61,309 nt of DNA from positions 1-61,309 of the forward strand of contig JAUNGI010000013.1 of assembly GCA_030524525.1 (NCBI GenBank). Direction: 5' to 3'. This DNA is from Lachnospiraceae bacterium (GTDB lineage Bacteria; Bacillota; Clostridia; Lachnospirales; Lachnospiraceae). The notes below the pieces were generated by a model. That model made no database searches. It was not told where the DNA came from and was given only the letters and a program-made list of their open reading frames with translations. Shown here one piece after another: positions 1 through 61,309 of this stretch. Positions within the stretch are counted from its first letter, which is position 1. Every line of letters begins with the position of its first letter. The position numbers were made by a program, and so were the translations under genes.

Positions 1-110
1 AAAAACGCTCCGCGGGGATCGCACTGCGGCGGAGAGGAACTGTGTCGCTGGAGCGCCCCGCCGCAGGCGGAGAATCTCGCAAGCGAGATTCTTTGTTCTA
101 CGTTTTTTTT
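1..110 (-). repeat. Dispersed intergenic repeat, copy 1 (modules A and B)
   Basis: Bases 1-32 are the reverse complement of a module that recurs near 29845-29875, 39810-39835, 60000-60030, 60130-60160 and 61195-61220 (core GCGATCCTCGCGGAGCG then a T-run). Bases about 60-95 hold the second module, a GC-rich CCGCCGCAGGCGG followed by the hairpin AGAATCTCGC/GCGAGATTCT, also seen near 60070-60110 and 61254-61292. No coding sequence is apparent up to 172. The element looks like a non-coding REP/MITE-like family; mobility is not shown. Confidence 0.7.
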
Positions 111-172
111 CAAAACCACCCAGCAAAATTCCTTGTTTCGGCACTTTATAAACGAAAGGCGGGGGCAGAACG

Positions 173-1726
173 ATGAAATACGATATCCTTGAAGGCTATA
201 TCGAAAAAGTTTACGGATATGCGATCAACCACACATACTCTCGTGAAGAAGCGGATGAACTGGCGCAGGAGATCTTGTTTACCGCGGTTCACGGACTGTC
301 CAAGCTCAGAGACGAAAACAAATTTGAGCCGTGGCTTTGGGGGATAGCGAACAATGTGACAAAAAGCTTCCGGCGTAATCTGGGAAAACAGCGCGCGATG
401 TATTCCTATGACACGCTGGAAAATTTGTCCTATGAGGACGCGTATTTCGACACACAGGAAGAAATTTACGATTCTCTGCGGACAAAAATTGCAATGCTCT
501 CTGCCATATACCGTGATATCATCGTTCTTTACTACTACGACGGCCTTTCGACGAAAACCATCTCCGAAAAGCTGAAAATTCCGGAAGGCACTGTCAGATG
601 GCGCCTTACCGAAGCACGGAGAAAGCTGAAAAAGGAGTGTACCGAAATGAAAGAAACGGCTTTAAGACCGATCAAAATGCGGCTGGACATATACGGAAAC
701 GGAAATTATGACGGACAAGCCATCCCTTTTCCCACCGTATATATCGACGACGCACTTTCCCAGAATATATTATATTATTGCTACGAGCAGCCAAAAACCA
801 CAGAAGAGCTGGCAAAAGTATGCGGCGTTCCGGCATACTATATTGAAGACCGGATCGAAAATTTATTAAAACGCGAAGCGATCATCGAAACCGCTAAGGG
901 TAAATATCAGACCGATTTTATCGTCTGGTCGGATAAATACGGTATTTACTGCGAAGAAAATGCCGAAAAGGCGCTGCTTCCGATCATGGAGGAGCTGCTG
1001 AAAGCCTTGGAAAGCATCGCGAAAGAAGCGGCGGGGATCGATTTCTATAAGGCTGAAAAAAGCGAAGACGATTTATTCTATCTTTACGGAGTTATGGCTT
1101 TTTCCTATGCAAGCGCGCACTACTGTAAATTACCAAATCCTTGGTTTAAGAGAAAATATGACGGTAATGAGTGGTGTTACCTTGGAAATATGGAAACCGG
1201 CAGGCACCGCAGAATAGGGATCCATACGCAGCACTGCGCTAATTTAGGCAGCCGGGGCGGCTGCAGCCATACCGTATATAATTCTATTTGCGGCATTTCG
1301 TTCAGGCAGATGATGCGTGACAATTACATCAATGTATGCGAAGATATCTTGCGCAGCGGCTCAACGGAGGATATGGATTCTGCGGCAAACGCAATTCAGG
1401 ACGGGTATGTTGTAAAAAGGCAGGACGGCAGCTTCTTCGTAACGGTTCCTTATTTCACGAAAGAACAAAAAGCAGAGTTTGACGCTATCGCAGACAACTA
1501 TCTTGCGCCGCTTATGCCGGAGTATTCCGAAAGCGTCAATAAATTTATCTCAGGATATAAGAAGCTGTTTCCGAAACACTTAAACGACGATGCGGACCGC
1601 ATGTGTCAAAATATGTTTCTGGGATTGTATGCGGTAATTGTCGAATACGCGCAGAGAACGGAGGCAATTCCGCCGCCGTCACCGAATTGTTATTGCGATG
1701 TTTTAATTCAATTCAAGAAAGCTTAA
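173..1726 (+). CDS. ECF-type RNA polymerase sigma factor with long C-terminal extension
   Basis: Residues 1-160 form a sigma-70 family ECF factor: a region-2 helix bundle (DELAQEILFTAVHGL, then FEPWLWGIANN) and a region-4 helix-turn-helix (LSTKTISEKLKIPEGTVRWRL). The protein then continues for about 350 residues, which a normal ECF factor of 160-200 residues lacks. Residues 195-260 look like a winged helix (TTEELAKVCGVP ... IENLLKREAIIE). A later stretch rich in Cys, His and Gly (about 345-385) could bind a metal or ligand. There are no membrane segments, so any sensing would be cytoplasmic. A GGGGG ribosome site precedes the ATG. No anti-sigma gene is adjacent on this strand. The sigma part is secure; the role of the extension is unknown. 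Confidence 0.8.
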   Translation: MKYDILEGYIEKVYGYAINHTYSREEADELAQEILFTAVHGLSKLRDENKFEPWLWGIANNVTKSFRRNLGKQRAMYSYDTLENLSYEDAYFDTQEEIYDSLRTKIAMLSAIYRDIIVLYYYDGLSTKTISEKLKIPEGTVRWRLTEARRKLKKECTEMKETALRPIKMRLDIYGNGNYDGQAIPFPTVYIDDALSQNILYYCYEQPKTTEELAKVCGVPAYYIEDRIENLLKREAIIETAKGKYQTDFIVWSDKYGIYCEENAEKALLPIMEELLKALESIAKEAAGIDFYKAEKSEDDLFYLYGVMAFSYASAHYCKLPNPWFKRKYDGNEWCYLGNMETGRHRRIGIHTQHCANLGSRGGCSHTVYNSICGISFRQMMRDNYINVCEDILRSGSTEDMDSAANAIQDGYVVKRQDGSFFVTVPYFTKEQKAEFDAIADNYLAPLMPEYSESVNKFISGYKKLFPKHLNDDADRMCQNMFLGLYAVIVEYAQRTEAIPPPSPNCYCDVLIQFKKA

Positions 1727-1730
1727 ATCC

Positions 1731-1763
1731 AAACCGCCGGGAACGAAACATTCCCGGCGGTTT
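1731..1763. terminator. Bidirectional hairpin terminator
   Basis: A perfect 13-bp stem (AAACCGCCGGGAA / TTCCCGGCGGTTT) with a 7-nt loop lies between the converging sigma factor gene and the 5'-nucleotidase gene. T-runs are weak (TTT on each side), but the position fits termination of both. Confidence 0.75.
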
Positions 1764-1794
1764 GACTGCATTACAGCTAACGGCAGAATCGCTA

Positions 1795-3462
1795 TTATTT
1801 CACCGTAATCCGATCTTGCGGCGCGGCATACGCATCGCCTATTGTCCCGCCGAGAAAATCCGACAGGTAAGTTATTAGCGCTTGGTAATCCAGAATTCCC
1901 TCGTCAATCACCAGCTTATTGTCCATAAACATAGTAAGACCGTCTCCGCCCTGCTTGATAAGGTAATTATGGGAGGCCACGGTATAAATCCGATCGGGAG
2001 CAAGCTCCGCATAGCTGCCGTCCTCCTGCAACACCCATACCTCTTGTACGCGACGGGCTCCCTCACAGGAAACAAACATCCCCTGCTCATCCACCTCCAC
2101 GCCGGACTCCACGCTTGTGTCGATCGTGTATCTTAAACCCGATACCTGCAGAAAGCCGCCGTTTTCCCCGACGGCATTTTCTCCGTCGCTTGTTTCCGGA
2201 AGGCAGGAGCGGCTCGCCATCTCCAAGGCGTCCAATATCTCCTGCCCGGTAGCCTCCGCCACACAGAGCGTATTTCCGTATGGATGAACCGCAAGAAGAT
2301 CCCCGAAGGTAATTTCCCCGACAGGAAGATCCGCTCGAATGCCGCCGCCGTTCACAATGGCGATGTCCGCTCCGGACACGGCACGGTAAGCGTCCGCGCA
2401 GAAATCTCCCAAATTTGTTTCTCTGCTGCGGATCAGGCGAACCCCGGCGTCGGAAACGGTCGTCAGCGGCACCTCGCTGTACGCCACCCTTTTCTCAAGC
2501 TCCGCTTCATATTGGCTTTCGATATTCTCAATGCAGTCCTGAATTTCCTTGTCCGTATTCGGGTAGCTTCCGATCAAGCCTGTTTGTATGTTGCCGTCCG
2601 CCGTGATCGTCACCTGTCCGATATTTTCCAGTCCCGTCCCCGTAGAGGACAACAGTACGTTTTCGCCGTCCTTATTCTCCGCCACATAACAGGAAATCAC
2701 GCTGTGGGAATGCCCGTCCAGCACAACGTCGATCCCGCTTGTATTTGCGATCAAATCCGTGGAGCAAAACGGCGCTGAGGCTTCGTCCGTTCCCAAATGC
2801 GCTAAAACCACAACGTAATCCGCGCCTTCGTTCCGGCACAGATCCACGGTTTCCTGTACCCTTGCGTACAATTCTTCTCCGTCTGCTCCATAAAAATCAT
2901 AGACGTACTCTCCGTCCGCGTCCATAAAATAGGCAGGGACCGACTTTGCGATGCTTTCCGGAGTTGACACGCCTACATATCCGACCCTAACGCCGCCATA
3001 GGAGACAATATCGTATGCCGCAAGCTGTGACAAAAACGTTTCTTCCGTTCCCGTGTAGCGGATATTGCAGCCAAGATACTGCGCCTCGCTTAGCCCCAGC
3101 AAAGCCTCGAGCTGTTCCATTCCGTAATCAAATTCGTGATTTCCCAGCACGGCATAATCATAGCCCACGCGGTTCATAATTTCCACCAGATATTCCCCTT
3201 GGGAAATGGCGCCGATGCTGTCTCCCTGCAGCGCATCGCCGCAGTCCACCAAAGCGACATAGGGCGTCTTTTCCTCGCACCACTCCTTGTAAGCCGCCAA
3301 TCCCGCGTAGCCAATATCCGCATCCACCGCGCAGTGGACGTCGTTCGTATATAAAATAATGATGTCGTTATCTTCTGTTTTGGTCTTTTCGCCGCAGCCG
3401 CCTATGAGCGCCGCCGCCACAAACAGAAGCAGCAGCGCCGACCATTTTCTCAGCATTCTCAT
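1795..3462 (-). CDS. Surface lipoprotein 5'-nucleotidase / UshA-like metallophosphatase
   Basis: A 555-residue lipoprotein: signal peptide with lipobox ending at Cys23 (ALIGGC). It is followed by the calcineurin-like phosphoesterase motifs YTNDVHC, VDCGDALQGD, LGNHEFDYG, VLAHLGTDE and DGHSHS, which are the two-metal ligands, and by a C-terminal 5'-nucleotidase domain (NGGGIRADLPVGEITFGD). The family hydrolyses nucleotides, UDP-sugars or cyclic nucleotides outside the cell, releasing nucleoside and phosphate. It is the last gene of the minus-strand run from the ABC fusion, 27 bp after the small lipoprotein gene, so it may be co-transcribed with the signalling cassette. The exact substrate cannot be told from sequence. 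Confidence 0.88.
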   Translation of the reverse strand: MRMLRKWSALLLLFVAAALIGGCGEKTKTEDNDIIILYTNDVHCAVDADIGYAGLAAYKEWCEEKTPYVALVDCGDALQGDSIGAISQGEYLVEIMNRVGYDYAVLGNHEFDYGMEQLEALLGLSEAQYLGCNIRYTGTEETFLSQLAAYDIVSYGGVRVGYVGVSTPESIAKSVPAYFMDADGEYVYDFYGADGEELYARVQETVDLCRNEGADYVVVLAHLGTDEASAPFCSTDLIANTSGIDVVLDGHSHSVISCYVAENKDGENVLLSSTGTGLENIGQVTITADGNIQTGLIGSYPNTDKEIQDCIENIESQYEAELEKRVAYSEVPLTTVSDAGVRLIRSRETNLGDFCADAYRAVSGADIAIVNGGGIRADLPVGEITFGDLLAVHPYGNTLCVAEATGQEILDALEMASRSCLPETSDGENAVGENGGFLQVSGLRYTIDTSVESGVEVDEQGMFVSCEGARRVQEVWVLQEDGSYAELAPDRIYTVASHNYLIKQGGDGLTMFMDNKLVIDEGILDYQALITYLSDFLGGTIGDAYAAPQDRITVK

Positions 3463-3489
3463 TTACAGTCCTGCCCCCAACGATCCGTT

Positions 3490-3942
3490 TTATTTTTCTC
3501 CCTGTTCGGTGGTGTAAAATCGGTATGTAACGTCTGATTTTGTCACCATGGCGGAAGCCAGATGAAGCGTATTTACCGCTTCCGTAACGGCCTTCTCCAG
3601 TTCTTCCTCCGAAACCATAAGAATGTCGAGAACAACCGTCTCATTCGATACTACTTCGCCTTCATCCAAATATGCGCCGAAAGCGTCCAATACGGTATAG
3701 CCCACGCCTTCTTTTTCAAAAATCTCCAAAATAATCTTGGTAGCTTCCTCTTTTGATACGATCTGTTCTCCCGTAGTTTTGTCGTTTAATCCGAAATACA
3801 CAATGTACTGCGTATCTTTCGTCCAAGCGCTGTTTTCCGTATGGTTTTCATTTTTCTCTTCCTCCTTGCTGCCGCAGCCGCTCATAACAGCCGCAAATAC
3901 AAGTACCAACAACAAAATCCATGCTTTATTTCTCATTTTCAC
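3490..3942 (-). CDS. Small predicted lipoprotein of unknown function
   Basis: 150 residues with a clear lipoprotein signal (lipobox VMSGC at about residue 23), a charged Glu/Asn linker and a compact alpha/beta domain containing TQYIVYFGLNDK and a C-terminal VTYRFYT strand. The layout resembles small DUF3574-like extracytoplasmic proteins, but I do not assign it. It sits between the PP2C-type signalling protein and the 5'-nucleotidase on the same strand with short gaps, so it may be an accessory surface component of that operon. Confidence 0.7.
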   Translation of the reverse strand: MKMRNKAWILLLVLVFAAVMSGCGSKEEEKNENHTENSAWTKDTQYIVYFGLNDKTTGEQIVSKEEATKIILEIFEKEGVGYTVLDAFGAYLDEGEVVSNETVVLDILMVSEEELEKAVTEAVNTLHLASAMVTKSDVTYRFYTTEQGEK

Positions 3943-3984
3943 ACGTTCCTTTCCTCTGCAAATTTGTTTGCATAAAATCAGACA

Positions 3985-6804
3985 TTACTTTTCTTCAAAT
4001 CTCTTCTTCAGCGTCAGAATATTCCGTTCATCATGATAAGCATACTCTACGCTGTCCATAAAATTCTTGACAATAAAAATCCCCATTCCTCCCGCATCCC
4101 GCTCATCAGCGGAAGCTGCCGTATTGGGATCGGGCTTTTCCGTCGGATCATAAGGACGCCCGTCGTCCGAAAAAATAATCGCAACCTCCTTTTCCTGAAC
4201 ACTGCACTCTACCGACGCCTTGCTTGCTCCGCTGTAGCGGACAATATTGGAAAATATCTCGTCAACGGCAATGTTGATCTTTATCATAACCTTTCGCGGC
4301 GCATGGAAGTTTTCCAAAGTCTCCTCCACAAACGCCGCAACCTGCGTTATGCTTTCCATCGTCGGCGCGACAGTAATCATATTCTTCTGCAGAAACCTTA
4401 AGTGGAGCATCGTAATATCGTCAAACTGGGGAGCCTCTCCCACAAAACGATCCACGTCCGCCTTTACCATGCGGCAGATTTCCTCTGCGCTCTCGCCGCG
4501 CGCATGGTTCAGCACCTTTAACAGACGCTCGTTTCCATAAAGCTCCGTGGCGCTGTTCGTCGCCTCCGTTACGCCGTCGGTATATAGATATATCTCATCT
4601 CCGGGATGCAGCGGTACTTCCCCTGTGCGGTAACGAATCTGCTCCAGCTCTCCCAAAACAAAGCCCGGACGGAACGAAAGGTACTCAAACGCCCCGCCTC
4701 CCCGACGCACCAGAGGCGGATTATGACCGGCATTGGCAAAGGTCAGCGTATGGGTCGTGAAATTCAATATTCCCATCCAGCAGGTCACAAACATCTCCGC
4801 CTCGTTTCCCTCGCACAGCGCCGCATTGGTCTTTGCAAGAATCTGCGCAACATCCGTTTCCTTCTCTGCATAGCTCTTGATCAGCGTTTTTGCCTTCATC
4901 ATAAACATGGCTGCCGTGATGCCCTTTCCGGAAACATCGGCGATCAAAAACGCCAGACGGTTCTCGTCCAACAGGTAGAAATCATAGAAATCTCCGCCCA
5001 CCTCCTTTGCCGTATCCATAGTGGCAAAAATATCAAAATCACTGCGGTCAGGGTAAGGCGGGAAAATGCCGGGAAGCGTAGAGGACTGAATAATCTTCGC
5101 AACCTCCAGCTCCTTGTCAATTCTTGCAGCCGCTTCCGCAATATACCCCTTTAACGTCATAACCGTGGAATTGATATCGTCGGAAAGCGATACAAATTCT
5201 TCATTCGTCCGGACATTTACGGACACATTCAGGTTTCCTCCCGTAATCTCGCCAAGCGTTCGGTTAATCTTATGAATGTTCTCAACCACCAGTTTCTTTA
5301 TCAGGAAGTATACGACAGCAAAAAGGGCGGCAAAAACAAGAATTTCCATGAATAATGTCACATAAACGGATAAGTCCCGCGAAAGCAACACCTCCCTCAC
5401 CGGCTCCACAGCGACGATGTAGTAGCCTTCCGTTGCGGCATACATCCAATAGCAGGTCTCGCCGTAAATGTCGCTCTTATACCGCACATTCTCCTGCATG
5501 GTTTCCGTATCAATCCAAATACCCGTAACCTCAAGGTTTTGTCCTTCGTTGTCATGGGGATCGCTCACAATGTTCCAGTTATCCGTGGAGATAATCATAT
5601 AGCCGTTTTCCCCTACATGGCGGTTTCTTGTGGCGCCGACCACCTGTTCGTCGATATCCTGCCGAAACCGTTCCGCATTGTATCCGACCTGCACAAAGCC
5701 GCCGCCGGCAAGAGACACTCCGGCATATTTCATATAGGTTATCCCATCCTTTGACAGAGGCTGATAGCTTTGGACAAGCTCCCTTTCCCCATCCAAGAGG
5801 ACAAGAAAATCTCCCGACTGTTGTCCGGAGGACATGTCAAAACCGATATACTCCGGCGTTGTGGAGCAGATAATCACTCCGTTCTCGTCAATCACATTGA
5901 TTTCCGAAAAATCATTCCCCGGCTGCGCGCCGATCTCAAAAAGCAGCGCGTTGTCTACCGTTTCCGCCGCATCAATATCGGCGGCGACGCCGCGTGTCAA
6001 TTTCAAAAGATTCTCGTCGGACGCTTCTTCAATATCGGCTTTTACATCCTCAATGTTCAGCGTCAGCAGCGCCTCATGATCGCTTATGGAAAAACTGGTC
6101 TGTAATATATAGATAAATACACTGGTTATGCCAAAAGCCGTAAGCACAACAAAAAGCAGCCATCTCGAAAAAGACTGCGACAGCTTTTTGTACTCTTTTT
6201 GCAAATGCAGCTTTTCTTTCCCCATGACAGACACCGCCAGCAATGAGAGCATCACGGAAACGGAGTTCGCCAATATCATCGGAACGGAACAGCCCTTCAC
6301 AAAGGTAAACGCCTGCTGCACGTCGCCCATGTTGGTGAAAAAAATCATCAGCATATGCAGGACTTCCGTCACAAGTCCGACGGCAAATCCATAGTACCAT
6401 GCCGGCTTTTTGTTGTCGAACATCCACTTTCTTAAAGCTGCGCCCAACAGACCGGCAAGCACCGTTGACACGGAGCAGGCAAGGCGCGTATAGGTCCCGG
6501 CTCCCCAAAGAACGGCAAACCACCGTTCCGCGCCGCCGATGATTCCCGCCATGACGCCTGCGGGAGCGCCGAAAATCAGCCCAGCGCAAAGCGGCGCCGC
6601 ATCTCTGACATTGATAATAACGCCGTATGCGGGCACGCCGAACTCGGAACAAAAAACCGACGCCAGACCGAGTACAAGTCCGTATAGAAGCTGCTTCCGC
6701 TTCTCCTGCCATCCGCCAAACGACGTCCTTCTGTCCAGAAGATAAAGACAAACCGTAGCAACGACGGGGCAGAGGGCGGCTAACGCCAATCTCAGATACA
6801 CCAT
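3985..6804 (-). CDS. Membrane PP2C (SpoIIE-type) phosphatase with LytS-like sensor, Cache, HAMP and HATPase domains
   Basis: About 939 residues. Start chosen at 6804, where GGAGG precedes ATG GTG. In order: a 5TM LytS-like membrane region (residues 1-200) containing NVRDAAPLCAGLIFGAPAG; another TM helix; an extracytoplasmic Cache-like sensor (about 240-480); a TM helix; a HAMP segment (about 505-560); a PP2C/SpoIIE domain (about 575-790) with metal-binding KEVGGDFYDF, IADVSGKG, YTDGVTEA and FDDIT; and a C-terminal HATPase/RsbW-like domain (about 810-930) with VDEIFSNIVRY, DDGRPYDP and GGMGIFIVK. In partner switching such phosphatases dephosphorylate a STAS antagonist and RsbW-like kinases phosphorylate it; both activities occur here in one chain. 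The STAS gene lies 31 bp upstream, which supports a direct substrate relationship (inference). Confidence 0.9.
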   Translation of the reverse strand: MVYLRLALAALCPVVATVCLYLLDRRTSFGGWQEKRKQLLYGLVLGLASVFCSEFGVPAYGVIINVRDAAPLCAGLIFGAPAGVMAGIIGGAERWFAVLWGAGTYTRLACSVSTVLAGLLGAALRKWMFDNKKPAWYYGFAVGLVTEVLHMLMIFFTNMGDVQQAFTFVKGCSVPMILANSVSVMLSLLAVSVMGKEKLHLQKEYKKLSQSFSRWLLFVVLTAFGITSVFIYILQTSFSISDHEALLTLNIEDVKADIEEASDENLLKLTRGVAADIDAAETVDNALLFEIGAQPGNDFSEINVIDENGVIICSTTPEYIGFDMSSGQQSGDFLVLLDGERELVQSYQPLSKDGITYMKYAGVSLAGGGFVQVGYNAERFRQDIDEQVVGATRNRHVGENGYMIISTDNWNIVSDPHDNEGQNLEVTGIWIDTETMQENVRYKSDIYGETCYWMYAATEGYYIVAVEPVREVLLSRDLSVYVTLFMEILVFAALFAVVYFLIKKLVVENIHKINRTLGEITGGNLNVSVNVRTNEEFVSLSDDINSTVMTLKGYIAEAAARIDKELEVAKIIQSSTLPGIFPPYPDRSDFDIFATMDTAKEVGGDFYDFYLLDENRLAFLIADVSGKGITAAMFMMKAKTLIKSYAEKETDVAQILAKTNAALCEGNEAEMFVTCWMGILNFTTHTLTFANAGHNPPLVRRGGGAFEYLSFRPGFVLGELEQIRYRTGEVPLHPGDEIYLYTDGVTEATNSATELYGNERLLKVLNHARGESAEEICRMVKADVDRFVGEAPQFDDITMLHLRFLQKNMITVAPTMESITQVAAFVEETLENFHAPRKVMIKINIAVDEIFSNIVRYSGASKASVECSVQEKEVAIIFSDDGRPYDPTEKPDPNTAASADERDAGGMGIFIVKNFMDSVEYAYHDERNILTLKKRFEEK

Positions 6805-6835
6805 AGCTTCCTCCAAAGCAAAGCAATTTTCAGCT

Positions 6836-7132
6836 TTATTCTATCGTCAGCACATCGACGGAGCCGGTTACTTCAAAGACCTCCATCACGTCCTCGTTCG
6901 CATTTCTGACGATCATACTGCCCTGCCGATTCATGATTTTCTGCGCGGAAAACAATACGCGGAGTCCCGCGGAAGAAATGTACTCCAACTCAGCAAAATC
7001 CATAATAAGCGTCTTCACTCCCTGCAAAGAATTTTTCAATTCTTCCTCCAGCTTTGGGGCGGTAACCGTTTCCAGCCTGCCCGCCACCTTTATTGTCAAT
7101 TCGTCCGTGTTCAAGGTTTTTGTAATCGTCAT
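6836..7132 (-). CDS. STAS-domain anti-sigma factor antagonist (SpoIIAA/RsbV-like)
   Basis: 98 residues from the ATG at 7132 (GGAGGAGAACACC upstream); a start at 7147 is less likely. The whole protein is one STAS domain: an opening TLNTDELTIKVAGRLET strand region and the signature YISSAGLRVLFSAQK carrying the conserved phosphorylatable Ser. In partner switching the dephosphorylated form binds an anti-sigma kinase and the phosphorylated form does not. The neighbouring PP2C/HATPase protein supplies the phosphatase and probably kinase, and the ABC fusion upstream ends with a second HATPase-like domain that could be a docking partner (inference). No cognate sigma factor is adjacent on this strand. 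Confidence 0.9.
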   Translation of the reverse strand: MTITKTLNTDELTIKVAGRLETVTAPKLEEELKNSLQGVKTLIMDFAELEYISSAGLRVLFSAQKIMNRQGSMIVRNANEDVMEVFEVTGSVDVLTIE

Positions 7133-7165
7133 GGTGTTCTCCTCCATTTTTATGAAATTTTATTT

Positions 7166-8209
7166 TTATATGAGGTATCTCAAAAAAGTTGCCACTTCTC
7201 CCAGCACATAGTGAACAATGCACAGTCCCCATATATTGCCCTGTTTATGGTACAATACTCCCAATGCGCCCAACAGAATCGAAGCTCCCAGCATAAACGG
7301 CAGTCCATAAGCAATATGAAGCACGCCGAAGACCAGCGAGGATACGACAATGGAGGTTGCTCCCGCGTATTTCCCCGTGAAAATGCGCTTTAGGTTTTCC
7401 TGCATAACGCCCCTTGTCAAAAACTCCTGCAGGATTACTGTAAGCGGATAAATAACGTCGGCGAAGGTTCCGACGCTCCAGTCCCAAAATGGCGCGTTTT
7501 CCGGGAAGAAACCCGGCGCCGCTTTCAGGATTACAAGCTTCCCCAAAACCAGAATAACGGTTCCCGCCAAGGTGATCAAAATATCCGGAACAAAGGTCGC
7601 CCTTGGATTTTTGATCCTTAGCCCGATATCCTTCATGGAAAAAGAGGTCGTTTTCAGAATGATGAAAAACATCACGATGGAAATCCCCTCGATCACCAAA
7701 TTCATCACCTGTCCCGGAGGATCAATCTTGAGATAGCGCAGAAAGCTCCACAAAAAGAGATACATGCACACGCAAATCATCAACACGGCGAATACGGTGG
7801 AGGACTCCCTGCGCTGCCGATTCAGTTTGGCAACCTCGGTAACATCCGTAAAAAGAACTACAATCCCCAGTTTTTTCTCCTTTGTTTCCCCATATAAAAA
7901 CGAGGAGGTAAGGTTAAAGTGCCGCAGTTCCTGATTTTCTGCCTTATACACCGTTTCGCCGTTATGTATATGCTCTTTGTCGTACACCGCGTCGAGAACA
8001 AACTGATGGAATTTATCGTTTGTTTCATCCGTTTCCTTTGCCAGAAACGTCTTTCCGTAATTTCTTCCGGTGATATCCTGCTCCACGCCGAGCATCGCGC
8101 GTCCTCTGTCGTTCAGATATAATATCTGTCCATGCATATCCAGTACCAGAACGCCGTCGTTCATGTCCCTGAGAATACGGGGTACAATCTCTTTTATTTC
8201 CGTCTCCAT
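7166..8209 (-). CDS. PAS domain fused to CPBP-family intramembrane protease-like domain
   Basis: 347 residues from the ATG at 8209, which has GAGGGAG just upstream; an upstream start would overlap the previous gene. Residues about 5-130 are a PAS domain (ILRDMNDGVLVLDMHGQILYLN ... VVLFTDVTEV, split for length). About seven to eight membrane helices follow, with CPBP/Abi motifs: QEFLTRGVMQ (motif 1, first Glu replaced by Gln), VFGVLHIAYG (motif 2) and IVHYVLG (motif 3). CPBP proteins include CAAX-prenyl endopeptidases and regulators of anti-sigma factors. The PAS fusion suggests a redox- or ligand-gated membrane component. The Gln for Glu change may impair catalysis. It lies between the ABC fusion (49-bp gap) and the STAS gene (33-bp gap). 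Confidence 0.8.
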   Translation of the reverse strand: METEIKEIVPRILRDMNDGVLVLDMHGQILYLNDRGRAMLGVEQDITGRNYGKTFLAKETDETNDKFHQFVLDAVYDKEHIHNGETVYKAENQELRHFNLTSSFLYGETKEKKLGIVVLFTDVTEVAKLNRQRRESSTVFAVLMICVCMYLFLWSFLRYLKIDPPGQVMNLVIEGISIVMFFIILKTTSFSMKDIGLRIKNPRATFVPDILITLAGTVILVLGKLVILKAAPGFFPENAPFWDWSVGTFADVIYPLTVILQEFLTRGVMQENLKRIFTGKYAGATSIVVSSLVFGVLHIAYGLPFMLGASILLGALGVLYHKQGNIWGLCIVHYVLGEVATFLRYLI

Positions 8210-8258
8210 ACCGCTCCCTCCTCTTGTTAAAATTGCAGCGGTTCCGCTTCCCGCCCTC

Positions 8259-11018
8259 TTACTTAAATTCCAAGACAAGACGATTTTTTTCGTCCGCAAA
8301 GTCGTAGGCGTATTCTTTTACCGCGGCGCGCACCAGCATAAGGGACAGCTCATCCCCTTCCTTCATGGGGTTGTACTGCCTGCCGTTCCATGCCAAGCGC
8401 ATTTCCAGCCGACTCTCCTTCTCCGAATATTCGACGGAAATCGAAATCGGATACTCCGGCGCTCCGGCAGGGACAACATTCTGCGCGATAATCTCCTCAA
8501 ATACGCGGCGCAGATTCTCGATCTGACGTCGGGACAAAAGATTCTTTTCCCCAAATTGCCGTATGCTTTCCGACATACGGATGAAATCATAATCCGAAGA
8601 TGCAAGCGTCAGCGTCAAAGTTTTTAACTGCCGCACAAAGGCGCGGGTTTTGTCCTTTTTCGGCCGCTCGAAAATTTCCTCCGGCGTCCCTTCCTCGTAA
8701 ATCACTCCCTCGTCCATATAGAAGATCCGGGTGGACACATCGCGGGCAAATCGCATTTCATGGGTTACGATCATCATCGTCAGCCCTTCCGAGGCAAGGC
8801 GTTTCATAACGCTCAGAACTTCTCCCACCATCGTCGGATCGAGCGCGCTTGTCGGCTCGTCAAACAGAACGATCTCCGGGTTCATGGCGAGCGTCCGGGC
8901 AATCGCAACACGCTGTTTCTGCCCGCCGGACAATTCATCGGGGTAATTCAGCGCCTTCTCCGCCATACCCACCATGCGCAGAAGCTGGATTCCGTTCTCG
9001 TATGCCTGTTGTTTGGACATGCCTTTCAGTACCGTCGGAGCCAAAATGACATTCTCAATCACCGTCAGATGACCAAACAGATTGAAGGACTGAAATACCA
9101 TACCCATGCGGCGGCGCAGCAAACGCAAATCGGTTTTCCGGTTTCCGGTATCTTTTCCAAAAACGAAGATCTTTCCGTCCGTGGGGCTCTCCAGACGATT
9201 CACACATCTCATCAGCGTAGATTTTCCCGTTCCGGACGGGCCTATGATCGTAATCACCTCACCGCGTTTTATGACGGTATTCACATCCTGCAGGGGCTTT
9301 GCATTCGGGTATTCTTTCTTCAAATGTTCCATGCGTATCAGCTCGCTGCTTTTAGGCAAGGAATCCGGAATCGCTTTTTCCGTCGTTTCCTCCGTTCGGC
9401 TGTCCTCCGGGCTTCCCTCTGCACGAATCCCCCTTGGATATTTTCTGGCCCGCCGTTTCGGATCGATCACGACTTCCATCCTGCCGATTCCAAAAACAAT
9501 CAAAGAGGACAGGATAAAGTAGATGACCGCCGTTGTAAGCAGCGGAAAAAACGCCTCGTAGGTACGGCTCCGAATAATGTCGCCGGCTTTTGTCAAATCC
9601 TCAATCGAGATATAGCCCACAATGGAGGTCAGCTTCACCATGGTAACAAGCTCGCTCTTATATAAGGGCAGCACATGCCTTACCGCCTGCGGCAGGATAA
9701 TGCGCCCAAAGGCTCCGGCGTTTCCGAAGCCCAACGCTATGGCGGCTTCCCACTGTCCTTTGTCCACCGCCTCGATCCCGGTGTTCAGAATGCCGGATAC
9801 GGAAACCGCAAACAGCACGGAAAACGCAATGACCGCAACCAGCACCGGAGAGATTTGAACCGAACCGAAAATGACAAAATAGGTAATCATCAGCACGACA
9901 AGGCTGGGGATTCCCTGCATCAGCTTGGAAAAGGCTTTGGCAAGGAACGAAAGAACGCGCGCTCTGCTTCTCAGGCACAGGCAGAGCAAAAAGCCCAAAA
10001 CCGTACCCAAAATTCCCGCAAAAACAGAAATCTCAAGCGTAACCAGCAGTCCGTTTGCAATGAGCTTCCAACGGCTTCCCCGGATAAAGGTCTTTTCAAA
10101 GCTTTCTTTCAGCCCGGCAAAAAAACCGCCAAGACCTGTCCCGTCGTCCGCCGCCGCGGCTCCGGTCGAATTTGCCAGCAGCTCCTCCGATATCGTACCT
10201 CTCCGACACAAAAACACCGTGCCGCCGGAATAGTAGGATTCGCAGAAATCCATCACTTCCAGACGTTCTTCCGTAATCATATAACAGCTCGCGCCGATAT
10301 CCGCCCGCCCCTGCTGCACATACATCATCAGCGACACGGTTTTCGTATTGATAAACTCCACACCCATGTCGAGACGGTCGGCTATGATCAGTGCCAGCTC
10401 CGTTTCCAGACCGGAAGCCTTCCCATCGTCTCCGATGTAAACCATCGGCATGGTAGAAGGGTCAAAGGCATAGCGAAGCGTTCCGCCCGCACGCTCGGAG
10501 GTATCGTACTGCGACCAGTCGATCCGCATGCGCTCCTCGTCCCCGCTGAACCATTTCTCCTTCAAGGAGTCCAGCGTACCGTCCGCTTTCAGCTCCCGAA
10601 TCACTTCGGAAACCGGCTCGGTCAAAGCGCTGTCCTTTTTCAGCAGCATACTGAAATCGTAGTTGGATATGACCTCCGGGAACACCGCCAGCTCCCGCGG
10701 GAACTGCGCCGCGGCAAGCTCCGCAACCGGACTGTCCAGAACAAGCGCCGTCACATCGCCTTTTTTCAGCGCCGCTATCATCGTTGCCAAGTCGTCGTAA
10801 TAGCTCCAGTTCAGGTTTTCATACTCCCCCGCCATCAGCTCCTCATAGGCGGCGCCGGTCAGCGTTCCGACGTTTTTGCCGTTAAAATCGGCAAGGGTTC
10901 CGAGCTGCGCCTCCGTTTTGTCTGTATTTCCGGCGCTGCAGCCGCCTGCAAAAAGAAGCAGAAATCCCAAAAGCAGAGCGATTGCGTATCGCTGTGTTTT
11001 GAAGTGGTTCCTTCTCAT
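8259..11018 (-). CDS. Single-chain polar amino acid ABC transporter (binding lobes + permease + ATPase) with degenerate HATPase-like C-terminus
   Basis: About 919 residues. A GGGGG site precedes two ATGs (11024 and 11018); 11018 has the better spacing. A lipoprotein signal (LLLFAGGC, Cys27) leads into a solute-binding segment resembling lobe 2 of SBP_bac_3 (about 35-155), then a lobe-1-like segment (about 180-275, with [11 protein letters not shown]). A His/Glu/Gln-type permease follows (about 300-520, EAA loop [14 protein letters not shown]), then a GlnQ-like ATPase (about 560-785) with [32 protein letters not shown] and the switch His in VTHEM. The last 120 residues align by eye with the HATPase end of the PP2C neighbour ([27 protein letters not shown]) but lack the ATP-binding Asp/Gly boxes. 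It probably imports or senses an amino acid at the membrane. Confidence 0.87.
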
Positions 11019-11040
11019 AGCCATATTGCCCCCGTTATAC

Positions 11041-11622
11041 TTAGTCGCCAATATCCGTATGTCCCTGCTCAAATTCCCACTGAAGCCCATACTTGTCGAT
11101 AAAGTAAAAATACTTCGTATTGCTGAGGATATCCGCCGCTTCCTGCTTTGCTTTTACATTGTTTTCCTTTTCGCTGTCAAAGAAGCAGAAATCGGAAGGC
11201 TCCGTTTTGCTGATCTGATAGACGCGGTACCGCTCCGTCGTGTTGATCAGCGTAACGTCCGGCTGCGACTTGATATATTCAAACGCTTCCTCAATATTGG
11301 TAATCTTGAGAGCCACATGTCTTGCACCGCTGACGTCGTTCGCCGCAAAGATAACCGGCTCCTTGCGTCCTTCCGGTCTGTGGTAGCACATAAGCTCCAG
11401 CGTAAGGCGCGTTCCCGGCACATCCATAAAGCCGATGGATACCTCCGCATCTTCCGCCTCGTCAATAAAACCGCCCGCTTCAAAAAAGCCTTTGTTTTTC
11501 CAATGAGGGATATGCTGATTCGGTACTGCGCCTAATATCCTTTCGTAATACGCAAATGCTTCCTCCACATCATCCACAAAGATACATACATGCGATAAGC
11601 CTATAAAATTTGGTTTTTCCAT
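11041..11622 (-). CDS. VOC (glyoxalase/bleomycin resistance) family protein
   Basis: 193 residues from the ATG at 11622 (GGAGGATGG upstream). The N-terminal fold [21 protein letters not shown] and a later [16 protein letters not shown] plus [13 protein letters not shown] give the paired beta-alpha-beta units of the vicinal oxygen chelate superfamily, with His and Glu metal-ligand candidates. Members include isomerases, dioxygenases and binding proteins, so no substrate is assigned. It ends 17-23 bp before the start of the ABC fusion, so it may be the upstream member of that operon. Confidence 0.8.
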
Positions 11623-11682
11623 TTTGCACCATCCTCCAAAAATGCTGCCCGTCGGGACAGCCGCATCTTTTTTCACTCCCTG

Positions 11683-11877
11683 CTATTTCAAAATCCCATG
11701 ATCTCTCGCCAGATTCTCTATGCTTCTGTCATATGTAGCCTCTGCTTCTTTCGAAAAGAAACATCCGGGAACGCCTTCGTTATGGTCGCGATGATGCGCC
11801 ACGCAGGCGCAGCATTTCCCATGATTCGGGCAATCGTAGGTGCAGGGACAGGGTCTGGTATTGTCACAAGTATTCAT
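11683..11877 (-). CDS. Small cysteine-rich protein (DUF6485-like)
   Basis: 64 residues from the ATG at 11877, which has GAGGAGG in front. The sequence has Cys and His clusters (CPCTYDCPNHGKCCACVAHH) and ends with CFFSKEAEATYDRSIENL. This matches my recollection of the small DUF6485 family common in anaerobes. The cysteines suggest zinc or Fe-S binding. It faces the divergent MerR gene across a 150-bp promoter region containing a dyad, so it is the likely first gene of a MerR-controlled unit (inference). Confidence 0.7.
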   Translation of the reverse strand: MNTCDNTRPCPCTYDCPNHGKCCACVAHHRDHNEGVPGCFFSKEAEATYDRSIENLARDHGILK

Positions 11878-11918
11878 AACTTCCTCCTCTTTTTCAAGTC
11901 GATTTTTGATTTGCGGTA

Positions 11919-11948
11919 TTGACATTTTCCCACAATCTCAGATACACT
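11919..11948 (+). promoter_or_regulatory. Promoter for the merR-type gene
   Basis: TTGACA at 11919-11924 and TACACT at 11943-11948, spacer 18. It reads toward the MerR gene starting at 12029. Confidence 0.55.
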
Positions 11949-11956
11949 CTTTTATA

Positions 11957-11986
11957 TTATGCCACGTTCACCCATGAACGAATCAA
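11957..11986 (-). promoter_or_regulatory. Divergent promoter with MerR-type dyad in its spacer
   Basis: On the minus strand TTGATT (11981-11986) and CATAAT (11957-11962) are 18 bp apart. The spacer contains a perfect inverted repeat CGTTCA-CCCA-TGAACG at 11965-11980. A dyad between -35 and -10 is typical of MerR-family operators, and a merR-type gene is divergent here. Confidence 0.55.
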
Positions 11987-12028
11987 GGGGTTTTTCATCT
12001 TTACCCAAAAAACAATGGAGGAATTTTT

Positions 12029-12832
12029 ATGTGTCAGGATATCGGACATTTGTTTTCCATCACGCAGGCTGCCCATGCCTGCGGGCTTTCCCGCAGTACG
12101 CTCATGCGTATGGAGGAAAGGGGGCTGCTTACTCCCGCCTATATCGCCCCAAACAGCGGACGAAGGTATTATGACAATCACAATGTTGCCCGCATATTAC
12201 AGGTACAGATGTTTCAGTCAATGGGCTTTGACACAGAGGTAACCGCGACATATTTTTCAAAGAACGGCGAAGCGGCGGAGCTTCTTGCCCTTCTGGAAAA
12301 CAAGCTGAACCTGCTGCGAAGAAACGTGGAAGAAATGCGTCTGCGTTCCATGCAGTCCCCCAATATGTCCGTTCAGATAATCGAGCTGCCGGAGATCTTG
12401 TGCTGTGTACGCAGACATACCGGGCTGACGATTCAGGAAAAATATGACGCCATGTACGATTTTTACCATGATTGTATCCGTTCCGGCTGTGTGCTAGCGA
12501 AAGAGCCGCTTCTGGTGATCAATGAACGCACGGACTATTTGCAGGGAAAGATTACCTCCACCCCCTATCCTTTTCAGGTATGCGTCCCTGTTCTCCCCGA
12601 AAAGGCTCCCGCCGACGCCGTATGTCTCCCGTCCTGTACCGCTCTCTCCGTACTGTTCTATGATTACGGCAATGTGAACGAGGCATGGCTTACGCTCGGA
12701 AGGGAAGTAAAGGAACGGGAGCTTACTCCCGCCGCATTTCCAAGGACGCTCGGTATTGTAGCGCCTTATACCGGACGTGAAATTGATCCGAAGCGTTACT
12801 GTTCAAGAATTGTTCTGCCGATTCAGCAATAA
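12029..12832 (+). CDS. MerR-family transcriptional regulator with effector-binding domain
   Basis: 267 residues. The N-terminal winged helix reads FSITQAAHACGLSRSTLMRM, then a wing with SGRRYYD; a coiled-coil dimerisation helix follows (about 85-110). The C-terminal 150 residues form a GyrI/SOUL-like effector domain (VQIIELPEILCCVRRHTG ... TLGREVKERELT), as in multidrug-responsive BmrR-type regulators. GGAGG precedes the start. MerR proteins bend promoters with long spacers to activate them. The adjacent dyad and the divergent Cys-rich/VOC/ABC genes are the natural targets. The ligand is unknown. Confidence 0.87.
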   Translation: MCQDIGHLFSITQAAHACGLSRSTLMRMEERGLLTPAYIAPNSGRRYYDNHNVARILQVQMFQSMGFDTEVTATYFSKNGEAAELLALLENKLNLLRRNVEEMRLRSMQSPNMSVQIIELPEILCCVRRHTGLTIQEKYDAMYDFYHDCIRSGCVLAKEPLLVINERTDYLQGKITSTPYPFQVCVPVLPEKAPADAVCLPSCTALSVLFYDYGNVNEAWLTLGREVKERELTPAAFPRTLGIVAPYTGREIDPKRYCSRIVLPIQQ

Positions 12833-12873
12833 AGTGCCGCAGCCGCCATTGAAAATGGCGGCTGCGGCACTTT
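12831..12873. terminator. Strong bidirectional hairpin terminator
   Basis: A perfect 19-bp stem (12831-12849 with 12855-12873) and small loop TGAAA begin inside the MerR stop codon; A/T runs lie at both stem bases. It separates the converging MerR gene and methyltransferase gene. Confidence 0.85.
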
Positions 12874-12904
12874 ATTGCAGGTCTGTCGAGCATCGACAGA
12901 CTTT

Positions 12905-13702
12905 TCAAAGTTCCCCCACAAACAGCAGGTGATTGCTCATCCCAAGCAGCTCCGGCTTTTCGCAGATATAAAAATGATAGCGGAGATACTGGGCATAGCC
13001 TGCCTCGTCCAGCGCGTTGATCTTGTCCTCAAGCAGCTCGCTCACGCCGTCCGAAGCGACCTCGTGAAGAATGCGGACGCCGCCTGCGCCAAGAAGTCTG
13101 CGGCAGTCGTCCGGCGTATGGAAGACAAACGGAAAGTCCTCCAGCCGGAAGGTCTCCTTGTCATAATCGCCCACGGTGAAATAATCCGGACGATAAGAAA
13201 ACTCCGTCAGTATGACCATATCGTTTGAAATAAACGCAAAAAAGAGCTTTCCGTCGGGCTTGCAGACCCGCTTTGCCTCCGCGATGCACCGCAGGCGGTC
13301 TTCTTCCCTGTGAAGATGGTAGAGCGGGCCAAACAGCAGAACGACGTCAAACGAATCGTCCCCGTAACGGCTGAGATCGACGGCGTTTCCCTGCGCAAGC
13401 GAGACCGGCAGTTCCGGCGTCAGTTTTCTGCGAAACGCTTCGATATTGCTCTCCGCCAGCTCCAGCGCGCAGACCTCGTACCCCTTTTCCGCAAAGTACA
13501 GACTGTACTCTCCCGCTCCCGCGCCCACATCCAAGATGCGGTCGCCGGGCTTGAGATACCGCTCGATATAGCGCGTATTGGTCAGGAATTCCACGCGCGC
13601 CGCCTTGGAACGGTTCAGGCGCGTATCCTCTTGGAACAGCTCGTAGGTCTTTTGGATCTGCTCAATTTCGTCTTTTATCAAATACACATCATGAAAGTTC
13701 AT
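12905..13702 (-). CDS. Class I SAM-dependent methyltransferase
   Basis: 265 residues from the ATG at 13702 (GGGGGAGTTAT upstream; a longer start would overlap trmH). Rossmann-fold motifs are clear: motif I ILDVGAGAGEYSLYFAEKG, motif II ALELAESNIEAF, and a post-II DVVLLFGPLYHLH. The SAM-binding Gly-rich loop is intact. The substrate is not predictable; relatives act on small molecules or quinones. It is the last gene of a run headed by trmH, so the pairing may only reflect operon packing. Confidence 0.82.
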   Translation of the reverse strand: MNFHDVYLIKDEIEQIQKTYELFQEDTRLNRSKAARVEFLTNTRYIERYLKPGDRILDVGAGAGEYSLYFAEKGYEVCALELAESNIEAFRRKLTPELPVSLAQGNAVDLSRYGDDSFDVVLLFGPLYHLHREEDRLRCIAEAKRVCKPDGKLFFAFISNDMVILTEFSYRPDYFTVGDYDKETFRLEDFPFVFHTPDDCRRLLGAGGVRILHEVASDGVSELLEDKINALDEAGYAQYLRYHFYICEKPELLGMSNHLLFVGEL

Positions 13703-13724
13703 ATAACTCCCCCTTCGAGAGCGT

Positions 13725-14519
13725 TTACGCTTCCCCTTCAAACGGCTTCCGCGACTCGTACGCCAAAACCGCGCACGCCACCGCCGCGTTCAGCGATTCC
13801 GCCTGTCCGTACATGGGGATCCGAACCGCCTGCTTTGCCAGCGCGGTGCATTCGTCCGACAGTCCGTTCGCCTCGTTGCCGATCAGGATGCCGTAGCGCT
13901 TTCCGTAGGCCACGGTATCGTAGGAGACGGAGCCGGCAAGGTGCGCCGCAAATACGGAGACCCCCTGTGCGGCAAGGGTTTGCAGCACCTGCGGAAGCGA
14001 GGGCGCATAGAGAAACGGGACCCGGAAGATCGCCCCCATCGTGGATCGCACGACCTTCGGATTATACGCGTCCACCGAATCCTCCGAAAGGATCACGCCG
14101 GTCATGCCCGCCGCCTCTGCGGTCCGCAGGATCGTTCCCAGATTGCCGGGGTCCTGTAAGCGCTCCAGCAGGATGAGCCGGCACTCGTCTCCGAGCATTT
14201 CCTCAAGCGTGTGCTCCGGCATCCCCACCACCGCGCATACCCCCTGCGGCGTTACCGTTTCCGCGAGCCGTTCAAAAACCGAATCCGCCACCAGCTCGTA
14301 TTCCGTCTGCGCCGCCAGCGCCCGCTCCTCCGGCGCAAGATGCGCAAAGCCGCTTTCCGACCAGTAGGTCTCTTTCAGAAGCTCCGGTCTTTGCCGCAGC
14401 AGTTCAAAATACATTTTTCTGCCTTCGCACACAAAGACCCGCTCCTCCTCGCGCAGCCTCCGCTTCTTCAAAAGAGACGAAACGCGTTTTATTTTTTCGT
14501 TGCCGTTGCTTGTAATCAT
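13725..14519 (-). CDS. TrmH/SpoU-family RNA 2'-O-methyltransferase
   Basis: 264 residues. An N-terminal L30e-like substrate-binding domain (KKRRLREEERVFVCEG) precedes the SPOUT knot with the three motifs: LQDPGNLGTILRTAEA, YGILIGNEANGLSDE and IPMYGQAESLNAAVACAV. The family methylates ribose 2'-O in rRNA or tRNA using SAM. Length and N-domain fit the rRNA-acting RlmB/TsnR-like subgroup; the target nucleotide is unknown. Its start overlaps the stop of the upstream TrkA gene by 4 bp, indicating translational coupling. Confidence 0.9.
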   Translation of the reverse strand: MITSNGNEKIKRVSSLLKKRRLREEERVFVCEGRKMYFELLRQRPELLKETYWSESGFAHLAPEERALAAQTEYELVADSVFERLAETVTPQGVCAVVGMPEHTLEEMLGDECRLILLERLQDPGNLGTILRTAEAAGMTGVILSEDSVDAYNPKVVRSTMGAIFRVPFLYAPSLPQVLQTLAAQGVSVFAAHLAGSVSYDTVAYGKRYGILIGNEANGLSDECTALAKQAVRIPMYGQAESLNAAVACAVLAYESRKPFEGEA

Positions 14520-15205
14520 TGCTGCCCCTGCTTCTCCATCAGCTTTTTCAGCATATCGTTCCTGCCGATCACAACGAGCTTTTCCTCCGCCGCCAGCGGT
14601 CTTTCCGCCTCCGGCAGCATGTTCAGCTCGCTGCCGATCTTAATCCCAATGACGTTGATCCCGAAGCGCTTGCGCAGATTCAGTTCTACCAGCGACCTGC
14701 CGACCCAGCTCTCCGGAACCTCCAAGTCGATAATGCTGTATTCGTCCGTTACCTCGATCGTATCGAACAGCTCTCCGTAGGCAAGGTTGTTGGCGATATG
14801 CACGCCCATCTCGCTTTCCGGAAAAACGACCGCATCGGCTCCGACGCGCTTGAGAATCTTTTCCTGCAAGGCGCTGTACGCCTTCGTCATGACGAACGGC
14901 ACGCCCTGCTCCTTCGCCCAGATCGTCGTCAGCACGCTCGCCTCCAAAGAGGACGCCATCGCAATGATCGCGCCGTCAAAGTTGCGCATGCCAAGCTCCG
15001 CAAGCGTCTCCTCCTTTGTCACGTCGCCGGTCAGCGCGTAGGTCACGTCCCCGGCGACCTGCTGAACCCGTCCGCTGTCCTTGTCGATCGCCAGCACCTC
15101 GCAGCCGTTCAGTTCCAGCTGCCGCGCCACGCTGGAGCCGAACCGCCCCAGACCGATCACCACATACTCCCGTGCGGCTTCCTTTTTCCTTCTGTTCTTT
15201 TTCAT
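14516..15205 (-). CDS. Potassium uptake regulatory subunit (TrkA/KtrA family)
   Basis: 229 residues from the ATG at 15205 (AAAGGAA upstream). The N-terminal RCK_N domain has the nucleotide-binding YVVIGLGRFGSSVARQL and an acidic end of beta2 (LAIDKDSGRV). The C-terminal RCK_C domain runs about 140-229 (SIIDLEVPESWVGRSLVEL). It binds ATP/ADP or NAD(H) and c-di-AMP in relatives and gates the membrane subunit. The gene follows trkH/ktrB by 28 bp, the usual pairing. Confidence 0.93.
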   Translation of the reverse strand: MKKNRRKKEAAREYVVIGLGRFGSSVARQLELNGCEVLAIDKDSGRVQQVAGDVTYALTGDVTKEETLAELGMRNFDGAIIAMASSLEASVLTTIWAKEQGVPFVMTKAYSALQEKILKRVGADAVVFPESEMGVHIANNLAYGELFDTIEVTDEYSIIDLEVPESWVGRSLVELNLRKRFGINVIGIKIGSELNMLPEAERPLAAEEKLVVIGRNDMLKKLMEKQGQQ

Positions 15206-15233
15206 GCTCCGATTCCTTTCCGCCGCCTCGCTT

Positions 15234-16601
15234 TTACCCGACGCGAACCTTTCCCTCCGCCGCCAGCGCGTGTTTCTTTTTGGCTTCCACATTAAAGGCA
15301 AGAGCGAGCGAGATGGGGCCCACTCTGCCCAGATACATCGTAAGCACCACGATCAGCTTTCCCAAGACGTGCAGCGTTCCGGTCATACCGCGCGACAGTC
15401 CTACGGTGGCGATCGCGGAAGTCATTTCAAACATCGTATCCAGATAATCCCCGTCCTGCACATACATCACCGCAAAGGTCAGAAGGAACAAAGCGGACAG
15501 GCTGACCATCATGACCGCCAGAGCCTTCCGGACGACCGCGTCGGTCACGCGACGGCGGAACAGCTCCGTATCGGGCTTTCCTCGGACGATGCTGACAACG
15601 GACGCGGCGATCAGCGCCGCCGTCACCGTTTTGATCCCGCCCGCCGTGCTGGACGGAGAACCGCCGATAAACATGAAAAGAATAAACAGCAGGCAGGTAA
15701 CGTGCCGGAAATTTTCCTGCGGAATGGTGGCAAAGCCCGCCGTCCGCAGCGTAACGGACTGAAACAGGGATGCCAAAAGCTTCTCTCCCAGCGGCAGCCC
15801 GCCCAAGGTATCGGGATTGTCATATTCGAGAAGGAACGTGAGGAACGCGCCCCCAAAGATCAGCAGCGCCGTCATGAACAGCACAAGCTTCGCGTGAAGA
15901 TTCAGGGATTTCCACGGCGAACGCTTCCAGTTCCACTTCCGTTCCAAGCGCCAGACGCGCAGCAGCTCCCACCAGACCGGGAAGCCCAGACCGCCGATCA
16001 CGATCAGCGCCATCGTTGTGAAATTGACGAGAAGATTGCCCCGATAGGCGATCAAACTGCTGTCTCCGAGCAAATCGAGTCCGGCGTTGCAGAACGCCGA
16101 CACGGCGGTGAAGACGGACACCCAGATCCCCCTGCCAAGCCCGATCTCCGGGTCGGAGCAAAAGACCGGAAGATACAAAAGCGCCCCCAAGCCCTCGATC
16201 AGCAGCGTACCCTTGAGGATTTTCAGGGTCAGGCGCACCAGACCGCTCAGCGTATCGAGATTATACGCCTCCTGAATGAGCATCCGATCGGTCAGCGTTA
16301 TGCGCTTTCCGACCAGAAGCAGAAGCGCGGTGGTAAACGTAACGACGCCAAGACCGCCGAACTGGATCAGAAACAGCATGACCGCCTGTCCGAACGCGCT
16401 GAAATGCCCGGCGGGGGAAACCGTCGCCAGCCCCGTAACGCAGATCGACGAGGTCGCCATAAACAGCGCGTCCGAAAAGTCGGTGACTTCGCCCGTTTTC
16501 GACGAGATCGGAAGCATCAGAAGACCGGTTCCCAAGGCGATTCCCGCCAGAAAACCGACTAGAATGATTCGTGTTGTGGTAAAAAGCCTTCTTCGCTTCA
16601 T
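15234..16601 (-). CDS. Potassium uptake membrane subunit (TrkH/KtrB family)
   Basis: 455 residues with four M1-P-M2 repeats. The pore segments include SSICVTGLATVSPA and GGSPSSTAGGIKT, where the Gly of each repeat lines the K+ filter. Length (about 450) fits KtrB rather than the longer proteobacterial TrkH. It forms a dimeric K+ (Na+-coupled) channel on the KtrA ring. It starts 12 bp after the prfA stop, so K+ uptake may be co-transcribed with translation-termination genes. Confidence 0.93.
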   Translation of the reverse strand: MKRRRLFTTTRIILVGFLAGIALGTGLLMLPISSKTGEVTDFSDALFMATSSICVTGLATVSPAGHFSAFGQAVMLFLIQFGGLGVVTFTTALLLLVGKRITLTDRMLIQEAYNLDTLSGLVRLTLKILKGTLLIEGLGALLYLPVFCSDPEIGLGRGIWVSVFTAVSAFCNAGLDLLGDSSLIAYRGNLLVNFTTMALIVIGGLGFPVWWELLRVWRLERKWNWKRSPWKSLNLHAKLVLFMTALLIFGGAFLTFLLEYDNPDTLGGLPLGEKLLASLFQSVTLRTAGFATIPQENFRHVTCLLFILFMFIGGSPSSTAGGIKTVTAALIAASVVSIVRGKPDTELFRRRVTDAVVRKALAVMMVSLSALFLLTFAVMYVQDGDYLDTMFEMTSAIATVGLSRGMTGTLHVLGKLIVVLTMYLGRVGPISLALAFNVEAKKKHALAAEGKVRVG

Positions 16602-16613
16602 GCCCGTTTCCCT

Positions 16614-17687
<1,074 letters not shown>

Positions 17688-17707
17688 AAGTCTTTCTCCT
17701 TTTTTCT

Positions 17708-17767
17708 GTTACAGCCGCCCCTTCGCTGTTACTGCCGCACCTTTGCCGTTACAGCCGCCCCTTCACG
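17708..17767. repeat. Three tandem 20-bp repeats at the 3' end of prmC
   Basis: Units at 17708-17727, 17728-17747 and 17748-17767, consensus GTTACAGCCGCCCCTTCGCC with a few changes. The third unit contains the prmC stop and last codons; the others lie in the prmC-prfA gap. It looks like slippage duplication of the gene end. Confidence 0.85.
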
Positions 17768-18597
17768 ACCCGGTCGCGGCCCGCATAGTCCCGCTGTACG
17801 GCAACGTCCCGGAAGCCGTTCTCCGAAAACAGACGGGCGACCGCCTCGCCCTGCGCGCATCCGATCTCGACAAGCAGCCAGCCGCCGGTCTCCGTCCCGC
17901 CCGCCAGACGTTTTTTTGCCTCCGGAACCAGACGGCGGTAAAACGACAGACCGTCCTCGCCGCCAAACAGCGCAAGCTCCGGCTCGTGCGCGCCCACCTC
18001 CGGCATCAGCGTCCGCATCTCCTCGGCGGTAATATACGGCGGGTTTGCAACGATCACGTCAAACGTACCCTCCACCGAAGCCAGCAGGTCGCTTTGCACC
18101 CATTCCGCGCGGACGCCGTGTTTTTCCCCGTTATACGAAGCAATCTCCAATGCCTCCCGGGAAATATCCGCGCCGACCGCCCTCAAAAGCGGCGCATAAT
18201 GCGCCAGAGCGATCAGGACGCAGCCCGAACCGGTACACACGTCCAGCACGCGCTTTCCGGCACAGAGCGGAAGCGCCTGTTCCACCAGCAGCTCCGTGTC
18301 CTGCCTCGGGATCAAAACGCTCGGCGTCACGCGAAACGTCAGCCCCATAAACTCCTGTTCGCCGGTAATGTATTGCAGCGGCTCCCTTGCCGCCCTGCGC
18401 TCCACGAGCCGTTCATAGTATTGCCTCATCGGCTCCGGCATAACCGCTTCCCGGTTCATCAGCCACGCGGCGGAGTCCCAGCCGGTCACATGCTCCATCA
18501 AAAGCCGTGCGTCCAGCTCCGCGTCCGGAACCTCCGCCTGCCGCAGACGCTTGGCTCCGGCAAGAACCGCGCTCCGATAGCTCTCCTGCGTTCTCAT
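17749..18597 (-). CDS. prmC: Release factor glutamine N5-methyltransferase
   Basis: 282 residues. An N-terminal helical domain (DAELDARLLMEHVTG) is followed by a SAM Rossmann fold (VLDVCTGSGCVLIALAHY) and the diagnostic NPPY catalytic motif (VIVANPPYITAEEM). It methylates the Gln of the GGQ motif in RF1/RF2; prfA lies immediately downstream. Its first codon overlaps the stop of the DUF1385 gene by 4 bp. Confidence 0.96.
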   Translation of the reverse strand: MRTQESYRSAVLAGAKRLRQAEVPDAELDARLLMEHVTGWDSAAWLMNREAVMPEPMRQYYERLVERRAAREPLQYITGEQEFMGLTFRVTPSVLIPRQDTELLVEQALPLCAGKRVLDVCTGSGCVLIALAHYAPLLRAVGADISREALEIASYNGEKHGVRAEWVQSDLLASVEGTFDVIVANPPYITAEEMRTLMPEVGAHEPELALFGGEDGLSFYRRLVPEAKKRLAGGTETGGWLLVEIGCAQGEAVARLFSENGFRDVAVQRDYAGRDRVVKGRL

Positions 18598-19700
18598 GCG
18601 GTCGCGGCTCCGTCCGCCGCCTTTTCCCGCGCCGCGCCCGTGGTTTTTCCCTGCGGCTCGCCGCCCTCCGCGGCATTCCCGCCCGCGGCAAGCTCGGTCT
18701 CGCCCAAAACGACCTCCTTCGCGCCGGTTCCTCCCGCAAGGAAATCCTCCCAGTCAAACACCGCCTCGACCGATGCGATCGCCACCTCCAGCATCTCGTC
18801 GTCCGGCTCGCGCGTCGTCAGCGCCTGCATCCACATTCCGGGACGGCTCAGAAGGTTGACGATGCGGCTCTCGCTGCGGCCCGCCAGCTTCAGGAATTCA
18901 TAGCTGATCCCGGCGACCAGCGGCAGCAGGAGCAGCCGGATGCCGAAGCGGACAAGCACGCGCACGATGCGTCCCATCCCGGCGCAAAGCGGATTGATCA
19001 CGATATTCGCCAGCGAGAGCACCAGAATACTGATGACCATAACGATGATCATAAAGCTCGTTCCGCAGCGCTTATGTTCCTTCGACGATTTCCGGGCGTT
19101 TTCCACGGTCAGCGGAAGCCCGTGCTCGATGCAGTTGATCGTCTTATGCTCCGCGCCGTGATAGCGGAACACGCGTTTGATGTCCGGCATCAGCGAGATC
19201 AGCGCCACATAGCCCACAAAGATCGCAATGCGGACGCAGCCCTCCAGCAGACTGCTCAAAAAGGCGCTCTCGGACAGTCCCAGCAGACCCACGACCGCTT
19301 CGCTGATGAGCAGCGGCAGAAAGACAAACAGCGCCACGGTCAGCAGCAGCGAAAACAGCACCGTACCGAGGATCATGGCGGGCGAAAGCGCCGCGTCCTT
19401 CTTTTCTTCCCCGTCCGGAGCCTCCTTTTTCCCGCTCTCCTCCTTCGGTTCTTCCTCGTCGAAGAACTCTGCGGAATAGGTCAGGGTACGCATTCCCACG
19501 ATCATGGATTCGATCAGATTGACGCTCCCCCGGATCAGGGGCCAGCCAAGGAACTTTGCCTTTTCGGTAATGCTGTTCCACTGATTGGTCTTCACGATAA
19601 TATTTTGGTCTGTTTTGCGGACTGCCACGGCGTACTTGTCCTTGTTCCGCATCATTACGCCTTCCATAACGGCCTGTCCGCCGATTCCTGACGGTCTCAT
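18594..19700 (-). CDS. DUF1385 membrane protein (YqhQ-like)
   Basis: 368 residues. It opens with the family signature IGGQAVMEGVMMRNKDK. Four or so hydrophobic helices and the motif YHGAEHKTINCIEHG follow, whose His/Glu residues suggested a metal-dependent enzyme. The last 80 residues are a low-complexity Ala/Gly/Glu tail not typical of the family core. The order rpmE-DUF1385-prmC-prfA is conserved in Clostridia. Biochemical function is unknown. Confidence 0.9.
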   Translation of the reverse strand: MRPSGIGGQAVMEGVMMRNKDKYAVAVRKTDQNIIVKTNQWNSITEKAKFLGWPLIRGSVNLIESMIVGMRTLTYSAEFFDEEEPKEESGKKEAPDGEEKKDAALSPAMILGTVLFSLLLTVALFVFLPLLISEAVVGLLGLSESAFLSSLLEGCVRIAIFVGYVALISLMPDIKRVFRYHGAEHKTINCIEHGLPLTVENARKSSKEHKRCGTSFMIIVMVISILVLSLANIVINPLCAGMGRIVRVLVRFGIRLLLLPLVAGISYEFLKLAGRSESRIVNLLSRPGMWMQALTTREPDDEMLEVAIASVEAVFDWEDFLAGGTGAKEVVLGETELAAGGNAAEGGEPQGKTTGAAREKAADGAATA

Positions 19701-19765
19701 CTCGCCTGCCCCTCCTTTTGCATGGGTCTGCCTCTTTCCTCCGGCTCCTTAATTTCCGTGAATTG

Positions 19766-19807
19766 AAAAAGAGGTTGAGATATATGTTATACACCTCAAC
19801 CTTTTTC
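19766..19807. terminator. Terminator downstream of rpmE
   Basis: Stem AGGTTGAG (19772-19779) with CTCAACCT (19795-19802), extended by A-run and T-run arms. Reading the minus strand it ends in CTCTTTTTC after the rpmE stop. Confidence 0.75.
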
Positions 19808-19844
19808 CTCGCTATTCCGTTATCCCCTTTTTCAGGGAGCCTGA

Positions 19845-20042
19845 TTAAAGGCCATACTTCTTGTTGAACTTCTCGATCGCTCCGCGGGCCTTTGCAGCCT
19901 TCTGCTGACCGGTGTAGAAGGAATGGCACTTCGAACAGATTTCCACATGGATCTCTTCCTTCGTGGAACCGGTAACGAACTCGTTGCCACAGTTACAAGT
20001 AACCTTTGCCTGATAGTATTTCGGCTGAATTGCTTCCTGCAT
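19845..20042 (-). CDS. rpmE: 50S ribosomal protein L31 (zinc-binding type)
   Basis: 65 residues from the ATG at 20042 (GAGGTGAAAGTC upstream). It has four zinc ligands, CNCGNEF and [11 protein letters not shown], so it is the C+ form, and the usual basic C-terminus ([10 protein letters not shown]). Transcribed from its own promoter at 20126-20154. Confidence 0.97.
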
Positions 20043-20125
20043 GACTTTCACCTCTCATTGATAATGTATTGAATCATCGGCCGGCCGAAACCAGTCGACC
20101 TAACACTCGAAATTACAGCTTTGTA

Positions 20126-20154
20126 ATTATAGCATAGCCTTTCCGAGATTGCAA
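20126..20154 (-). promoter_or_regulatory. rpmE promoter
   Basis: Minus strand TTGCAA (20149-20154), 17-bp spacer, TATAAT (20126-20131), about 80 bp before the rpmE start and just after the rho stop codon. Confidence 0.75.
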
Positions 20155-20164
20155 TACCATTTTT

Positions 20165-21730
20165 CTATCCCAATTTCGTTTTTTTGATGATGTGCGCAAA
20201 TTCCTCGTTGTTTCGCGTGCGGGCAAACATCTGGATGATCTGCTCAATGGCCTCCTCCGACCGCGCGCCGTGGAACGCGCGCCGCATCAGCGTATTCGCT
20301 TCCAGCTCCCAAGGCGCCAGCAGCAGGTCTTCCCGGCGGGTACTGGACTTCGGCAGGTCGATCGCGGGGAAGATCCGCTTTTCCGAAAGGCTCCGGTCAA
20401 GCACCAACTCCATGTTGCCGGTTCCCTTAAATTCCTCGAACACCACGTCGTCCATTCGGCTGCCGGTCTCCACAAGCGCCGTCGCAAGGATCGTCAGGCT
20501 GCCGCCCTCCTTCATGCAGCGCGCCGCGCCGAAAAATTTCTTGGGCATGTGCAGCGCCGCCGGGTCCAGACCGCCGCTAAGCGTTCTTCCGCTCGACTGG
20601 CAGGTAAGGTTATAGGCCCGCGCAAGCCGCGTGATGCTGTCCAGCAGGATCGTCACGTCCTTCCCGTGCTCCACGATCCGCTTTGCCCGTTCGATCACCA
20701 TTTCCGAAACGCGCTTATGGTTTTCCGGAAGCTCGTCAAACGTCGAATAGATCACCTCCACGTTCGGCCCGGAGATCGACTCCTTCATGTCGGTCACTTC
20801 CTCCGGCCGCTCGTCGATCAGCAGAATGATCATGTGCATTTCCGGATGATTCCGGATGATCGCCTTGGCGATCTGCTTCAGCAGCGTCGTCTTGCCCGCC
20901 TTCGGCTGCGATACGATCATTCCTCGCTGTCCCTTGCCGATCGGCGAAAGCAGATCCACGATCCGCATGGCGGGGCCGCAGCCCGGCACCTCCAAATGGA
21001 TGCGCTCGTGGGGGAACACGGGGGTCAGGTCCTCAAACCGAGGGCGCTTTACCGCCTCCTCCGGAGGCCGGCCGTTGATGGACTTCACATACAGCAGGGC
21101 GCTGTATTTTTCTCCCGCATTTTTCACTTTCAGATTTCCGCAGATGATATCGCCGGTCTTCATATTGAAACGGCGGATCTGCGCCGGGGAAACGTAAACG
21201 TCGTCCTCGCCGGGCAGGAAGTTGTCGCAGCGGATAAACCCAAAGCCGGATTCCGGCGGGATCTCCAGAATGCCCACCTTCGTTACGCCCGTGTCCAAAT
21301 GGCTCAGATCAGAGGACACGCCGCTCTCCGGACGCAGGTTCTCCCGACGGTCGCCTTCCGGGCGCGTTCCCTCCCGGCGTTCGTTCTCCACACGGGAAAC
21401 CTCGCGGCGCTCCGTCTCCGGGCGCGTTCCTTCCCGGCGTTCGTTCTCCGAATGCGCTGCTCTCGGCACCACGCGGCGAACCGAAACATTGCTCCGAGGC
21501 GTCCCCTCGTCTCTCCGGCTCGGGTGTTCCTCCCGACGGACATGCGCCTCCGCAGCTCGCGGCAAGGCATCCGTTCTGCGCGCCTCGGCTTCTTTTTTCA
21601 TTTTCTCGTCGTATGCGGTCAGCAGGGCGATCACATCCTGTTTTTTCATCGTGCTGACTCCGGTCAGCCCCCGCTCTTTTGCAAGTAGTTTCAGGTCAAC
21701 CAAAGACCTGTCCTGATACGCTTTGTCCAT
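20165..21730 (-). CDS. rho: Transcription termination factor Rho
   Basis: 521 residues from the ATG at 21730 (GGAGG six bases upstream). The N-terminal SAP-like domain (SLVDLKLLAKERGLTG) is followed by an Arg/Glu-rich insert of about 90 residues, then the OB-fold RNA-binding domain (GFIRCDNFLPGEDDVYVSP) and the RecA-type motor: Walker A SQPKAGKTTLLK, Walker B IILLIDERPEEVTDM, Q-loop, and SGGLDPAALHMPKKFFGAAR. It is a hexameric RNA helicase that ends transcription. Long charged inserts before the OB fold occur in some Firmicutes, Actinobacteria and Bacteroidetes. The insert here is built from a 20-residue repeat. Confidence 0.96.
   Translation of the reverse strand: MDKAYQDRSLVDLKLLAKERGLTGVSTMKKQDVIALLTAYDEKMKKEAEARRTDALPRAAEAHVRREEHPSRRDEGTPRSNVSVRRVVPRAAHSENERREGTRPETERREVSRVENERREGTRPEGDRRENLRPESGVSSDLSHLDTGVTKVGILEIPPESGFGFIRCDNFLPGEDDVYVSPAQIRRFNMKTGDIICGNLKVKNAGEKYSALLYVKSINGRPPEEAVKRPRFEDLTPVFPHERIHLEVPGCGPAMRIVDLLSPIGKGQRGMIVSQPKAGKTTLLKQIAKAIIRNHPEMHMIILLIDERPEEVTDMKESISGPNVEVIYSTFDELPENHKRVSEMVIERAKRIVEHGKDVTILLDSITRLARAYNLTCQSSGRTLSGGLDPAALHMPKKFFGAARCMKEGGSLTILATALVETGSRMDDVVFEEFKGTGNMELVLDRSLSEKRIFPAIDLPKSSTRREDLLLAPWELEANTLMRRAFHGARSEEAIEQIIQMFARTRNNEEFAHIIKKTKLG
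21340..21470 (-). repeat. 60-bp direct repeats within rho
   Basis: The block beginning GGCGCGTTCC at 21361 recurs at 21421 with few changes over about 30 bases, a 60-bp period encoding NERREGTRPE-type units in the Rho insert. Confidence 0.8.
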
Positions 21731-21820
21731 GGAATCCTCCACTATTTTTTTATATTCCGTTAAAGGAAGGAAGGTATGCTCCCAACAGAACCGTGGGAAC
21801 CAGAGTTTTTGAAAGGAAAA

Positions 21821-21842
21821 GGGGCGAAGCGAACTTCGCCCC
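21821..21842 (-). terminator. rpoBC terminator
   Basis: Stem GGGGCGAAG / CTTCGCCCC with a UUCG tetraloop on the minus strand, then TTTTCC, 8 bp after the rpoC stop. Confidence 0.88.
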
Positions 21843-21849
21843 AAAAGAT

Positions 21850-25662
<3,813 letters not shown>

Positions 25663-25712
25663 ATGTTGGTGCTCCTTCCTTGTATTTGATCAAATACTGC
25701 CGGATCTTCAAA

Positions 25713-29537
<3,825 letters not shown>

Positions 29538-29630
29538 TGACGTTTTCACCCCTTGATTATTTTTCTTGCCATTTGTACCTCAACATATCGGTGTGTGAAA
29601 GACGAAGAAGCACAAGATGTGCAGAAATAC

Positions 29631-29750
29631 TTGCATTTCCGCTCTCTCTATGCTATAATGAAGACAAATAGGCACATAACACCACAATAGTGCATTTTTC
29701 ATAATAGCACATCTTTGTCCAACTGTCAACAAAAAATTGGCAGTTTTTCT
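29631..29750 (+). ncRNA. Candidate small RNA antisense to the rpoB leader
   Basis: On the plus strand, TTGCAT (29631-29636), 17 bp, TATAAT (29654-29659) form a near-perfect promoter. About 60 bp after the expected start is a terminator: AACTGTCAA/TTGGCAGTT stem (29721-29745), then TTTTTCT. The predicted transcript is about 85 nt, has no ORF, and its start lies opposite the rpoB leader while its end covers the rpoB -35 box. This is prediction only. Confidence 0.4.
29701..29729 (-). promoter_or_regulatory. rpoBC promoter
   Basis: Minus strand TTGACA (29724-29729), 17-bp spacer, TATTAT (29701-29706). It gives a leader of about 155 nt before the rpoB ATG. Confidence 0.8.
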
Positions 29751-29960
29751 ATGCCTTTTTTTATACAAATCGACGGTTTAGCTCCCCTTTTCCCCGATTT
29801 CCTGCGGAGCGTTTTTTGCTGCCTAGGAGTTATTTTCCGCTCCGCCGCGGTGCGATCCTCGCGGAGCGTTTTTGTTTCCCAGAAAAAACGGGACTGCGCG
29901 TCACCTTCGTGCGGCAGCCCCTCAAATGCAATAATATTTTTTGCAGCCTCCGCTTCCGTC
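29746..29960. repeat. Intergenic region with dispersed repeat copy 2
   Basis: Between the rpoB promoter and the xylanase stop. Around 29805-29880 are two degenerate copies of the module-A core (GCGGAGCGTTTTT at about 29813 and GCGATCCTCGCGGAGCG at 29850). No gene is seen. Confidence 0.6.
29884..29920 (-). terminator. Probable xylanase gene terminator
   Basis: Reading the minus strand, GGGCTGC pairs with GCAGTCCC (one bulge), followed by GTTTTTT, about 40 bp after the xylanase stop. Confidence 0.5.
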
Positions 29961-31454
29961 TTACTGCTGCAATACGCTGTAATACGCCGCCTTGGGCTTC
30001 AGGTTATCGTCAAACAACAAAGGAGTACTCTCCGCCCGCCACGAATAATTGTCCGCAATGCCCCAGACGCTGACGCTCGTAAGGTTGCATACGCCCGTCC
30101 GGTCGTTCTTTTCCAGCGCGGAAAAGATGCGGTCGAGGTAGTCCGCCTGCTGTTTCCAGCCGGAGGCGTTGGCCGTGGTCATCACGTCCAGCTCCGTGAT
30201 CTGCACTTCCACGCCCAGATTGGAGAAGGTGGTGACCGTTCTTACAAAATCGTCCGCCGAAGGATAGCTTACGCCGAGATGCGCCTGCATCCCCACGCCG
30301 TCGATCAGGTTCTCCTTCTTGAGCTCCTTGACCAGATTGCAGATCCTCGTGGTCTTGAGCTTGTCGCTGTAATTGATATAGGTATTGAAATCGTTGTAAA
30401 ACAGCTTGGTTCCCGCCGACGCGTATTTTCTCGCAAAGCGGAACGCCTCGGTAATATAGTCCTCGCCGAGGATCTTGTACCAGTTGCAGTCCCGGTAGCC
30501 GGTTCCGTCGTCGGTAAACGCCTCGTTTACCACATCCCATGCATAAAACATGCCCGGATAATTCGTATCGCAGTAATTCAGCACCTGCTTGATATAGCTT
30601 TCCATGCGCGAAAGCATTTCCTCCCGCGAAACGAGCGCGCCGTTGCTGCGGAAGCCCTCGCGGAAAAACCAGTCGGGGGTCTGCGAATACCATACGAGCA
30701 CATGCCCGCGTACCTTCAGACCGTTTTTCTTCGCCCAATCCAAGATTTTCTTTGTATTGCTCGGAACCGTGATCACGACCTTGCCCTGCGCCTGACACTG
30801 ATACTGATTCAGCAGCGCGTCCGGCTTCATCTCGTTTTCGCAGGTGATGCTGTTGAACTGCTCCAGCACCAGCTCCGTCACCTTGGAATTGTTCAGATAC
30901 GATGCGTTTACGCAGGTTCCAAAATAAAAATATCCCTCATAGCGCTTATACAGACTCGTTCCGAGCTTTACGCTCTGGGTCGGGATCGGCGTAGAGGTGC
31001 TTGTCGGCTTCTGCCCCTCCGTAGGGCGGGACGGCTTGGGGGTTGCCGTCGGTTTTTGCGGCGCTGCGGTCACGGCGGGTTTTGGGGTCGCCGTCGGCTT
31101 CCCGTTCCCGGTCGGCGCCGCCGTGACGGTCGACTCCGGCGTTTCGGTAGGCTCGGCGGCATCCGTAGGCTCCGTCGTTCCCGTCGGTTCTCCCGCCGTG
31201 GGCGACTGCTCCGGGGAAACGCCTGTCGGCAGCTCCTGCGGCGCGTTTCCGGTGGGCGTCTGCGGCGCGTTTCCGGTGGGCGTCTGCGCCGCTCCGGCGG
31301 CGGCTTCCGATACGTTCTGCCCCTCTCCCGCTTCTCCGGTCACGCTTGCCTCCGGACGCGTCTCGCTCCCGGTCTCTCGCTTATCCGCACAGCCGCAGAA
31401 GGCCAGCAGAAAGCAGAGCGTTATGATCCCCAAGGTTCGTTTGCTTTTTCCCAT
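29961..31454 (-). CDS. GH10 endo-1,4-beta-xylanase lipoprotein
   Basis: 497 residues from the ATG at 31454 (AAGGGAG upstream). Lipoprotein signal (LLAFCGC), then a Pro/Thr/Glu-rich linker of about 120 residues with tandem TPTGNAPQ units, then a GH10 TIM barrel: NSITCENEMKPDAL, GHVLVWYSQTPDWF, acid/base Glu in WDVVNEAF, nucleophile Glu in VQITELDV, and a WGIADNYSW end. It cuts internal xylan bonds outside the cell while tethered to the membrane. It sits between rplL and rpoB, behind the rplJL terminator. A close relative lies at 47362-48600. Confidence 0.93.
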   Translation of the reverse strand: MGKSKRTLGIITLCFLLAFCGCADKRETGSETRPEASVTGEAGEGQNVSEAAAGAAQTPTGNAPQTPTGNAPQELPTGVSPEQSPTAGEPTGTTEPTDAAEPTETPESTVTAAPTGNGKPTATPKPAVTAAPQKPTATPKPSRPTEGQKPTSTSTPIPTQSVKLGTSLYKRYEGYFYFGTCVNASYLNNSKVTELVLEQFNSITCENEMKPDALLNQYQCQAQGKVVITVPSNTKKILDWAKKNGLKVRGHVLVWYSQTPDWFFREGFRSNGALVSREEMLSRMESYIKQVLNYCDTNYPGMFYAWDVVNEAFTDDGTGYRDCNWYKILGEDYITEAFRFARKYASAGTKLFYNDFNTYINYSDKLKTTRICNLVKELKKENLIDGVGMQAHLGVSYPSADDFVRTVTTFSNLGVEVQITELDVMTTANASGWKQQADYLDRIFSALEKNDRTGVCNLTSVSVWGIADNYSWRAESTPLLFDDNLKPKAAYYSVLQQ

Positions 31455-31471
31455 AATCGTTCTCCCTTTCC

Positions 31472-31504
31472 AAAAGGAAAAATCCCCTGCCAAAACGGCA
31501 GGGG
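31472..31504 (-). terminator. rplJL terminator
   Basis: Stem CCCCTGCC / GGCAGGGG (31484-31491 with 31497-31504), then ATTTTTCC on the minus strand, 19 bp after the rplL stop and just before the xylanase RBS. Confidence 0.82.
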
Positions 31505-31522
31505 AATTACGCGGTTCGCTTC

Positions 31523-31885
31523 TTACTTCAAAGTAACCTTTGCGCCCTCAGCTTCCAGCTTCGTCTTGATATCCTCAGCCTCTTCCTTGCTTGCGCTTTC
31601 CTTAACCATCTTCGGAGCGTTGTCTACAACGTCCTTTGCTTCCTTCAGGCCAAGTCCGGTGATCTCGCGAACGACCTTGATAACCTTAACCTTGTTCGGA
31701 CCAACCTCGGTCAGCTCAACGTTGAACTCGGTCTTCTCCTCCTCTGCCGGTGCTGCGCCTGCTGCTGCAACAACAACGCCTGCTGCTGCGCTTACACCGA
31801 ATTCTTCCTCGCAAGCCTTAACCAGCTCGTTCAGTTCAAGAACGCTCATAGCCTTGATAGCATCAATAAATTCCTGATTTGTCAT
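31523..31885 (-). CDS. rplL: 50S ribosomal protein L7/L12
   Basis: 120 residues from the ATG at 31885 (GGAGGATGAAATC upstream). N-terminal dimerisation region, Ala/Gly hinge and C-terminal domain [16 protein letters not shown] that recruits GTPase factors. It follows rplJ. Confidence 0.98.
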
Positions 31886-31965
31886 GATTTCATCCTCCAT
31901 AGATAATTTTTATTATTATTTAGTTTGCCGCTATGCGGCGGTACGGCATCGTATATGCCGGCGGC

Positions 31966-32460
31966 TTAAGCTGCCGCAGAATTCTTTTCCGCGATCTGAT
32001 TGAGTACGCGTGCCAGATTGGTGATCGGGGACTGCAAACTTCCCAGAAGCTTGGAAAGCAGTTCCTCTCTCGAAGGAATGGTTGCGATCACTGCGCATCC
32101 GGCAGCATCGTAATAGGTTCCTTCTACCACGCCGGCCTTAAACTCCAGATTCTCTGCGGTCTTTGCCATATTCGCAACGATCTTTGCCGGTACGGCGGCG
32201 TCCTGAATGCCAAACGCTACGGCAGTCGGACCGTCCAGATGCTTGGAAAGCTCTTCGTACGGAGTTCCCTCAAAGGCTCTCTTGAGGAACGTGTTCTTGT
32301 ATACCTTGTATACAACGCCGCTCTCACGGAAAGTCTTACGAAGCTGCGTATCCTGCTCTACCGTCAGTCCGCGGTAATCAACCAGAATGATCGACTTTGC
32401 GTCCGCCACATGTCCTTTGATTTCCTCGATGATCGGCTGCTTCAGTTCTACCTTTGCCAT
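31966..32460 (-). CDS. rplJ: 50S ribosomal protein L10
   Basis: 164 residues (MAKVELKQPI, KSIILVDYRGLTVEQDTQLR). It forms the L10(L12)n stalk base and in bacteria autoregulates its operon through the leader upstream. AAAAGGAGG precedes the start. Confidence 0.98.
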   Translation of the reverse strand: MAKVELKQPIIEEIKGHVADAKSIILVDYRGLTVEQDTQLRKTFRESGVVYKVYKNTFLKRAFEGTPYEELSKHLDGPTAVAFGIQDAAVPAKIVANMAKTAENLEFKAGVVEGTYYDAAGCAVIATIPSREELLSKLLGSLQSPITNLARVLNQIAEKNSAAA

Positions 32461-32499
32461 GATAATTTACCTCCTTTTCAAATTAACGCCGATGCGTCG

Positions 32500-32640
32500 G
32501 CACATTTGAGAAAGAAAAAGCTGCCCTTCACCAAAGTGAGGGGCAGCGCATAAATACAAAGTCAAATGAGCTGACATATCCTCGGTAGGCGGTCACACCT
32601 TACGCCTTGCGGCACCTACTGTCTTCGGCAGTCATGTCTG
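32500..32640 (-). ncRNA. Ribosomal protein L10 leader RNA
   Basis: The minus-strand leader of rplJ carries the conserved pieces of the L10 leader family: GACAGTAGGTGCC, then CTTAC...GCCTACCGAGG, forming the long-range GTAGG/CCTAC pairing. It ends in an intrinsic terminator. L10-L12 binding is known to shift such leaders toward termination. Confidence 0.85.
32512..32547 (-). terminator. Attenuator of the rplJL leader
   Basis: Minus strand GCTGCCCCTCAC / GTGAAGGGCAGC-type hairpin (with TTTG loop) followed by TTTTTC, within the leader and before the rplJ RBS. Confidence 0.82.
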
Positions 32641-32669
32641 TTTATAGCATAAAAACGCGGGTGTGTCAA
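32641..32669 (-). promoter_or_regulatory. rplJL promoter
   Basis: Minus strand TTGACA (32664-32669), 17-bp spacer, TATAAA (32641-32646), immediately before the L10 leader. Confidence 0.8.
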
Positions 32670-32686
32670 GTGTTTTTTTACAAGCC

Positions 32687-33787
32687 TCACTCCCAGTTGA
32701 AAAGCCCGGAAGCTTCCAATTCCGTATCTTCCGGTCCCTTAACAAAGGCGATCCCATTCTGCTCCTCAATCCGAAGCCAGCCGGAGTCTTCCGTCAGAAA
32801 CGGTTCAAAATACACCCATCGGTGACCGTCGGTGGCGCCAAGCGCTATCAGCGACCCTGCCGGCAGAAGGTACGACGGCTCGTCCTCTCCGTATTGGTAT
32901 ACGTACATCGGCGCCTCGGTTTTTCTCACGGTTTTAATCGGATAACTTCCCTCCGGCGGAATAACACAGAGATCCCAGAGCCAACGCCCCTGATTTTCCG
33001 ACGTGTCGTCAATCAAGCATTCCATGCAAAGCGCCACTTCTTCTCTGATCGGAAGCCCCATATAAATCCCGGGAAAAGCAAAGGTCGTTTCCCGCCAAAA
33101 ACCGTTCTCCGATATTTCCATCTGCTGCCGAATTCCGGTCCAGCCAACGGCAATGTCGGTTACATAGACCAACTGTTCCCCGCTAAATAACCCGTAATAA
33201 ATAACCATATATGATGTTACATAACTTTCTCCGGTGCCCGGGTGTACAACGGACGATTTTGGAATCAAGAGCTGAACCGTTTTCCCTCGGGTGCCGGAAA
33301 GCTTTGCCGCATACAGTTCGCCGGAATTGCAATAGGTCGTTCCCTCCAGCGTACAGTTCCCGCAGGTCAGCCGGAAGGGATAGCCCTCCGCCTCGCTGCC
33401 TTCGCCGTATTCCAGCGTGAAGGTGTCGCGCCCGCCGTCCTCGTCCAAATACAGAGAGTCCCCGCTTTTCACCGGAACGATCTCTCCGTTTTCCAACGCG
33501 CGGTCAACGTCCGTCAGTTTCCGCTCATCCATCACATATTGCTTATTCCCGTTGCCAACCACAACCGTCTGGGTATCCTCCGTTTCCCATACAAAGTCAG
33601 GAATGGGGCTTGGCGTCGGCTCAGGAATCTCCGTCGGTTCGGGAGTTTCCGTCGGCTCTACGCTGCCGCTCGGCGGCATGGTCGGACGGCCGGAGGAAGG
33701 CGTCGGCTGGTCTTCCCCGGAATGATCGGAGCATGCGGTCAGCAGAAGCAGAAGAAAAAGCAACAAAAAGATATGGTTTCGTTTCAT
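32687..33787 (-). CDS. Lipoprotein of unknown function with Pro/Thr/Glu linker
   Basis: 366 residues. Signal peptide and lipobox (LLLTAC), a linker of PTETPEPTE units (about 25-70), then a mostly beta extracytoplasmic region with several Cys residues (LTCGNCTLEGTTYC). Near the C-terminus YQYGEDEPSYLLPAGSLIAL followed by HRWVYF resembles an SH3b-like fold. I recognise no enzyme family. GGGAGG precedes the ATG. It follows the M15-like peptidase gene by 26 bp, suggesting a shared cell-wall role. Confidence 0.75.
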   Translation of the reverse strand: MKRNHIFLLLFLLLLLTACSDHSGEDQPTPSSGRPTMPPSGSVEPTETPEPTEIPEPTPSPIPDFVWETEDTQTVVVGNGNKQYVMDERKLTDVDRALENGEIVPVKSGDSLYLDEDGGRDTFTLEYGEGSEAEGYPFRLTCGNCTLEGTTYCNSGELYAAKLSGTRGKTVQLLIPKSSVVHPGTGESYVTSYMVIYYGLFSGEQLVYVTDIAVGWTGIRQQMEISENGFWRETTFAFPGIYMGLPIREEVALCMECLIDDTSENQGRWLWDLCVIPPEGSYPIKTVRKTEAPMYVYQYGEDEPSYLLPAGSLIALGATDGHRWVYFEPFLTEDSGWLRIEEQNGIAFVKGPEDTELEASGLFNWE

Positions 33788-33813
33788 AACATTCCTCCCT
33801 TTCTAAAAACAAT

Positions 33814-34815
33814 TTACGGTTTCTCCCCAGCTCCGGGTTTTACTTGTAAATGCAGCCATGTTTTTTCCTTACCACTGCTATCAACTCTTGGCATTGTCTC
33901 AATTTCATAGCCCTTTGATTTACCACTGGAGGTCTGCGTACGGTGAAAACCTTTCGGAAGAGGGTTTCCCGAATGCAAATCCCCTGAATTTCCGGCACGA
34001 AACTCCGTTCTAATCTGTTCATAAAGTGTTGTTCCATATGCAGAAGAAGGTACGTCAAACGCCCGCCCCTGCATGTGTAGACTTCTGGGATCTGCACCTG
34101 AAATCGATTTATTATACGTCCAGCTACGAAAAACACAGACCAGAGAGAGCGAAGCATCGTTCCGATAATAATGCCGCACTGCTTCCAAAGATTCCAAGAG
34201 CGCCACCGCAATTCTCAACTGATGATACCCCCTCGTACCGCTTGACGCACCACGATCCCACAGCTCTGAAATCTTAAAATGCGGAGCTAATTTATGACTG
34301 GCATAACTCTCCCAGCCGGTGATCCAACTCCCGCCAATAATATATTGGTTGCTATCTGCATAAGGCGTTTTTCCATTTACCTGAAAATCGAAAATTGTAA
34401 ACCTGTCGTCCTTGTTTCCGGTAATCAGCGCCCCCATCTGCAAAGCAGCCAACTCCGCCGGAACATATTTTTTTCCGTCTTCTACAAAGGGAGCCTCCGG
34501 CAAAACCGATTTCCAACTAAAACTATACGCCGCCGGTCCGCTCGAAGCATAATCATAAACGGCATAGGAATTGTCCCCCTGCATCTCCTTGACGCCAAGC
34601 GTAAATTTGATACGCTGGCGGTTTCGGACAAATAACCATATTGAGCCGCTGACGGTAAGCGTTGCGCCAAGATATGTACATAAGTCGTCTGCAGACACAA
34701 AAACAATATTGTTTTTCTTTCTTCCGGAAACTACCGTTTGTCGATCTAATTCCGGTAAAGCCCCCGTTCCTCTTCCCACATTGGAAAAACATACACTGCA
34801 TACGGTTGTTGCCAT
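33814..34815 (-). CDS. M15-like (D-Ala-D-Ala carboxypeptidase-type) peptidase with copper-amine-oxidase-N-like domain
   Basis: 333 residues from the ATG at 34815 (GGAGAG upstream). Residues about 35-130 resemble the copper amine oxidase N-terminal repeat (FVSADDLCTYLGATLTVSG ... DGKKYVPAELAALQMGA), a wall-associated module. Residues about 185-333 contain the M15 zinc signature SLHMQGRAFDV and a late histidine in TWLHLQV. M15 enzymes trim peptidoglycan stem peptides. Oddly there is no signal peptide or membrane helix, though the domain type acts outside. Own promoter at 34869-34897. Confidence 0.7.
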   Translation of the reverse strand: MATTVCSVCFSNVGRGTGALPELDRQTVVSGRKKNNIVFVSADDLCTYLGATLTVSGSIWLFVRNRQRIKFTLGVKEMQGDNSYAVYDYASSGPAAYSFSWKSVLPEAPFVEDGKKYVPAELAALQMGALITGNKDDRFTIFDFQVNGKTPYADSNQYIIGGSWITGWESYASHKLAPHFKISELWDRGASSGTRGYHQLRIAVALLESLEAVRHYYRNDASLSLVCVFRSWTYNKSISGADPRSLHMQGRAFDVPSSAYGTTLYEQIRTEFRAGNSGDLHSGNPLPKGFHRTQTSSGKSKGYEIETMPRVDSSGKEKTWLHLQVKPGAGEKP

Positions 34816-34868
34816 GTTCCATCTCTCCTTTCCCATATCCAACGGACAAACTCTTTTGTTACGTTCTC

Positions 34869-34897
34869 AGTATATCAATTACAATTTCCCATGTCAA
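34869..34897 (-). promoter_or_regulatory. Promoter of the M15-like/lipoprotein operon
   Basis: Minus strand TTGACA (34892-34897), 17-bp spacer, TATACT (34869-34874). Confidence 0.75.
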
Positions 34898-34979
34898 CAT
34901 GCCTCGGCAGATTTAATATTTCTGTAACATTTAGCGATTTTCAAGTATTTATTCCCTTTGTAACATTTCCGCAACATTC

Positions 34980-37499
34980 TCAATCCGCTTCCCGTATCAC
35001 CTCCACCAGCTCCATCCGATCCATCTCCTTCATCGGCAGCCACGCGAAGAAAAACGCCAGCACATTGACGATCAGAAGCACCAGAAGAACCGTCGGAACA
35101 TGATAGCCGATCAGATGGCAGACCCGGTTTGCCTCCTCCACAACATTCTGCCGGCGAACGGCAAACAGCAGCCCCATATAGCCGCCGAAGGCAAGCAGCG
35201 ACGCAAGCGCTGTGACAAGCACGCCCTCCGCCGCGAACAACAGCTTAATGTCGCGGCCGACAAAGCCTAACGAGCGAAGGATCCCGATCTTTTTGCGGTT
35301 ATCCTGAACGCTGAACGAGATCAGCGAAACAAAGAGAAACGCCGTCAAAAGGATCATCGCCAGCACCGCCAGACAAAGATACGGCATAACAGCGGTCTTT
35401 CCCTGCCCGATTGCATAAATATCCGAAACCAGCGGATCGGAGACCCGATAGCCCAGCTTATGAATGCGGGCTATGACCGTGTTCCAGTCGCCCGTTTCCG
35501 GCCGCACGAGCAGCTCGTCCGCATAGAAATACCGCATATAATCCGCAAAGAACGCGTCATACGCCGCACCGGCAAGCGCAATATCGGTGCTGCTTCCCTC
35601 CAAGATCCCCACGATCTCCACCTGTCCGCCCACATAGTCCCGCAGGTCGATGCAGTCGTCATAAGCCCCCTGATACTGCTCCGCGCTCAGATCCTTCAGC
35701 GTATATTTCCTGCCGAGATACGCTTCCTCGCTTTCGCCCTCCGAAAGCAGCCCGGCAAGAAAGCCGGTCGTCACGGCGATCTCCTGCGCGCTCTCCGGGA
35801 GCCTTCCCGCGGCAAGCACCGTCTCCTGCGGCAGCGGCTCTGCGGATGCGACGTGCAGACTTTGGTTCAGATAGGAAAACGGGATCGACGAAAAGAAGTA
35901 ATTGGACATGACCGAAACGCCCTCGCTCCTCCATCGCGCTTCCACCGTTTTCAAATAATTGTCGTCATACCAGACGCGGTTGAATTGTTCCTGAAAATAA
36001 TATTCCTCGCTTTCGGAGCGCTGCGCCTTCCGGCAAAGCGACACGCTTTCGTAGCCGGTCTCTCGGATTCCGGCAAGCAGCACCGGCTCGCCCTTGAGAT
36101 AGAGCGTGGTGCCCACCGCATCGCCGCTCAGCGCAAGCCCGTCCGCAATATAGTCGGTCACGATCACGCGGGCGGCTCCCTCGTCGCGGCTCCCATAGCC
36201 CGCGAAAACTTCCTCCGGCACCGCCTCTCCCGTCACGGAAAGCGCCCGGAAGTCGGAAAACTCCTCCTTATCCTCGACCGAGATCAGCCCCGAATCGGTC
36301 GCCAATTCCATATCGACGCACTGCGCTTCGATGGACGCCAGCTCGCCCAGCGCCCCGCTCAGCTTCCGTTCCATCGCCATGCCCATGCGGATCTCGGTTT
36401 CCGAATCGCCCTTGACCGAATATTGGACCGGCAGATAAACGCCCGTGCGCTCCACGTCGTTTTCCTGCAAATAGCGGGCGACCTCCCGCTCCTCCCAATA
36501 GGAAAACATGGCGATCGCCGTCAGCAGAAGAAACAGGGTCAGGGAAAATACAAGCACGGTAACCGCCTGCCGCACCTTCCGTTTTGCCAAGATCCTTCGG
36601 GAAAGACGCCAAAGCTCCCGTTTGCCCATGCTCCGATTGGCATATGCCTCTTTGGGGGCGGACGGTTGCGGCGCATCCTCCCGGCGCTCTCTGCCGTTCA
36701 GACGCAGCGTACAGGAATCGACACCGTCATAAAACAGCCGCCGAAGCACGCTGCGCAGCTCCTCAAAGCTGCCCGCCTCCTGTTTGGGCTCCGCAGCGCA
36801 TTCCACCGTGAATTCCAGCCTCTGCGAGATGCCAAGATCGCTCGTCGGCCGCCCTTCGCAAAGCTCGATGATCCGATCGGAAAATTCCTCCGCCAGAGCG
36901 CCGTCGTGCGTCACCACAATGACAAGCGTATCGGCGGCAAGCTCCCGCAAAATGCGGAAAATATTTTTGCTGTTCTCCGCGTCCAGATTTCCTGTGGGCT
37001 CGTCTGCCAGAATGATATCCGGCCGCTTCACATAGGCTCTTGCGATCGCTACGCGCTGCTTCTGACCGCCGCTCAAGCGGCTGCATTTTTTCCGCCGCTC
37101 CCCTGCAAGCCCCATCCGCTCGATGACCTCCTCCGTCCTCTGCGTTTTCTCCGCCTCGTCGATCTCCAAAATTTGCAGGGGCATTCGGATGTTTTCTTCC
37201 ACGGTCAATTCTTCTAAAATGTTGTATTCCTGAAACACAAAGCCCAGCCGTGCGGAACGATAGGTATTCCATGCGTCTTCCGAAAAGTCCGCCGTATTCC
37301 TTCCGTCGATCAGGATGTCTCCCTCCGTCTGACGGTCGAGTCCGCCAAGCAGATTCAAAAGCGTCGTTTTCCCGCAGCCGCTTTCTCCGACGACGGAAAC
37401 CAACCCCCTCGTTTCCAGCTCCAAAGAGACGTCCCGCAGCGCGGTAATGCTGCTTTCTCCTTGTAAATATACCTTTGTCACATTTTTTAAGCAGATCAT
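34980..37499 (-). CDS. MacB-type ABC transporter (ATPase fused to FtsX-like permease)
   Basis: 839 residues. The ATPase (1-225) has [31 protein letters not shown] and IILADEPTGNLDAEN, typical of the MacB/LolD/SalX group. After a linker there is a TM helix (about 310-335), a large extracytoplasmic domain (about 340-690) and three C-terminal TM helices with the FtsX signature (FVSLISFSVQDNRKKIGILRSLGF). Such proteins move lipoproteins, peptides or antibiotics by mechanotransmission, or act as peptide sensors. The start overlaps the stop of the upstream anchored-protein gene by 4 bp, so they are coupled. Confidence 0.9.
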   Translation of the reverse strand: MICLKNVTKVYLQGESSITALRDVSLELETRGLVSVVGESGCGKTTLLNLLGGLDRQTEGDILIDGRNTADFSEDAWNTYRSARLGFVFQEYNILEELTVEENIRMPLQILEIDEAEKTQRTEEVIERMGLAGERRKKCSRLSGGQKQRVAIARAYVKRPDIILADEPTGNLDAENSKNIFRILRELAADTLVIVVTHDGALAEEFSDRIIELCEGRPTSDLGISQRLEFTVECAAEPKQEAGSFEELRSVLRRLFYDGVDSCTLRLNGRERREDAPQPSAPKEAYANRSMGKRELWRLSRRILAKRKVRQAVTVLVFSLTLFLLLTAIAMFSYWEEREVARYLQENDVERTGVYLPVQYSVKGDSETEIRMGMAMERKLSGALGELASIEAQCVDMELATDSGLISVEDKEEFSDFRALSVTGEAVPEEVFAGYGSRDEGAARVIVTDYIADGLALSGDAVGTTLYLKGEPVLLAGIRETGYESVSLCRKAQRSESEEYYFQEQFNRVWYDDNYLKTVEARWRSEGVSVMSNYFFSSIPFSYLNQSLHVASAEPLPQETVLAAGRLPESAQEIAVTTGFLAGLLSEGESEEAYLGRKYTLKDLSAEQYQGAYDDCIDLRDYVGGQVEIVGILEGSSTDIALAGAAYDAFFADYMRYFYADELLVRPETGDWNTVIARIHKLGYRVSDPLVSDIYAIGQGKTAVMPYLCLAVLAMILLTAFLFVSLISFSVQDNRKKIGILRSLGFVGRDIKLLFAAEGVLVTALASLLAFGGYMGLLFAVRRQNVVEEANRVCHLIGYHVPTVLLVLLIVNVLAFFFAWLPMKEMDRMELVEVIREAD

Positions 37500-38122
37500 T
37501 TTCCCTCTCGCTCCGCCTCCTGCGTATGTTCATACATAAACCAGACAATACACTCTGCTGCTTCCTTGCGTCCGTGATCCTTTGCCCGAACGTCCTCTTC
37601 CCGCAGAATGCCATGCTCCGCGTACAGGTTTCCCACGCCGTTTTGCTGTACCTCCTGCCCGATGTGCGTGCTTCCGATATATTCAAGCCCGTATTCGTCG
37701 TCCTCCACGCCCACGGTAAAGCCGAGCCGTATGAAATCGTCCAGATAGCCCCTGCCGATGTAGTACATGTCAAAGCCGTCCTCCTCCACATGCCTTTTGA
37801 TCAGCAGAAGCTCCTCGTCCGACAGCTCCATCGTCCCCTCCAGATCGTTCAAAATGATCGCATAGATCCCATGCTCCCCATCCTTCTGAAAAATGCTCTC
37901 GTCGATCCGGTCGATCGTGGTGCAGCCAAGCTCCTTCGGCAGCTCCGGCAGCGGCTCCCCGTAAAGATAGATCTTTGGATTGTACCCCTCCACCAGCATG
38001 CGCGTATACTGCATCAGCCCGCTGTCGTCGTCCGACTGCGAGGACACATACCAGAAGATCCCCACGCCCAGCAGGGCAAGTAGAGAGATCCCCAAAAATA
38101 TCGCTCCCTTTTTTCGTTTCAT
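37496..38122 (-). CDS. Membrane-anchored extracytoplasmic protein, paralogue A
   Basis: 208 residues: a Lys-rich start, one N-terminal TM helix (about 7-25), and an extracytoplasmic domain of about 180 residues with SQSDDDSGLMQYTRMLVEGY and GIYAIILNDLEGTMELSDEE. No family recognised. It is nearly identical to the next gene over the central 168 residues, but the first 17 and last 25 residues differ. GGGAGG precedes the ATG. Translationally coupled to the ABC transporter gene, it is likely a partner or immunity/chaperone subunit (inference). Confidence 0.75.
   Translation of the reverse strand: MKRKKGAIFLGISLLALLGVGIFWYVSSQSDDDSGLMQYTRMLVEGYNPKIYLYGEPLPELPKELGCTTIDRIDESIFQKDGEHGIYAIILNDLEGTMELSDEELLLIKRHVEEDGFDMYYIGRGYLDDFIRLGFTVGVEDDEYGLEYIGSTHIGQEVQQNGVGNLYAEHGILREEDVRAKDHGRKEAAECIVWFMYEHTQEAEREGK
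37570..38074 (-). repeat. 505-bp identical repeat, copy A
   Basis: Base-for-base identical, on reading, to 38205-38709 (offset 635). The block starts and ends inside both paralogous genes; flanking coding sequence is diverged. Confidence 0.88.
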
Positions 38123-38133
38123 TCGCGCCTCCC

Positions 38134-38757
38134 TCAGTAGCCCCGCTCTGCCTCCTGCGTATGGTCATACATAAAGTAAATAATGTTCTCCGCTGCGCTT
38201 TGCCGTCCGTGATCCTTTGCCCGAACGTCCTCTTCCCGCAGAATGCCATGCTCCGCGTACAGGTTTCCCACGCCGTTTTGCTGTACCTCCTGCCCGATGT
38301 GCGTGCTTCCGATATATTCAAGCCCGTATTCGTCGTCCTCCACGCCCACGGTAAAGCCGAGCCGTATGAAATCGTCCAGATAGCCCCTGCCGATGTAGTA
38401 CATGTCAAAGCCGTCCTCCTCCACATGCCTTTTGATCAGCAGAAGCTCCTCGTCCGACAGCTCCATCGTCCCCTCCAGATCGTTCAAAATGATCGCATAG
38501 ATCCCATGCTCCCCATCCTTCTGAAAAATGCTCTCGTCGATCCGGTCGATCGTGGTGCAGCCAAGCTCCTTCGGCAGCTCCGGCAGCGGCTCCCCGTAAA
38601 GATAGATCTTTGGATTGTACCCCTCCACCAGCATGCGCGTATACTGCATCAGCCCGCTGTCGTCGTCCGACTGCGAGGACACATACCAGAAGATCCCCAC
38701 GCCCAGCAGCACAAGCAGCACGCCCGCCGTCAAGATAATGTATGTTTTCTTTTTCAA
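38134..38757 (-). CDS. Membrane-anchored extracytoplasmic protein, paralogue B
   Basis: 207 residues, apparently from a TTG codon at 38757 with an AGGCGGAG site upstream. Same layout as paralogue A: N-terminal TM helix and extracytoplasmic domain; identical central region, different N-terminus (KKKTYIILTAG) and C-terminus (QSAAENIIYFMYDHTQEAERGY). It is 9 bp after the stop of the secreted-protein gene and 11 bp before paralogue A, so the four genes form one operon. Confidence 0.75.
   Translation of the reverse strand: MKKKTYIILTAGVLLVLLGVGIFWYVSSQSDDDSGLMQYTRMLVEGYNPKIYLYGEPLPELPKELGCTTIDRIDESIFQKDGEHGIYAIILNDLEGTMELSDEELLLIKRHVEEDGFDMYYIGRGYLDDFIRLGFTVGVEDDEYGLEYIGSTHIGQEVQQNGVGNLYAEHGILREEDVRAKDHGRQSAAENIIYFMYDHTQEAERGY
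38205..38709 (-). repeat. 505-bp identical repeat, copy B
   Basis: Partner of 37570-38074; see that entry. Identity with sharp ends inside otherwise diverged genes points to gene conversion. Confidence 0.88.
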
Positions 38758-38766
38758 TTTCTCCGC

Positions 38767-39657
38767 CTACTTTCCCACATAATTCGTATTGGCATCATAC
38801 ATCGTGACCCAAAAGCTGTAGCTGTCGGTCCCCAAGATCCGACTTCCGGTCCAGCTTTTCGCAACCGAGGCGTCCGACGTATCCCCTCCGCCGAACTTCG
38901 CCGTTACCGTGACCTTCATTTTGCCGACCAAGCCCTTAGCGTTCGGCATATTCCACGAAAATACCCCGTACTGCTCCGACGAGCCGAACAAATAGGCGTT
39001 CTGCGTCTTGTTTTTATTGGAGGAGACATAATCGTACTCCCACCACGCAATTCCCTGATCGTCCTTGTTCGTCGTTACGATCAGGGAACTGGTCGCAAAA
39101 TTCACACTCCGGGAAATGCCCATTGACAAGGCGCCGTTTCTGGAAAAGCCCAGCTCCCCCTTTGCCGATATCGAAACCGCTCCCCCCAGACTCAGTCCCA
39201 GCGTTCCCGTGGTAGAATACGAGGTCGTTCCCGACGTGCTGGCAGGCTCGATCCCCAGCTCCTGAATCGTTTGATAGCCAGAATGATCCACACGGATCTC
39301 CAGCAGCTGCGACATTGCCTTCTTATTATTTTTTACCGTGTACGGAACCATTTCCCCGCGCGCCAAGATCCGCTGATAGATCTTGCCGTTGACCGCCTTA
39401 TAGGAGGTTGCAAAACCGATCGCCACTTTGTAATGTCCCAACTTAACGCCCTTATCAAACTTGGAATCCAAGGAGCGCACATCTTGCTTAACAACAATTT
39501 TATTTGTTTCCTTCCAGTTGATGTCAAACAGATCCAGATCGATCTGAAACCCATGATCCGTCTCCAAGGAAGCCGCCTCCGCCGGCTTAACGCTCCCCGC
39601 CATTCCCGCAGGAACGATCAAACATAACAATAACAGTACCGAAAGTATTTTTTTCAC
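38767..39657 (-). CDS. Secreted Gly/Ser-rich beta protein, possibly leukocidin/hemolysin-like
   Basis: 296 residues from a GTG at 39657 (GGAGG eight bases upstream). A Sec signal peptide with cleavage after about KPAEA is followed by a mature protein of about 265 residues without further TM helices or lipobox. The middle (about 150-190) alternates small and hydrophobic residues (TTGTLGLSLGGAVSISAKGE, then GALSMGISRSVNF) and is followed by QGIAWWEYDY. This resembles, by eye only, the glycine-rich pre-stem region of leukocidin-type beta-pore-forming toxins. It is the first gene of an operon with two anchored proteins and a MacB-type exporter, own promoter at 39689-39717. Function unproven. Confidence 0.6.
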   Translation of the reverse strand: MKKILSVLLLLCLIVPAGMAGSVKPAEAASLETDHGFQIDLDLFDINWKETNKIVVKQDVRSLDSKFDKGVKLGHYKVAIGFATSYKAVNGKIYQRILARGEMVPYTVKNNKKAMSQLLEIRVDHSGYQTIQELGIEPASTSGTTSYSTTGTLGLSLGGAVSISAKGELGFSRNGALSMGISRSVNFATSSLIVTTNKDDQGIAWWEYDYVSSNKNKTQNAYLFGSSEQYGVFSWNMPNAKGLVGKMKVTVTAKFGGGDTSDASVAKSWTGSRILGTDSYSFWVTMYDANTNYVGK

Positions 39658-39688
39658 TTTCCCTTCCTCCCAAATGTATTTTTCTGCC

Positions 39689-39717
39689 ATTGTACAATAC
39701 CACTTTAGAGCTGTCAA
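39689..39717 (-). promoter_or_regulatory. Promoter of the secreted-protein/ABC operon
   Basis: Minus strand TTGACA (39712-39717), 17-bp spacer, TACAAT (39689-39694). Confidence 0.75.
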
Positions 39718-39794
39718 GCAAATCCTTCTGTTTCAAAACTTTCAATTCGTTTCACAAAATTATGCACATTTTGTGCAAAATTTTCCGTCAAAGG

Positions 39795-39880
39795 AACGCC
39801 CGGAACGGTACGTTCCTGCCGCAGTGCGATCCCCCCGGAGGGTTTTGTTGTATAGGGAACGGAGTTTCCTATACAACAAA
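39795..39880. repeat. Dispersed intergenic repeat, copy 3
   Basis: Contains the module-A core (CCGCAGTGCGATCC ... GGAGGGTTTT) and its hairpin TTGTATAGGGAAC / GTTTCCTATACAA, a base-substituted version of the copies at 60010-60200, with compensated changes in the stem. Confidence 0.7.
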
Positions 39881-39909
39881 AAAACCACCCTGAATTTCTT
39901 CAGAGTGGT
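39878..39909 (-). terminator. rplKA terminator
   Basis: Minus strand ACCACTCTGAA / TTCAGGGTGGT with a GAAA loop (one G-U pair that only forms on this strand), then TTTTTTTG, 48 bp after the rplA stop. Confidence 0.85.
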
Positions 39910-39956
39910 TTTCTATTCATTCGGCTCTCAAATGCTGACTGCGCCAGCTTTGCGGC

Positions 39957-40649
39957 TTATGCAAACTTGGTCGTGTTTACCTTAACGCCCGGCCCCATGG
40001 TGGAGGTAAGCGTAATGCTTCTCAAATACTGACCCTTTGCAGCAGCCGGCTTTGCCTTAACAATGGCAGCCATCAATGCTTGGAAGTTGTCTGCGAGCTG
40101 TTCCTCGGTAAAGGAAGCCTTTCCTACCGGAACGTGAATAATATTGGTCTTGTCAAGACGGTACTCGATCTTACCAGCCTTGATATCGTTTACGGCCTTG
40201 GTTACATCCATGGTTACGGTTCCCGCCTTCGGATTCGGCATCAATCCCTTCGGACCGAGAACACGACCAAGACGACCGACAACGCCCATCATATCCGGAG
40301 TAGCTACAACTACGTCGAACTCAAACCAGCCGTCCTTCTGGATGCGGGGAACCAGCTCCTCGCCGCCTGCATAGTCGGCGCCTGCTGCCAGTGCCTCGTC
40401 TACCTTCGGTCCCTTGGCAAATACCAAAACCCGAACGGTTTTACCGGTTCCGTGCGGCAGTACGACCGCGCCGCGAACCTGCTGGTCTGCATGACGTCCG
40501 TCCACGCCCAAACGGATGTGTGCTTCAATCGTCTCGTCAAATTTTGCGGTAGCGGACTTCTTTACAAGGGCAACGGCGTCAGCGACCTCATACTGGGTTG
40601 CTCTGTCAATCGCCTTTGCAGCGTCCGTATATTTCTTTCCATGTTTCAT
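39957..40649 (-). CDS. rplA: 50S ribosomal protein L1
   Basis: 230 residues ([15 protein letters not shown]; signature region [19 protein letters not shown] then PKAGTVT). It binds 23S rRNA H77 in the L1 stalk and in many bacteria represses its own operon. TAGGAGG precedes the ATG. Downstream of rplK. Confidence 0.98.
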
Positions 40650-40665
40650 AAAAATTAACCTCCTA

Positions 40666-40697
40666 GTGGTATTGTCGGGAGAATATCCCTCCCACTT
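40666..40697 (-). promoter_or_regulatory. L1-site-like leader hairpin before rplA
   Basis: Minus strand GTGGGAGG ... CTCCCGACAATACCAC: outer GUGG/CCAC pairing, inner GGGAG/CUCCC stem and an asymmetric GACAAUA bulge. Nearly the same motif precedes rplK. Confidence 0.5.
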
Positions 40698-40714
40698 CTA
40701 TCTACAATTTACAA

Positions 40715-41143
40715 TTAGTCGTCTACAACCGTGATGCCCATGCTGCGTGCGGTACCGGAAATCATGCTGATCGCCGCTTCCACGCTTGCCGCATTCAGGT
40801 CAGGCATCTTCGTCTCTGCGATCTTCTGAACCTCGGACTTCTTGATCGTTGCGACCTTGGTCTTGTTCGGGGTACCGGAACCGCTCTCAATCTTGCATGC
40901 CTTCTTCAGCAGAACGGCTGCCGGAGGGGTCTTGGTAATAAAGCTGAAGCTCTTGTCCTGATATACGGTAATAACGACCGGAATGATCAGACCTTCCTGT
41001 CCGGCGGTTCTCGCATTGAACTCCTTTGTAAACTGTACGATGTTGACGCCGTGCTGACCAAGCGCCGGACCTACCGGAGGAGCCGGGGTAGCTTTTGCAG
41101 CCGGAATCTGTAATTTGATGTAACCTGTTACTTTCTTTGCCAT
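40715..41143 (-). CDS. rplK: 50S ribosomal protein L11
   Basis: 142 residues: [40 protein letters not shown] and [12 protein letters not shown]. It builds the GTPase-associated centre with 23S rRNA and is the thiostrepton/stringent-response site. Followed by rplA. Confidence 0.98.
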
Positions 41144-41160
41144 TTTAGTATACCTCCTAA

Positions 41161-41194
41161 AATTGTGGTGTTATCGGAAGATTTCCTCCCACTT
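41161..41194 (-). promoter_or_regulatory. L1-site-like leader hairpin before rplK
   Basis: Minus strand AAGTGGGAGG ... CTTCCGATAACACCAC: GUGG/CCAC outer stem, GGAGG/CUUCC inner stem, asymmetric GAUAACA bulge. Similar to the rplA copy. A second hairpin (GCCGACGC/GCGTCGGC, 41194-41220) lies between it and nusG. Confidence 0.5.
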
Positions 41195-41253
41195 GCCGAC
41201 GCTCTGCAGGAGGCGTCGGCAGCCAACTGTCCGCTGCCTTTACGGACAATGGT

Positions 41254-41772
41254 CTAGTTTTCAACTTTGACTTCATTAAAGCCAAGCTCTACCGGGGTCT
41301 CGCGACCAAACATATCGACGTTGATGATCAACGTCTGCTTTCCGGCGTTGACGGCCTTAATCACTCCTTGGGTATTGACCCATGCACCGCTGATAACGGT
41401 AACGGTTTCGCCTTCGACAAAGTCAACATTCAATGCTTCTCCGATGATACCCATATTCTGCATCTCCTGCTCCGACAACGGGATCGGCTTGGAGCCGGGT
41501 CCCACGAAGCCCGTAACGCCGCGGGTATTGCGAACCACATACCATGTGTCATCGTTCATCACCATGTTCAGCAGCACATAACCGGGAAACATTTTCTTCT
41601 GGACTCTCTTTTTGACGCCGTTCTTTGTTTCGATAACATCCTGCAAAGGAACGGAAACCTCCAAGATCTGATCCTGAAGCTTACGGTTCTCGATCGTCTT
41701 TTCAATGTTTGCTTTGACCTTGTTCTCATACCCGGAATAGGTATGGACAACGTACCACTGCGCGTCTGCCAT
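41254..41772 (-). CDS. nusG: Transcription elongation/antitermination factor NusG
   Basis: 172 residues: NGN domain (QWYVVHTYSGYENKVKANIE, KMFPGYVLLNMVM) and KOW domain (GETVTVISGAWVNTQGVIK). It links RNA polymerase to Rho or ribosomes. Next to secE and L33 in the usual order. Confidence 0.98.
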   Translation of the reverse strand: MADAQWYVVHTYSGYENKVKANIEKTIENRKLQDQILEVSVPLQDVIETKNGVKKRVQKKMFPGYVLLNMVMNDDTWYVVRNTRGVTGFVGPGSKPIPLSEQEMQNMGIIGEALNVDFVEGETVTVISGAWVNTQGVIKAVNAGKQTLIINVDMFGRETPVELGFNEVKVEN

Positions 41773-41787
41773 AATATCACCCTTATC

Positions 41788-41991
41788 CTATATCGCCAAA
41801 ATCTTGTCGAGACCGAATTTTACGATCCAGTCCACCACTTCAATGATAGCTCCAAGAATGACCGTGATAATGACAACCGCCACAGATTCTTTTACCAGAG
41901 TCGCTTTCGACGGCCAGATGATTTTCTTGAACTCTCTCGAAAGACCCTTGAACCAGCTTTCCTTTGCCGGCGTCTTTGCAGTATCGCTCAT
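41788..41991 (-). CDS. secE: Preprotein translocase subunit SecE
   Basis: 67 residues with the short single-TM form: conserved amphipathic helix (WFKGLSREFKKIIWPSK) and one membrane helix (VAVVIITVILGAIIEVVDW). Component of SecYEG. Sixteen bases upstream of nusG. Confidence 0.96.
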   Translation of the reverse strand: MSDTAKTPAKESWFKGLSREFKKIIWPSKATLVKESVAVVIITVILGAIIEVVDWIVKFGLDKILAI

Positions 41992-42021
41992 AATCGTACT
42001 TCCTTTCTGTCTGAAAACGGA

Positions 42022-42171
42022 CTACTTGGTTTCCTTATGCAGCGTGTGCTGTTTGCAGAATCTGCAGTACTTTTTGGTCTCCATCCTGTCCGGATGGTTT
42101 TTCTTTTCTTTTGTCATGTTGTAATTACGCTGTTTGCATTCCGTACATGCCAATGTAATCTTTACTCGCAC
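42022..42171 (-). CDS. rpmG: 50S ribosomal protein L33
   Basis: 49 residues starting at a GTG (42171) with GGAGG nine bases upstream. Sequence [17 protein letters not shown] ... [17 protein letters not shown], with two CxxC pairs, the zinc-binding type. First gene of the rpmG-secE-nusG-rplK-rplA unit. Confidence 0.95.
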
Positions 42172-42230
42172 AACTTCCACCTCCGTTGTTTTTTAGGCAT
42201 AAAAAAAAGACCTCTTCCATAGCTTTCTAA

Positions 42231-42259
42231 CTATAACATAGGTCCCCGCAAGCCGTCAA
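42231..42259 (-). promoter_or_regulatory. Promoter of rpmG-secE-nusG-rplKA
   Basis: Minus strand TTGACG (42254-42259), 17-bp spacer, TTATAG (42231-42236), about 60 bp before the rpmG start. Confidence 0.75.
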
Positions 42260-42285
42260 CCCTTTTTTTCGGTGATTGAAAAGTT

Positions 42286-42322
42286 TGCGGCGGAACTTCC
42301 CCTTTCGGCGCCCCGCCGCAGC
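42286..42322 (-). terminator. Possible terminator after the transglutaminase gene
   Basis: TGCGGCGG / CCGCCGCA stem (42286-42293 with 42315-42322), then AACTTTTC on the minus strand. The loop is large and the T-run weak. Confidence 0.45.
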
Positions 42323-42345
42323 CTTCCTTCTTCTTTCTTTTTTGC

Positions 42346-45072
42346 TTATACCACCGTCAGGCGGAACCACAGCGCCCGGAGTCCCCGGCTTTCCCTGCGC
42401 GCCTCCGCCCGCAGACGCCGATAACAGCGCACCACATAGGCCGCTTCCTCCTCTGCCGGCCCGTTCCGCGAAAATCTTGCCTTCTGGGCGATCCGGCAGA
42501 CCTCCGCAAGGCTTGACGCTTCCTCCGCAGCCTGCTTCGGCGGATCGACGGTCAATTCCTGCTGCTCCGCCGTCGCCTCCTGCAAGCCCGCCTCTTCTGA
42601 CGCTTCCGCGCTCAGCTCCCGCTCCGCTCGCAGGCAGAAGTCCGCGTCGCTCTCCCGTTCTTCGGGCGTCAGCCCCCGCAGACCCAAGATCCGCAGGATC
42701 TCCCGATAATACGCCAGCATCCGCTGCCTGCCGTCGGCGCTGCACAGCATCGCTCTGCGCGTGCGCTTCCACCTGCCGACACAGGCCAGAACCGCAAATC
42801 CCACAAGTCCTACCGCCGCAAGCACCGCCAACAGCCGCCAGATAATTCCGAACAGCTTCCCGCCGCTTGCATCGTCTCCTCCTGCTCCGGTCGGAACGGG
42901 CGTCAGCGTCGCTCCCGCAGGCCCGCTGACGGCAGGCGTACCGGTGGGGGACTGAAGCCCCGTCGGAACGCGGCTCGGTACCACGCCGCTGGGCGAAACC
43001 GCCGCTGTCGGCACGGGCGTAACGCTCGCTCCGGACGAAACGACCGGCGTCGGTGTGGGCGTGGCAGGCTTTGACGTGGGCAGCGCAGTGAAATTGAAAT
43101 TCGTTCGATACCCTGCGGTCACCTCCACCGGATACCAGCCGTAATTGTCAATATAGATCTCCACCCATGCGTGCGCCGCGCTGTCCGGCACGTCAACCTC
43201 CACGAAAGGGACCGTCTCCCGTTCAACGGAGCCGTCCTCGGTCAGCGTTTCGATTTCCGCCTCATACACCGTCGTTCCTTTCCGAATGTCTACGGGACGA
43301 ACGACATAGCCCTCCACATAGCGCGCCGGGATCCCCAGCGAGCGGAACAGCATGGTCGCCGCCGAGGCAAAGTGCATGCAGTAGCCTTCCTTCGATTCGA
43401 ACAGAAAGTGCTCGATATAATCCTCTCCGGGCTCCATGGGCTGCGGAGAAAGCGAATATTCATAATTATCCAGCAGATAGCGGAACACCAGCTCCACGTC
43501 GCCCGCAAGGGTGCCCGTGCTCTTTAATACGCCTCTGACGCCCATGCATTCCGAAGGAATATCCAAATAAACGCTTTCCACATAGGCGCGGTACTCTTGA
43601 TTGTATCTTTCCAGCTCGTTCCGCAAATCCCCGAAAAAGCCCAGCATCGCCAGCTTGACTTCGTAGTTCTCATAAAAATCCGCCGTCAAAAGATTCAGAT
43701 CGCACCGGCTGGCGTCTCCGAAGGCATGATAAAACGGCCTTCCTTCGTTATTATAGTAATAACCGACCGTATACTGCGTGGACCCGGTCGGCTTCAGGCA
43801 GTTATCCGGCTCATTCTGCGCTCCGGTAAAGGAATACGTATCGTACGGGGCGTAATAATAGTTCGAATTGGCTCCCACGACCTTAATGTCCATATGAGCA
43901 TACTTTGCCTCCAGCCGATAGCCGGAGGCGACGGCGGGAACGCCCGTCTCTTCCCCGTAAGTAAAAAGGGCGTCCAGCAGTCGGGCCGTATAGAGCTGCG
44001 AGCCGCCGAAAGTCGAAACGACATCGGACATATAACGCTGCCGCTGCGCCGCCGTGATCTCCTCCCAGCGCTCGCCGGTATAATTCGTACCGATATAGCC
44101 GCGAAGATATACGCTGTCGCTGTCCTTCGGCAAAGTCACCTTCAAATGGGTCTGCTCCGTAAAACGGATGCCGTCCGTGGATCGGCTCAGCTCCCCGCCC
44201 GCCATTCCGGCAGAGGAACGGCTTCCGCCGACGCCAAACCCGTCCCCGCTGCTCATCATACGGTCAAGCTTCGCTCCGATCTCCTTCATGAGCTTCTTCA
44301 TATCCATTTCCCGAAGCGCCGACTGCAGCGCAAGCCGCGTCTTGCTTTCCTCCAGCGCCGCGTCATAAAGCGGCTCGCTGCAGATCAGGCGGGACAATCC
44401 CATGACCGCGATCAGAAGAAACAGAACAAAGCCAAGCAGACGGACGCGCTCCCGGGCGGGCATCTCCGTTACGCTCCCGGACATCCAGACAAGAAAGCAG
44501 TGAACGATCAGCAGCAGAAAAAACGGAGTCTCCGGAAAGGCATCCACCCACGCGCAAAGCCCCAGAAAAAGCAGCACGCCCACAAGCCAGCAGCCCCGCA
44601 GCCGGCAATGCGTCACCGACACCGCCAAAAGGAACGCCAGCAGTACGGCGATCAGGCAGAACAGCGCCGTGATCGAAGTCTTGCTCGGATAATATGTGAC
44701 AAACTCGATCAGCTCCGCCTCATAAAAGCGGTTGAATTTTCCGATAAAGGCGTTTTCCAGATGATAAAGACCGTCCTGAACAAAGTCCCAGCGGGAATAG
44801 AGGTACCAGAAGCACAGAAACGCTCCCGGCAGCAGCAGAAGCGAGGAAAAGCGCTTCCACGAAAGAGCAAAGACAAAATACGCCGAGATCAGACCGAGAA
44901 ACAGGTAGAGCCCCGGCGCCGCAGACAGCCCCAGCGCCTGCAAAAAGCCGGTCAGCAGCAGAAAAACGCCGGCAAAGACAAGGAAGAAGCGATAAACGCC
45001 CAGAACGAAGCGCGACAGCCCGGTGTCCGCGGTCGTTTTTTCTTCGATCCGTATTTGATGTACCCCAACCAT
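42346..45072 (-). CDS. Membrane transglutaminase-like protein (TgpA type)
   Basis: 908 residues. Six or so N-terminal TM helices (20-235), an extracytoplasmic region, a transglutaminase-core domain (about 525-660) with Cys565 in EGYCMHFASA and His634 in AAHAWVEIY. The third triad position is Glu650 (GWYPVEVT) where Asp is classical. A Pro/Thr linker (about 665-745), a TM helix and a cytoplasmic tail of about 130 residues follow. The trio MoxR-DUF58-TgpA is a recurrent gene set thought to assemble or fold membrane/periplasmic complexes. It is the last gene of that operon. Confidence 0.9.
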   Translation of the reverse strand: MVGVHQIRIEEKTTADTGLSRFVLGVYRFFLVFAGVFLLLTGFLQALGLSAAPGLYLFLGLISAYFVFALSWKRFSSLLLLPGAFLCFWYLYSRWDFVQDGLYHLENAFIGKFNRFYEAELIEFVTYYPSKTSITALFCLIAVLLAFLLAVSVTHCRLRGCWLVGVLLFLGLCAWVDAFPETPFFLLLIVHCFLVWMSGSVTEMPARERVRLLGFVLFLLIAVMGLSRLICSEPLYDAALEESKTRLALQSALREMDMKKLMKEIGAKLDRMMSSGDGFGVGGSRSSAGMAGGELSRSTDGIRFTEQTHLKVTLPKDSDSVYLRGYIGTNYTGERWEEITAAQRQRYMSDVVSTFGGSQLYTARLLDALFTYGEETGVPAVASGYRLEAKYAHMDIKVVGANSNYYYAPYDTYSFTGAQNEPDNCLKPTGSTQYTVGYYYNNEGRPFYHAFGDASRCDLNLLTADFYENYEVKLAMLGFFGDLRNELERYNQEYRAYVESVYLDIPSECMGVRGVLKSTGTLAGDVELVFRYLLDNYEYSLSPQPMEPGEDYIEHFLFESKEGYCMHFASAATMLFRSLGIPARYVEGYVVRPVDIRKGTTVYEAEIETLTEDGSVERETVPFVEVDVPDSAAHAWVEIYIDNYGWYPVEVTAGYRTNFNFTALPTSKPATPTPTPVVSSGASVTPVPTAAVSPSGVVPSRVPTGLQSPTGTPAVSGPAGATLTPVPTGAGGDDASGGKLFGIIWRLLAVLAAVGLVGFAVLACVGRWKRTRRAMLCSADGRQRMLAYYREILRILGLRGLTPEERESDADFCLRAERELSAEASEEAGLQEATAEQQELTVDPPKQAAEEASSLAEVCRIAQKARFSRNGPAEEEAAYVVRCYRRLRAEARRESRGLRALWFRLTVV

Positions 45073-45109
45073 ATAGCGTTCTCTCCCTCCCCTGCGGATT
45101 TTTCGGTTT

Positions 45110-46330
45110 TTACAGCAGGCGATCGCTCAGCCTTCCAAGCTTCCGCAGCTCCTGCTCCAGCCGTTCGGCATGCAGCGCATATTCCCGAATGCCGTACCGT
45201 TTTTCCTCGTCTTCCGAAAGCGTTCGTTCCGAATCGTTCCAAACGATGTGAAAATACGTCAGATATGCGTTTTTCTTTTCCTGCGAGAGAAGCCCGCGGT
45301 CCCGCTCGGTAAGCTCCCGAGAAAAATACAGCACATTGGAATAGCTTTCACGGAAGCGGCGTTCCAGATAAAACGGAACGACTCCCACCGTCTTCGGATA
45401 ACAGCGCACGCGCAGCAAAAAGCCGATCGCCTCGTAAAGCTGCTCCTCGCTCTCCATGCGGAGCCGGCATTCCGAACCGTTTTCCGGCTGGTACCATGCA
45501 AGATAATGCATCCGCCCCTCTTCCAGCAGCTTGGCGGAAACGCTGAGCGCCGCCTCGATCGTCGCCTCATACTCCGCGATCGCCGCTTGACCGTTTGACT
45601 CATACAGCTCCACCAAAAGCACCGTGGAACAGTCCAGCGGCAGCCCCAGCTCCTTCATCATCAGCGCGTCCTGCTTTGCGGTCAGCTTCCAATGCGCCCG
45701 GTTCAATTTGTCTCCGGGCAGATATTCCCGCACGCCGAACAGCTCCGCCGGGTCGTCTCCGGCGCGGTGCGCGGAATAGACCTCCTCTCCGGACAGGGCG
45801 TAGGGATTGGGCTTGACCGGAGGCTGCTCCACCAAATGCAGCTTTGGCAGAACCGTCAGCTCCAGCGGCTCCTTTGCCGCGTTCAGCGTCACGGAAAAAA
45901 GGCGCAGCCAGTCGCAGAGCTTTGCGGAGCGGATCCACACCTGCGTCACGCCGCAGTGAACCGCATCCATCTGAAGCCGAAGCTCCCGACGGCTCTGCCC
46001 CAGCAGGAAGCCCTGAAATTTCTGCTTCCGGTTCTGTCCGTTAAATGCCTCCCGGCTTTCCAGTTCCAGCATAAAAAAGCCGCCGGCAGCGCCGCTTTTG
46101 CTTACCAGCGTAACGCCGAAGGACAGCGGCTCCCCCTTTTGCACCGTCCGGCTCCTCCCGTACCAGCGGCACGAAAGACGCTTTCGGGAATACCAAAGAT
46201 GCAAAAACGAAACGCCCGGAAGCAGCACGGCGAACAGCAGCAGGACCGACAGGGAATGCCGATCATACATAATTGCCAGATACAGCGCGGCAAGAACAAA
46301 TAAAAAGTAGAGCACACGGTTACGAAGCAT
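45110..46330 (-). CDS. DUF58 domain-containing membrane protein
   Basis: 406 residues. Two N-terminal TM helices (about 5-45) and a cytoplasmic DUF58 domain with the diagnostic REYLPGDKLNRAHWKLTAK and a vWA-like continuation (DCSTVLLVELYES). It pairs with MoxR AAA+ ATPases as their vWA-type client adaptor. Located 45 bp after moxR and 37 bp before the transglutaminase gene. GAGGGACCG precedes the ATG. Confidence 0.92.
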   Translation of the reverse strand: MLRNRVLYFLFVLAALYLAIMYDRHSLSVLLLFAVLLPGVSFLHLWYSRKRLSCRWYGRSRTVQKGEPLSFGVTLVSKSGAAGGFFMLELESREAFNGQNRKQKFQGFLLGQSRRELRLQMDAVHCGVTQVWIRSAKLCDWLRLFSVTLNAAKEPLELTVLPKLHLVEQPPVKPNPYALSGEEVYSAHRAGDDPAELFGVREYLPGDKLNRAHWKLTAKQDALMMKELGLPLDCSTVLLVELYESNGQAAIAEYEATIEAALSVSAKLLEEGRMHYLAWYQPENGSECRLRMESEEQLYEAIGFLLRVRCYPKTVGVVPFYLERRFRESYSNVLYFSRELTERDRGLLSQEKKNAYLTYFHIVWNDSERTLSEDEEKRYGIREYALHAERLEQELRKLGRLSDRLL

Positions 46331-46375
46331 CGGTCCCTCTCATTCCGCCGCTCACAGGAGCGGTTTTCTCAGCCT

Positions 46376-47335
46376 TTATTTTACACCCTTCTTTTCCACC
46401 AGCTTCGGAGCCGGCACCTGCATCAGAATATCCTCCGCCAGCTTTTCCGTCCGCAGATGATTGACGCGCGCCATCGGCGTTAAAACCATACGATGCGCCG
46501 CAACGCAGGAAAAAATCTCCTGTACGTCCGCCGGCAGCACATAGTCCCGTCCTTCCTGAAGCGCGTTTGCCTTCGCCATGCCCGCCAGCGCCAGCGAACC
46601 CCGCGGACTCAGACCGAGCGCAAGCGATTCGTGACTTCTCGTGGCGGCGGAAAGGCGCGCGATATAGCTGTAGATCGCATCATGAACGTAAACGTCCTCC
46701 ACCTGCCTCATCAGCCGGGAAAGCGCATCGCAGTCCATCACCTTAACGACGGCGTCGAGCGGATTGCCGGCGCCCCGATCCCGCATCAGCGTCACCTCCG
46801 CCGCCGGTTCGGGATAGCCCATGCTCGTCCGGATCATAAAACGGTCGAGCTGCGATTCCGGAAGCATCTGCGTTCCTGCGGAGCCGACCGGGTTCTGCGT
46901 CGCCATAACGATAAACGGCTTGGGAACCGCTCTCGTTACGCCGTCCACGGTCACGCTTCCCTCCTCCATGACCTCCAGCAGCGCGGACTGGGTCTTGGAC
47001 GAGGTCCGGTTGATCTCGTCCGCCAGAAAGAGGTTGCACATAATGCCGCCCTCCACATAGACCTGCCGATTGGTCGCTTTGTTATATACGCTGTAGCCCA
47101 CCACATCGGACGGCATCACGTCCGGCGTAAATTGCAGACGCTTGTAGGAAAGCTCCATCGCTCTGGAAAACGCCAGCGCCAGCGTGGTCTTTCCCACTCC
47201 GGGCACATCCTCGATCAAAATATGACCGCCCGCAAGAATGGCGGTAAGGATCCGGTGAATGACCGCATCCTTACCGACAACGACCCGGCGGATCTCCTGC
47301 TCTACCATTTGCAACTGTTTCTGTTCTTCTCTCAT
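46376..47335 (-). CDS. MoxR-family AAA+ ATPase
   Basis: 319 residues from the ATG at 47335 (GGGGG upstream). Walker A in EDVPGVGKTTLALAF, Walker B in NLFLADEINRTS, sensor 1 in FIVMATQNPVGSAGT, and the C-terminal lid (LGLSPRGSLALAGMAKANAL). It acts as a chaperone-like motor for the DUF58/transglutaminase partners encoded downstream. It follows the second GH10 gene by 26 bp. Confidence 0.94.
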   Translation of the reverse strand: MREEQKQLQMVEQEIRRVVVGKDAVIHRILTAILAGGHILIEDVPGVGKTTLALAFSRAMELSYKRLQFTPDVMPSDVVGYSVYNKATNRQVYVEGGIMCNLFLADEINRTSSKTQSALLEVMEEGSVTVDGVTRAVPKPFIVMATQNPVGSAGTQMLPESQLDRFMIRTSMGYPEPAAEVTLMRDRGAGNPLDAVVKVMDCDALSRLMRQVEDVYVHDAIYSYIARLSAATRSHESLALGLSPRGSLALAGMAKANALQEGRDYVLPADVQEIFSCVAAHRMVLTPMARVNHLRTEKLAEDILMQVPAPKLVEKKGVK

Positions 47336-47361
47336 AGCCCCCACATCTCCGGTCTGCAATA

Positions 47362-48600
47362 TTATTGTTCCTGCTTTTCCTGCAATACTCCGTAATAAGC
47401 AGGCTTTGGCTCCAGCGCCGCGTCAAACAAAAGCGGATACTGGGAGCTCCTCCATGAGTAAATATCCGAAACGCCCCAAAGCGTCAGACCGGTAATATTC
47501 GTGCTTCCCAGCTTTTCATATATTGAAATGATCTGAAACAGCTTGTCATAATATTCGCCCTGCTTTTGGAAGCTTGCCTCGTCGTTTCCTGTGGTCGTAA
47601 CATCCAGCTCCGTGATCTGCACCTCGATGCCCAGCTTGGAAAAGCGTTCCAAGGTACGGGTATAATTATCCACGCTCGGATAATCCACGTCCAGATGGCT
47701 CTGCATTCCCACGCCGTCGATCAGACCGAGGGAGATCAGCTCCTTAACAACCGTCATGATCGCCGTCTGCTTCTGGTCGATATAGCAGTTGAAGTCGTTA
47801 TAAAACAGCTTGGTTTCCGGCGACGCGTACTTTCTTGCATATTCAAACGCATAGCGGATAAAGTCCTCTCCGAGGATCTGGTACCAATAGCTGTTCCGAT
47901 ATTCGCCGCTGCCGTCCTCAAACGCCTCGTTGACAACGTCCCAAACGTAAACCAGCCCCGGATAATTCGTATCGCAGTATTCGATCACCTGCTTGATATA
48001 GCTTTCCATGCGCGACAGCATGACCTCCTTGGAAACGAGCGCGCCGTTGTTCTGAAAGCCTTCCTTAAAGAACCAGTCGGGCGTCTGCGAATGCCACACA
48101 AGAACATGCCCTCTGACCTTCAGATCATGCTCCTTTGCCCAGTCCAGAATATCGGTCGCCCGCTTCGGGAACATGACCACGACCTCGTTCTGGGAAATGC
48201 ACGCCATTTGATTCAACAAGGCGTCGGGCTTCATCTCGTTCTCGCAGGTGACCGTATTGAACTGCTCCAGCACCAGCTTTTCCAGCTTTTCGTTGCCGAG
48301 CATGCTGCTGGAAATGCAGGTCCCCACAGTAAAATACCCCTGATAATGTTCACACAGCCGCGTTCCCAATACGGCTTCCGCCTCCGGCACCTCGTAGATC
48401 GGCGGCATGGCCTCCGGCGTTGCTTCCGGCGTCGGGCTTGCCTCCGGCTCCGTGCTCGGCGACGGCGCAGCGGCGGCGCCGTCCTGCGATGCAGGCTCCG
48501 AATTGTCCACCTTGCTGCATCCGACCGCGCTCATACACATGCCTGCCAGCAGTCCCATGCAAAGCCAGCGCCGCAGAGATCGTTTCCACATACATTTCAT
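47362..48600 (-). CDS. GH10 endo-1,4-beta-xylanase lipoprotein (second copy)
   Basis: 412 residues from the ATG at 48600. Lipoprotein signal (MCMSAVGC), a short Glu/Pro/Ser linker, then a GH10 barrel: NTVTCENEMKPDALLNQ, GHVLVWHSQTPDWFFKEG, acid/base Glu in WDVVNEAF, nucleophile Glu in VQITELDV, and LTLWGVSDIYSW. It is the same subtype as the gene at 29961-31454 but with a shorter linker and clearly diverged DNA, so an old duplication. Its promoter also leads into the MoxR operon. Confidence 0.93.
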   Translation of the reverse strand: MKCMWKRSLRRWLCMGLLAGMCMSAVGCSKVDNSEPASQDGAAAAPSPSTEPEASPTPEATPEAMPPIYEVPEAEAVLGTRLCEHYQGYFTVGTCISSSMLGNEKLEKLVLEQFNTVTCENEMKPDALLNQMACISQNEVVVMFPKRATDILDWAKEHDLKVRGHVLVWHSQTPDWFFKEGFQNNGALVSKEVMLSRMESYIKQVIEYCDTNYPGLVYVWDVVNEAFEDGSGEYRNSYWYQILGEDFIRYAFEYARKYASPETKLFYNDFNCYIDQKQTAIMTVVKELISLGLIDGVGMQSHLDVDYPSVDNYTRTLERFSKLGIEVQITELDVTTTGNDEASFQKQGEYYDKLFQIISIYEKLGSTNITGLTLWGVSDIYSWRSSQYPLLFDAALEPKPAYYGVLQEKQEQ

Positions 48601-48649
48601 AGTTTTCCTGTTACCTCCTAAAAAATACCGGTTTTTGCTCTTTCTGCTG

Positions 48650-48678
48650 ATTATACCAGTTTTTTTCTTCCATGTAAA
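48650..48678 (-). promoter_or_regulatory. Promoter of the GH10-MoxR-DUF58-transglutaminase operon
   Basis: Minus strand TTTACA (48673-48678), 17-bp spacer, TATAAT (48650-48655). Confidence 0.75.
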
Positions 48679-48773
48679 CATATCACAGGAAACTTAATAT
48701 TTTCGTAAAATATCGCCTCTTGTTTCATCACGCCTTCCGCCGTCTCTGCATAAACTTAGAGGGAGCTTTTCTT

Positions 48774-49247
48774 TTGAGCGTATGGTTTATGTATCAGAAT
48801 CATTGGAACCCCATCCACGCCACCGCTGATATCCTTGGGAGCGAGGAATATCCTCAGCTCCACGGCTGCGTCTGCTTCCGCCAAATGCCGACCGGCGTTC
48901 TGGTGACCGCCGAGCTTTTTGGTCTTCCCTACAGCGACGCCTGTCATTCCGGCATTTTCGCGTTTCACATCCACGAGGGAAGCAGCTGTACGGGAAACGC
49001 CGAGGACCCGTTTGCCGACGCCGGAGGGCACTGGAACCCGAACGACTGCCCGCACCCCTATCACGCCGGAGACCTGCCGCCGCTTTTGGGAAACCACGGC
49101 TACGCCTATCTTTCCACCTTTACCGACCGATTCACCATCGAACAGATCCTCGGCAGGGTCATCATCGTCCACGAAATGCCCGACGATTTTATGACGCAGC
49201 CCTCCGGAAATTCCGGCAGAAAGATCGCCTGCGGAAAGATTCGCTGA
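48774..49247 (+). CDS. Cu/Zn superoxide dismutase-like protein without signal peptide
   Basis: 157 residues from a TTG at 48774 (GAGGGAG eight bases upstream); the ATG at 48789 is an alternative. The ligand set of Cu/Zn SOD is present: FHIHEGSSC, GGHWNPND, HPYHAGDLP (His and Asp for zinc) and VIIVHE, plus GNSGRKIACGKI with the active-site Arg. The enzyme would convert superoxide to peroxide and oxygen. Bacterial SodC is normally exported, but this one has neither signal peptide nor lipobox. It lies just upstream of a tRNA gene. Confidence 0.85.
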   Translation: MSVWFMYQNHWNPIHATADILGSEEYPQLHGCVCFRQMPTGVLVTAELFGLPYSDACHSGIFAFHIHEGSSCTGNAEDPFADAGGHWNPNDCPHPYHAGDLPPLLGNHGYAYLSTFTDRFTIEQILGRVIIVHEMPDDFMTQPSGNSGRKIACGKIR

Positions 49248-49265
49248 AAAATCTGTTTTTTCTCA

Positions 49266-49294
49266 TTGACAAAGGCCGATTCCTGTGCTAAGAT
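49266..49294 (+). promoter_or_regulatory. tRNA-Leu promoter
   Basis: TTGACA (49266-49271), 17-bp spacer, TAAGAT (49289-49294), 29 bp before the tRNA. Confidence 0.75.
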
Positions 49295-49323
49295 AATCAA
49301 GCGTGTTGAGAAACACGATATTT

Positions 49324-49406
49324 GCGGACTTGCTGGAATTGGCAGACAGGCATGACTAAGGATCATGTGCCCCTAGGGCGTTCGGGTTCAAGTCCCGTAG
49401 TCCGCA
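49324..49406 (+). tRNA. tRNA-Leu, anticodon AAG
   Basis: Acceptor GCGGACT/AGTCCGC, D arm CTG/CAG, anticodon stem CATGA/TCATG with loop CTAAGGA (anticodon AAG, reads CUU and, if A34 becomes inosine, CUC/CUA), long class II variable arm (GCCC-CTA-GGGC) and T loop TTCAAGT. The outermost T-stem pair is T-T. CCA is not encoded. A34 in a tRNA-Leu is uncommon in bacteria. Confidence 0.9.
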
Positions 49407-49409
49407 TCT

Positions 49410-49455
49410 AACGGCGCGAAGCAGAACATAGACGGTTCCTGTTTCGCGCCGTTTT
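49410..49455. terminator. Bidirectional terminator after tRNA-Leu / gatB
   Basis: Stem AACGGCGCGAAGCAG with CTGTTTCGCGCCGTT (one G-T), then TTTTG; it lies between the plus-strand tRNA and the minus-strand gatB stop. Confidence 0.82.
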
Positions 49456-49485
49456 GTGTTGACAAAAACGGACGCCAGCCGCGCG

Positions 49486-50931
49486 TTACTCCAATCTCCC
49501 GAGCGCCTCCTCCAAAAGCCCGCGGATGCGCTCCGCCTGTCCCCTGCCGCGCAGCGCCTTCATCGTCTGCCCCACCAGATAGCCGATCGCCTTCTGTTTC
49601 CCGTTCCGGTAATCCTGCACGGCTTCGGGATTTTCCCGAAGGATTCGTTCCGCCGTTTCGCGCAGAGCCGTCTCGTCGGAGACCAAAGAAAGCCCCTGCG
49701 CCTTCACATATTCCGCCGGCGCTATGGGCTCGGAAAGCATCCGGGTGAAGATCTCCTTTGCGGTCGTCCGGTTGATCCGCCCGTCGGCAAGCAGCCGCAG
49801 CAGCTCCGCAAGCGCCTCCGGCGTGACCGGGAACGGCTCGCCCTCCTTCCGCACGCGCAGAAGCTCGGTCAGAATAAACTTTCCGGCCTCCTTCGGCGGC
49901 GCGCCCGCGGCAGCCGTCCGTTCAAAGAAATCCGCAACGTCCGCATCCTCGGTAAGCAGTTCCGCATCGTAGGCGGGCAGTCCCCACGCGGAAGCGTAAT
50001 ACGCCTGCCGCTCCCTGCGGCTCTTTGGAAGCGAAGCCTTTACCTGTGCGATCCACTCCGGAGAAATGCGGATGAGCGGAAGATCGGGCTCCGGAAAATA
50101 GCGGTAATCCTCGGCGTTCTCTTTGGAGCGCATCCCCACGCTTTCCCCGGTCGCCTCGTCAAAACGGCGCGTCTCCTGCCGCACGGCTCCGCCCGCCGCA
50201 AGAACCGCGAGCTGCCGCTTGGTTTCCGCCGCGATCGCCTGACGGACGCTCCGGAAGGAGCTTAGATTTTTCATCTCCGTCCGGGTTCCGAGCGGCGTTC
50301 CCGGTTTATGTACCGACAAATTCACATCCACGCGCATCGAGCCCTCCTGCATCCGGCAGTCCGAAATCCCCGCATACAGCAGACGGTCCCGCAGCTCCTT
50401 CAAAAAGGCGACGACCTGTTCCGCGCTCCGCAGATCCGGCTCGGTCACGATCTCCAGCAGCGGAACTCCGCAGCGGTTATAATCCACCAGCGAATGCTTC
50501 CCGTCCTCGCTGTGGATCAGCTTTCCGGCGTCCTCCTCCATATGCAGCTCATGGATCCGCACCGTAAATTTCTCCGCCGCTTCCTGCGGAGTACGAACGC
50601 GCACCGCACCGTCATAGCAGATCGGCGCGTACAGCTGGGAGATCTGGTAGGACTTGGGCAGGTCGGGATAAAAATAATTTTTCCGATCCATCCGCGTTTC
50701 CCGGCGGATCCGACAGTCCAGCACGAGCCCTGCGGCGATCGCATGCTCCACGACCCTCCGATTGAGACGCGGCAGGCTCCCCGGCTGTCCCGTGCAGACC
50801 GGACAGCAAAGCGTATTGGGCGCGGCGCCGAACCGGGTGCTGCATCCGCAGAAGATTTTCGTTTCGGTTCGAAGCTCCGCATGAACCTCCAGCCCGATCA
50901 CCGTTTCATAGGTTTCCCGAAGTTCCGTCAT
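49486..50931 (-). CDS. gatB: Asp-tRNA(Asn)/Glu-tRNA(Gln) amidotransferase subunit B
   Basis: 481 residues from the ATG at 50931. Signature start YETVIGLEVHAELRTETKIFCGC, Cys-rich zinc region (CGCSTRF ... CCPVCTGQPG), kinase domain MDRKNYFYPDLPKSYQISQ, and a C-terminal YqeY-like tRNA-binding tail. It phosphorylates the Glu/Asp on misacylated tRNA for amidation. Its start overlaps the end of the PTS gene by 26 bp. Confidence 0.97.
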   Translation of the reverse strand: MTELRETYETVIGLEVHAELRTETKIFCGCSTRFGAAPNTLCCPVCTGQPGSLPRLNRRVVEHAIAAGLVLDCRIRRETRMDRKNYFYPDLPKSYQISQLYAPICYDGAVRVRTPQEAAEKFTVRIHELHMEEDAGKLIHSEDGKHSLVDYNRCGVPLLEIVTEPDLRSAEQVVAFLKELRDRLLYAGISDCRMQEGSMRVDVNLSVHKPGTPLGTRTEMKNLSSFRSVRQAIAAETKRQLAVLAAGGAVRQETRRFDEATGESVGMRSKENAEDYRYFPEPDLPLIRISPEWIAQVKASLPKSRRERQAYYASAWGLPAYDAELLTEDADVADFFERTAAAGAPPKEAGKFILTELLRVRKEGEPFPVTPEALAELLRLLADGRINRTTAKEIFTRMLSEPIAPAEYVKAQGLSLVSDETALRETAERILRENPEAVQDYRNGKQKAIGYLVGQTMKALRGRGQAERIRGLLEEALGRLE

Positions 50932-52087
50932 CGTTTCCCTTTCTCCCTCCGTTCTCCGACCTCGGCGCGTCAAGCGCGGCCGCAGGCCTTTCGCCTTCCT
51001 CGCGATATAAAAACCAAGAAAACATAAACGCCACCGTCGCCGCCACAAGCATGACCAGCATATAGCGCCCCGCGCAGTGGGGCGTCAGCAGGATCCCGGT
51101 GATGCCGGTAACGCCGTATCCGTTGGCGCTGACCCGCAGAACGCCCGCCAGCAGCCCGCCGAAAAAGCCCCCGATGCAGCCGCTGGCGAATACCCAAAAG
51201 AAGCGCAGGTTCAAGCCGAAAAAAGCGGGCTCCGTAACGCCCAGAAACGCCGACGCGGCGGCGGGAATGGCTGCCGCCCTGCGCCGCGCAAGATCCGTTT
51301 TCAGCCCAAGCGCCAAGCAGGCGGCACCCTGCGCCACCGTCGCAGCCGCGGCAACGGGCATCCAGTAATTCCAACCGTCCCGCCCCAAGGAGCCGATCTC
51401 CAGCGCATGATAGACCGGATGCACGCCGAAAAGAACCGCCGGCGCATAGAGTCCTCCGGCGATCCCTGCCCCCACGCCGAACGGAAGCTGCAAAAGCCGC
51501 TCCGCCAGCCGCAGAAGCCCGTGCTCCAGCAGTCCGAACACCGGCCCGATCAGCGCAAAGGCGAGATAACCGGTCAGGACGATCGTCACAAGGGGGGTCA
51601 CAAGCAGATCGAGCGCCTCCGGAACGATCTTGTGAAGCCGCCGCTCCACCAAGCACATAAACGCAACGGTAAGCACAACCGGAAACACATGCCCCTGATA
51701 GCCCACAAGCGAAATCTCATACAGCCCAAACCAAACGCGCACCTTGGGAGCAACCGCCCCGGCTGCCGCCGACCATGCGTCCAGCAGCTCCGGATGGATC
51801 AGGATCATTCCCATAACAGCCCCAAGATAGGGATTTCCGCCGAAGGTCTTTGCCGCGCTGAACGCGATCAGCACCGGCAGAAACAAAAAGGCGGCGTTGG
51901 CAAACAGATGCAGGAGGAGAAACAGAGAATGCTCCGCACAGTCCGGCCAACGGCTCGCCATACCGTCCAAAAGCCCCAGCAGCAGACCGCTCGCCACCAT
52001 GGCGGGAAGAAGCGGAACAAAGATTTCACCCAAAGTCCCGGCAGCGGTTCGAATTCTTTTCTTCCATTGCCCTTTCTGCTTTTCCAT
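50906..52087 (-). CDS. PTS sugar transporter EIIC subunit (glucoside/sucrose family), no EIIB or EIIA
   Basis: 393 residues with about ten TM helices. Family motifs include FVPLLPAMVASGLLLGLLDG, FLPVLIAFSAAKTFGGNPYLG and FLGVTEPAFFGLNLRF. The C-terminus is a short charged tail; there is no EIIB Cys motif or EIIA His domain in it or nearby. It would need a stand-alone EIIB/EIIA to phosphorylate sugar. The gene sits between gatA and gatB, overlapping gatB by 26 bp, which is unusual. GGAGG six bases upstream of the ATG. Confidence 0.88.
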   Translation of the reverse strand: MEKQKGQWKKRIRTAAGTLGEIFVPLLPAMVASGLLLGLLDGMASRWPDCAEHSLFLLLHLFANAAFLFLPVLIAFSAAKTFGGNPYLGAVMGMILIHPELLDAWSAAAGAVAPKVRVWFGLYEISLVGYQGHVFPVVLTVAFMCLVERRLHKIVPEALDLLVTPLVTIVLTGYLAFALIGPVFGLLEHGLLRLAERLLQLPFGVGAGIAGGLYAPAVLFGVHPVYHALEIGSLGRDGWNYWMPVAAAATVAQGAACLALGLKTDLARRRAAAIPAAASAFLGVTEPAFFGLNLRFFWVFASGCIGGFFGGLLAGVLRVSANGYGVTGITGILLTPHCAGRYMLVMLVAATVAFMFSWFLYREEGERPAAALDAPRSENGGRKGNDDGTSGNL

Positions 52088-52131
52088 CGCCGGCCTCCGT
52101 TTTTTCTTTAGAATGCCCGGCGAAAAAGCTC

Positions 52132-53535
52132 TTATGCATCATTTTCCCGTATTCGCTCCCACGCCGCCGCGGCGCGCAGCAGCATATCCTCCCGGTACGC
52201 CGGAGCGATCAGCTGCATCCCGACGGGAAGTCCCCGCGAATCGCTCCCGCACGGAACACTGACCGCCGGAAGTCCGGTCAAATTGGCGGCTGCCGTATAG
52301 GAATCCGACAGGTACATCGCCATGGGATCGGCAAGCTTTTCGCCCAGCTTCCACGCGGTCGTCGCCGTCGTCGGCCCAAGCAGCAGGTCATAGCGTCGGA
52401 ACGCCCGGTCGAAATTCCTCCGAAGGCTCTGACGCACCCGCTCCGCCTGCCGGTAATAAACGTCGTAGTTTCCTCCGGCAAGCACAAAGGTTCCCAACAG
52501 AATTCGCCGCTTGACCTCGGTCTCCAAATACCGGGCACGGGTCGCATCGTACATTTCTTCGAGGGCTTCCCTTTCCGCCCGCCGCCCGAAAAGCACGCCG
52601 TGGTAACGCCCCAGATTGGAGCCTGCCTCGGCGAAGCTCAGCACATGATACACGGGCACGGCATATTCCGTCAGCGGAAGCTCGGTCGTTTCGATCTCGG
52701 CGCCCGCCGTCCGGAACCGTTCGACCGCTGCCAGAAGCGCCCGCTTCACGTCCTCCGAAAGCCCTTCTCCAAGCCACCCTTGGGGAATTCCGATCCGAAG
52801 CCCCGCCGCGCCCCCCGCAAGGGCGGAGCGATAGTCCGAGGTCGGCGCTTCGCGGCACATCGAATCGTCCCTGCCGTCATAGCCCTCCATAACGGCAAGC
52901 AGCCTTGCCGCGTCCTCCACGTTCCGGGTCAGCGTCCCGATCTCGTCAAAGGAGCTGGCATAGGCGATCAGTCCGCAGCGGCTGATCTTCCCGTAGGTGG
53001 GCTTCATCCCGACGACCCCGCAAAGCGCAGCCGGCTGACGGACCGAGCCGCCGCTGTCCGTTCCCAAGGCAGCCCGCGCCATCCCCGCGGCGACCGCCGC
53101 CGCGCTCCCTCCGGAGCTTCCGCCGGGAACACGCTCCCGATCCCACGGATTGCGGGTCGGTCCGAAGCAGGACGTTTCCGTGCTGCTGCCCATCGCGAAC
53201 TCGTCCATGTTTGTTTTGCCCATCAGGATCGCGCCCGCCGCAAGCGCCCGATCGACCGCCGTCGCCGTATAGACCGGAACATAATGCTCCAGCATTTTCG
53301 AGGCGCAGGTCGCAGGAAACCCTTCCACGCACAGATTGTCCTTTACGCCGAGCGTCATGCCAAGAAGCGGAAAACGTCTCCGCGCCTCCGCCTCTCCGAC
53401 CTGCGCAAGCAGCTCCTCCTGACGAAGCATCCGGGCGCGGGCTTTCTCGGTCTGCATGGAAAGAAAGCAGTGCAGATCCGACTCCCGCTCGTTCAGGCAG
53501 TCGCAGTTTTTTTCAAATTCGTCCCGAATCCACAT
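52132..53535 (-). CDS. gatA: Asp-tRNA(Asn)/Glu-tRNA(Gln) amidotransferase subunit A
   Basis: 467 residues from the ATG at 53535 (AGGTGG upstream, after the gatC stop). Amidase-signature triad: Lys in LMGKTNMDEFAMGSS, Ser residues in VPGGSSGGSAAAVAAG and GTDSGGSVRQPAA. It hydrolyses Gln to deliver ammonia to GatB. Usual length. Confidence 0.97.
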   Translation of the reverse strand: MWIRDEFEKNCDCLNERESDLHCFLSMQTEKARARMLRQEELLAQVGEAEARRRFPLLGMTLGVKDNLCVEGFPATCASKMLEHYVPVYTATAVDRALAAGAILMGKTNMDEFAMGSSTETSCFGPTRNPWDRERVPGGSSGGSAAAVAAGMARAALGTDSGGSVRQPAALCGVVGMKPTYGKISRCGLIAYASSFDEIGTLTRNVEDAARLLAVMEGYDGRDDSMCREAPTSDYRSALAGGAAGLRIGIPQGWLGEGLSEDVKRALLAAVERFRTAGAEIETTELPLTEYAVPVYHVLSFAEAGSNLGRYHGVLFGRRAEREALEEMYDATRARYLETEVKRRILLGTFVLAGGNYDVYYRQAERVRQSLRRNFDRAFRRYDLLLGPTTATTAWKLGEKLADPMAMYLSDSYTAAANLTGLPAVSVPCGSDSRGLPVGMQLIAPAYREDMLLRAAAAWERIRENDA

Positions 53536-53551
53536 CGAAGCTCGCCACCTT

Positions 53552-53878
53552 TCAGCCCTTCTGCCCGCCGAGGGTTCTCGGCACGACAAAGTATTCCCCG
53601 TCCGAATCGGGCGCATTCCGTAAAAGCGCCTCTCTCGGCAAGGACGGCTCCGGCACATCGGGCCGCAGCCACTGGCGCGCATCCGCAGACGCGGCGGTTT
53701 CCGTTTTACTCCCAAACTCCTCCGGCGCTTCCGCCAGCCATTCCTCCGGAATGTGAGAGAGGCTTTCGATGTTGACCGCCATCCGCTCCAAGTCCTCGCC
53801 AAGCTTTTCGGCTTCTTCCGGAGAAAGACGCAGCCGGGCAAGCTGCGTCAAATGTTCCATATCAATTTTTCGGCTCAT
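53552..53878 (-). CDS. gatC: Asp-tRNA(Asn)/Glu-tRNA(Gln) amidotransferase subunit C
   Basis: 108 residues: HLTQLARLRLSPEEAEKLGE and a C-terminal LRNAPDSDGEYFVVPRT, the linker that wraps GatA and GatB. First gene of gatC-gatA-(EIIC)-gatB; 26 bp after the cohesin-like gene. Confidence 0.95.
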   Translation of the reverse strand: MSRKIDMEHLTQLARLRLSPEEAEKLGEDLERMAVNIESLSHIPEEWLAEAPEEFGSKTETAASADARQWLRPDVPEPSLPREALLRNAPDSDGEYFVVPRTLGGQKG

Positions 53879-53904
53879 ATTTCCTCACAAACCAAAATAA
53901 TTTT

Positions 53905-55605
53905 TCAGGCTTCCTCCCCGGTTGTCTCTTCCGGCTCCGACGCATCGACCTTCAAAGCTTCCTCCCCGGCTGTCTGCTCCGGCTCTGCCTCTGGCGCGTC
54001 TGCTGGCTCCGTCCCCGTCTCCGGCGCCGCCGCAGTTACCGGCTCCGGCTCATTTTCCGCCACCGCCGCCGTTTCCAGATCGGCAAGGGAGATATGCTCC
54101 TCCTCCGCGTCTCCCGCGTCCACGCTTTCCGCATGGCGGTTGCGCTCATGCAGATAAAGCGACAGGAACAAAAGCATCAGGCAGAACAAAACGCCGCTCA
54201 GTCCGAGCAAAGTCCAAAGCTCCATATCCGAAAGCTTCCCGGAGCTTTCCTCCGCCCCGCCGCTCAGGCTGCCGTCCGCAGAACCGTTCCCGTCGGGAGC
54301 CGTCTGCGACGGCTTAGGCGTCGGCGTTCCGCTGGGAACCGGCGTTCCCGTTCCCGGCTGCGGCTGAGCGTCGAAAAAGACCCTCTGCATGGTAGCTTCC
54401 TCGCCGTCATAGCGGTACCATGCGCAGTCCCCGTTCCAGTTCATCGCATAGACCAAGCAGCTCTCGCTGTCCTCGCTGTTGACATACACCGTGACCTCCT
54501 CCGCTCCGATCGTCCGCACGGTCTCGATGTAGCCCTCGGGAACGGTTTCCGACGCGGGCAGGGGCAGAACGGTATAGGTCTTTTGGATGGCGGTGATCAC
54601 TTGGTAAGGAACAAAGCCGTTGTCCGCGGGACGGTACAGATAGAGCTTTCCGTCGTCCATCTGCACGAGCAGCAGCTCGCCCGACAGGCTTCTGAGGGCA
54701 GGCACCGTTACGTTTTCGTATTCGAACGTGGTCTCCTCAAAGCCCTCCGGAATCTGCGCCGTGATCACGTCCGAAAGCGTCAGCGTCTGTTCTCCTACCG
54801 CTACCGTAACGCCCTGCGTCGGCGTTGCCGTGGGTTCCGGCGTGAGCGAAGGCGTCGGCGAGGGCGTGGGCGAAGGCTTTGCGCGCGTCACGATGATCTT
54901 GTAGGTTTTGGTCGTCTTTCCATCCTCCGCCGTTACTTTGATCGTAACGGTGTTGGCGCCTTCCTTGAGATTTGTATTTCCGCTTACCTTGACCGTCGCC
55001 TTGCTGTCCTCCGGCGAAGCGGAAACCGTCAGCCGATCCACACCGCCGCCCACCGACACCGCATATTCATAAACCGATTTTGAAAAGGCGGGCGAAAGAC
55101 TGCCCTGTCCCACCGAAAGGCTTTTCAGGTTCGCGTTTGTCGAAGCCTGATAGGGCGCTTTGACCGTTACCGTTCCGTTGGTGACGGTGGTGGGAAGGGA
55201 GTCGTCGTAAGCGATGTCGGTCGGACACACGATATAGTCCGAAACGGATACCTTGCTGCTGCCGACCGCCAAGCTTTTGAAGGTGAATTTCAGCGTCTGA
55301 CTCGTACCGCTGGCGCTCTCCTTGATGATGCGCAGCGTTCCCGCCGATTCCCCGTCCGCGTCGCCGGACTGATATTGCAGCACCGCCGTGTCGTAGGACA
55401 GCGTGTACTGATACATCGCCATATCCACCGTGGTGGACACCGTAACCGAAACGGTAACGGTCTGCCCCTTTTCACAACTTACCGAAGCCACCTTGATGGC
55501 GGCGCTTGCCGCCGCCGAGACCACGGACGTCCGAACCGGCAGCACCAGTACAAACAGCAAAGCTGCGCAGATCAAGCTGCGTATGATTTTCCTTCTCCCG
55601 CTCAT
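53905..55605 (-). CDS. Membrane-anchored cohesin-like protein with cadherin-like beta-sandwich domain
   Basis: 566 residues from the ATG at 55605 (GGAGG upstream). Signal peptide (to about VVSAA), a cohesin-type beta domain (about 30-145; VSVTVSTTVDMAMYQYTLSY ... VGSSKVSVSDYIVC), a cadherin-like beta-sandwich domain (about 150-240; LKSLSVGQGSLSPAFSKSVY), a Pro/Thr linker, a beta-rich region, a TM helix (about 465-490; LLGLSGVLFCLMLLFLSLYL) and an acidic Glu/Ala/Pro cytoplasmic tail. Cohesins bind dockerins. The gene upstream encodes a dockerin protein, so this could be its surface receptor (inference). Confidence 0.8.
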   Translation of the reverse strand: MSGRRKIIRSLICAALLFVLVLPVRTSVVSAAASAAIKVASVSCEKGQTVTVSVTVSTTVDMAMYQYTLSYDTAVLQYQSGDADGESAGTLRIIKESASGTSQTLKFTFKSLAVGSSKVSVSDYIVCPTDIAYDDSLPTTVTNGTVTVKAPYQASTNANLKSLSVGQGSLSPAFSKSVYEYAVSVGGGVDRLTVSASPEDSKATVKVSGNTNLKEGANTVTIKVTAEDGKTTKTYKIIVTRAKPSPTPSPTPSLTPEPTATPTQGVTVAVGEQTLTLSDVITAQIPEGFEETTFEYENVTVPALRSLSGELLLVQMDDGKLYLYRPADNGFVPYQVITAIQKTYTVLPLPASETVPEGYIETVRTIGAEEVTVYVNSEDSESCLVYAMNWNGDCAWYRYDGEEATMQRVFFDAQPQPGTGTPVPSGTPTPKPSQTAPDGNGSADGSLSGGAEESSGKLSDMELWTLLGLSGVLFCLMLLFLSLYLHERNRHAESVDAGDAEEEHISLADLETAAVAENEPEPVTAAAPETGTEPADAPEAEPEQTAGEEALKVDASEPEETTGEEA

Positions 55606-55623
55606 CCTTACCTCCACTTTCTT

Positions 55624-57624
55624 CTACTGCACGATCGGCTTGGTTCCCAACATATGCCGCTTGATATAAAGCATATCCAGCACGTCCAAGCTGCCGTCCT
55701 CACGCACCTCCGCCGCCAGCTTCTGCGCCGAATTCAGCTGAATCATGCCCAGCATATGCCGCTTAATATAAAGCATATCCAGCATGTTGATCGTGCCGTC
55801 CGCGCACACGTCCCCGACAATGATAATCGTAAAGGTCTGCTCCTTCGTGCAGTATTGGTAGCCGGTCGCCACATAACCGCTCTTGACCTCCTTGCCGTTC
55901 GCATCGACCACCTTGCTGACCGTGCTGCCCGTCACCTTGATGTTTGCAAGAAATGCGGAAACGCTCGTTTCCGGCTCCACGCCCCGCAAATAGCTTCCGT
56001 CCAGACGATAGCTCGTCGTAATGACCTCCTGCGATTCGGAGCGGTAGATCCGAAGCACGTAGCTGACCTGATTGCCGTATTCCGCCGTGCAGGTGATCGT
56101 GATCTCATTATCTCCCGGCTGCAGGGCATGTTCTCCGACTCCCTCCACCGTCGTTTTGGAGGAGATCGCGTTGGCGGAGACCGTTGCCTTGGACACGTTT
56201 GCGGGAACCACAAGATCGTATTCCAGCGTCTTATAAGAAAAGCCCGGCGTCAGCTCCTCTCCCGAAACCGTCAGTTCCTTCAGATACGGATTCGGATTGC
56301 CGTCCTTCGTGGGACACGCGCACCGAGTTTCCGGCATTTCCAAAAATACGGGGATCTTAAAAATGAACGGCTGATCCAGATCGGTATAGGTGGCGTACAT
56401 GGTCGCGCCCTCGTTGCTTGCCGCCTGAATGTTCGTCATATACTGATGCGTATAGGGGCTTGACCCCTGCACGTTGAACTTTTGCAGATACAGCGTATCC
56501 TGCCCTCTGGCGATATACGAGCTTCCGATCCAGATGCTCCCGCCCACGAGCGAGCGATAGCGGGTATTCCACGGAAGCAGGTACCGCTCGTCCACCTTGG
56601 AAGCGTAGATCAGTCCGTTCGTGATCAGATCGTGCTCGCTGGTGGTGTAAGCGCCGATATCGAAATAATTGTACAGATTTTCATAGCCCGGCACCGTCCC
56701 GCTGATGATCGCGCTCGTGCCCGCCACGCCCATCTCCTGAATGCAGCGCGCCACAAGCATATACGGGCTGACGCCCGAAGCCGCCGCCGCCTCCATAAAG
56801 GTCTGCGCGTAGGTAATGTTTTCGTTCGGAACCTCGCCCTCCATAAACGTGCCGTTCAGCCGCTGCTGCACGCCCTCGATCGTGTGCAGCTCCAGATTGT
56901 AGGAATTCTGCTCAAACTGGAAAACACCCTTCTCGGTCAGGAAATTCCGGGGATCGAGATAATACTGCACGATCTCGGTGGACGCGGCATGCCAGTTACT
57001 CCCGTCCTTGCCGATCCACGCGTCTTTTTCCCAGTCGTAATTGCCGTCGGCGGGATATTTCCACGAGGTCGGGCTGGAATAATATGCCAGACTCTGCCCC
57101 GGCGCGCTTTCGGCGGCAACCGCATCCGCCCAGACAAGCCCGGTGTGCTGCGCCGTAAAGACCCACTCCGGATGCACCGAGTGAAGAATGCGCAGAGACT
57201 GCCGATAGCTTTCCGGAAAGCCCTGCGCCTCGAGGTAAGCTTCAAATTCCGGATCGTCCTCCAGCTCGTAGATCGTGATATACGGACCGTAGCCATAGCC
57301 CACAAGCCCCTGCTGTTCGTTATAATCAAAGCGGATCTGGTACCATGTCGCGCCGTTTGAGGCAACCGCGCTGCCAAGCACTTCCACAAGCGTGCCCTGC
57401 ACGAGCTTTATGTATTCGCCGGAGGCGTCCGTAAGCTGACTGTAAGAGGTTCCCGGCCCGCTCCGAACATTCATGGAGCCGTTGCAGCTGACATAAGCGG
57501 TCTGCACCGCTTTCGAAGACGCTTCCGCGCCTTCCGCCCGCTCCCCGCCCAAACGACAAAGGAGGAGGACAAAAAAGCCCGCGGCTGCCAGCATCCACAT
57601 GCAAGTAGTTCTCCTGTGCTTCAT
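55624..57624 (-). CDS. Secreted glucosaminidase with SH3 and dockerin domains
   Basis: 666 residues from the ATG at 57624 (GGAGG five bases upstream). Signal peptide, bacterial SH3 domain (about 45-105; MNVRSGPGTSYSQLTDASG), a glucosaminidase domain of the LytD/GH73 type (about 140-440; ASGVSPYMLVARCIQEMG with the catalytic Glu, YNYFDIGAY), a cadherin-like beta-sandwich domain (about 455-550) and a C-terminal type I dockerin with two calcium-loop repeats (CADGTINMLDMLYIKRHMLG and REDGSLDVLDMLYIKRHMLG). It would cut peptidoglycan or glycoprotein glycans and dock to a cohesin. The cohesin-like gene is 18 bp downstream. Confidence 0.88.
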   Translation of the reverse strand: MKHRRTTCMWMLAAAGFFVLLLCRLGGERAEGAEASSKAVQTAYVSCNGSMNVRSGPGTSYSQLTDASGEYIKLVQGTLVEVLGSAVASNGATWYQIRFDYNEQQGLVGYGYGPYITIYELEDDPEFEAYLEAQGFPESYRQSLRILHSVHPEWVFTAQHTGLVWADAVAAESAPGQSLAYYSSPTSWKYPADGNYDWEKDAWIGKDGSNWHAASTEIVQYYLDPRNFLTEKGVFQFEQNSYNLELHTIEGVQQRLNGTFMEGEVPNENITYAQTFMEAAAASGVSPYMLVARCIQEMGVAGTSAIISGTVPGYENLYNYFDIGAYTTSEHDLITNGLIYASKVDERYLLPWNTRYRSLVGGSIWIGSSYIARGQDTLYLQKFNVQGSSPYTHQYMTNIQAASNEGATMYATYTDLDQPFIFKIPVFLEMPETRCACPTKDGNPNPYLKELTVSGEELTPGFSYKTLEYDLVVPANVSKATVSANAISSKTTVEGVGEHALQPGDNEITITCTAEYGNQVSYVLRIYRSESQEVITTSYRLDGSYLRGVEPETSVSAFLANIKVTGSTVSKVVDANGKEVKSGYVATGYQYCTKEQTFTIIIVGDVCADGTINMLDMLYIKRHMLGMIQLNSAQKLAAEVREDGSLDVLDMLYIKRHMLGTKPIVQ

Positions 57625-57629
57625 GTCTT

Positions 57630-57846
57630 CCTCCAAAGCGGAGCATGTTTTTGCGAAGCGCCGCGCCGAAAATCTCAAATTTTCGGCTGCGATCACCGGC
57701 GGTTTGTGCTCCACCGCAAACCGCCGAGGGTGAAAAATCAGCGCATCGGCCTGATTTTTCACTCTGCCTCCAATAGCGTAGCATGTTCTTGCGAAGCGCC
57801 GCGCCGAAAATCTCAAATTTTCGGCTGCGATCACTGGCGGTTTGTA
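57630..57846. repeat. Direct repeat pair (second intergenic repeat family)
   Basis: Copies at 57630-57708 and 57767-57846 share about 75 bases, each with hairpin GCCGAAAAT/ATTTTCGGC. Between them is a 12-bp perfect stem GTGAAAAATCAG/CTGATTTTTCAC (57730-57762). They lie between the dapL stop and the dockerin gene start. Confidence 0.85.
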
Positions 57847-57853
57847 TTCCGCC

Positions 57854-59068
57854 CTACATCCTGCGGATGCGTTCTACCGCTTCCAGCGTATTTTCAAGCG
57901 TTCCGAACGCCGTCAGCCGCAGATAGCCCTCGCCGCTTGGCCCAAAGCCCGATCCGGGCGTTCCCACGACGTTCGCCTCGTTCAGCAGCCGATCGAAGAA
58001 TTCCCAGCTCGTCAAGCCGTCCGGGGTCTTCATCCAGATATACGGCGCGTTCACGCCGCCCGATACGGAATAGCCCGCCTCGGCAAGCCCCTCGCGGATG
58101 ATCCGCGCATTGTTCATATAGTAGGCGATCTGTTCGTTCGTCTGGCGAACGCCTTCGGGCGTATAGACCGCCTCGCCCGCCCGCTGAATGATATAGGGCG
58201 CGCCGTTGAACTTCGTGCCGTGCCGTCTTGCCCACAGGCTGTTCAGGGAAACGTCGCCCTGCTTCAGCTCCTTCGGAACGACCGTGTAGCCAAGACGAAC
58301 GCCGGTAAAGCCCGCGCGCTTGGAAAAGCTGCGCATCTCGATCGCACACGCCTTCGCTCCCGCGCATTCATAAATGGAATGCGGCACGTCGTCCTCCGAA
58401 ATATACGCCTCGTAAGCCGCGTCATACAGGATCACCGCGCCGACCTTGAGCGCATAATCCACCCATGTCTGCAGCTGCGCCTTGGTGACGGTGGAGCCGG
58501 TCGGATTGTTCGGGAAGCACAGATAGATCATGTCGGGCGTTTCCTTCGGCAGCTCCGGCGCAAAGCCGGTTTCCTCGGTACAAGGCATATATATGATATT
58601 CGTCCACTTTTCGGTCGCCGCGTCGTAGTCGCCGGCGCGTCCCGCCATCGCGTTGGTGTCCACATAGACCGGATAGACCGGGTCGCATACGGCAACGCGG
58701 TTGTCCGCCGAAAAGATATCGCCGATATTGCCGCAGTCGCTCTTTGCCCCGTCGCTGACAAAGATCTCGTCGATGCTCATTTCCACGCCCCGGGCATGGA
58801 AGTCGTTTTTGCAGATCGTCTCGCGCAGGAACTCATAGCCCAGATCGGGCGCGTAGCCCCGGAACGTCTCCTTCTGCGCCATTTCCGCCGTCGCCTTCTG
58901 CATCGCCTCCACGATAACCGGCGCCAAAGGCTGGGTCACGTCGCCGATGCTCAGCCGAATCACCTTTTTGTCCGGATGCGCCGCCTGATATTCCCGCTGC
59001 TTTCTCGCAACGGTGGAAAACAGATAGCTTCCCGGCAGTTTCAAATACTCCGCATTGATCTTAAACAT
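57854..59068 (-). CDS. dapL: LL-diaminopimelate aminotransferase
   Basis: 404 residues, PLP fold type I. The PLP lysine is in [35 protein letters not shown] and [11 protein letters not shown] are the PLP-binding Asn/Asp/Tyr regions. N-terminus [19 protein letters not shown] is typical of the DapL clade. It makes LL-DAP directly from tetrahydrodipicolinate, bypassing DapD/C/E. DapF upstream converts LL- to meso-DAP for lysine and wall synthesis. Confidence 0.96.
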
Positions 59069-59089
59069 ATATTTTCCTCCCTGTTTTTT

Positions 59090-59917
59090 CTATTCCAGCT
59101 CTCCGGTAAAGACCGTCTCCGCAGGCCCCGTCATAAAGACCTTGTCGGCGTCCGCGTCGTAGCGGATCTTCAGGTCGCCGCCCCACAGATGCACCGTGAC
59201 CTCCGCGTCCGTCCAGCCATTTTTATAGCAGGCGACCGCCGTCGCGCACGCACCGGTTCCGCACGCCCACGTTTCTCCGCTGCCGCGCTCCCAGACGCGC
59301 ATCGACACCTGACTCCGGTCGATCACCTGTACAAACTCCACGTTTACTTTCTCCGGGAACATGGGATGTACCTCGATCGGGGCGCCCGCCTGCTCGACCG
59401 GAAATGACTCCACGTCCTCCACCCGGATCACGGCATGCGGATTGCCCACCGAAACGGCGGTCATCTCGTAGGTTTTTCCGTCCGCGCAGATCGGATACCG
59501 GAGCGCCTGCTTTTCCGCCAGCAGCGGGATCTCCTCCGGAACCAAGGACGGTCTGCCCATATCGACCGTTACCCATGTCACCTTCCCGTTTTCCACGGTC
59601 AGCTCCAGAGTTTTTACGCCGGAGAGCGTGTCCACCGTGAGATGCGTCTTGTTGGTCAGGCCGGTATCGTATGCCAGCTTGGCGACACAGCGAATGCCGT
59701 TGCCGCACATTTTGCCCTGACTTCCGTCGGCATTGTACATTTCCATATAGAAATCCGCCTTCTGACTGGGCTTGATCAAAATGATGCCGTCCCCGCCGAC
59801 CCCGAAATGACGGTCGCTCAGGCGAACCGCCAGCTCCGCAGGATTCTCAAGGGGTTCCTTTGTGCAGTCGAAATAAATATAATCGTTTCCGCAGCCGTGC
59901 ATTTTTGTAAACTTCAT
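59090..59917 (-). CDS. dapF: Diaminopimelate epimerase
   Basis: 275 residues. The two catalytic cysteines are in GNGIRCVAKLA and ETWACGTGACATAVA; start KFTKMHGCGNDYIYFDC. Cofactor-independent epimerisation of LL-DAP to meso-DAP. It lies 21 bp upstream of dapL, same operon, promoter at 59965-59993. Confidence 0.97.
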   Translation of the reverse strand: MKFTKMHGCGNDYIYFDCTKEPLENPAELAVRLSDRHFGVGGDGIILIKPSQKADFYMEMYNADGSQGKMCGNGIRCVAKLAYDTGLTNKTHLTVDTLSGVKTLELTVENGKVTWVTVDMGRPSLVPEEIPLLAEKQALRYPICADGKTYEMTAVSVGNPHAVIRVEDVESFPVEQAGAPIEVHPMFPEKVNVEFVQVIDRSQVSMRVWERGSGETWACGTGACATAVACYKNGWTDAEVTVHLWGGDLKIRYDADADKVFMTGPAETVFTGELE

Positions 59918-59964
59918 AGCTTCCGCTTACCTCCTGCCGTTTCTTCGCATTCTATGACGATTTT

Positions 59965-59993
59965 ATTGTAGTATCGAACGCCCGGAATGTCAA
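59965..59993 (-). promoter_or_regulatory. dapF-dapL promoter
   Basis: Minus strand TTGACA (59988-59993), 17-bp spacer, TACAAT (59965-59970). Confidence 0.78.
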
Positions 59994-60196
59994 GAAACGT
60001 TTCCGCCCCAGTGCAATCCTCGCGGAGCGTTTTTTGTTCTATAGGGAACGCAGTTTCCTATAGAAGAACAAAGAATCTCGCTTGCGAGATTCTCCGCCTG
60101 CGGCGGGCTGCGCAGCAGCACCTTCCTCTCCGCCGCAGTGCGATCCTCACGGAGCGTTTTTTGTTCTATAGGGAACGCAGTTTCCTATAGAACAAA
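59994..60196 (+). repeat. Dispersed intergenic repeat, copy 4 (two A modules and one B module)
   Basis: Module A at about 60006-60070 and again at about 60130-60196: core GCGATCCTC(G/A)CGGAGCG, T-run, and hairpin TTCTATAGGGAAC / GTTTCCTATAGAA. Module B between (60070-60110): AGAATCTCGC/GCGAGATTCT and CCGCCTGCGGCGG. No gene in the 59918-60237 gap. Confidence 0.8.
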
Positions 60197-60221
60197 AAAC
60201 GGCGCGTCCTGCGACGCGCCG
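60193..60221 (-). terminator. Terminator of the CBM-like lipoprotein gene
   Basis: Stem CGGCGCGTC (60200-60208) with GACGCGCCG (60213-60221), followed on the minus strand by TTTTTTG. Confidence 0.88.
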
Positions 60222-60237
60222 CAAAAATTACTTTTTC

Positions 60238-61059
60238 TTATTCCGGCTGATTTGCCGATCTGATCTCTTCCTTCTTCTCTTCCATCGTTGCGAAATCGCC
60301 GATTCCGTCAACAACGGTGATCTCCATATTGTCCAAATAGAAATCGTCGTTGGACTCTGCCAGCTCGAAGTAGAACAGTGCGTTGTAGTTACCGTCCTCC
60401 GGATTCATGTACGTATCCGACGGGAAGTAAACGGTTCCTTCCATATGTACCCACTCGTTTACCGGTACCTCGGAGTTGGAAACCCGGTTATAGTCCGGAT
60501 AGTGAGCGGCAGGCGAATCGCCCTCCATAATGTTGAACTTCGTAGTCAGGGAAAGCGTAGCCTTCGTCAACGTTTCGGATGTGAACTTTACGTCAAAGCT
60601 AAAGTGATAGCCCTTTCCGAACATTTCCTCCGGAACCGTGCAGGAAATACCGTTCCAAGTATCGGCACGACCGGTAACGACCATACAGTTGCTTCCGTCA
60701 ACGCCCTCGCCCTCTGCAAAATCGCCGGTAGCGCTTCCCATGCCGGAGAAGAACAGCGGCGTGGTATCGGGTGCGGTCATCGTCGGATAGTCGCTTTCCG
60801 AAATCATCGTGCCCTGCGAATCACTGTCAAAATCCGCCTTCAGGAACAGATTCGGATCCACTTCCGGGGTCGGGGTCGCTTCGGGCGTCGGGGTTGCCTC
60901 CGGCGTCGCCGTAGCTTCCGGGGACGGCGTCGCGGCAGCAGCCTGCGTCGGGGTCGGAGTCGGAGAAACGTCTTTGTCATCGTCTACCTTTTCGCCGCAG
61001 CCGGCAAGCAATGCCATGACCATAATCAGCGAAAGAGCAAGACTCAATACTTTTTTCAT
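60238..61059 (-). CDS. Carbohydrate-binding-module-like lipoprotein
   Basis: 273 residues. Lipoprotein signal (MALLAGC), a linker of TPTPTQ / ATPEATPTPE repeats (about 30-70), then a single beta-sandwich domain (about 75-250) like CBM4/9 family xylan or glucan binders: LFLKADFDSDSQGT, WNGISCTVPEEMFGKGYHFS, VNEWVHMEGTVYFP and DDFYLDNMEITVVD. No catalytic domain. It may hold xylan near the membrane for the GH10 enzymes. GGAGGG precedes the ATG; own promoter at 61112-61141. Confidence 0.8.
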   Translation of the reverse strand: MKKVLSLALSLIMVMALLAGCGEKVDDDKDVSPTPTPTQAAAATPSPEATATPEATPTPEATPTPEVDPNLFLKADFDSDSQGTMISESDYPTMTAPDTTPLFFSGMGSATGDFAEGEGVDGSNCMVVTGRADTWNGISCTVPEEMFGKGYHFSFDVKFTSETLTKATLSLTTKFNIMEGDSPAAHYPDYNRVSNSEVPVNEWVHMEGTVYFPSDTYMNPEDGNYNALFYFELAESNDDFYLDNMEITVVDGIGDFATMEEKKEEIRSANQPE

Positions 61060-61111
61060 GTGAAACCCTCCTTATTATTCTGTCATTCCATATGACCTTA
61101 AAGATATAAGC

Positions 61112-61141
61112 AGTATACCACCGCCTCGGGCAGCATGTCAA
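61112..61141 (-). promoter_or_regulatory. Promoter of the CBM-like lipoprotein gene
   Basis: Minus strand TTGACA (61136-61141), 18-bp spacer, TATACT (61112-61117). Confidence 0.72.
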
Positions 61142-61187
61142 TTCCCGAATTAAAAGATCGTCCCGGTGCGCCCCACAAAGCTTGTTG

Positions 61188-61309
61188 GTTCCTAGCGCGA
61201 TCCCCGCGGAGCGTTTTTTGTTCTATAGGGAACGCAGTTTCCTGTAGAAGAACTAAGAATCTCGCTCGCGAGATTCTCCGCCTGCGGCGGGTCGCTCTGG
61301 CGACACAAT
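61188..61309 (+). repeat. Dispersed intergenic repeat, copy 5
   Basis: Module A (GCGATCCCCGCGGAGCG, T-run, TTCTATAGGGAAC/GTTTCCTGTAGAA hairpin) followed by module B (AGAATCTCGC/GCGAGATTCT, CCGCCTGCGGCGG), running off the window end. Confidence 0.78.

Follow-up and report, generated by a model that had tools for sequence, protein, structure and literature searches.

A probable pseudokinase domain fused to transporters encoded beside partner-switch genes may act as a STAS receptor

The window analyzed here, the whole 61,309-nt stretch of a Lachnospiraceae contig (JAUNGI010000013.1, assembly GCA_030524525.1), carries at 3985-11024 on the minus strand, in tight succession, the genes of an ABC importer, a PAS-CPBP membrane protein, a STAS protein, and a 5TM-PP2C-HATPase sensor; a preliminary description of this DNA had placed the four genes correctly in position and strand. 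The gaps between them, measured by eye, are 49, 33, and 31 nt. A DUF3574-like lipoprotein gene (3490-3942, minus strand; match below the Pfam cut-off) lies 42 nt beyond the sensor gene, followed after 27 nt by a gene of the 5'-nucleotidase family (1795-3462, minus strand), and these short distances make an operon of all six genes likely. A consensus scan of both strands between 1500 and 12500 detected 18 promoter-like sites (10.7 ± 3.1 in shuffles) and 17 terminator-like sites (11.7 ± 3.0 in shuffles), but the intergenic gaps of the six-gene run contained no minus-strand site of either kind; two promoter-like sites were found at 4030-4073, within the end of the sensor gene. A role in anti-phage defence was considered and rejected, the PADLOC matches being confined to the ATPase region of the ABC protein.

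The ABC protein is encoded by an open reading frame at 8259-11090, with an ATG at 11024 or 11018 as the start judged by eye from the ribosome-binding site, giving 921 or 919 amino acids. In one chain (8259-11024, minus strand), it combines a lipoprotein-like signal, recognized by eye, with the Pfam domain set of polar amino-acid ABC importers, namely SBP_bac_3 in two stretches, the permease domain BPD_transp_1, and the ATPase domain ABC_tran, and it is indeed the full-length amino-acid-type transporter that had been described. The PAS-CPBP protein (7166-8209, minus strand; 347 amino acids, start judged by eye) was likewise recovered, with matches to PAS_9 (6.2e-9) and to the Rce1-like membrane domain (5e-13). 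The CPBP motif is E-E-x-x-x-R, and Q-E-F-L-T-R stands in its place here, which makes protease activity of this protein doubtful.

The STAS protein (6836-7132, minus strand; 98 amino acids) scored 63 bits against TIGR00377 (cut-off, 53.45) and is a single-domain STAS protein of the anti-sigma-antagonist type, in agreement with its earlier annotation. The serine in its motif ISSAGLR aligns with the S in D-S-T-G-L of RsbV, which we take to be the residue phosphorylated in RsbV. The sensor (3985-6804, minus strand; 939 amino acids) had been described as a LytS/Cache/HAMP/PP2C/HATPase protein. Its LytS-type 5TM region (5TM-5TMR_LYT, 3.6e-27), SpoIIE-type PP2C domain (PF07228, 2e-55), and HATPase_c_2 domain (2.6e-21) are firmly assigned, but the Cache-like region falls below the Pfam cut-off (sCache_2, E 0.05), and HAMP gave no Pfam match in the window sensor and reached E <= 0.01 in 3 of the 8 sensors that were aligned. 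The HATPase motifs of the window sensor are intact (DEIFSNI, D-D-G, and GGMGIF), and the motif positions are kept in 66 to 68 of 68 HATPases of this sensor class.

Behind the ATPase, the ABC protein continues for about 123 residues (8262-8636, minus strand). Pfam does not match this tail; however, profile comparison with hhalign aligned it to HATPase_c_2 with a probability of 98.3 (E 2.4e-14), and a confident fold prediction together with structure searches assigned it the RsbW/SpoIIAB-type HATPase fold, which bears out the proposal that the transporter ends in a HATPase-like domain. In a single domain alignment, the N-box Asn was present in 68/68 PP2C-fused HATPases versus 4/58 ABC tails and the G1 Asp in 67/68 versus 0/58. 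At the lid, 57 or 58 of the 58 tails have gaps in the alignment columns, and the three G2 glycines are retained in 0, 2, and 6 of them, respectively, while the N-box Glu is present in all 58. Copies fused to SDF transporters resemble the ABC tails (Asn in 2/14, Asp in 0/14), and those fused to MATE transporters are intermediate (Asn in 7/33, Asp in 21/33), so that some of the latter may still bind nucleotide.

Judged from its residues, the ABC tail is probably a pseudokinase, that is, an RsbW/SpoIIAB-type HATPase without ATP-binding residues. One might still suppose that the tail phosphorylates STAS through an unusual nucleotide site and thereby passes on the state of the transporter, considering that it has the fold of a STAS kinase and retains the N-box Glu. 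We regard this as highly improbable, since the N-box Asn, G1 Asp, G2-box glycines, and lid are absent from nearly all 58 tails and the sensor already supplies an intact HATPase. We therefore rejected the tail as a working STAS kinase; the transporter probably bears no second active kinase. Loss of the ATP-binding residues with retention of the fold favors a receptor role: a fold that grips STAS proteins but would no longer bind ATP is best read as a receptor, a step that we infer.

In 36 hand-chosen genomes, each with a strong tail match, a STAS or sensor PP2C gene was located within 10 kb of 14/43 tailed ATPase genes versus 4/89 tail-less ATPase genes of like kind from these genomes (Fisher p 3.1e-5; random placement would give about 1.5). 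Three of the four control matches represent a single arrangement, shared by three genomes that belong to one genus. Within 5 kb, the counts were 8/43 and 3/89 (p 0.005). The 43 tailed and 89 tail-less genes derive from 150 among the matches listed, after removal of 14 low-scoring rows with frames of 279-368 amino acids, presumably mostly MetN-like, of three long frames without a tail match (G508:C2, G434:C252, and G434:C594), and of one half of a split gene. Entries were restricted to STAS frames of at most about 180 amino acids and PP2C matches above about 125 bits, and the contrast does not include genomes G428, G437, G403, G418, G334, G635, G167, G116, and G414.

Among all 59 tailed ABC genes in the fetched DNA, 25 have a neighbor of the switch type within 9 kb, counting STAS (including STAS-APH fusions), sensor PP2C, HATPase, and fused SDF or MATE genes, and 71 of 72 such neighbors share the strand of the tailed gene. 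The remaining 34 lack such a neighbor, part of them on short contigs and others not. Nine of the 59 genes came from PP2C-led sampling and bias this count; excluding them, linkage amounts to 16/50, with one of the 16 having only a fused MATE gene and another only a STAS-APH gene. Thus, the proposal that switch parts are genetically tied to the transporter stands insofar as the association recurs well above the tail-less background, but not for the majority of tailed genes. Linkage on one strand also fits co-expression without contact between the products.

Individual loci illustrate the association. In four genomes from another family of the order (loci L074, L079, L080, and L081), the genes for STAS, a sensor of the same 5TM-Cache-PP2C-HATPase type (59-60% identity), a tailed SDF symporter, and a tailed ABC protein follow one another in this sequence, and the same order is plausible in genome G381, where contig ends interrupt it (the SDF end at the edge of C14, STAS near the edge of C51). 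STAS starts 27 nt (L173) or 29 nt (L184) past the tailed ABC gene and is followed by PP2C-HATPase. In G189, a genus-mate of the window's bacterium that was negative in the original tail scan at its threshold, genes for STAS, Cache-PP2C-HATPase, a substrate-binding protein, a permease, and an ATPase with a divergent tail (30 bits) are consecutive (L221). Sensor-type PP2C proteins (about 125 bits or more) were found in 34/36 genomes with the tail versus 7/20 without a tail match, which is only a hint because the 20 were the no-match genomes displayed rather than a random draw and G189, one of them, holds a tailed ABC gene. Besides its tailed ABC gene, genome G532 encodes a single STAS protein, probably SpoIIAA, and no sensor-type PP2C.

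The PAS-CPBP protein appears not to share in this conservation. In the loci searched with PAS and CPBP queries (starting at E 1e-5), the protein of the window was the sole match; a PAS match seen later, in L234, comes from what by eye is a hybrid histidine kinase. We dropped PAS-CPBP as a core part. Co-occurrence of the four genes, the check proposed at the outset, hence holds in part of the relatives for STAS, sensor, and tailed ABC genes and was not seen for PAS-CPBP in the loci searched. In L017 and L111, relatives of the DUF3574-like lipoprotein gene adjoin tailed ABC genes, those of the 5'-nucleotidase gene lie near them in L011, L107, L111, and L177, and a gene for a xanthine/uracil-type permease recurs near them in L011 (by Pfam) and in nine further loci (by blastp cluster only).

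The tail could be the leftover of an old fusion that serves only dimerization or stability of the ATPase, with STAS and sensor regulating something else and the linkage reflecting common use. The 34 unlinked genes fit this, as do the fast divergence of the tail (25-61% identity to that of the window) and the dimerization function of the C-terminal tail of MlaF (PMC7367683, as far as drawn on here). A tree was built from 119 ATPase domains of the fetched loci, its bootstrap still short of full settling, and in it 54 tailed rows and one row from a broken tailed gene grouped with 100/99 support. A single origin of the ABC fusion appears likely from this tree, to which no tail-less amino-acid ATPases encoded elsewhere in these genomes contributed, and one fusion could simply have been inherited. 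Against the leftover explanation stand the higher linkage of tailed than of tail-less ATPase genes, the same Glu in all 58 tails despite loss of the ATP-binding residues, and fusions of the domain to other transporters beside the same genes, which indicate several fusion events. On balance, we think it distinctly unlikely.

Such fusions were also surveyed from the side of the sensor. We scanned 84,980 species genomes with an alignment of the sensor and took the best 80 of a larger number of loci. A STAS gene without APH fusion was found in 59 of these 80, and a transporter fused to a HATPase-like domain in 26, assigned with overlaps to the ABC (8), SDF (6), MATE (17), and EamA (1) superfamilies; no fused transporter was found in the other 54, some of which are on short contigs. 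The domain is borne by 17/23 MATE and 6/8 SDF frames in these loci, fragments included. Among the MATE matches listed for 14 genomes, most frames had 440-520 amino acids and two proteins exceeded 560, but fused MATEs score low, and G235, which has one (L127), gave no MATE match at the threshold used for lengths. In L183, the order is tailed SDF, tailed ABC, STAS, fused MATE, and PP2C-HATPase, and in L186, a record titled Synergistaceae, PP2C-HATPase lies beside a tailed ABC system and an EamA carrier that bears its tail at the C-terminus.

The theme is thus wider than the window, with SDF, MATE, and EamA transporters bearing such a domain beside the same genes. SDF proteins bear it on the N-terminal side, and ABC, MATE, and EamA proteins on the C-terminal side, indicating that the fusion arose more than once. 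By record title, the hosts, known from metagenome-assembled genomes, belong to Bacillota groups, Atopobiaceae (Actinomycetota), Synergistaceae, and Kiritimatiellae. Unrelated pumps that bear such domains beside the same switch genes suggest an undescribed way of controlling transport. It is tempting to speculate that the dead RsbW-like domain is a plug-in STAS receptor, repeatedly fused to unrelated transporters, through which one sensor sets solute traffic directly, a generalization to which we give an even chance. The domain would then define a transport-control output class of partner switching.

Several further gene associations were observed around these loci. In L114 (5501-12444), genes for STAS, ATP-grasp, MATE-HATPase, GH3-like, PP2C, and HATPase proteins are consecutive, the fused MATE lying within an apparent biosynthetic cluster. 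Large ABC exporter frames, often paired, occur at most four genes from the sensor in 13 of the best 80 loci, including L142, L151, L158, L161, L163, L178, L185, L196, L201, L203, and L204; no tail was found on these exporters near the sensor, and that of L142, checked by Pfam, is a C39-peptidase exporter. Members of another gene cluster, of which the one checked is phosphatidylglycerol lysyltransferase-like, recur near the PP2C sensor in L185 (5886-6755) and seven other loci; the L185 gene lies between those for STAS and the fused MATE. STAS fused to an APH-fold kinase repeatedly lies beside partner-switch genes, for example in L086 (3884-5185) and L107 (14820-16043), both assigned by Pfam, and, assigned by HMM like the remaining loci, in L126 (9486-10676), L127 (2770-4287), L132 (9202-10809), and others; in L132, one protein joins STAS, APH, and HATPase. 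A protein of about 205 amino acids adjoins the 5TM-PP2C-HATPase sensor in L134 (8485-9096), L135 (2229-2855), L139 (9333-9953), L140, and L141. It is not joined to a transporter. HMM matches mark its N-terminal half as degenerate-HATPase-like in four of these five loci; for L139, the likeness was judged by eye alone.

For the window itself, we propose with moderate confidence a partner-switching system that has the transporter as its output, through docking of STAS on the dead kinase domain. We infer the phosphorylation cycle, the docking, and the effect on transport as follows. The 5TM-Cache sensor would read a signal outside the cell; its PP2C domain would dephosphorylate STAS and its intact HATPase would phosphorylate it, a balance that sets the phosphorylation state of STAS as is standard in RsbU/V/W partner switches. 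Unphosphorylated STAS would then dock on the tail of the ABC ATPase, and the tail, presumably descended from STAS kinases of the RsbW/SpoIIAB type, might hold STAS without phosphorylating it, having lost ATP binding. Docking may alter activity or assembly of the importer. By analogy to the Mla system, in which the ABC ATPase needs MlaB for stability and complex assembly, we slightly prefer activation over inhibition. A simple rule of unphosphorylated STAS need not carry over, because the nonphosphorylatable variant MlaB Thr52Ala is reported to be nonfunctional (PMC7367683, in the part of the paper used here). The proposal is also weakened by the 34 tailed ABC genes that lack a linked switch gene, by genome G532, by the 54 sensor loci in which no fused transporter was found, and by the large exporters near the sensor.

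Information might also flow in reverse, with the transporter as the sensor, its tail holding STAS according to solute flux, and freed STAS acting elsewhere, such as on a sigma/anti-sigma pair or an enzyme. A dead kinase domain fits a decoy role too, and other known outputs of partner switches include activation of the diguanylate cyclase SiaD by SiaC (PMC8457831, from the portion drawn on). The preliminary description was right that no sigma factor gene is adjacent on the operon's strand, but an ECF-type gene is located at 173-1726 on the plus strand, 68 nt beyond the nucleotidase gene and convergent with the operon; its product has Sigma70_r2 and r4 matches and a C-terminal extension of roughly 350 residues. 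In a search that covered this sigma type, L014 and L142 were the only fetched loci with a relative of the gene. Three STAS matches exist in the window's genome (G000), namely that of the window, one next to a HATPase_c_2 gene on C19 in a SpoIIAA/SpoIIAB-like pair, and one in a 554-amino-acid frame. These other STAS proteins, the sensor's own large extracellular region, and the occurrence of the domain on importers, exporters, and symporters alike speak against reverse flow, which we consider unlikely.

Partner switching is known mainly for transcription. The preliminary view that no system of this composition has been described agrees with our search of titles and abstract beginnings in the open-access literature, in which none of the matches listed concerned RsbW-like domains on transporters encoded next to STAS/PP2C genes. 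We know of no description of a dead-kinase receptor on transporters, the individual components being known. If the proposed route from sensor to transporter is correct, gut and rumen bacteria would use partner switching to set nutrient uptake and efflux directly, and the pseudo-HATPase domain would be a marker of transporters under such control. How STAS proteins and phosphorylation control transporters is an open question, stated for MlaB by the authors of the MlaFB work (PMC7367683, in the part considered). The question should be testable with few purified parts, because the likely phosphatase, kinase, STAS protein, and predicted docking domain are encoded together.

The window shares with RsbU/RsbV/RsbW and SpoIIE/SpoIIAA/SpoIIAB a STAS protein with the conserved serine, a SpoIIE-type PP2C, and a HATPase kinase, and the kinase fold of RsbW and SpoIIAB is common to the ABC tail. 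Unlike in these systems, phosphatase and kinase form one chain, the operon's strand has no sigma factor, and a second kinase domain, probably dead for ATP binding, is fused to a transporter. Fusions of the Rv1364c type, like the window sensor, unite a phosphatase with a kinase in a single chain (PDB 3ke6, 7.8e-12). The window sensor differs in having 5TM and extracellular regions and in the STAS protein being separate; Rv1364c also carries STAS. In MlaFEDB, as in the window, a STAS protein is linked to an ABC ATPase, MlaB being placed on MlaF, and its authors propose phosphoregulation and leave it open; in contrast to the window, MlaB binds the ATPase core directly, the tail of MlaF itself is for dimerization, and no PP2C or kinase partner is described in the sections of that paper relied on here (PMC7367683). 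The window STAS is not of the MlaB type, scoring 19.1 bits against the MlaB equivalog model (cut-off, 90). SiaABCD of Pseudomonas aeruginosa provides a non-sigma output, SiaC binding SiaD via the stalk of this diguanylate cyclase according to the part of the report consulted (PMC8457831); the output that we propose for the window is instead a transporter with a kinase-like receptor domain.
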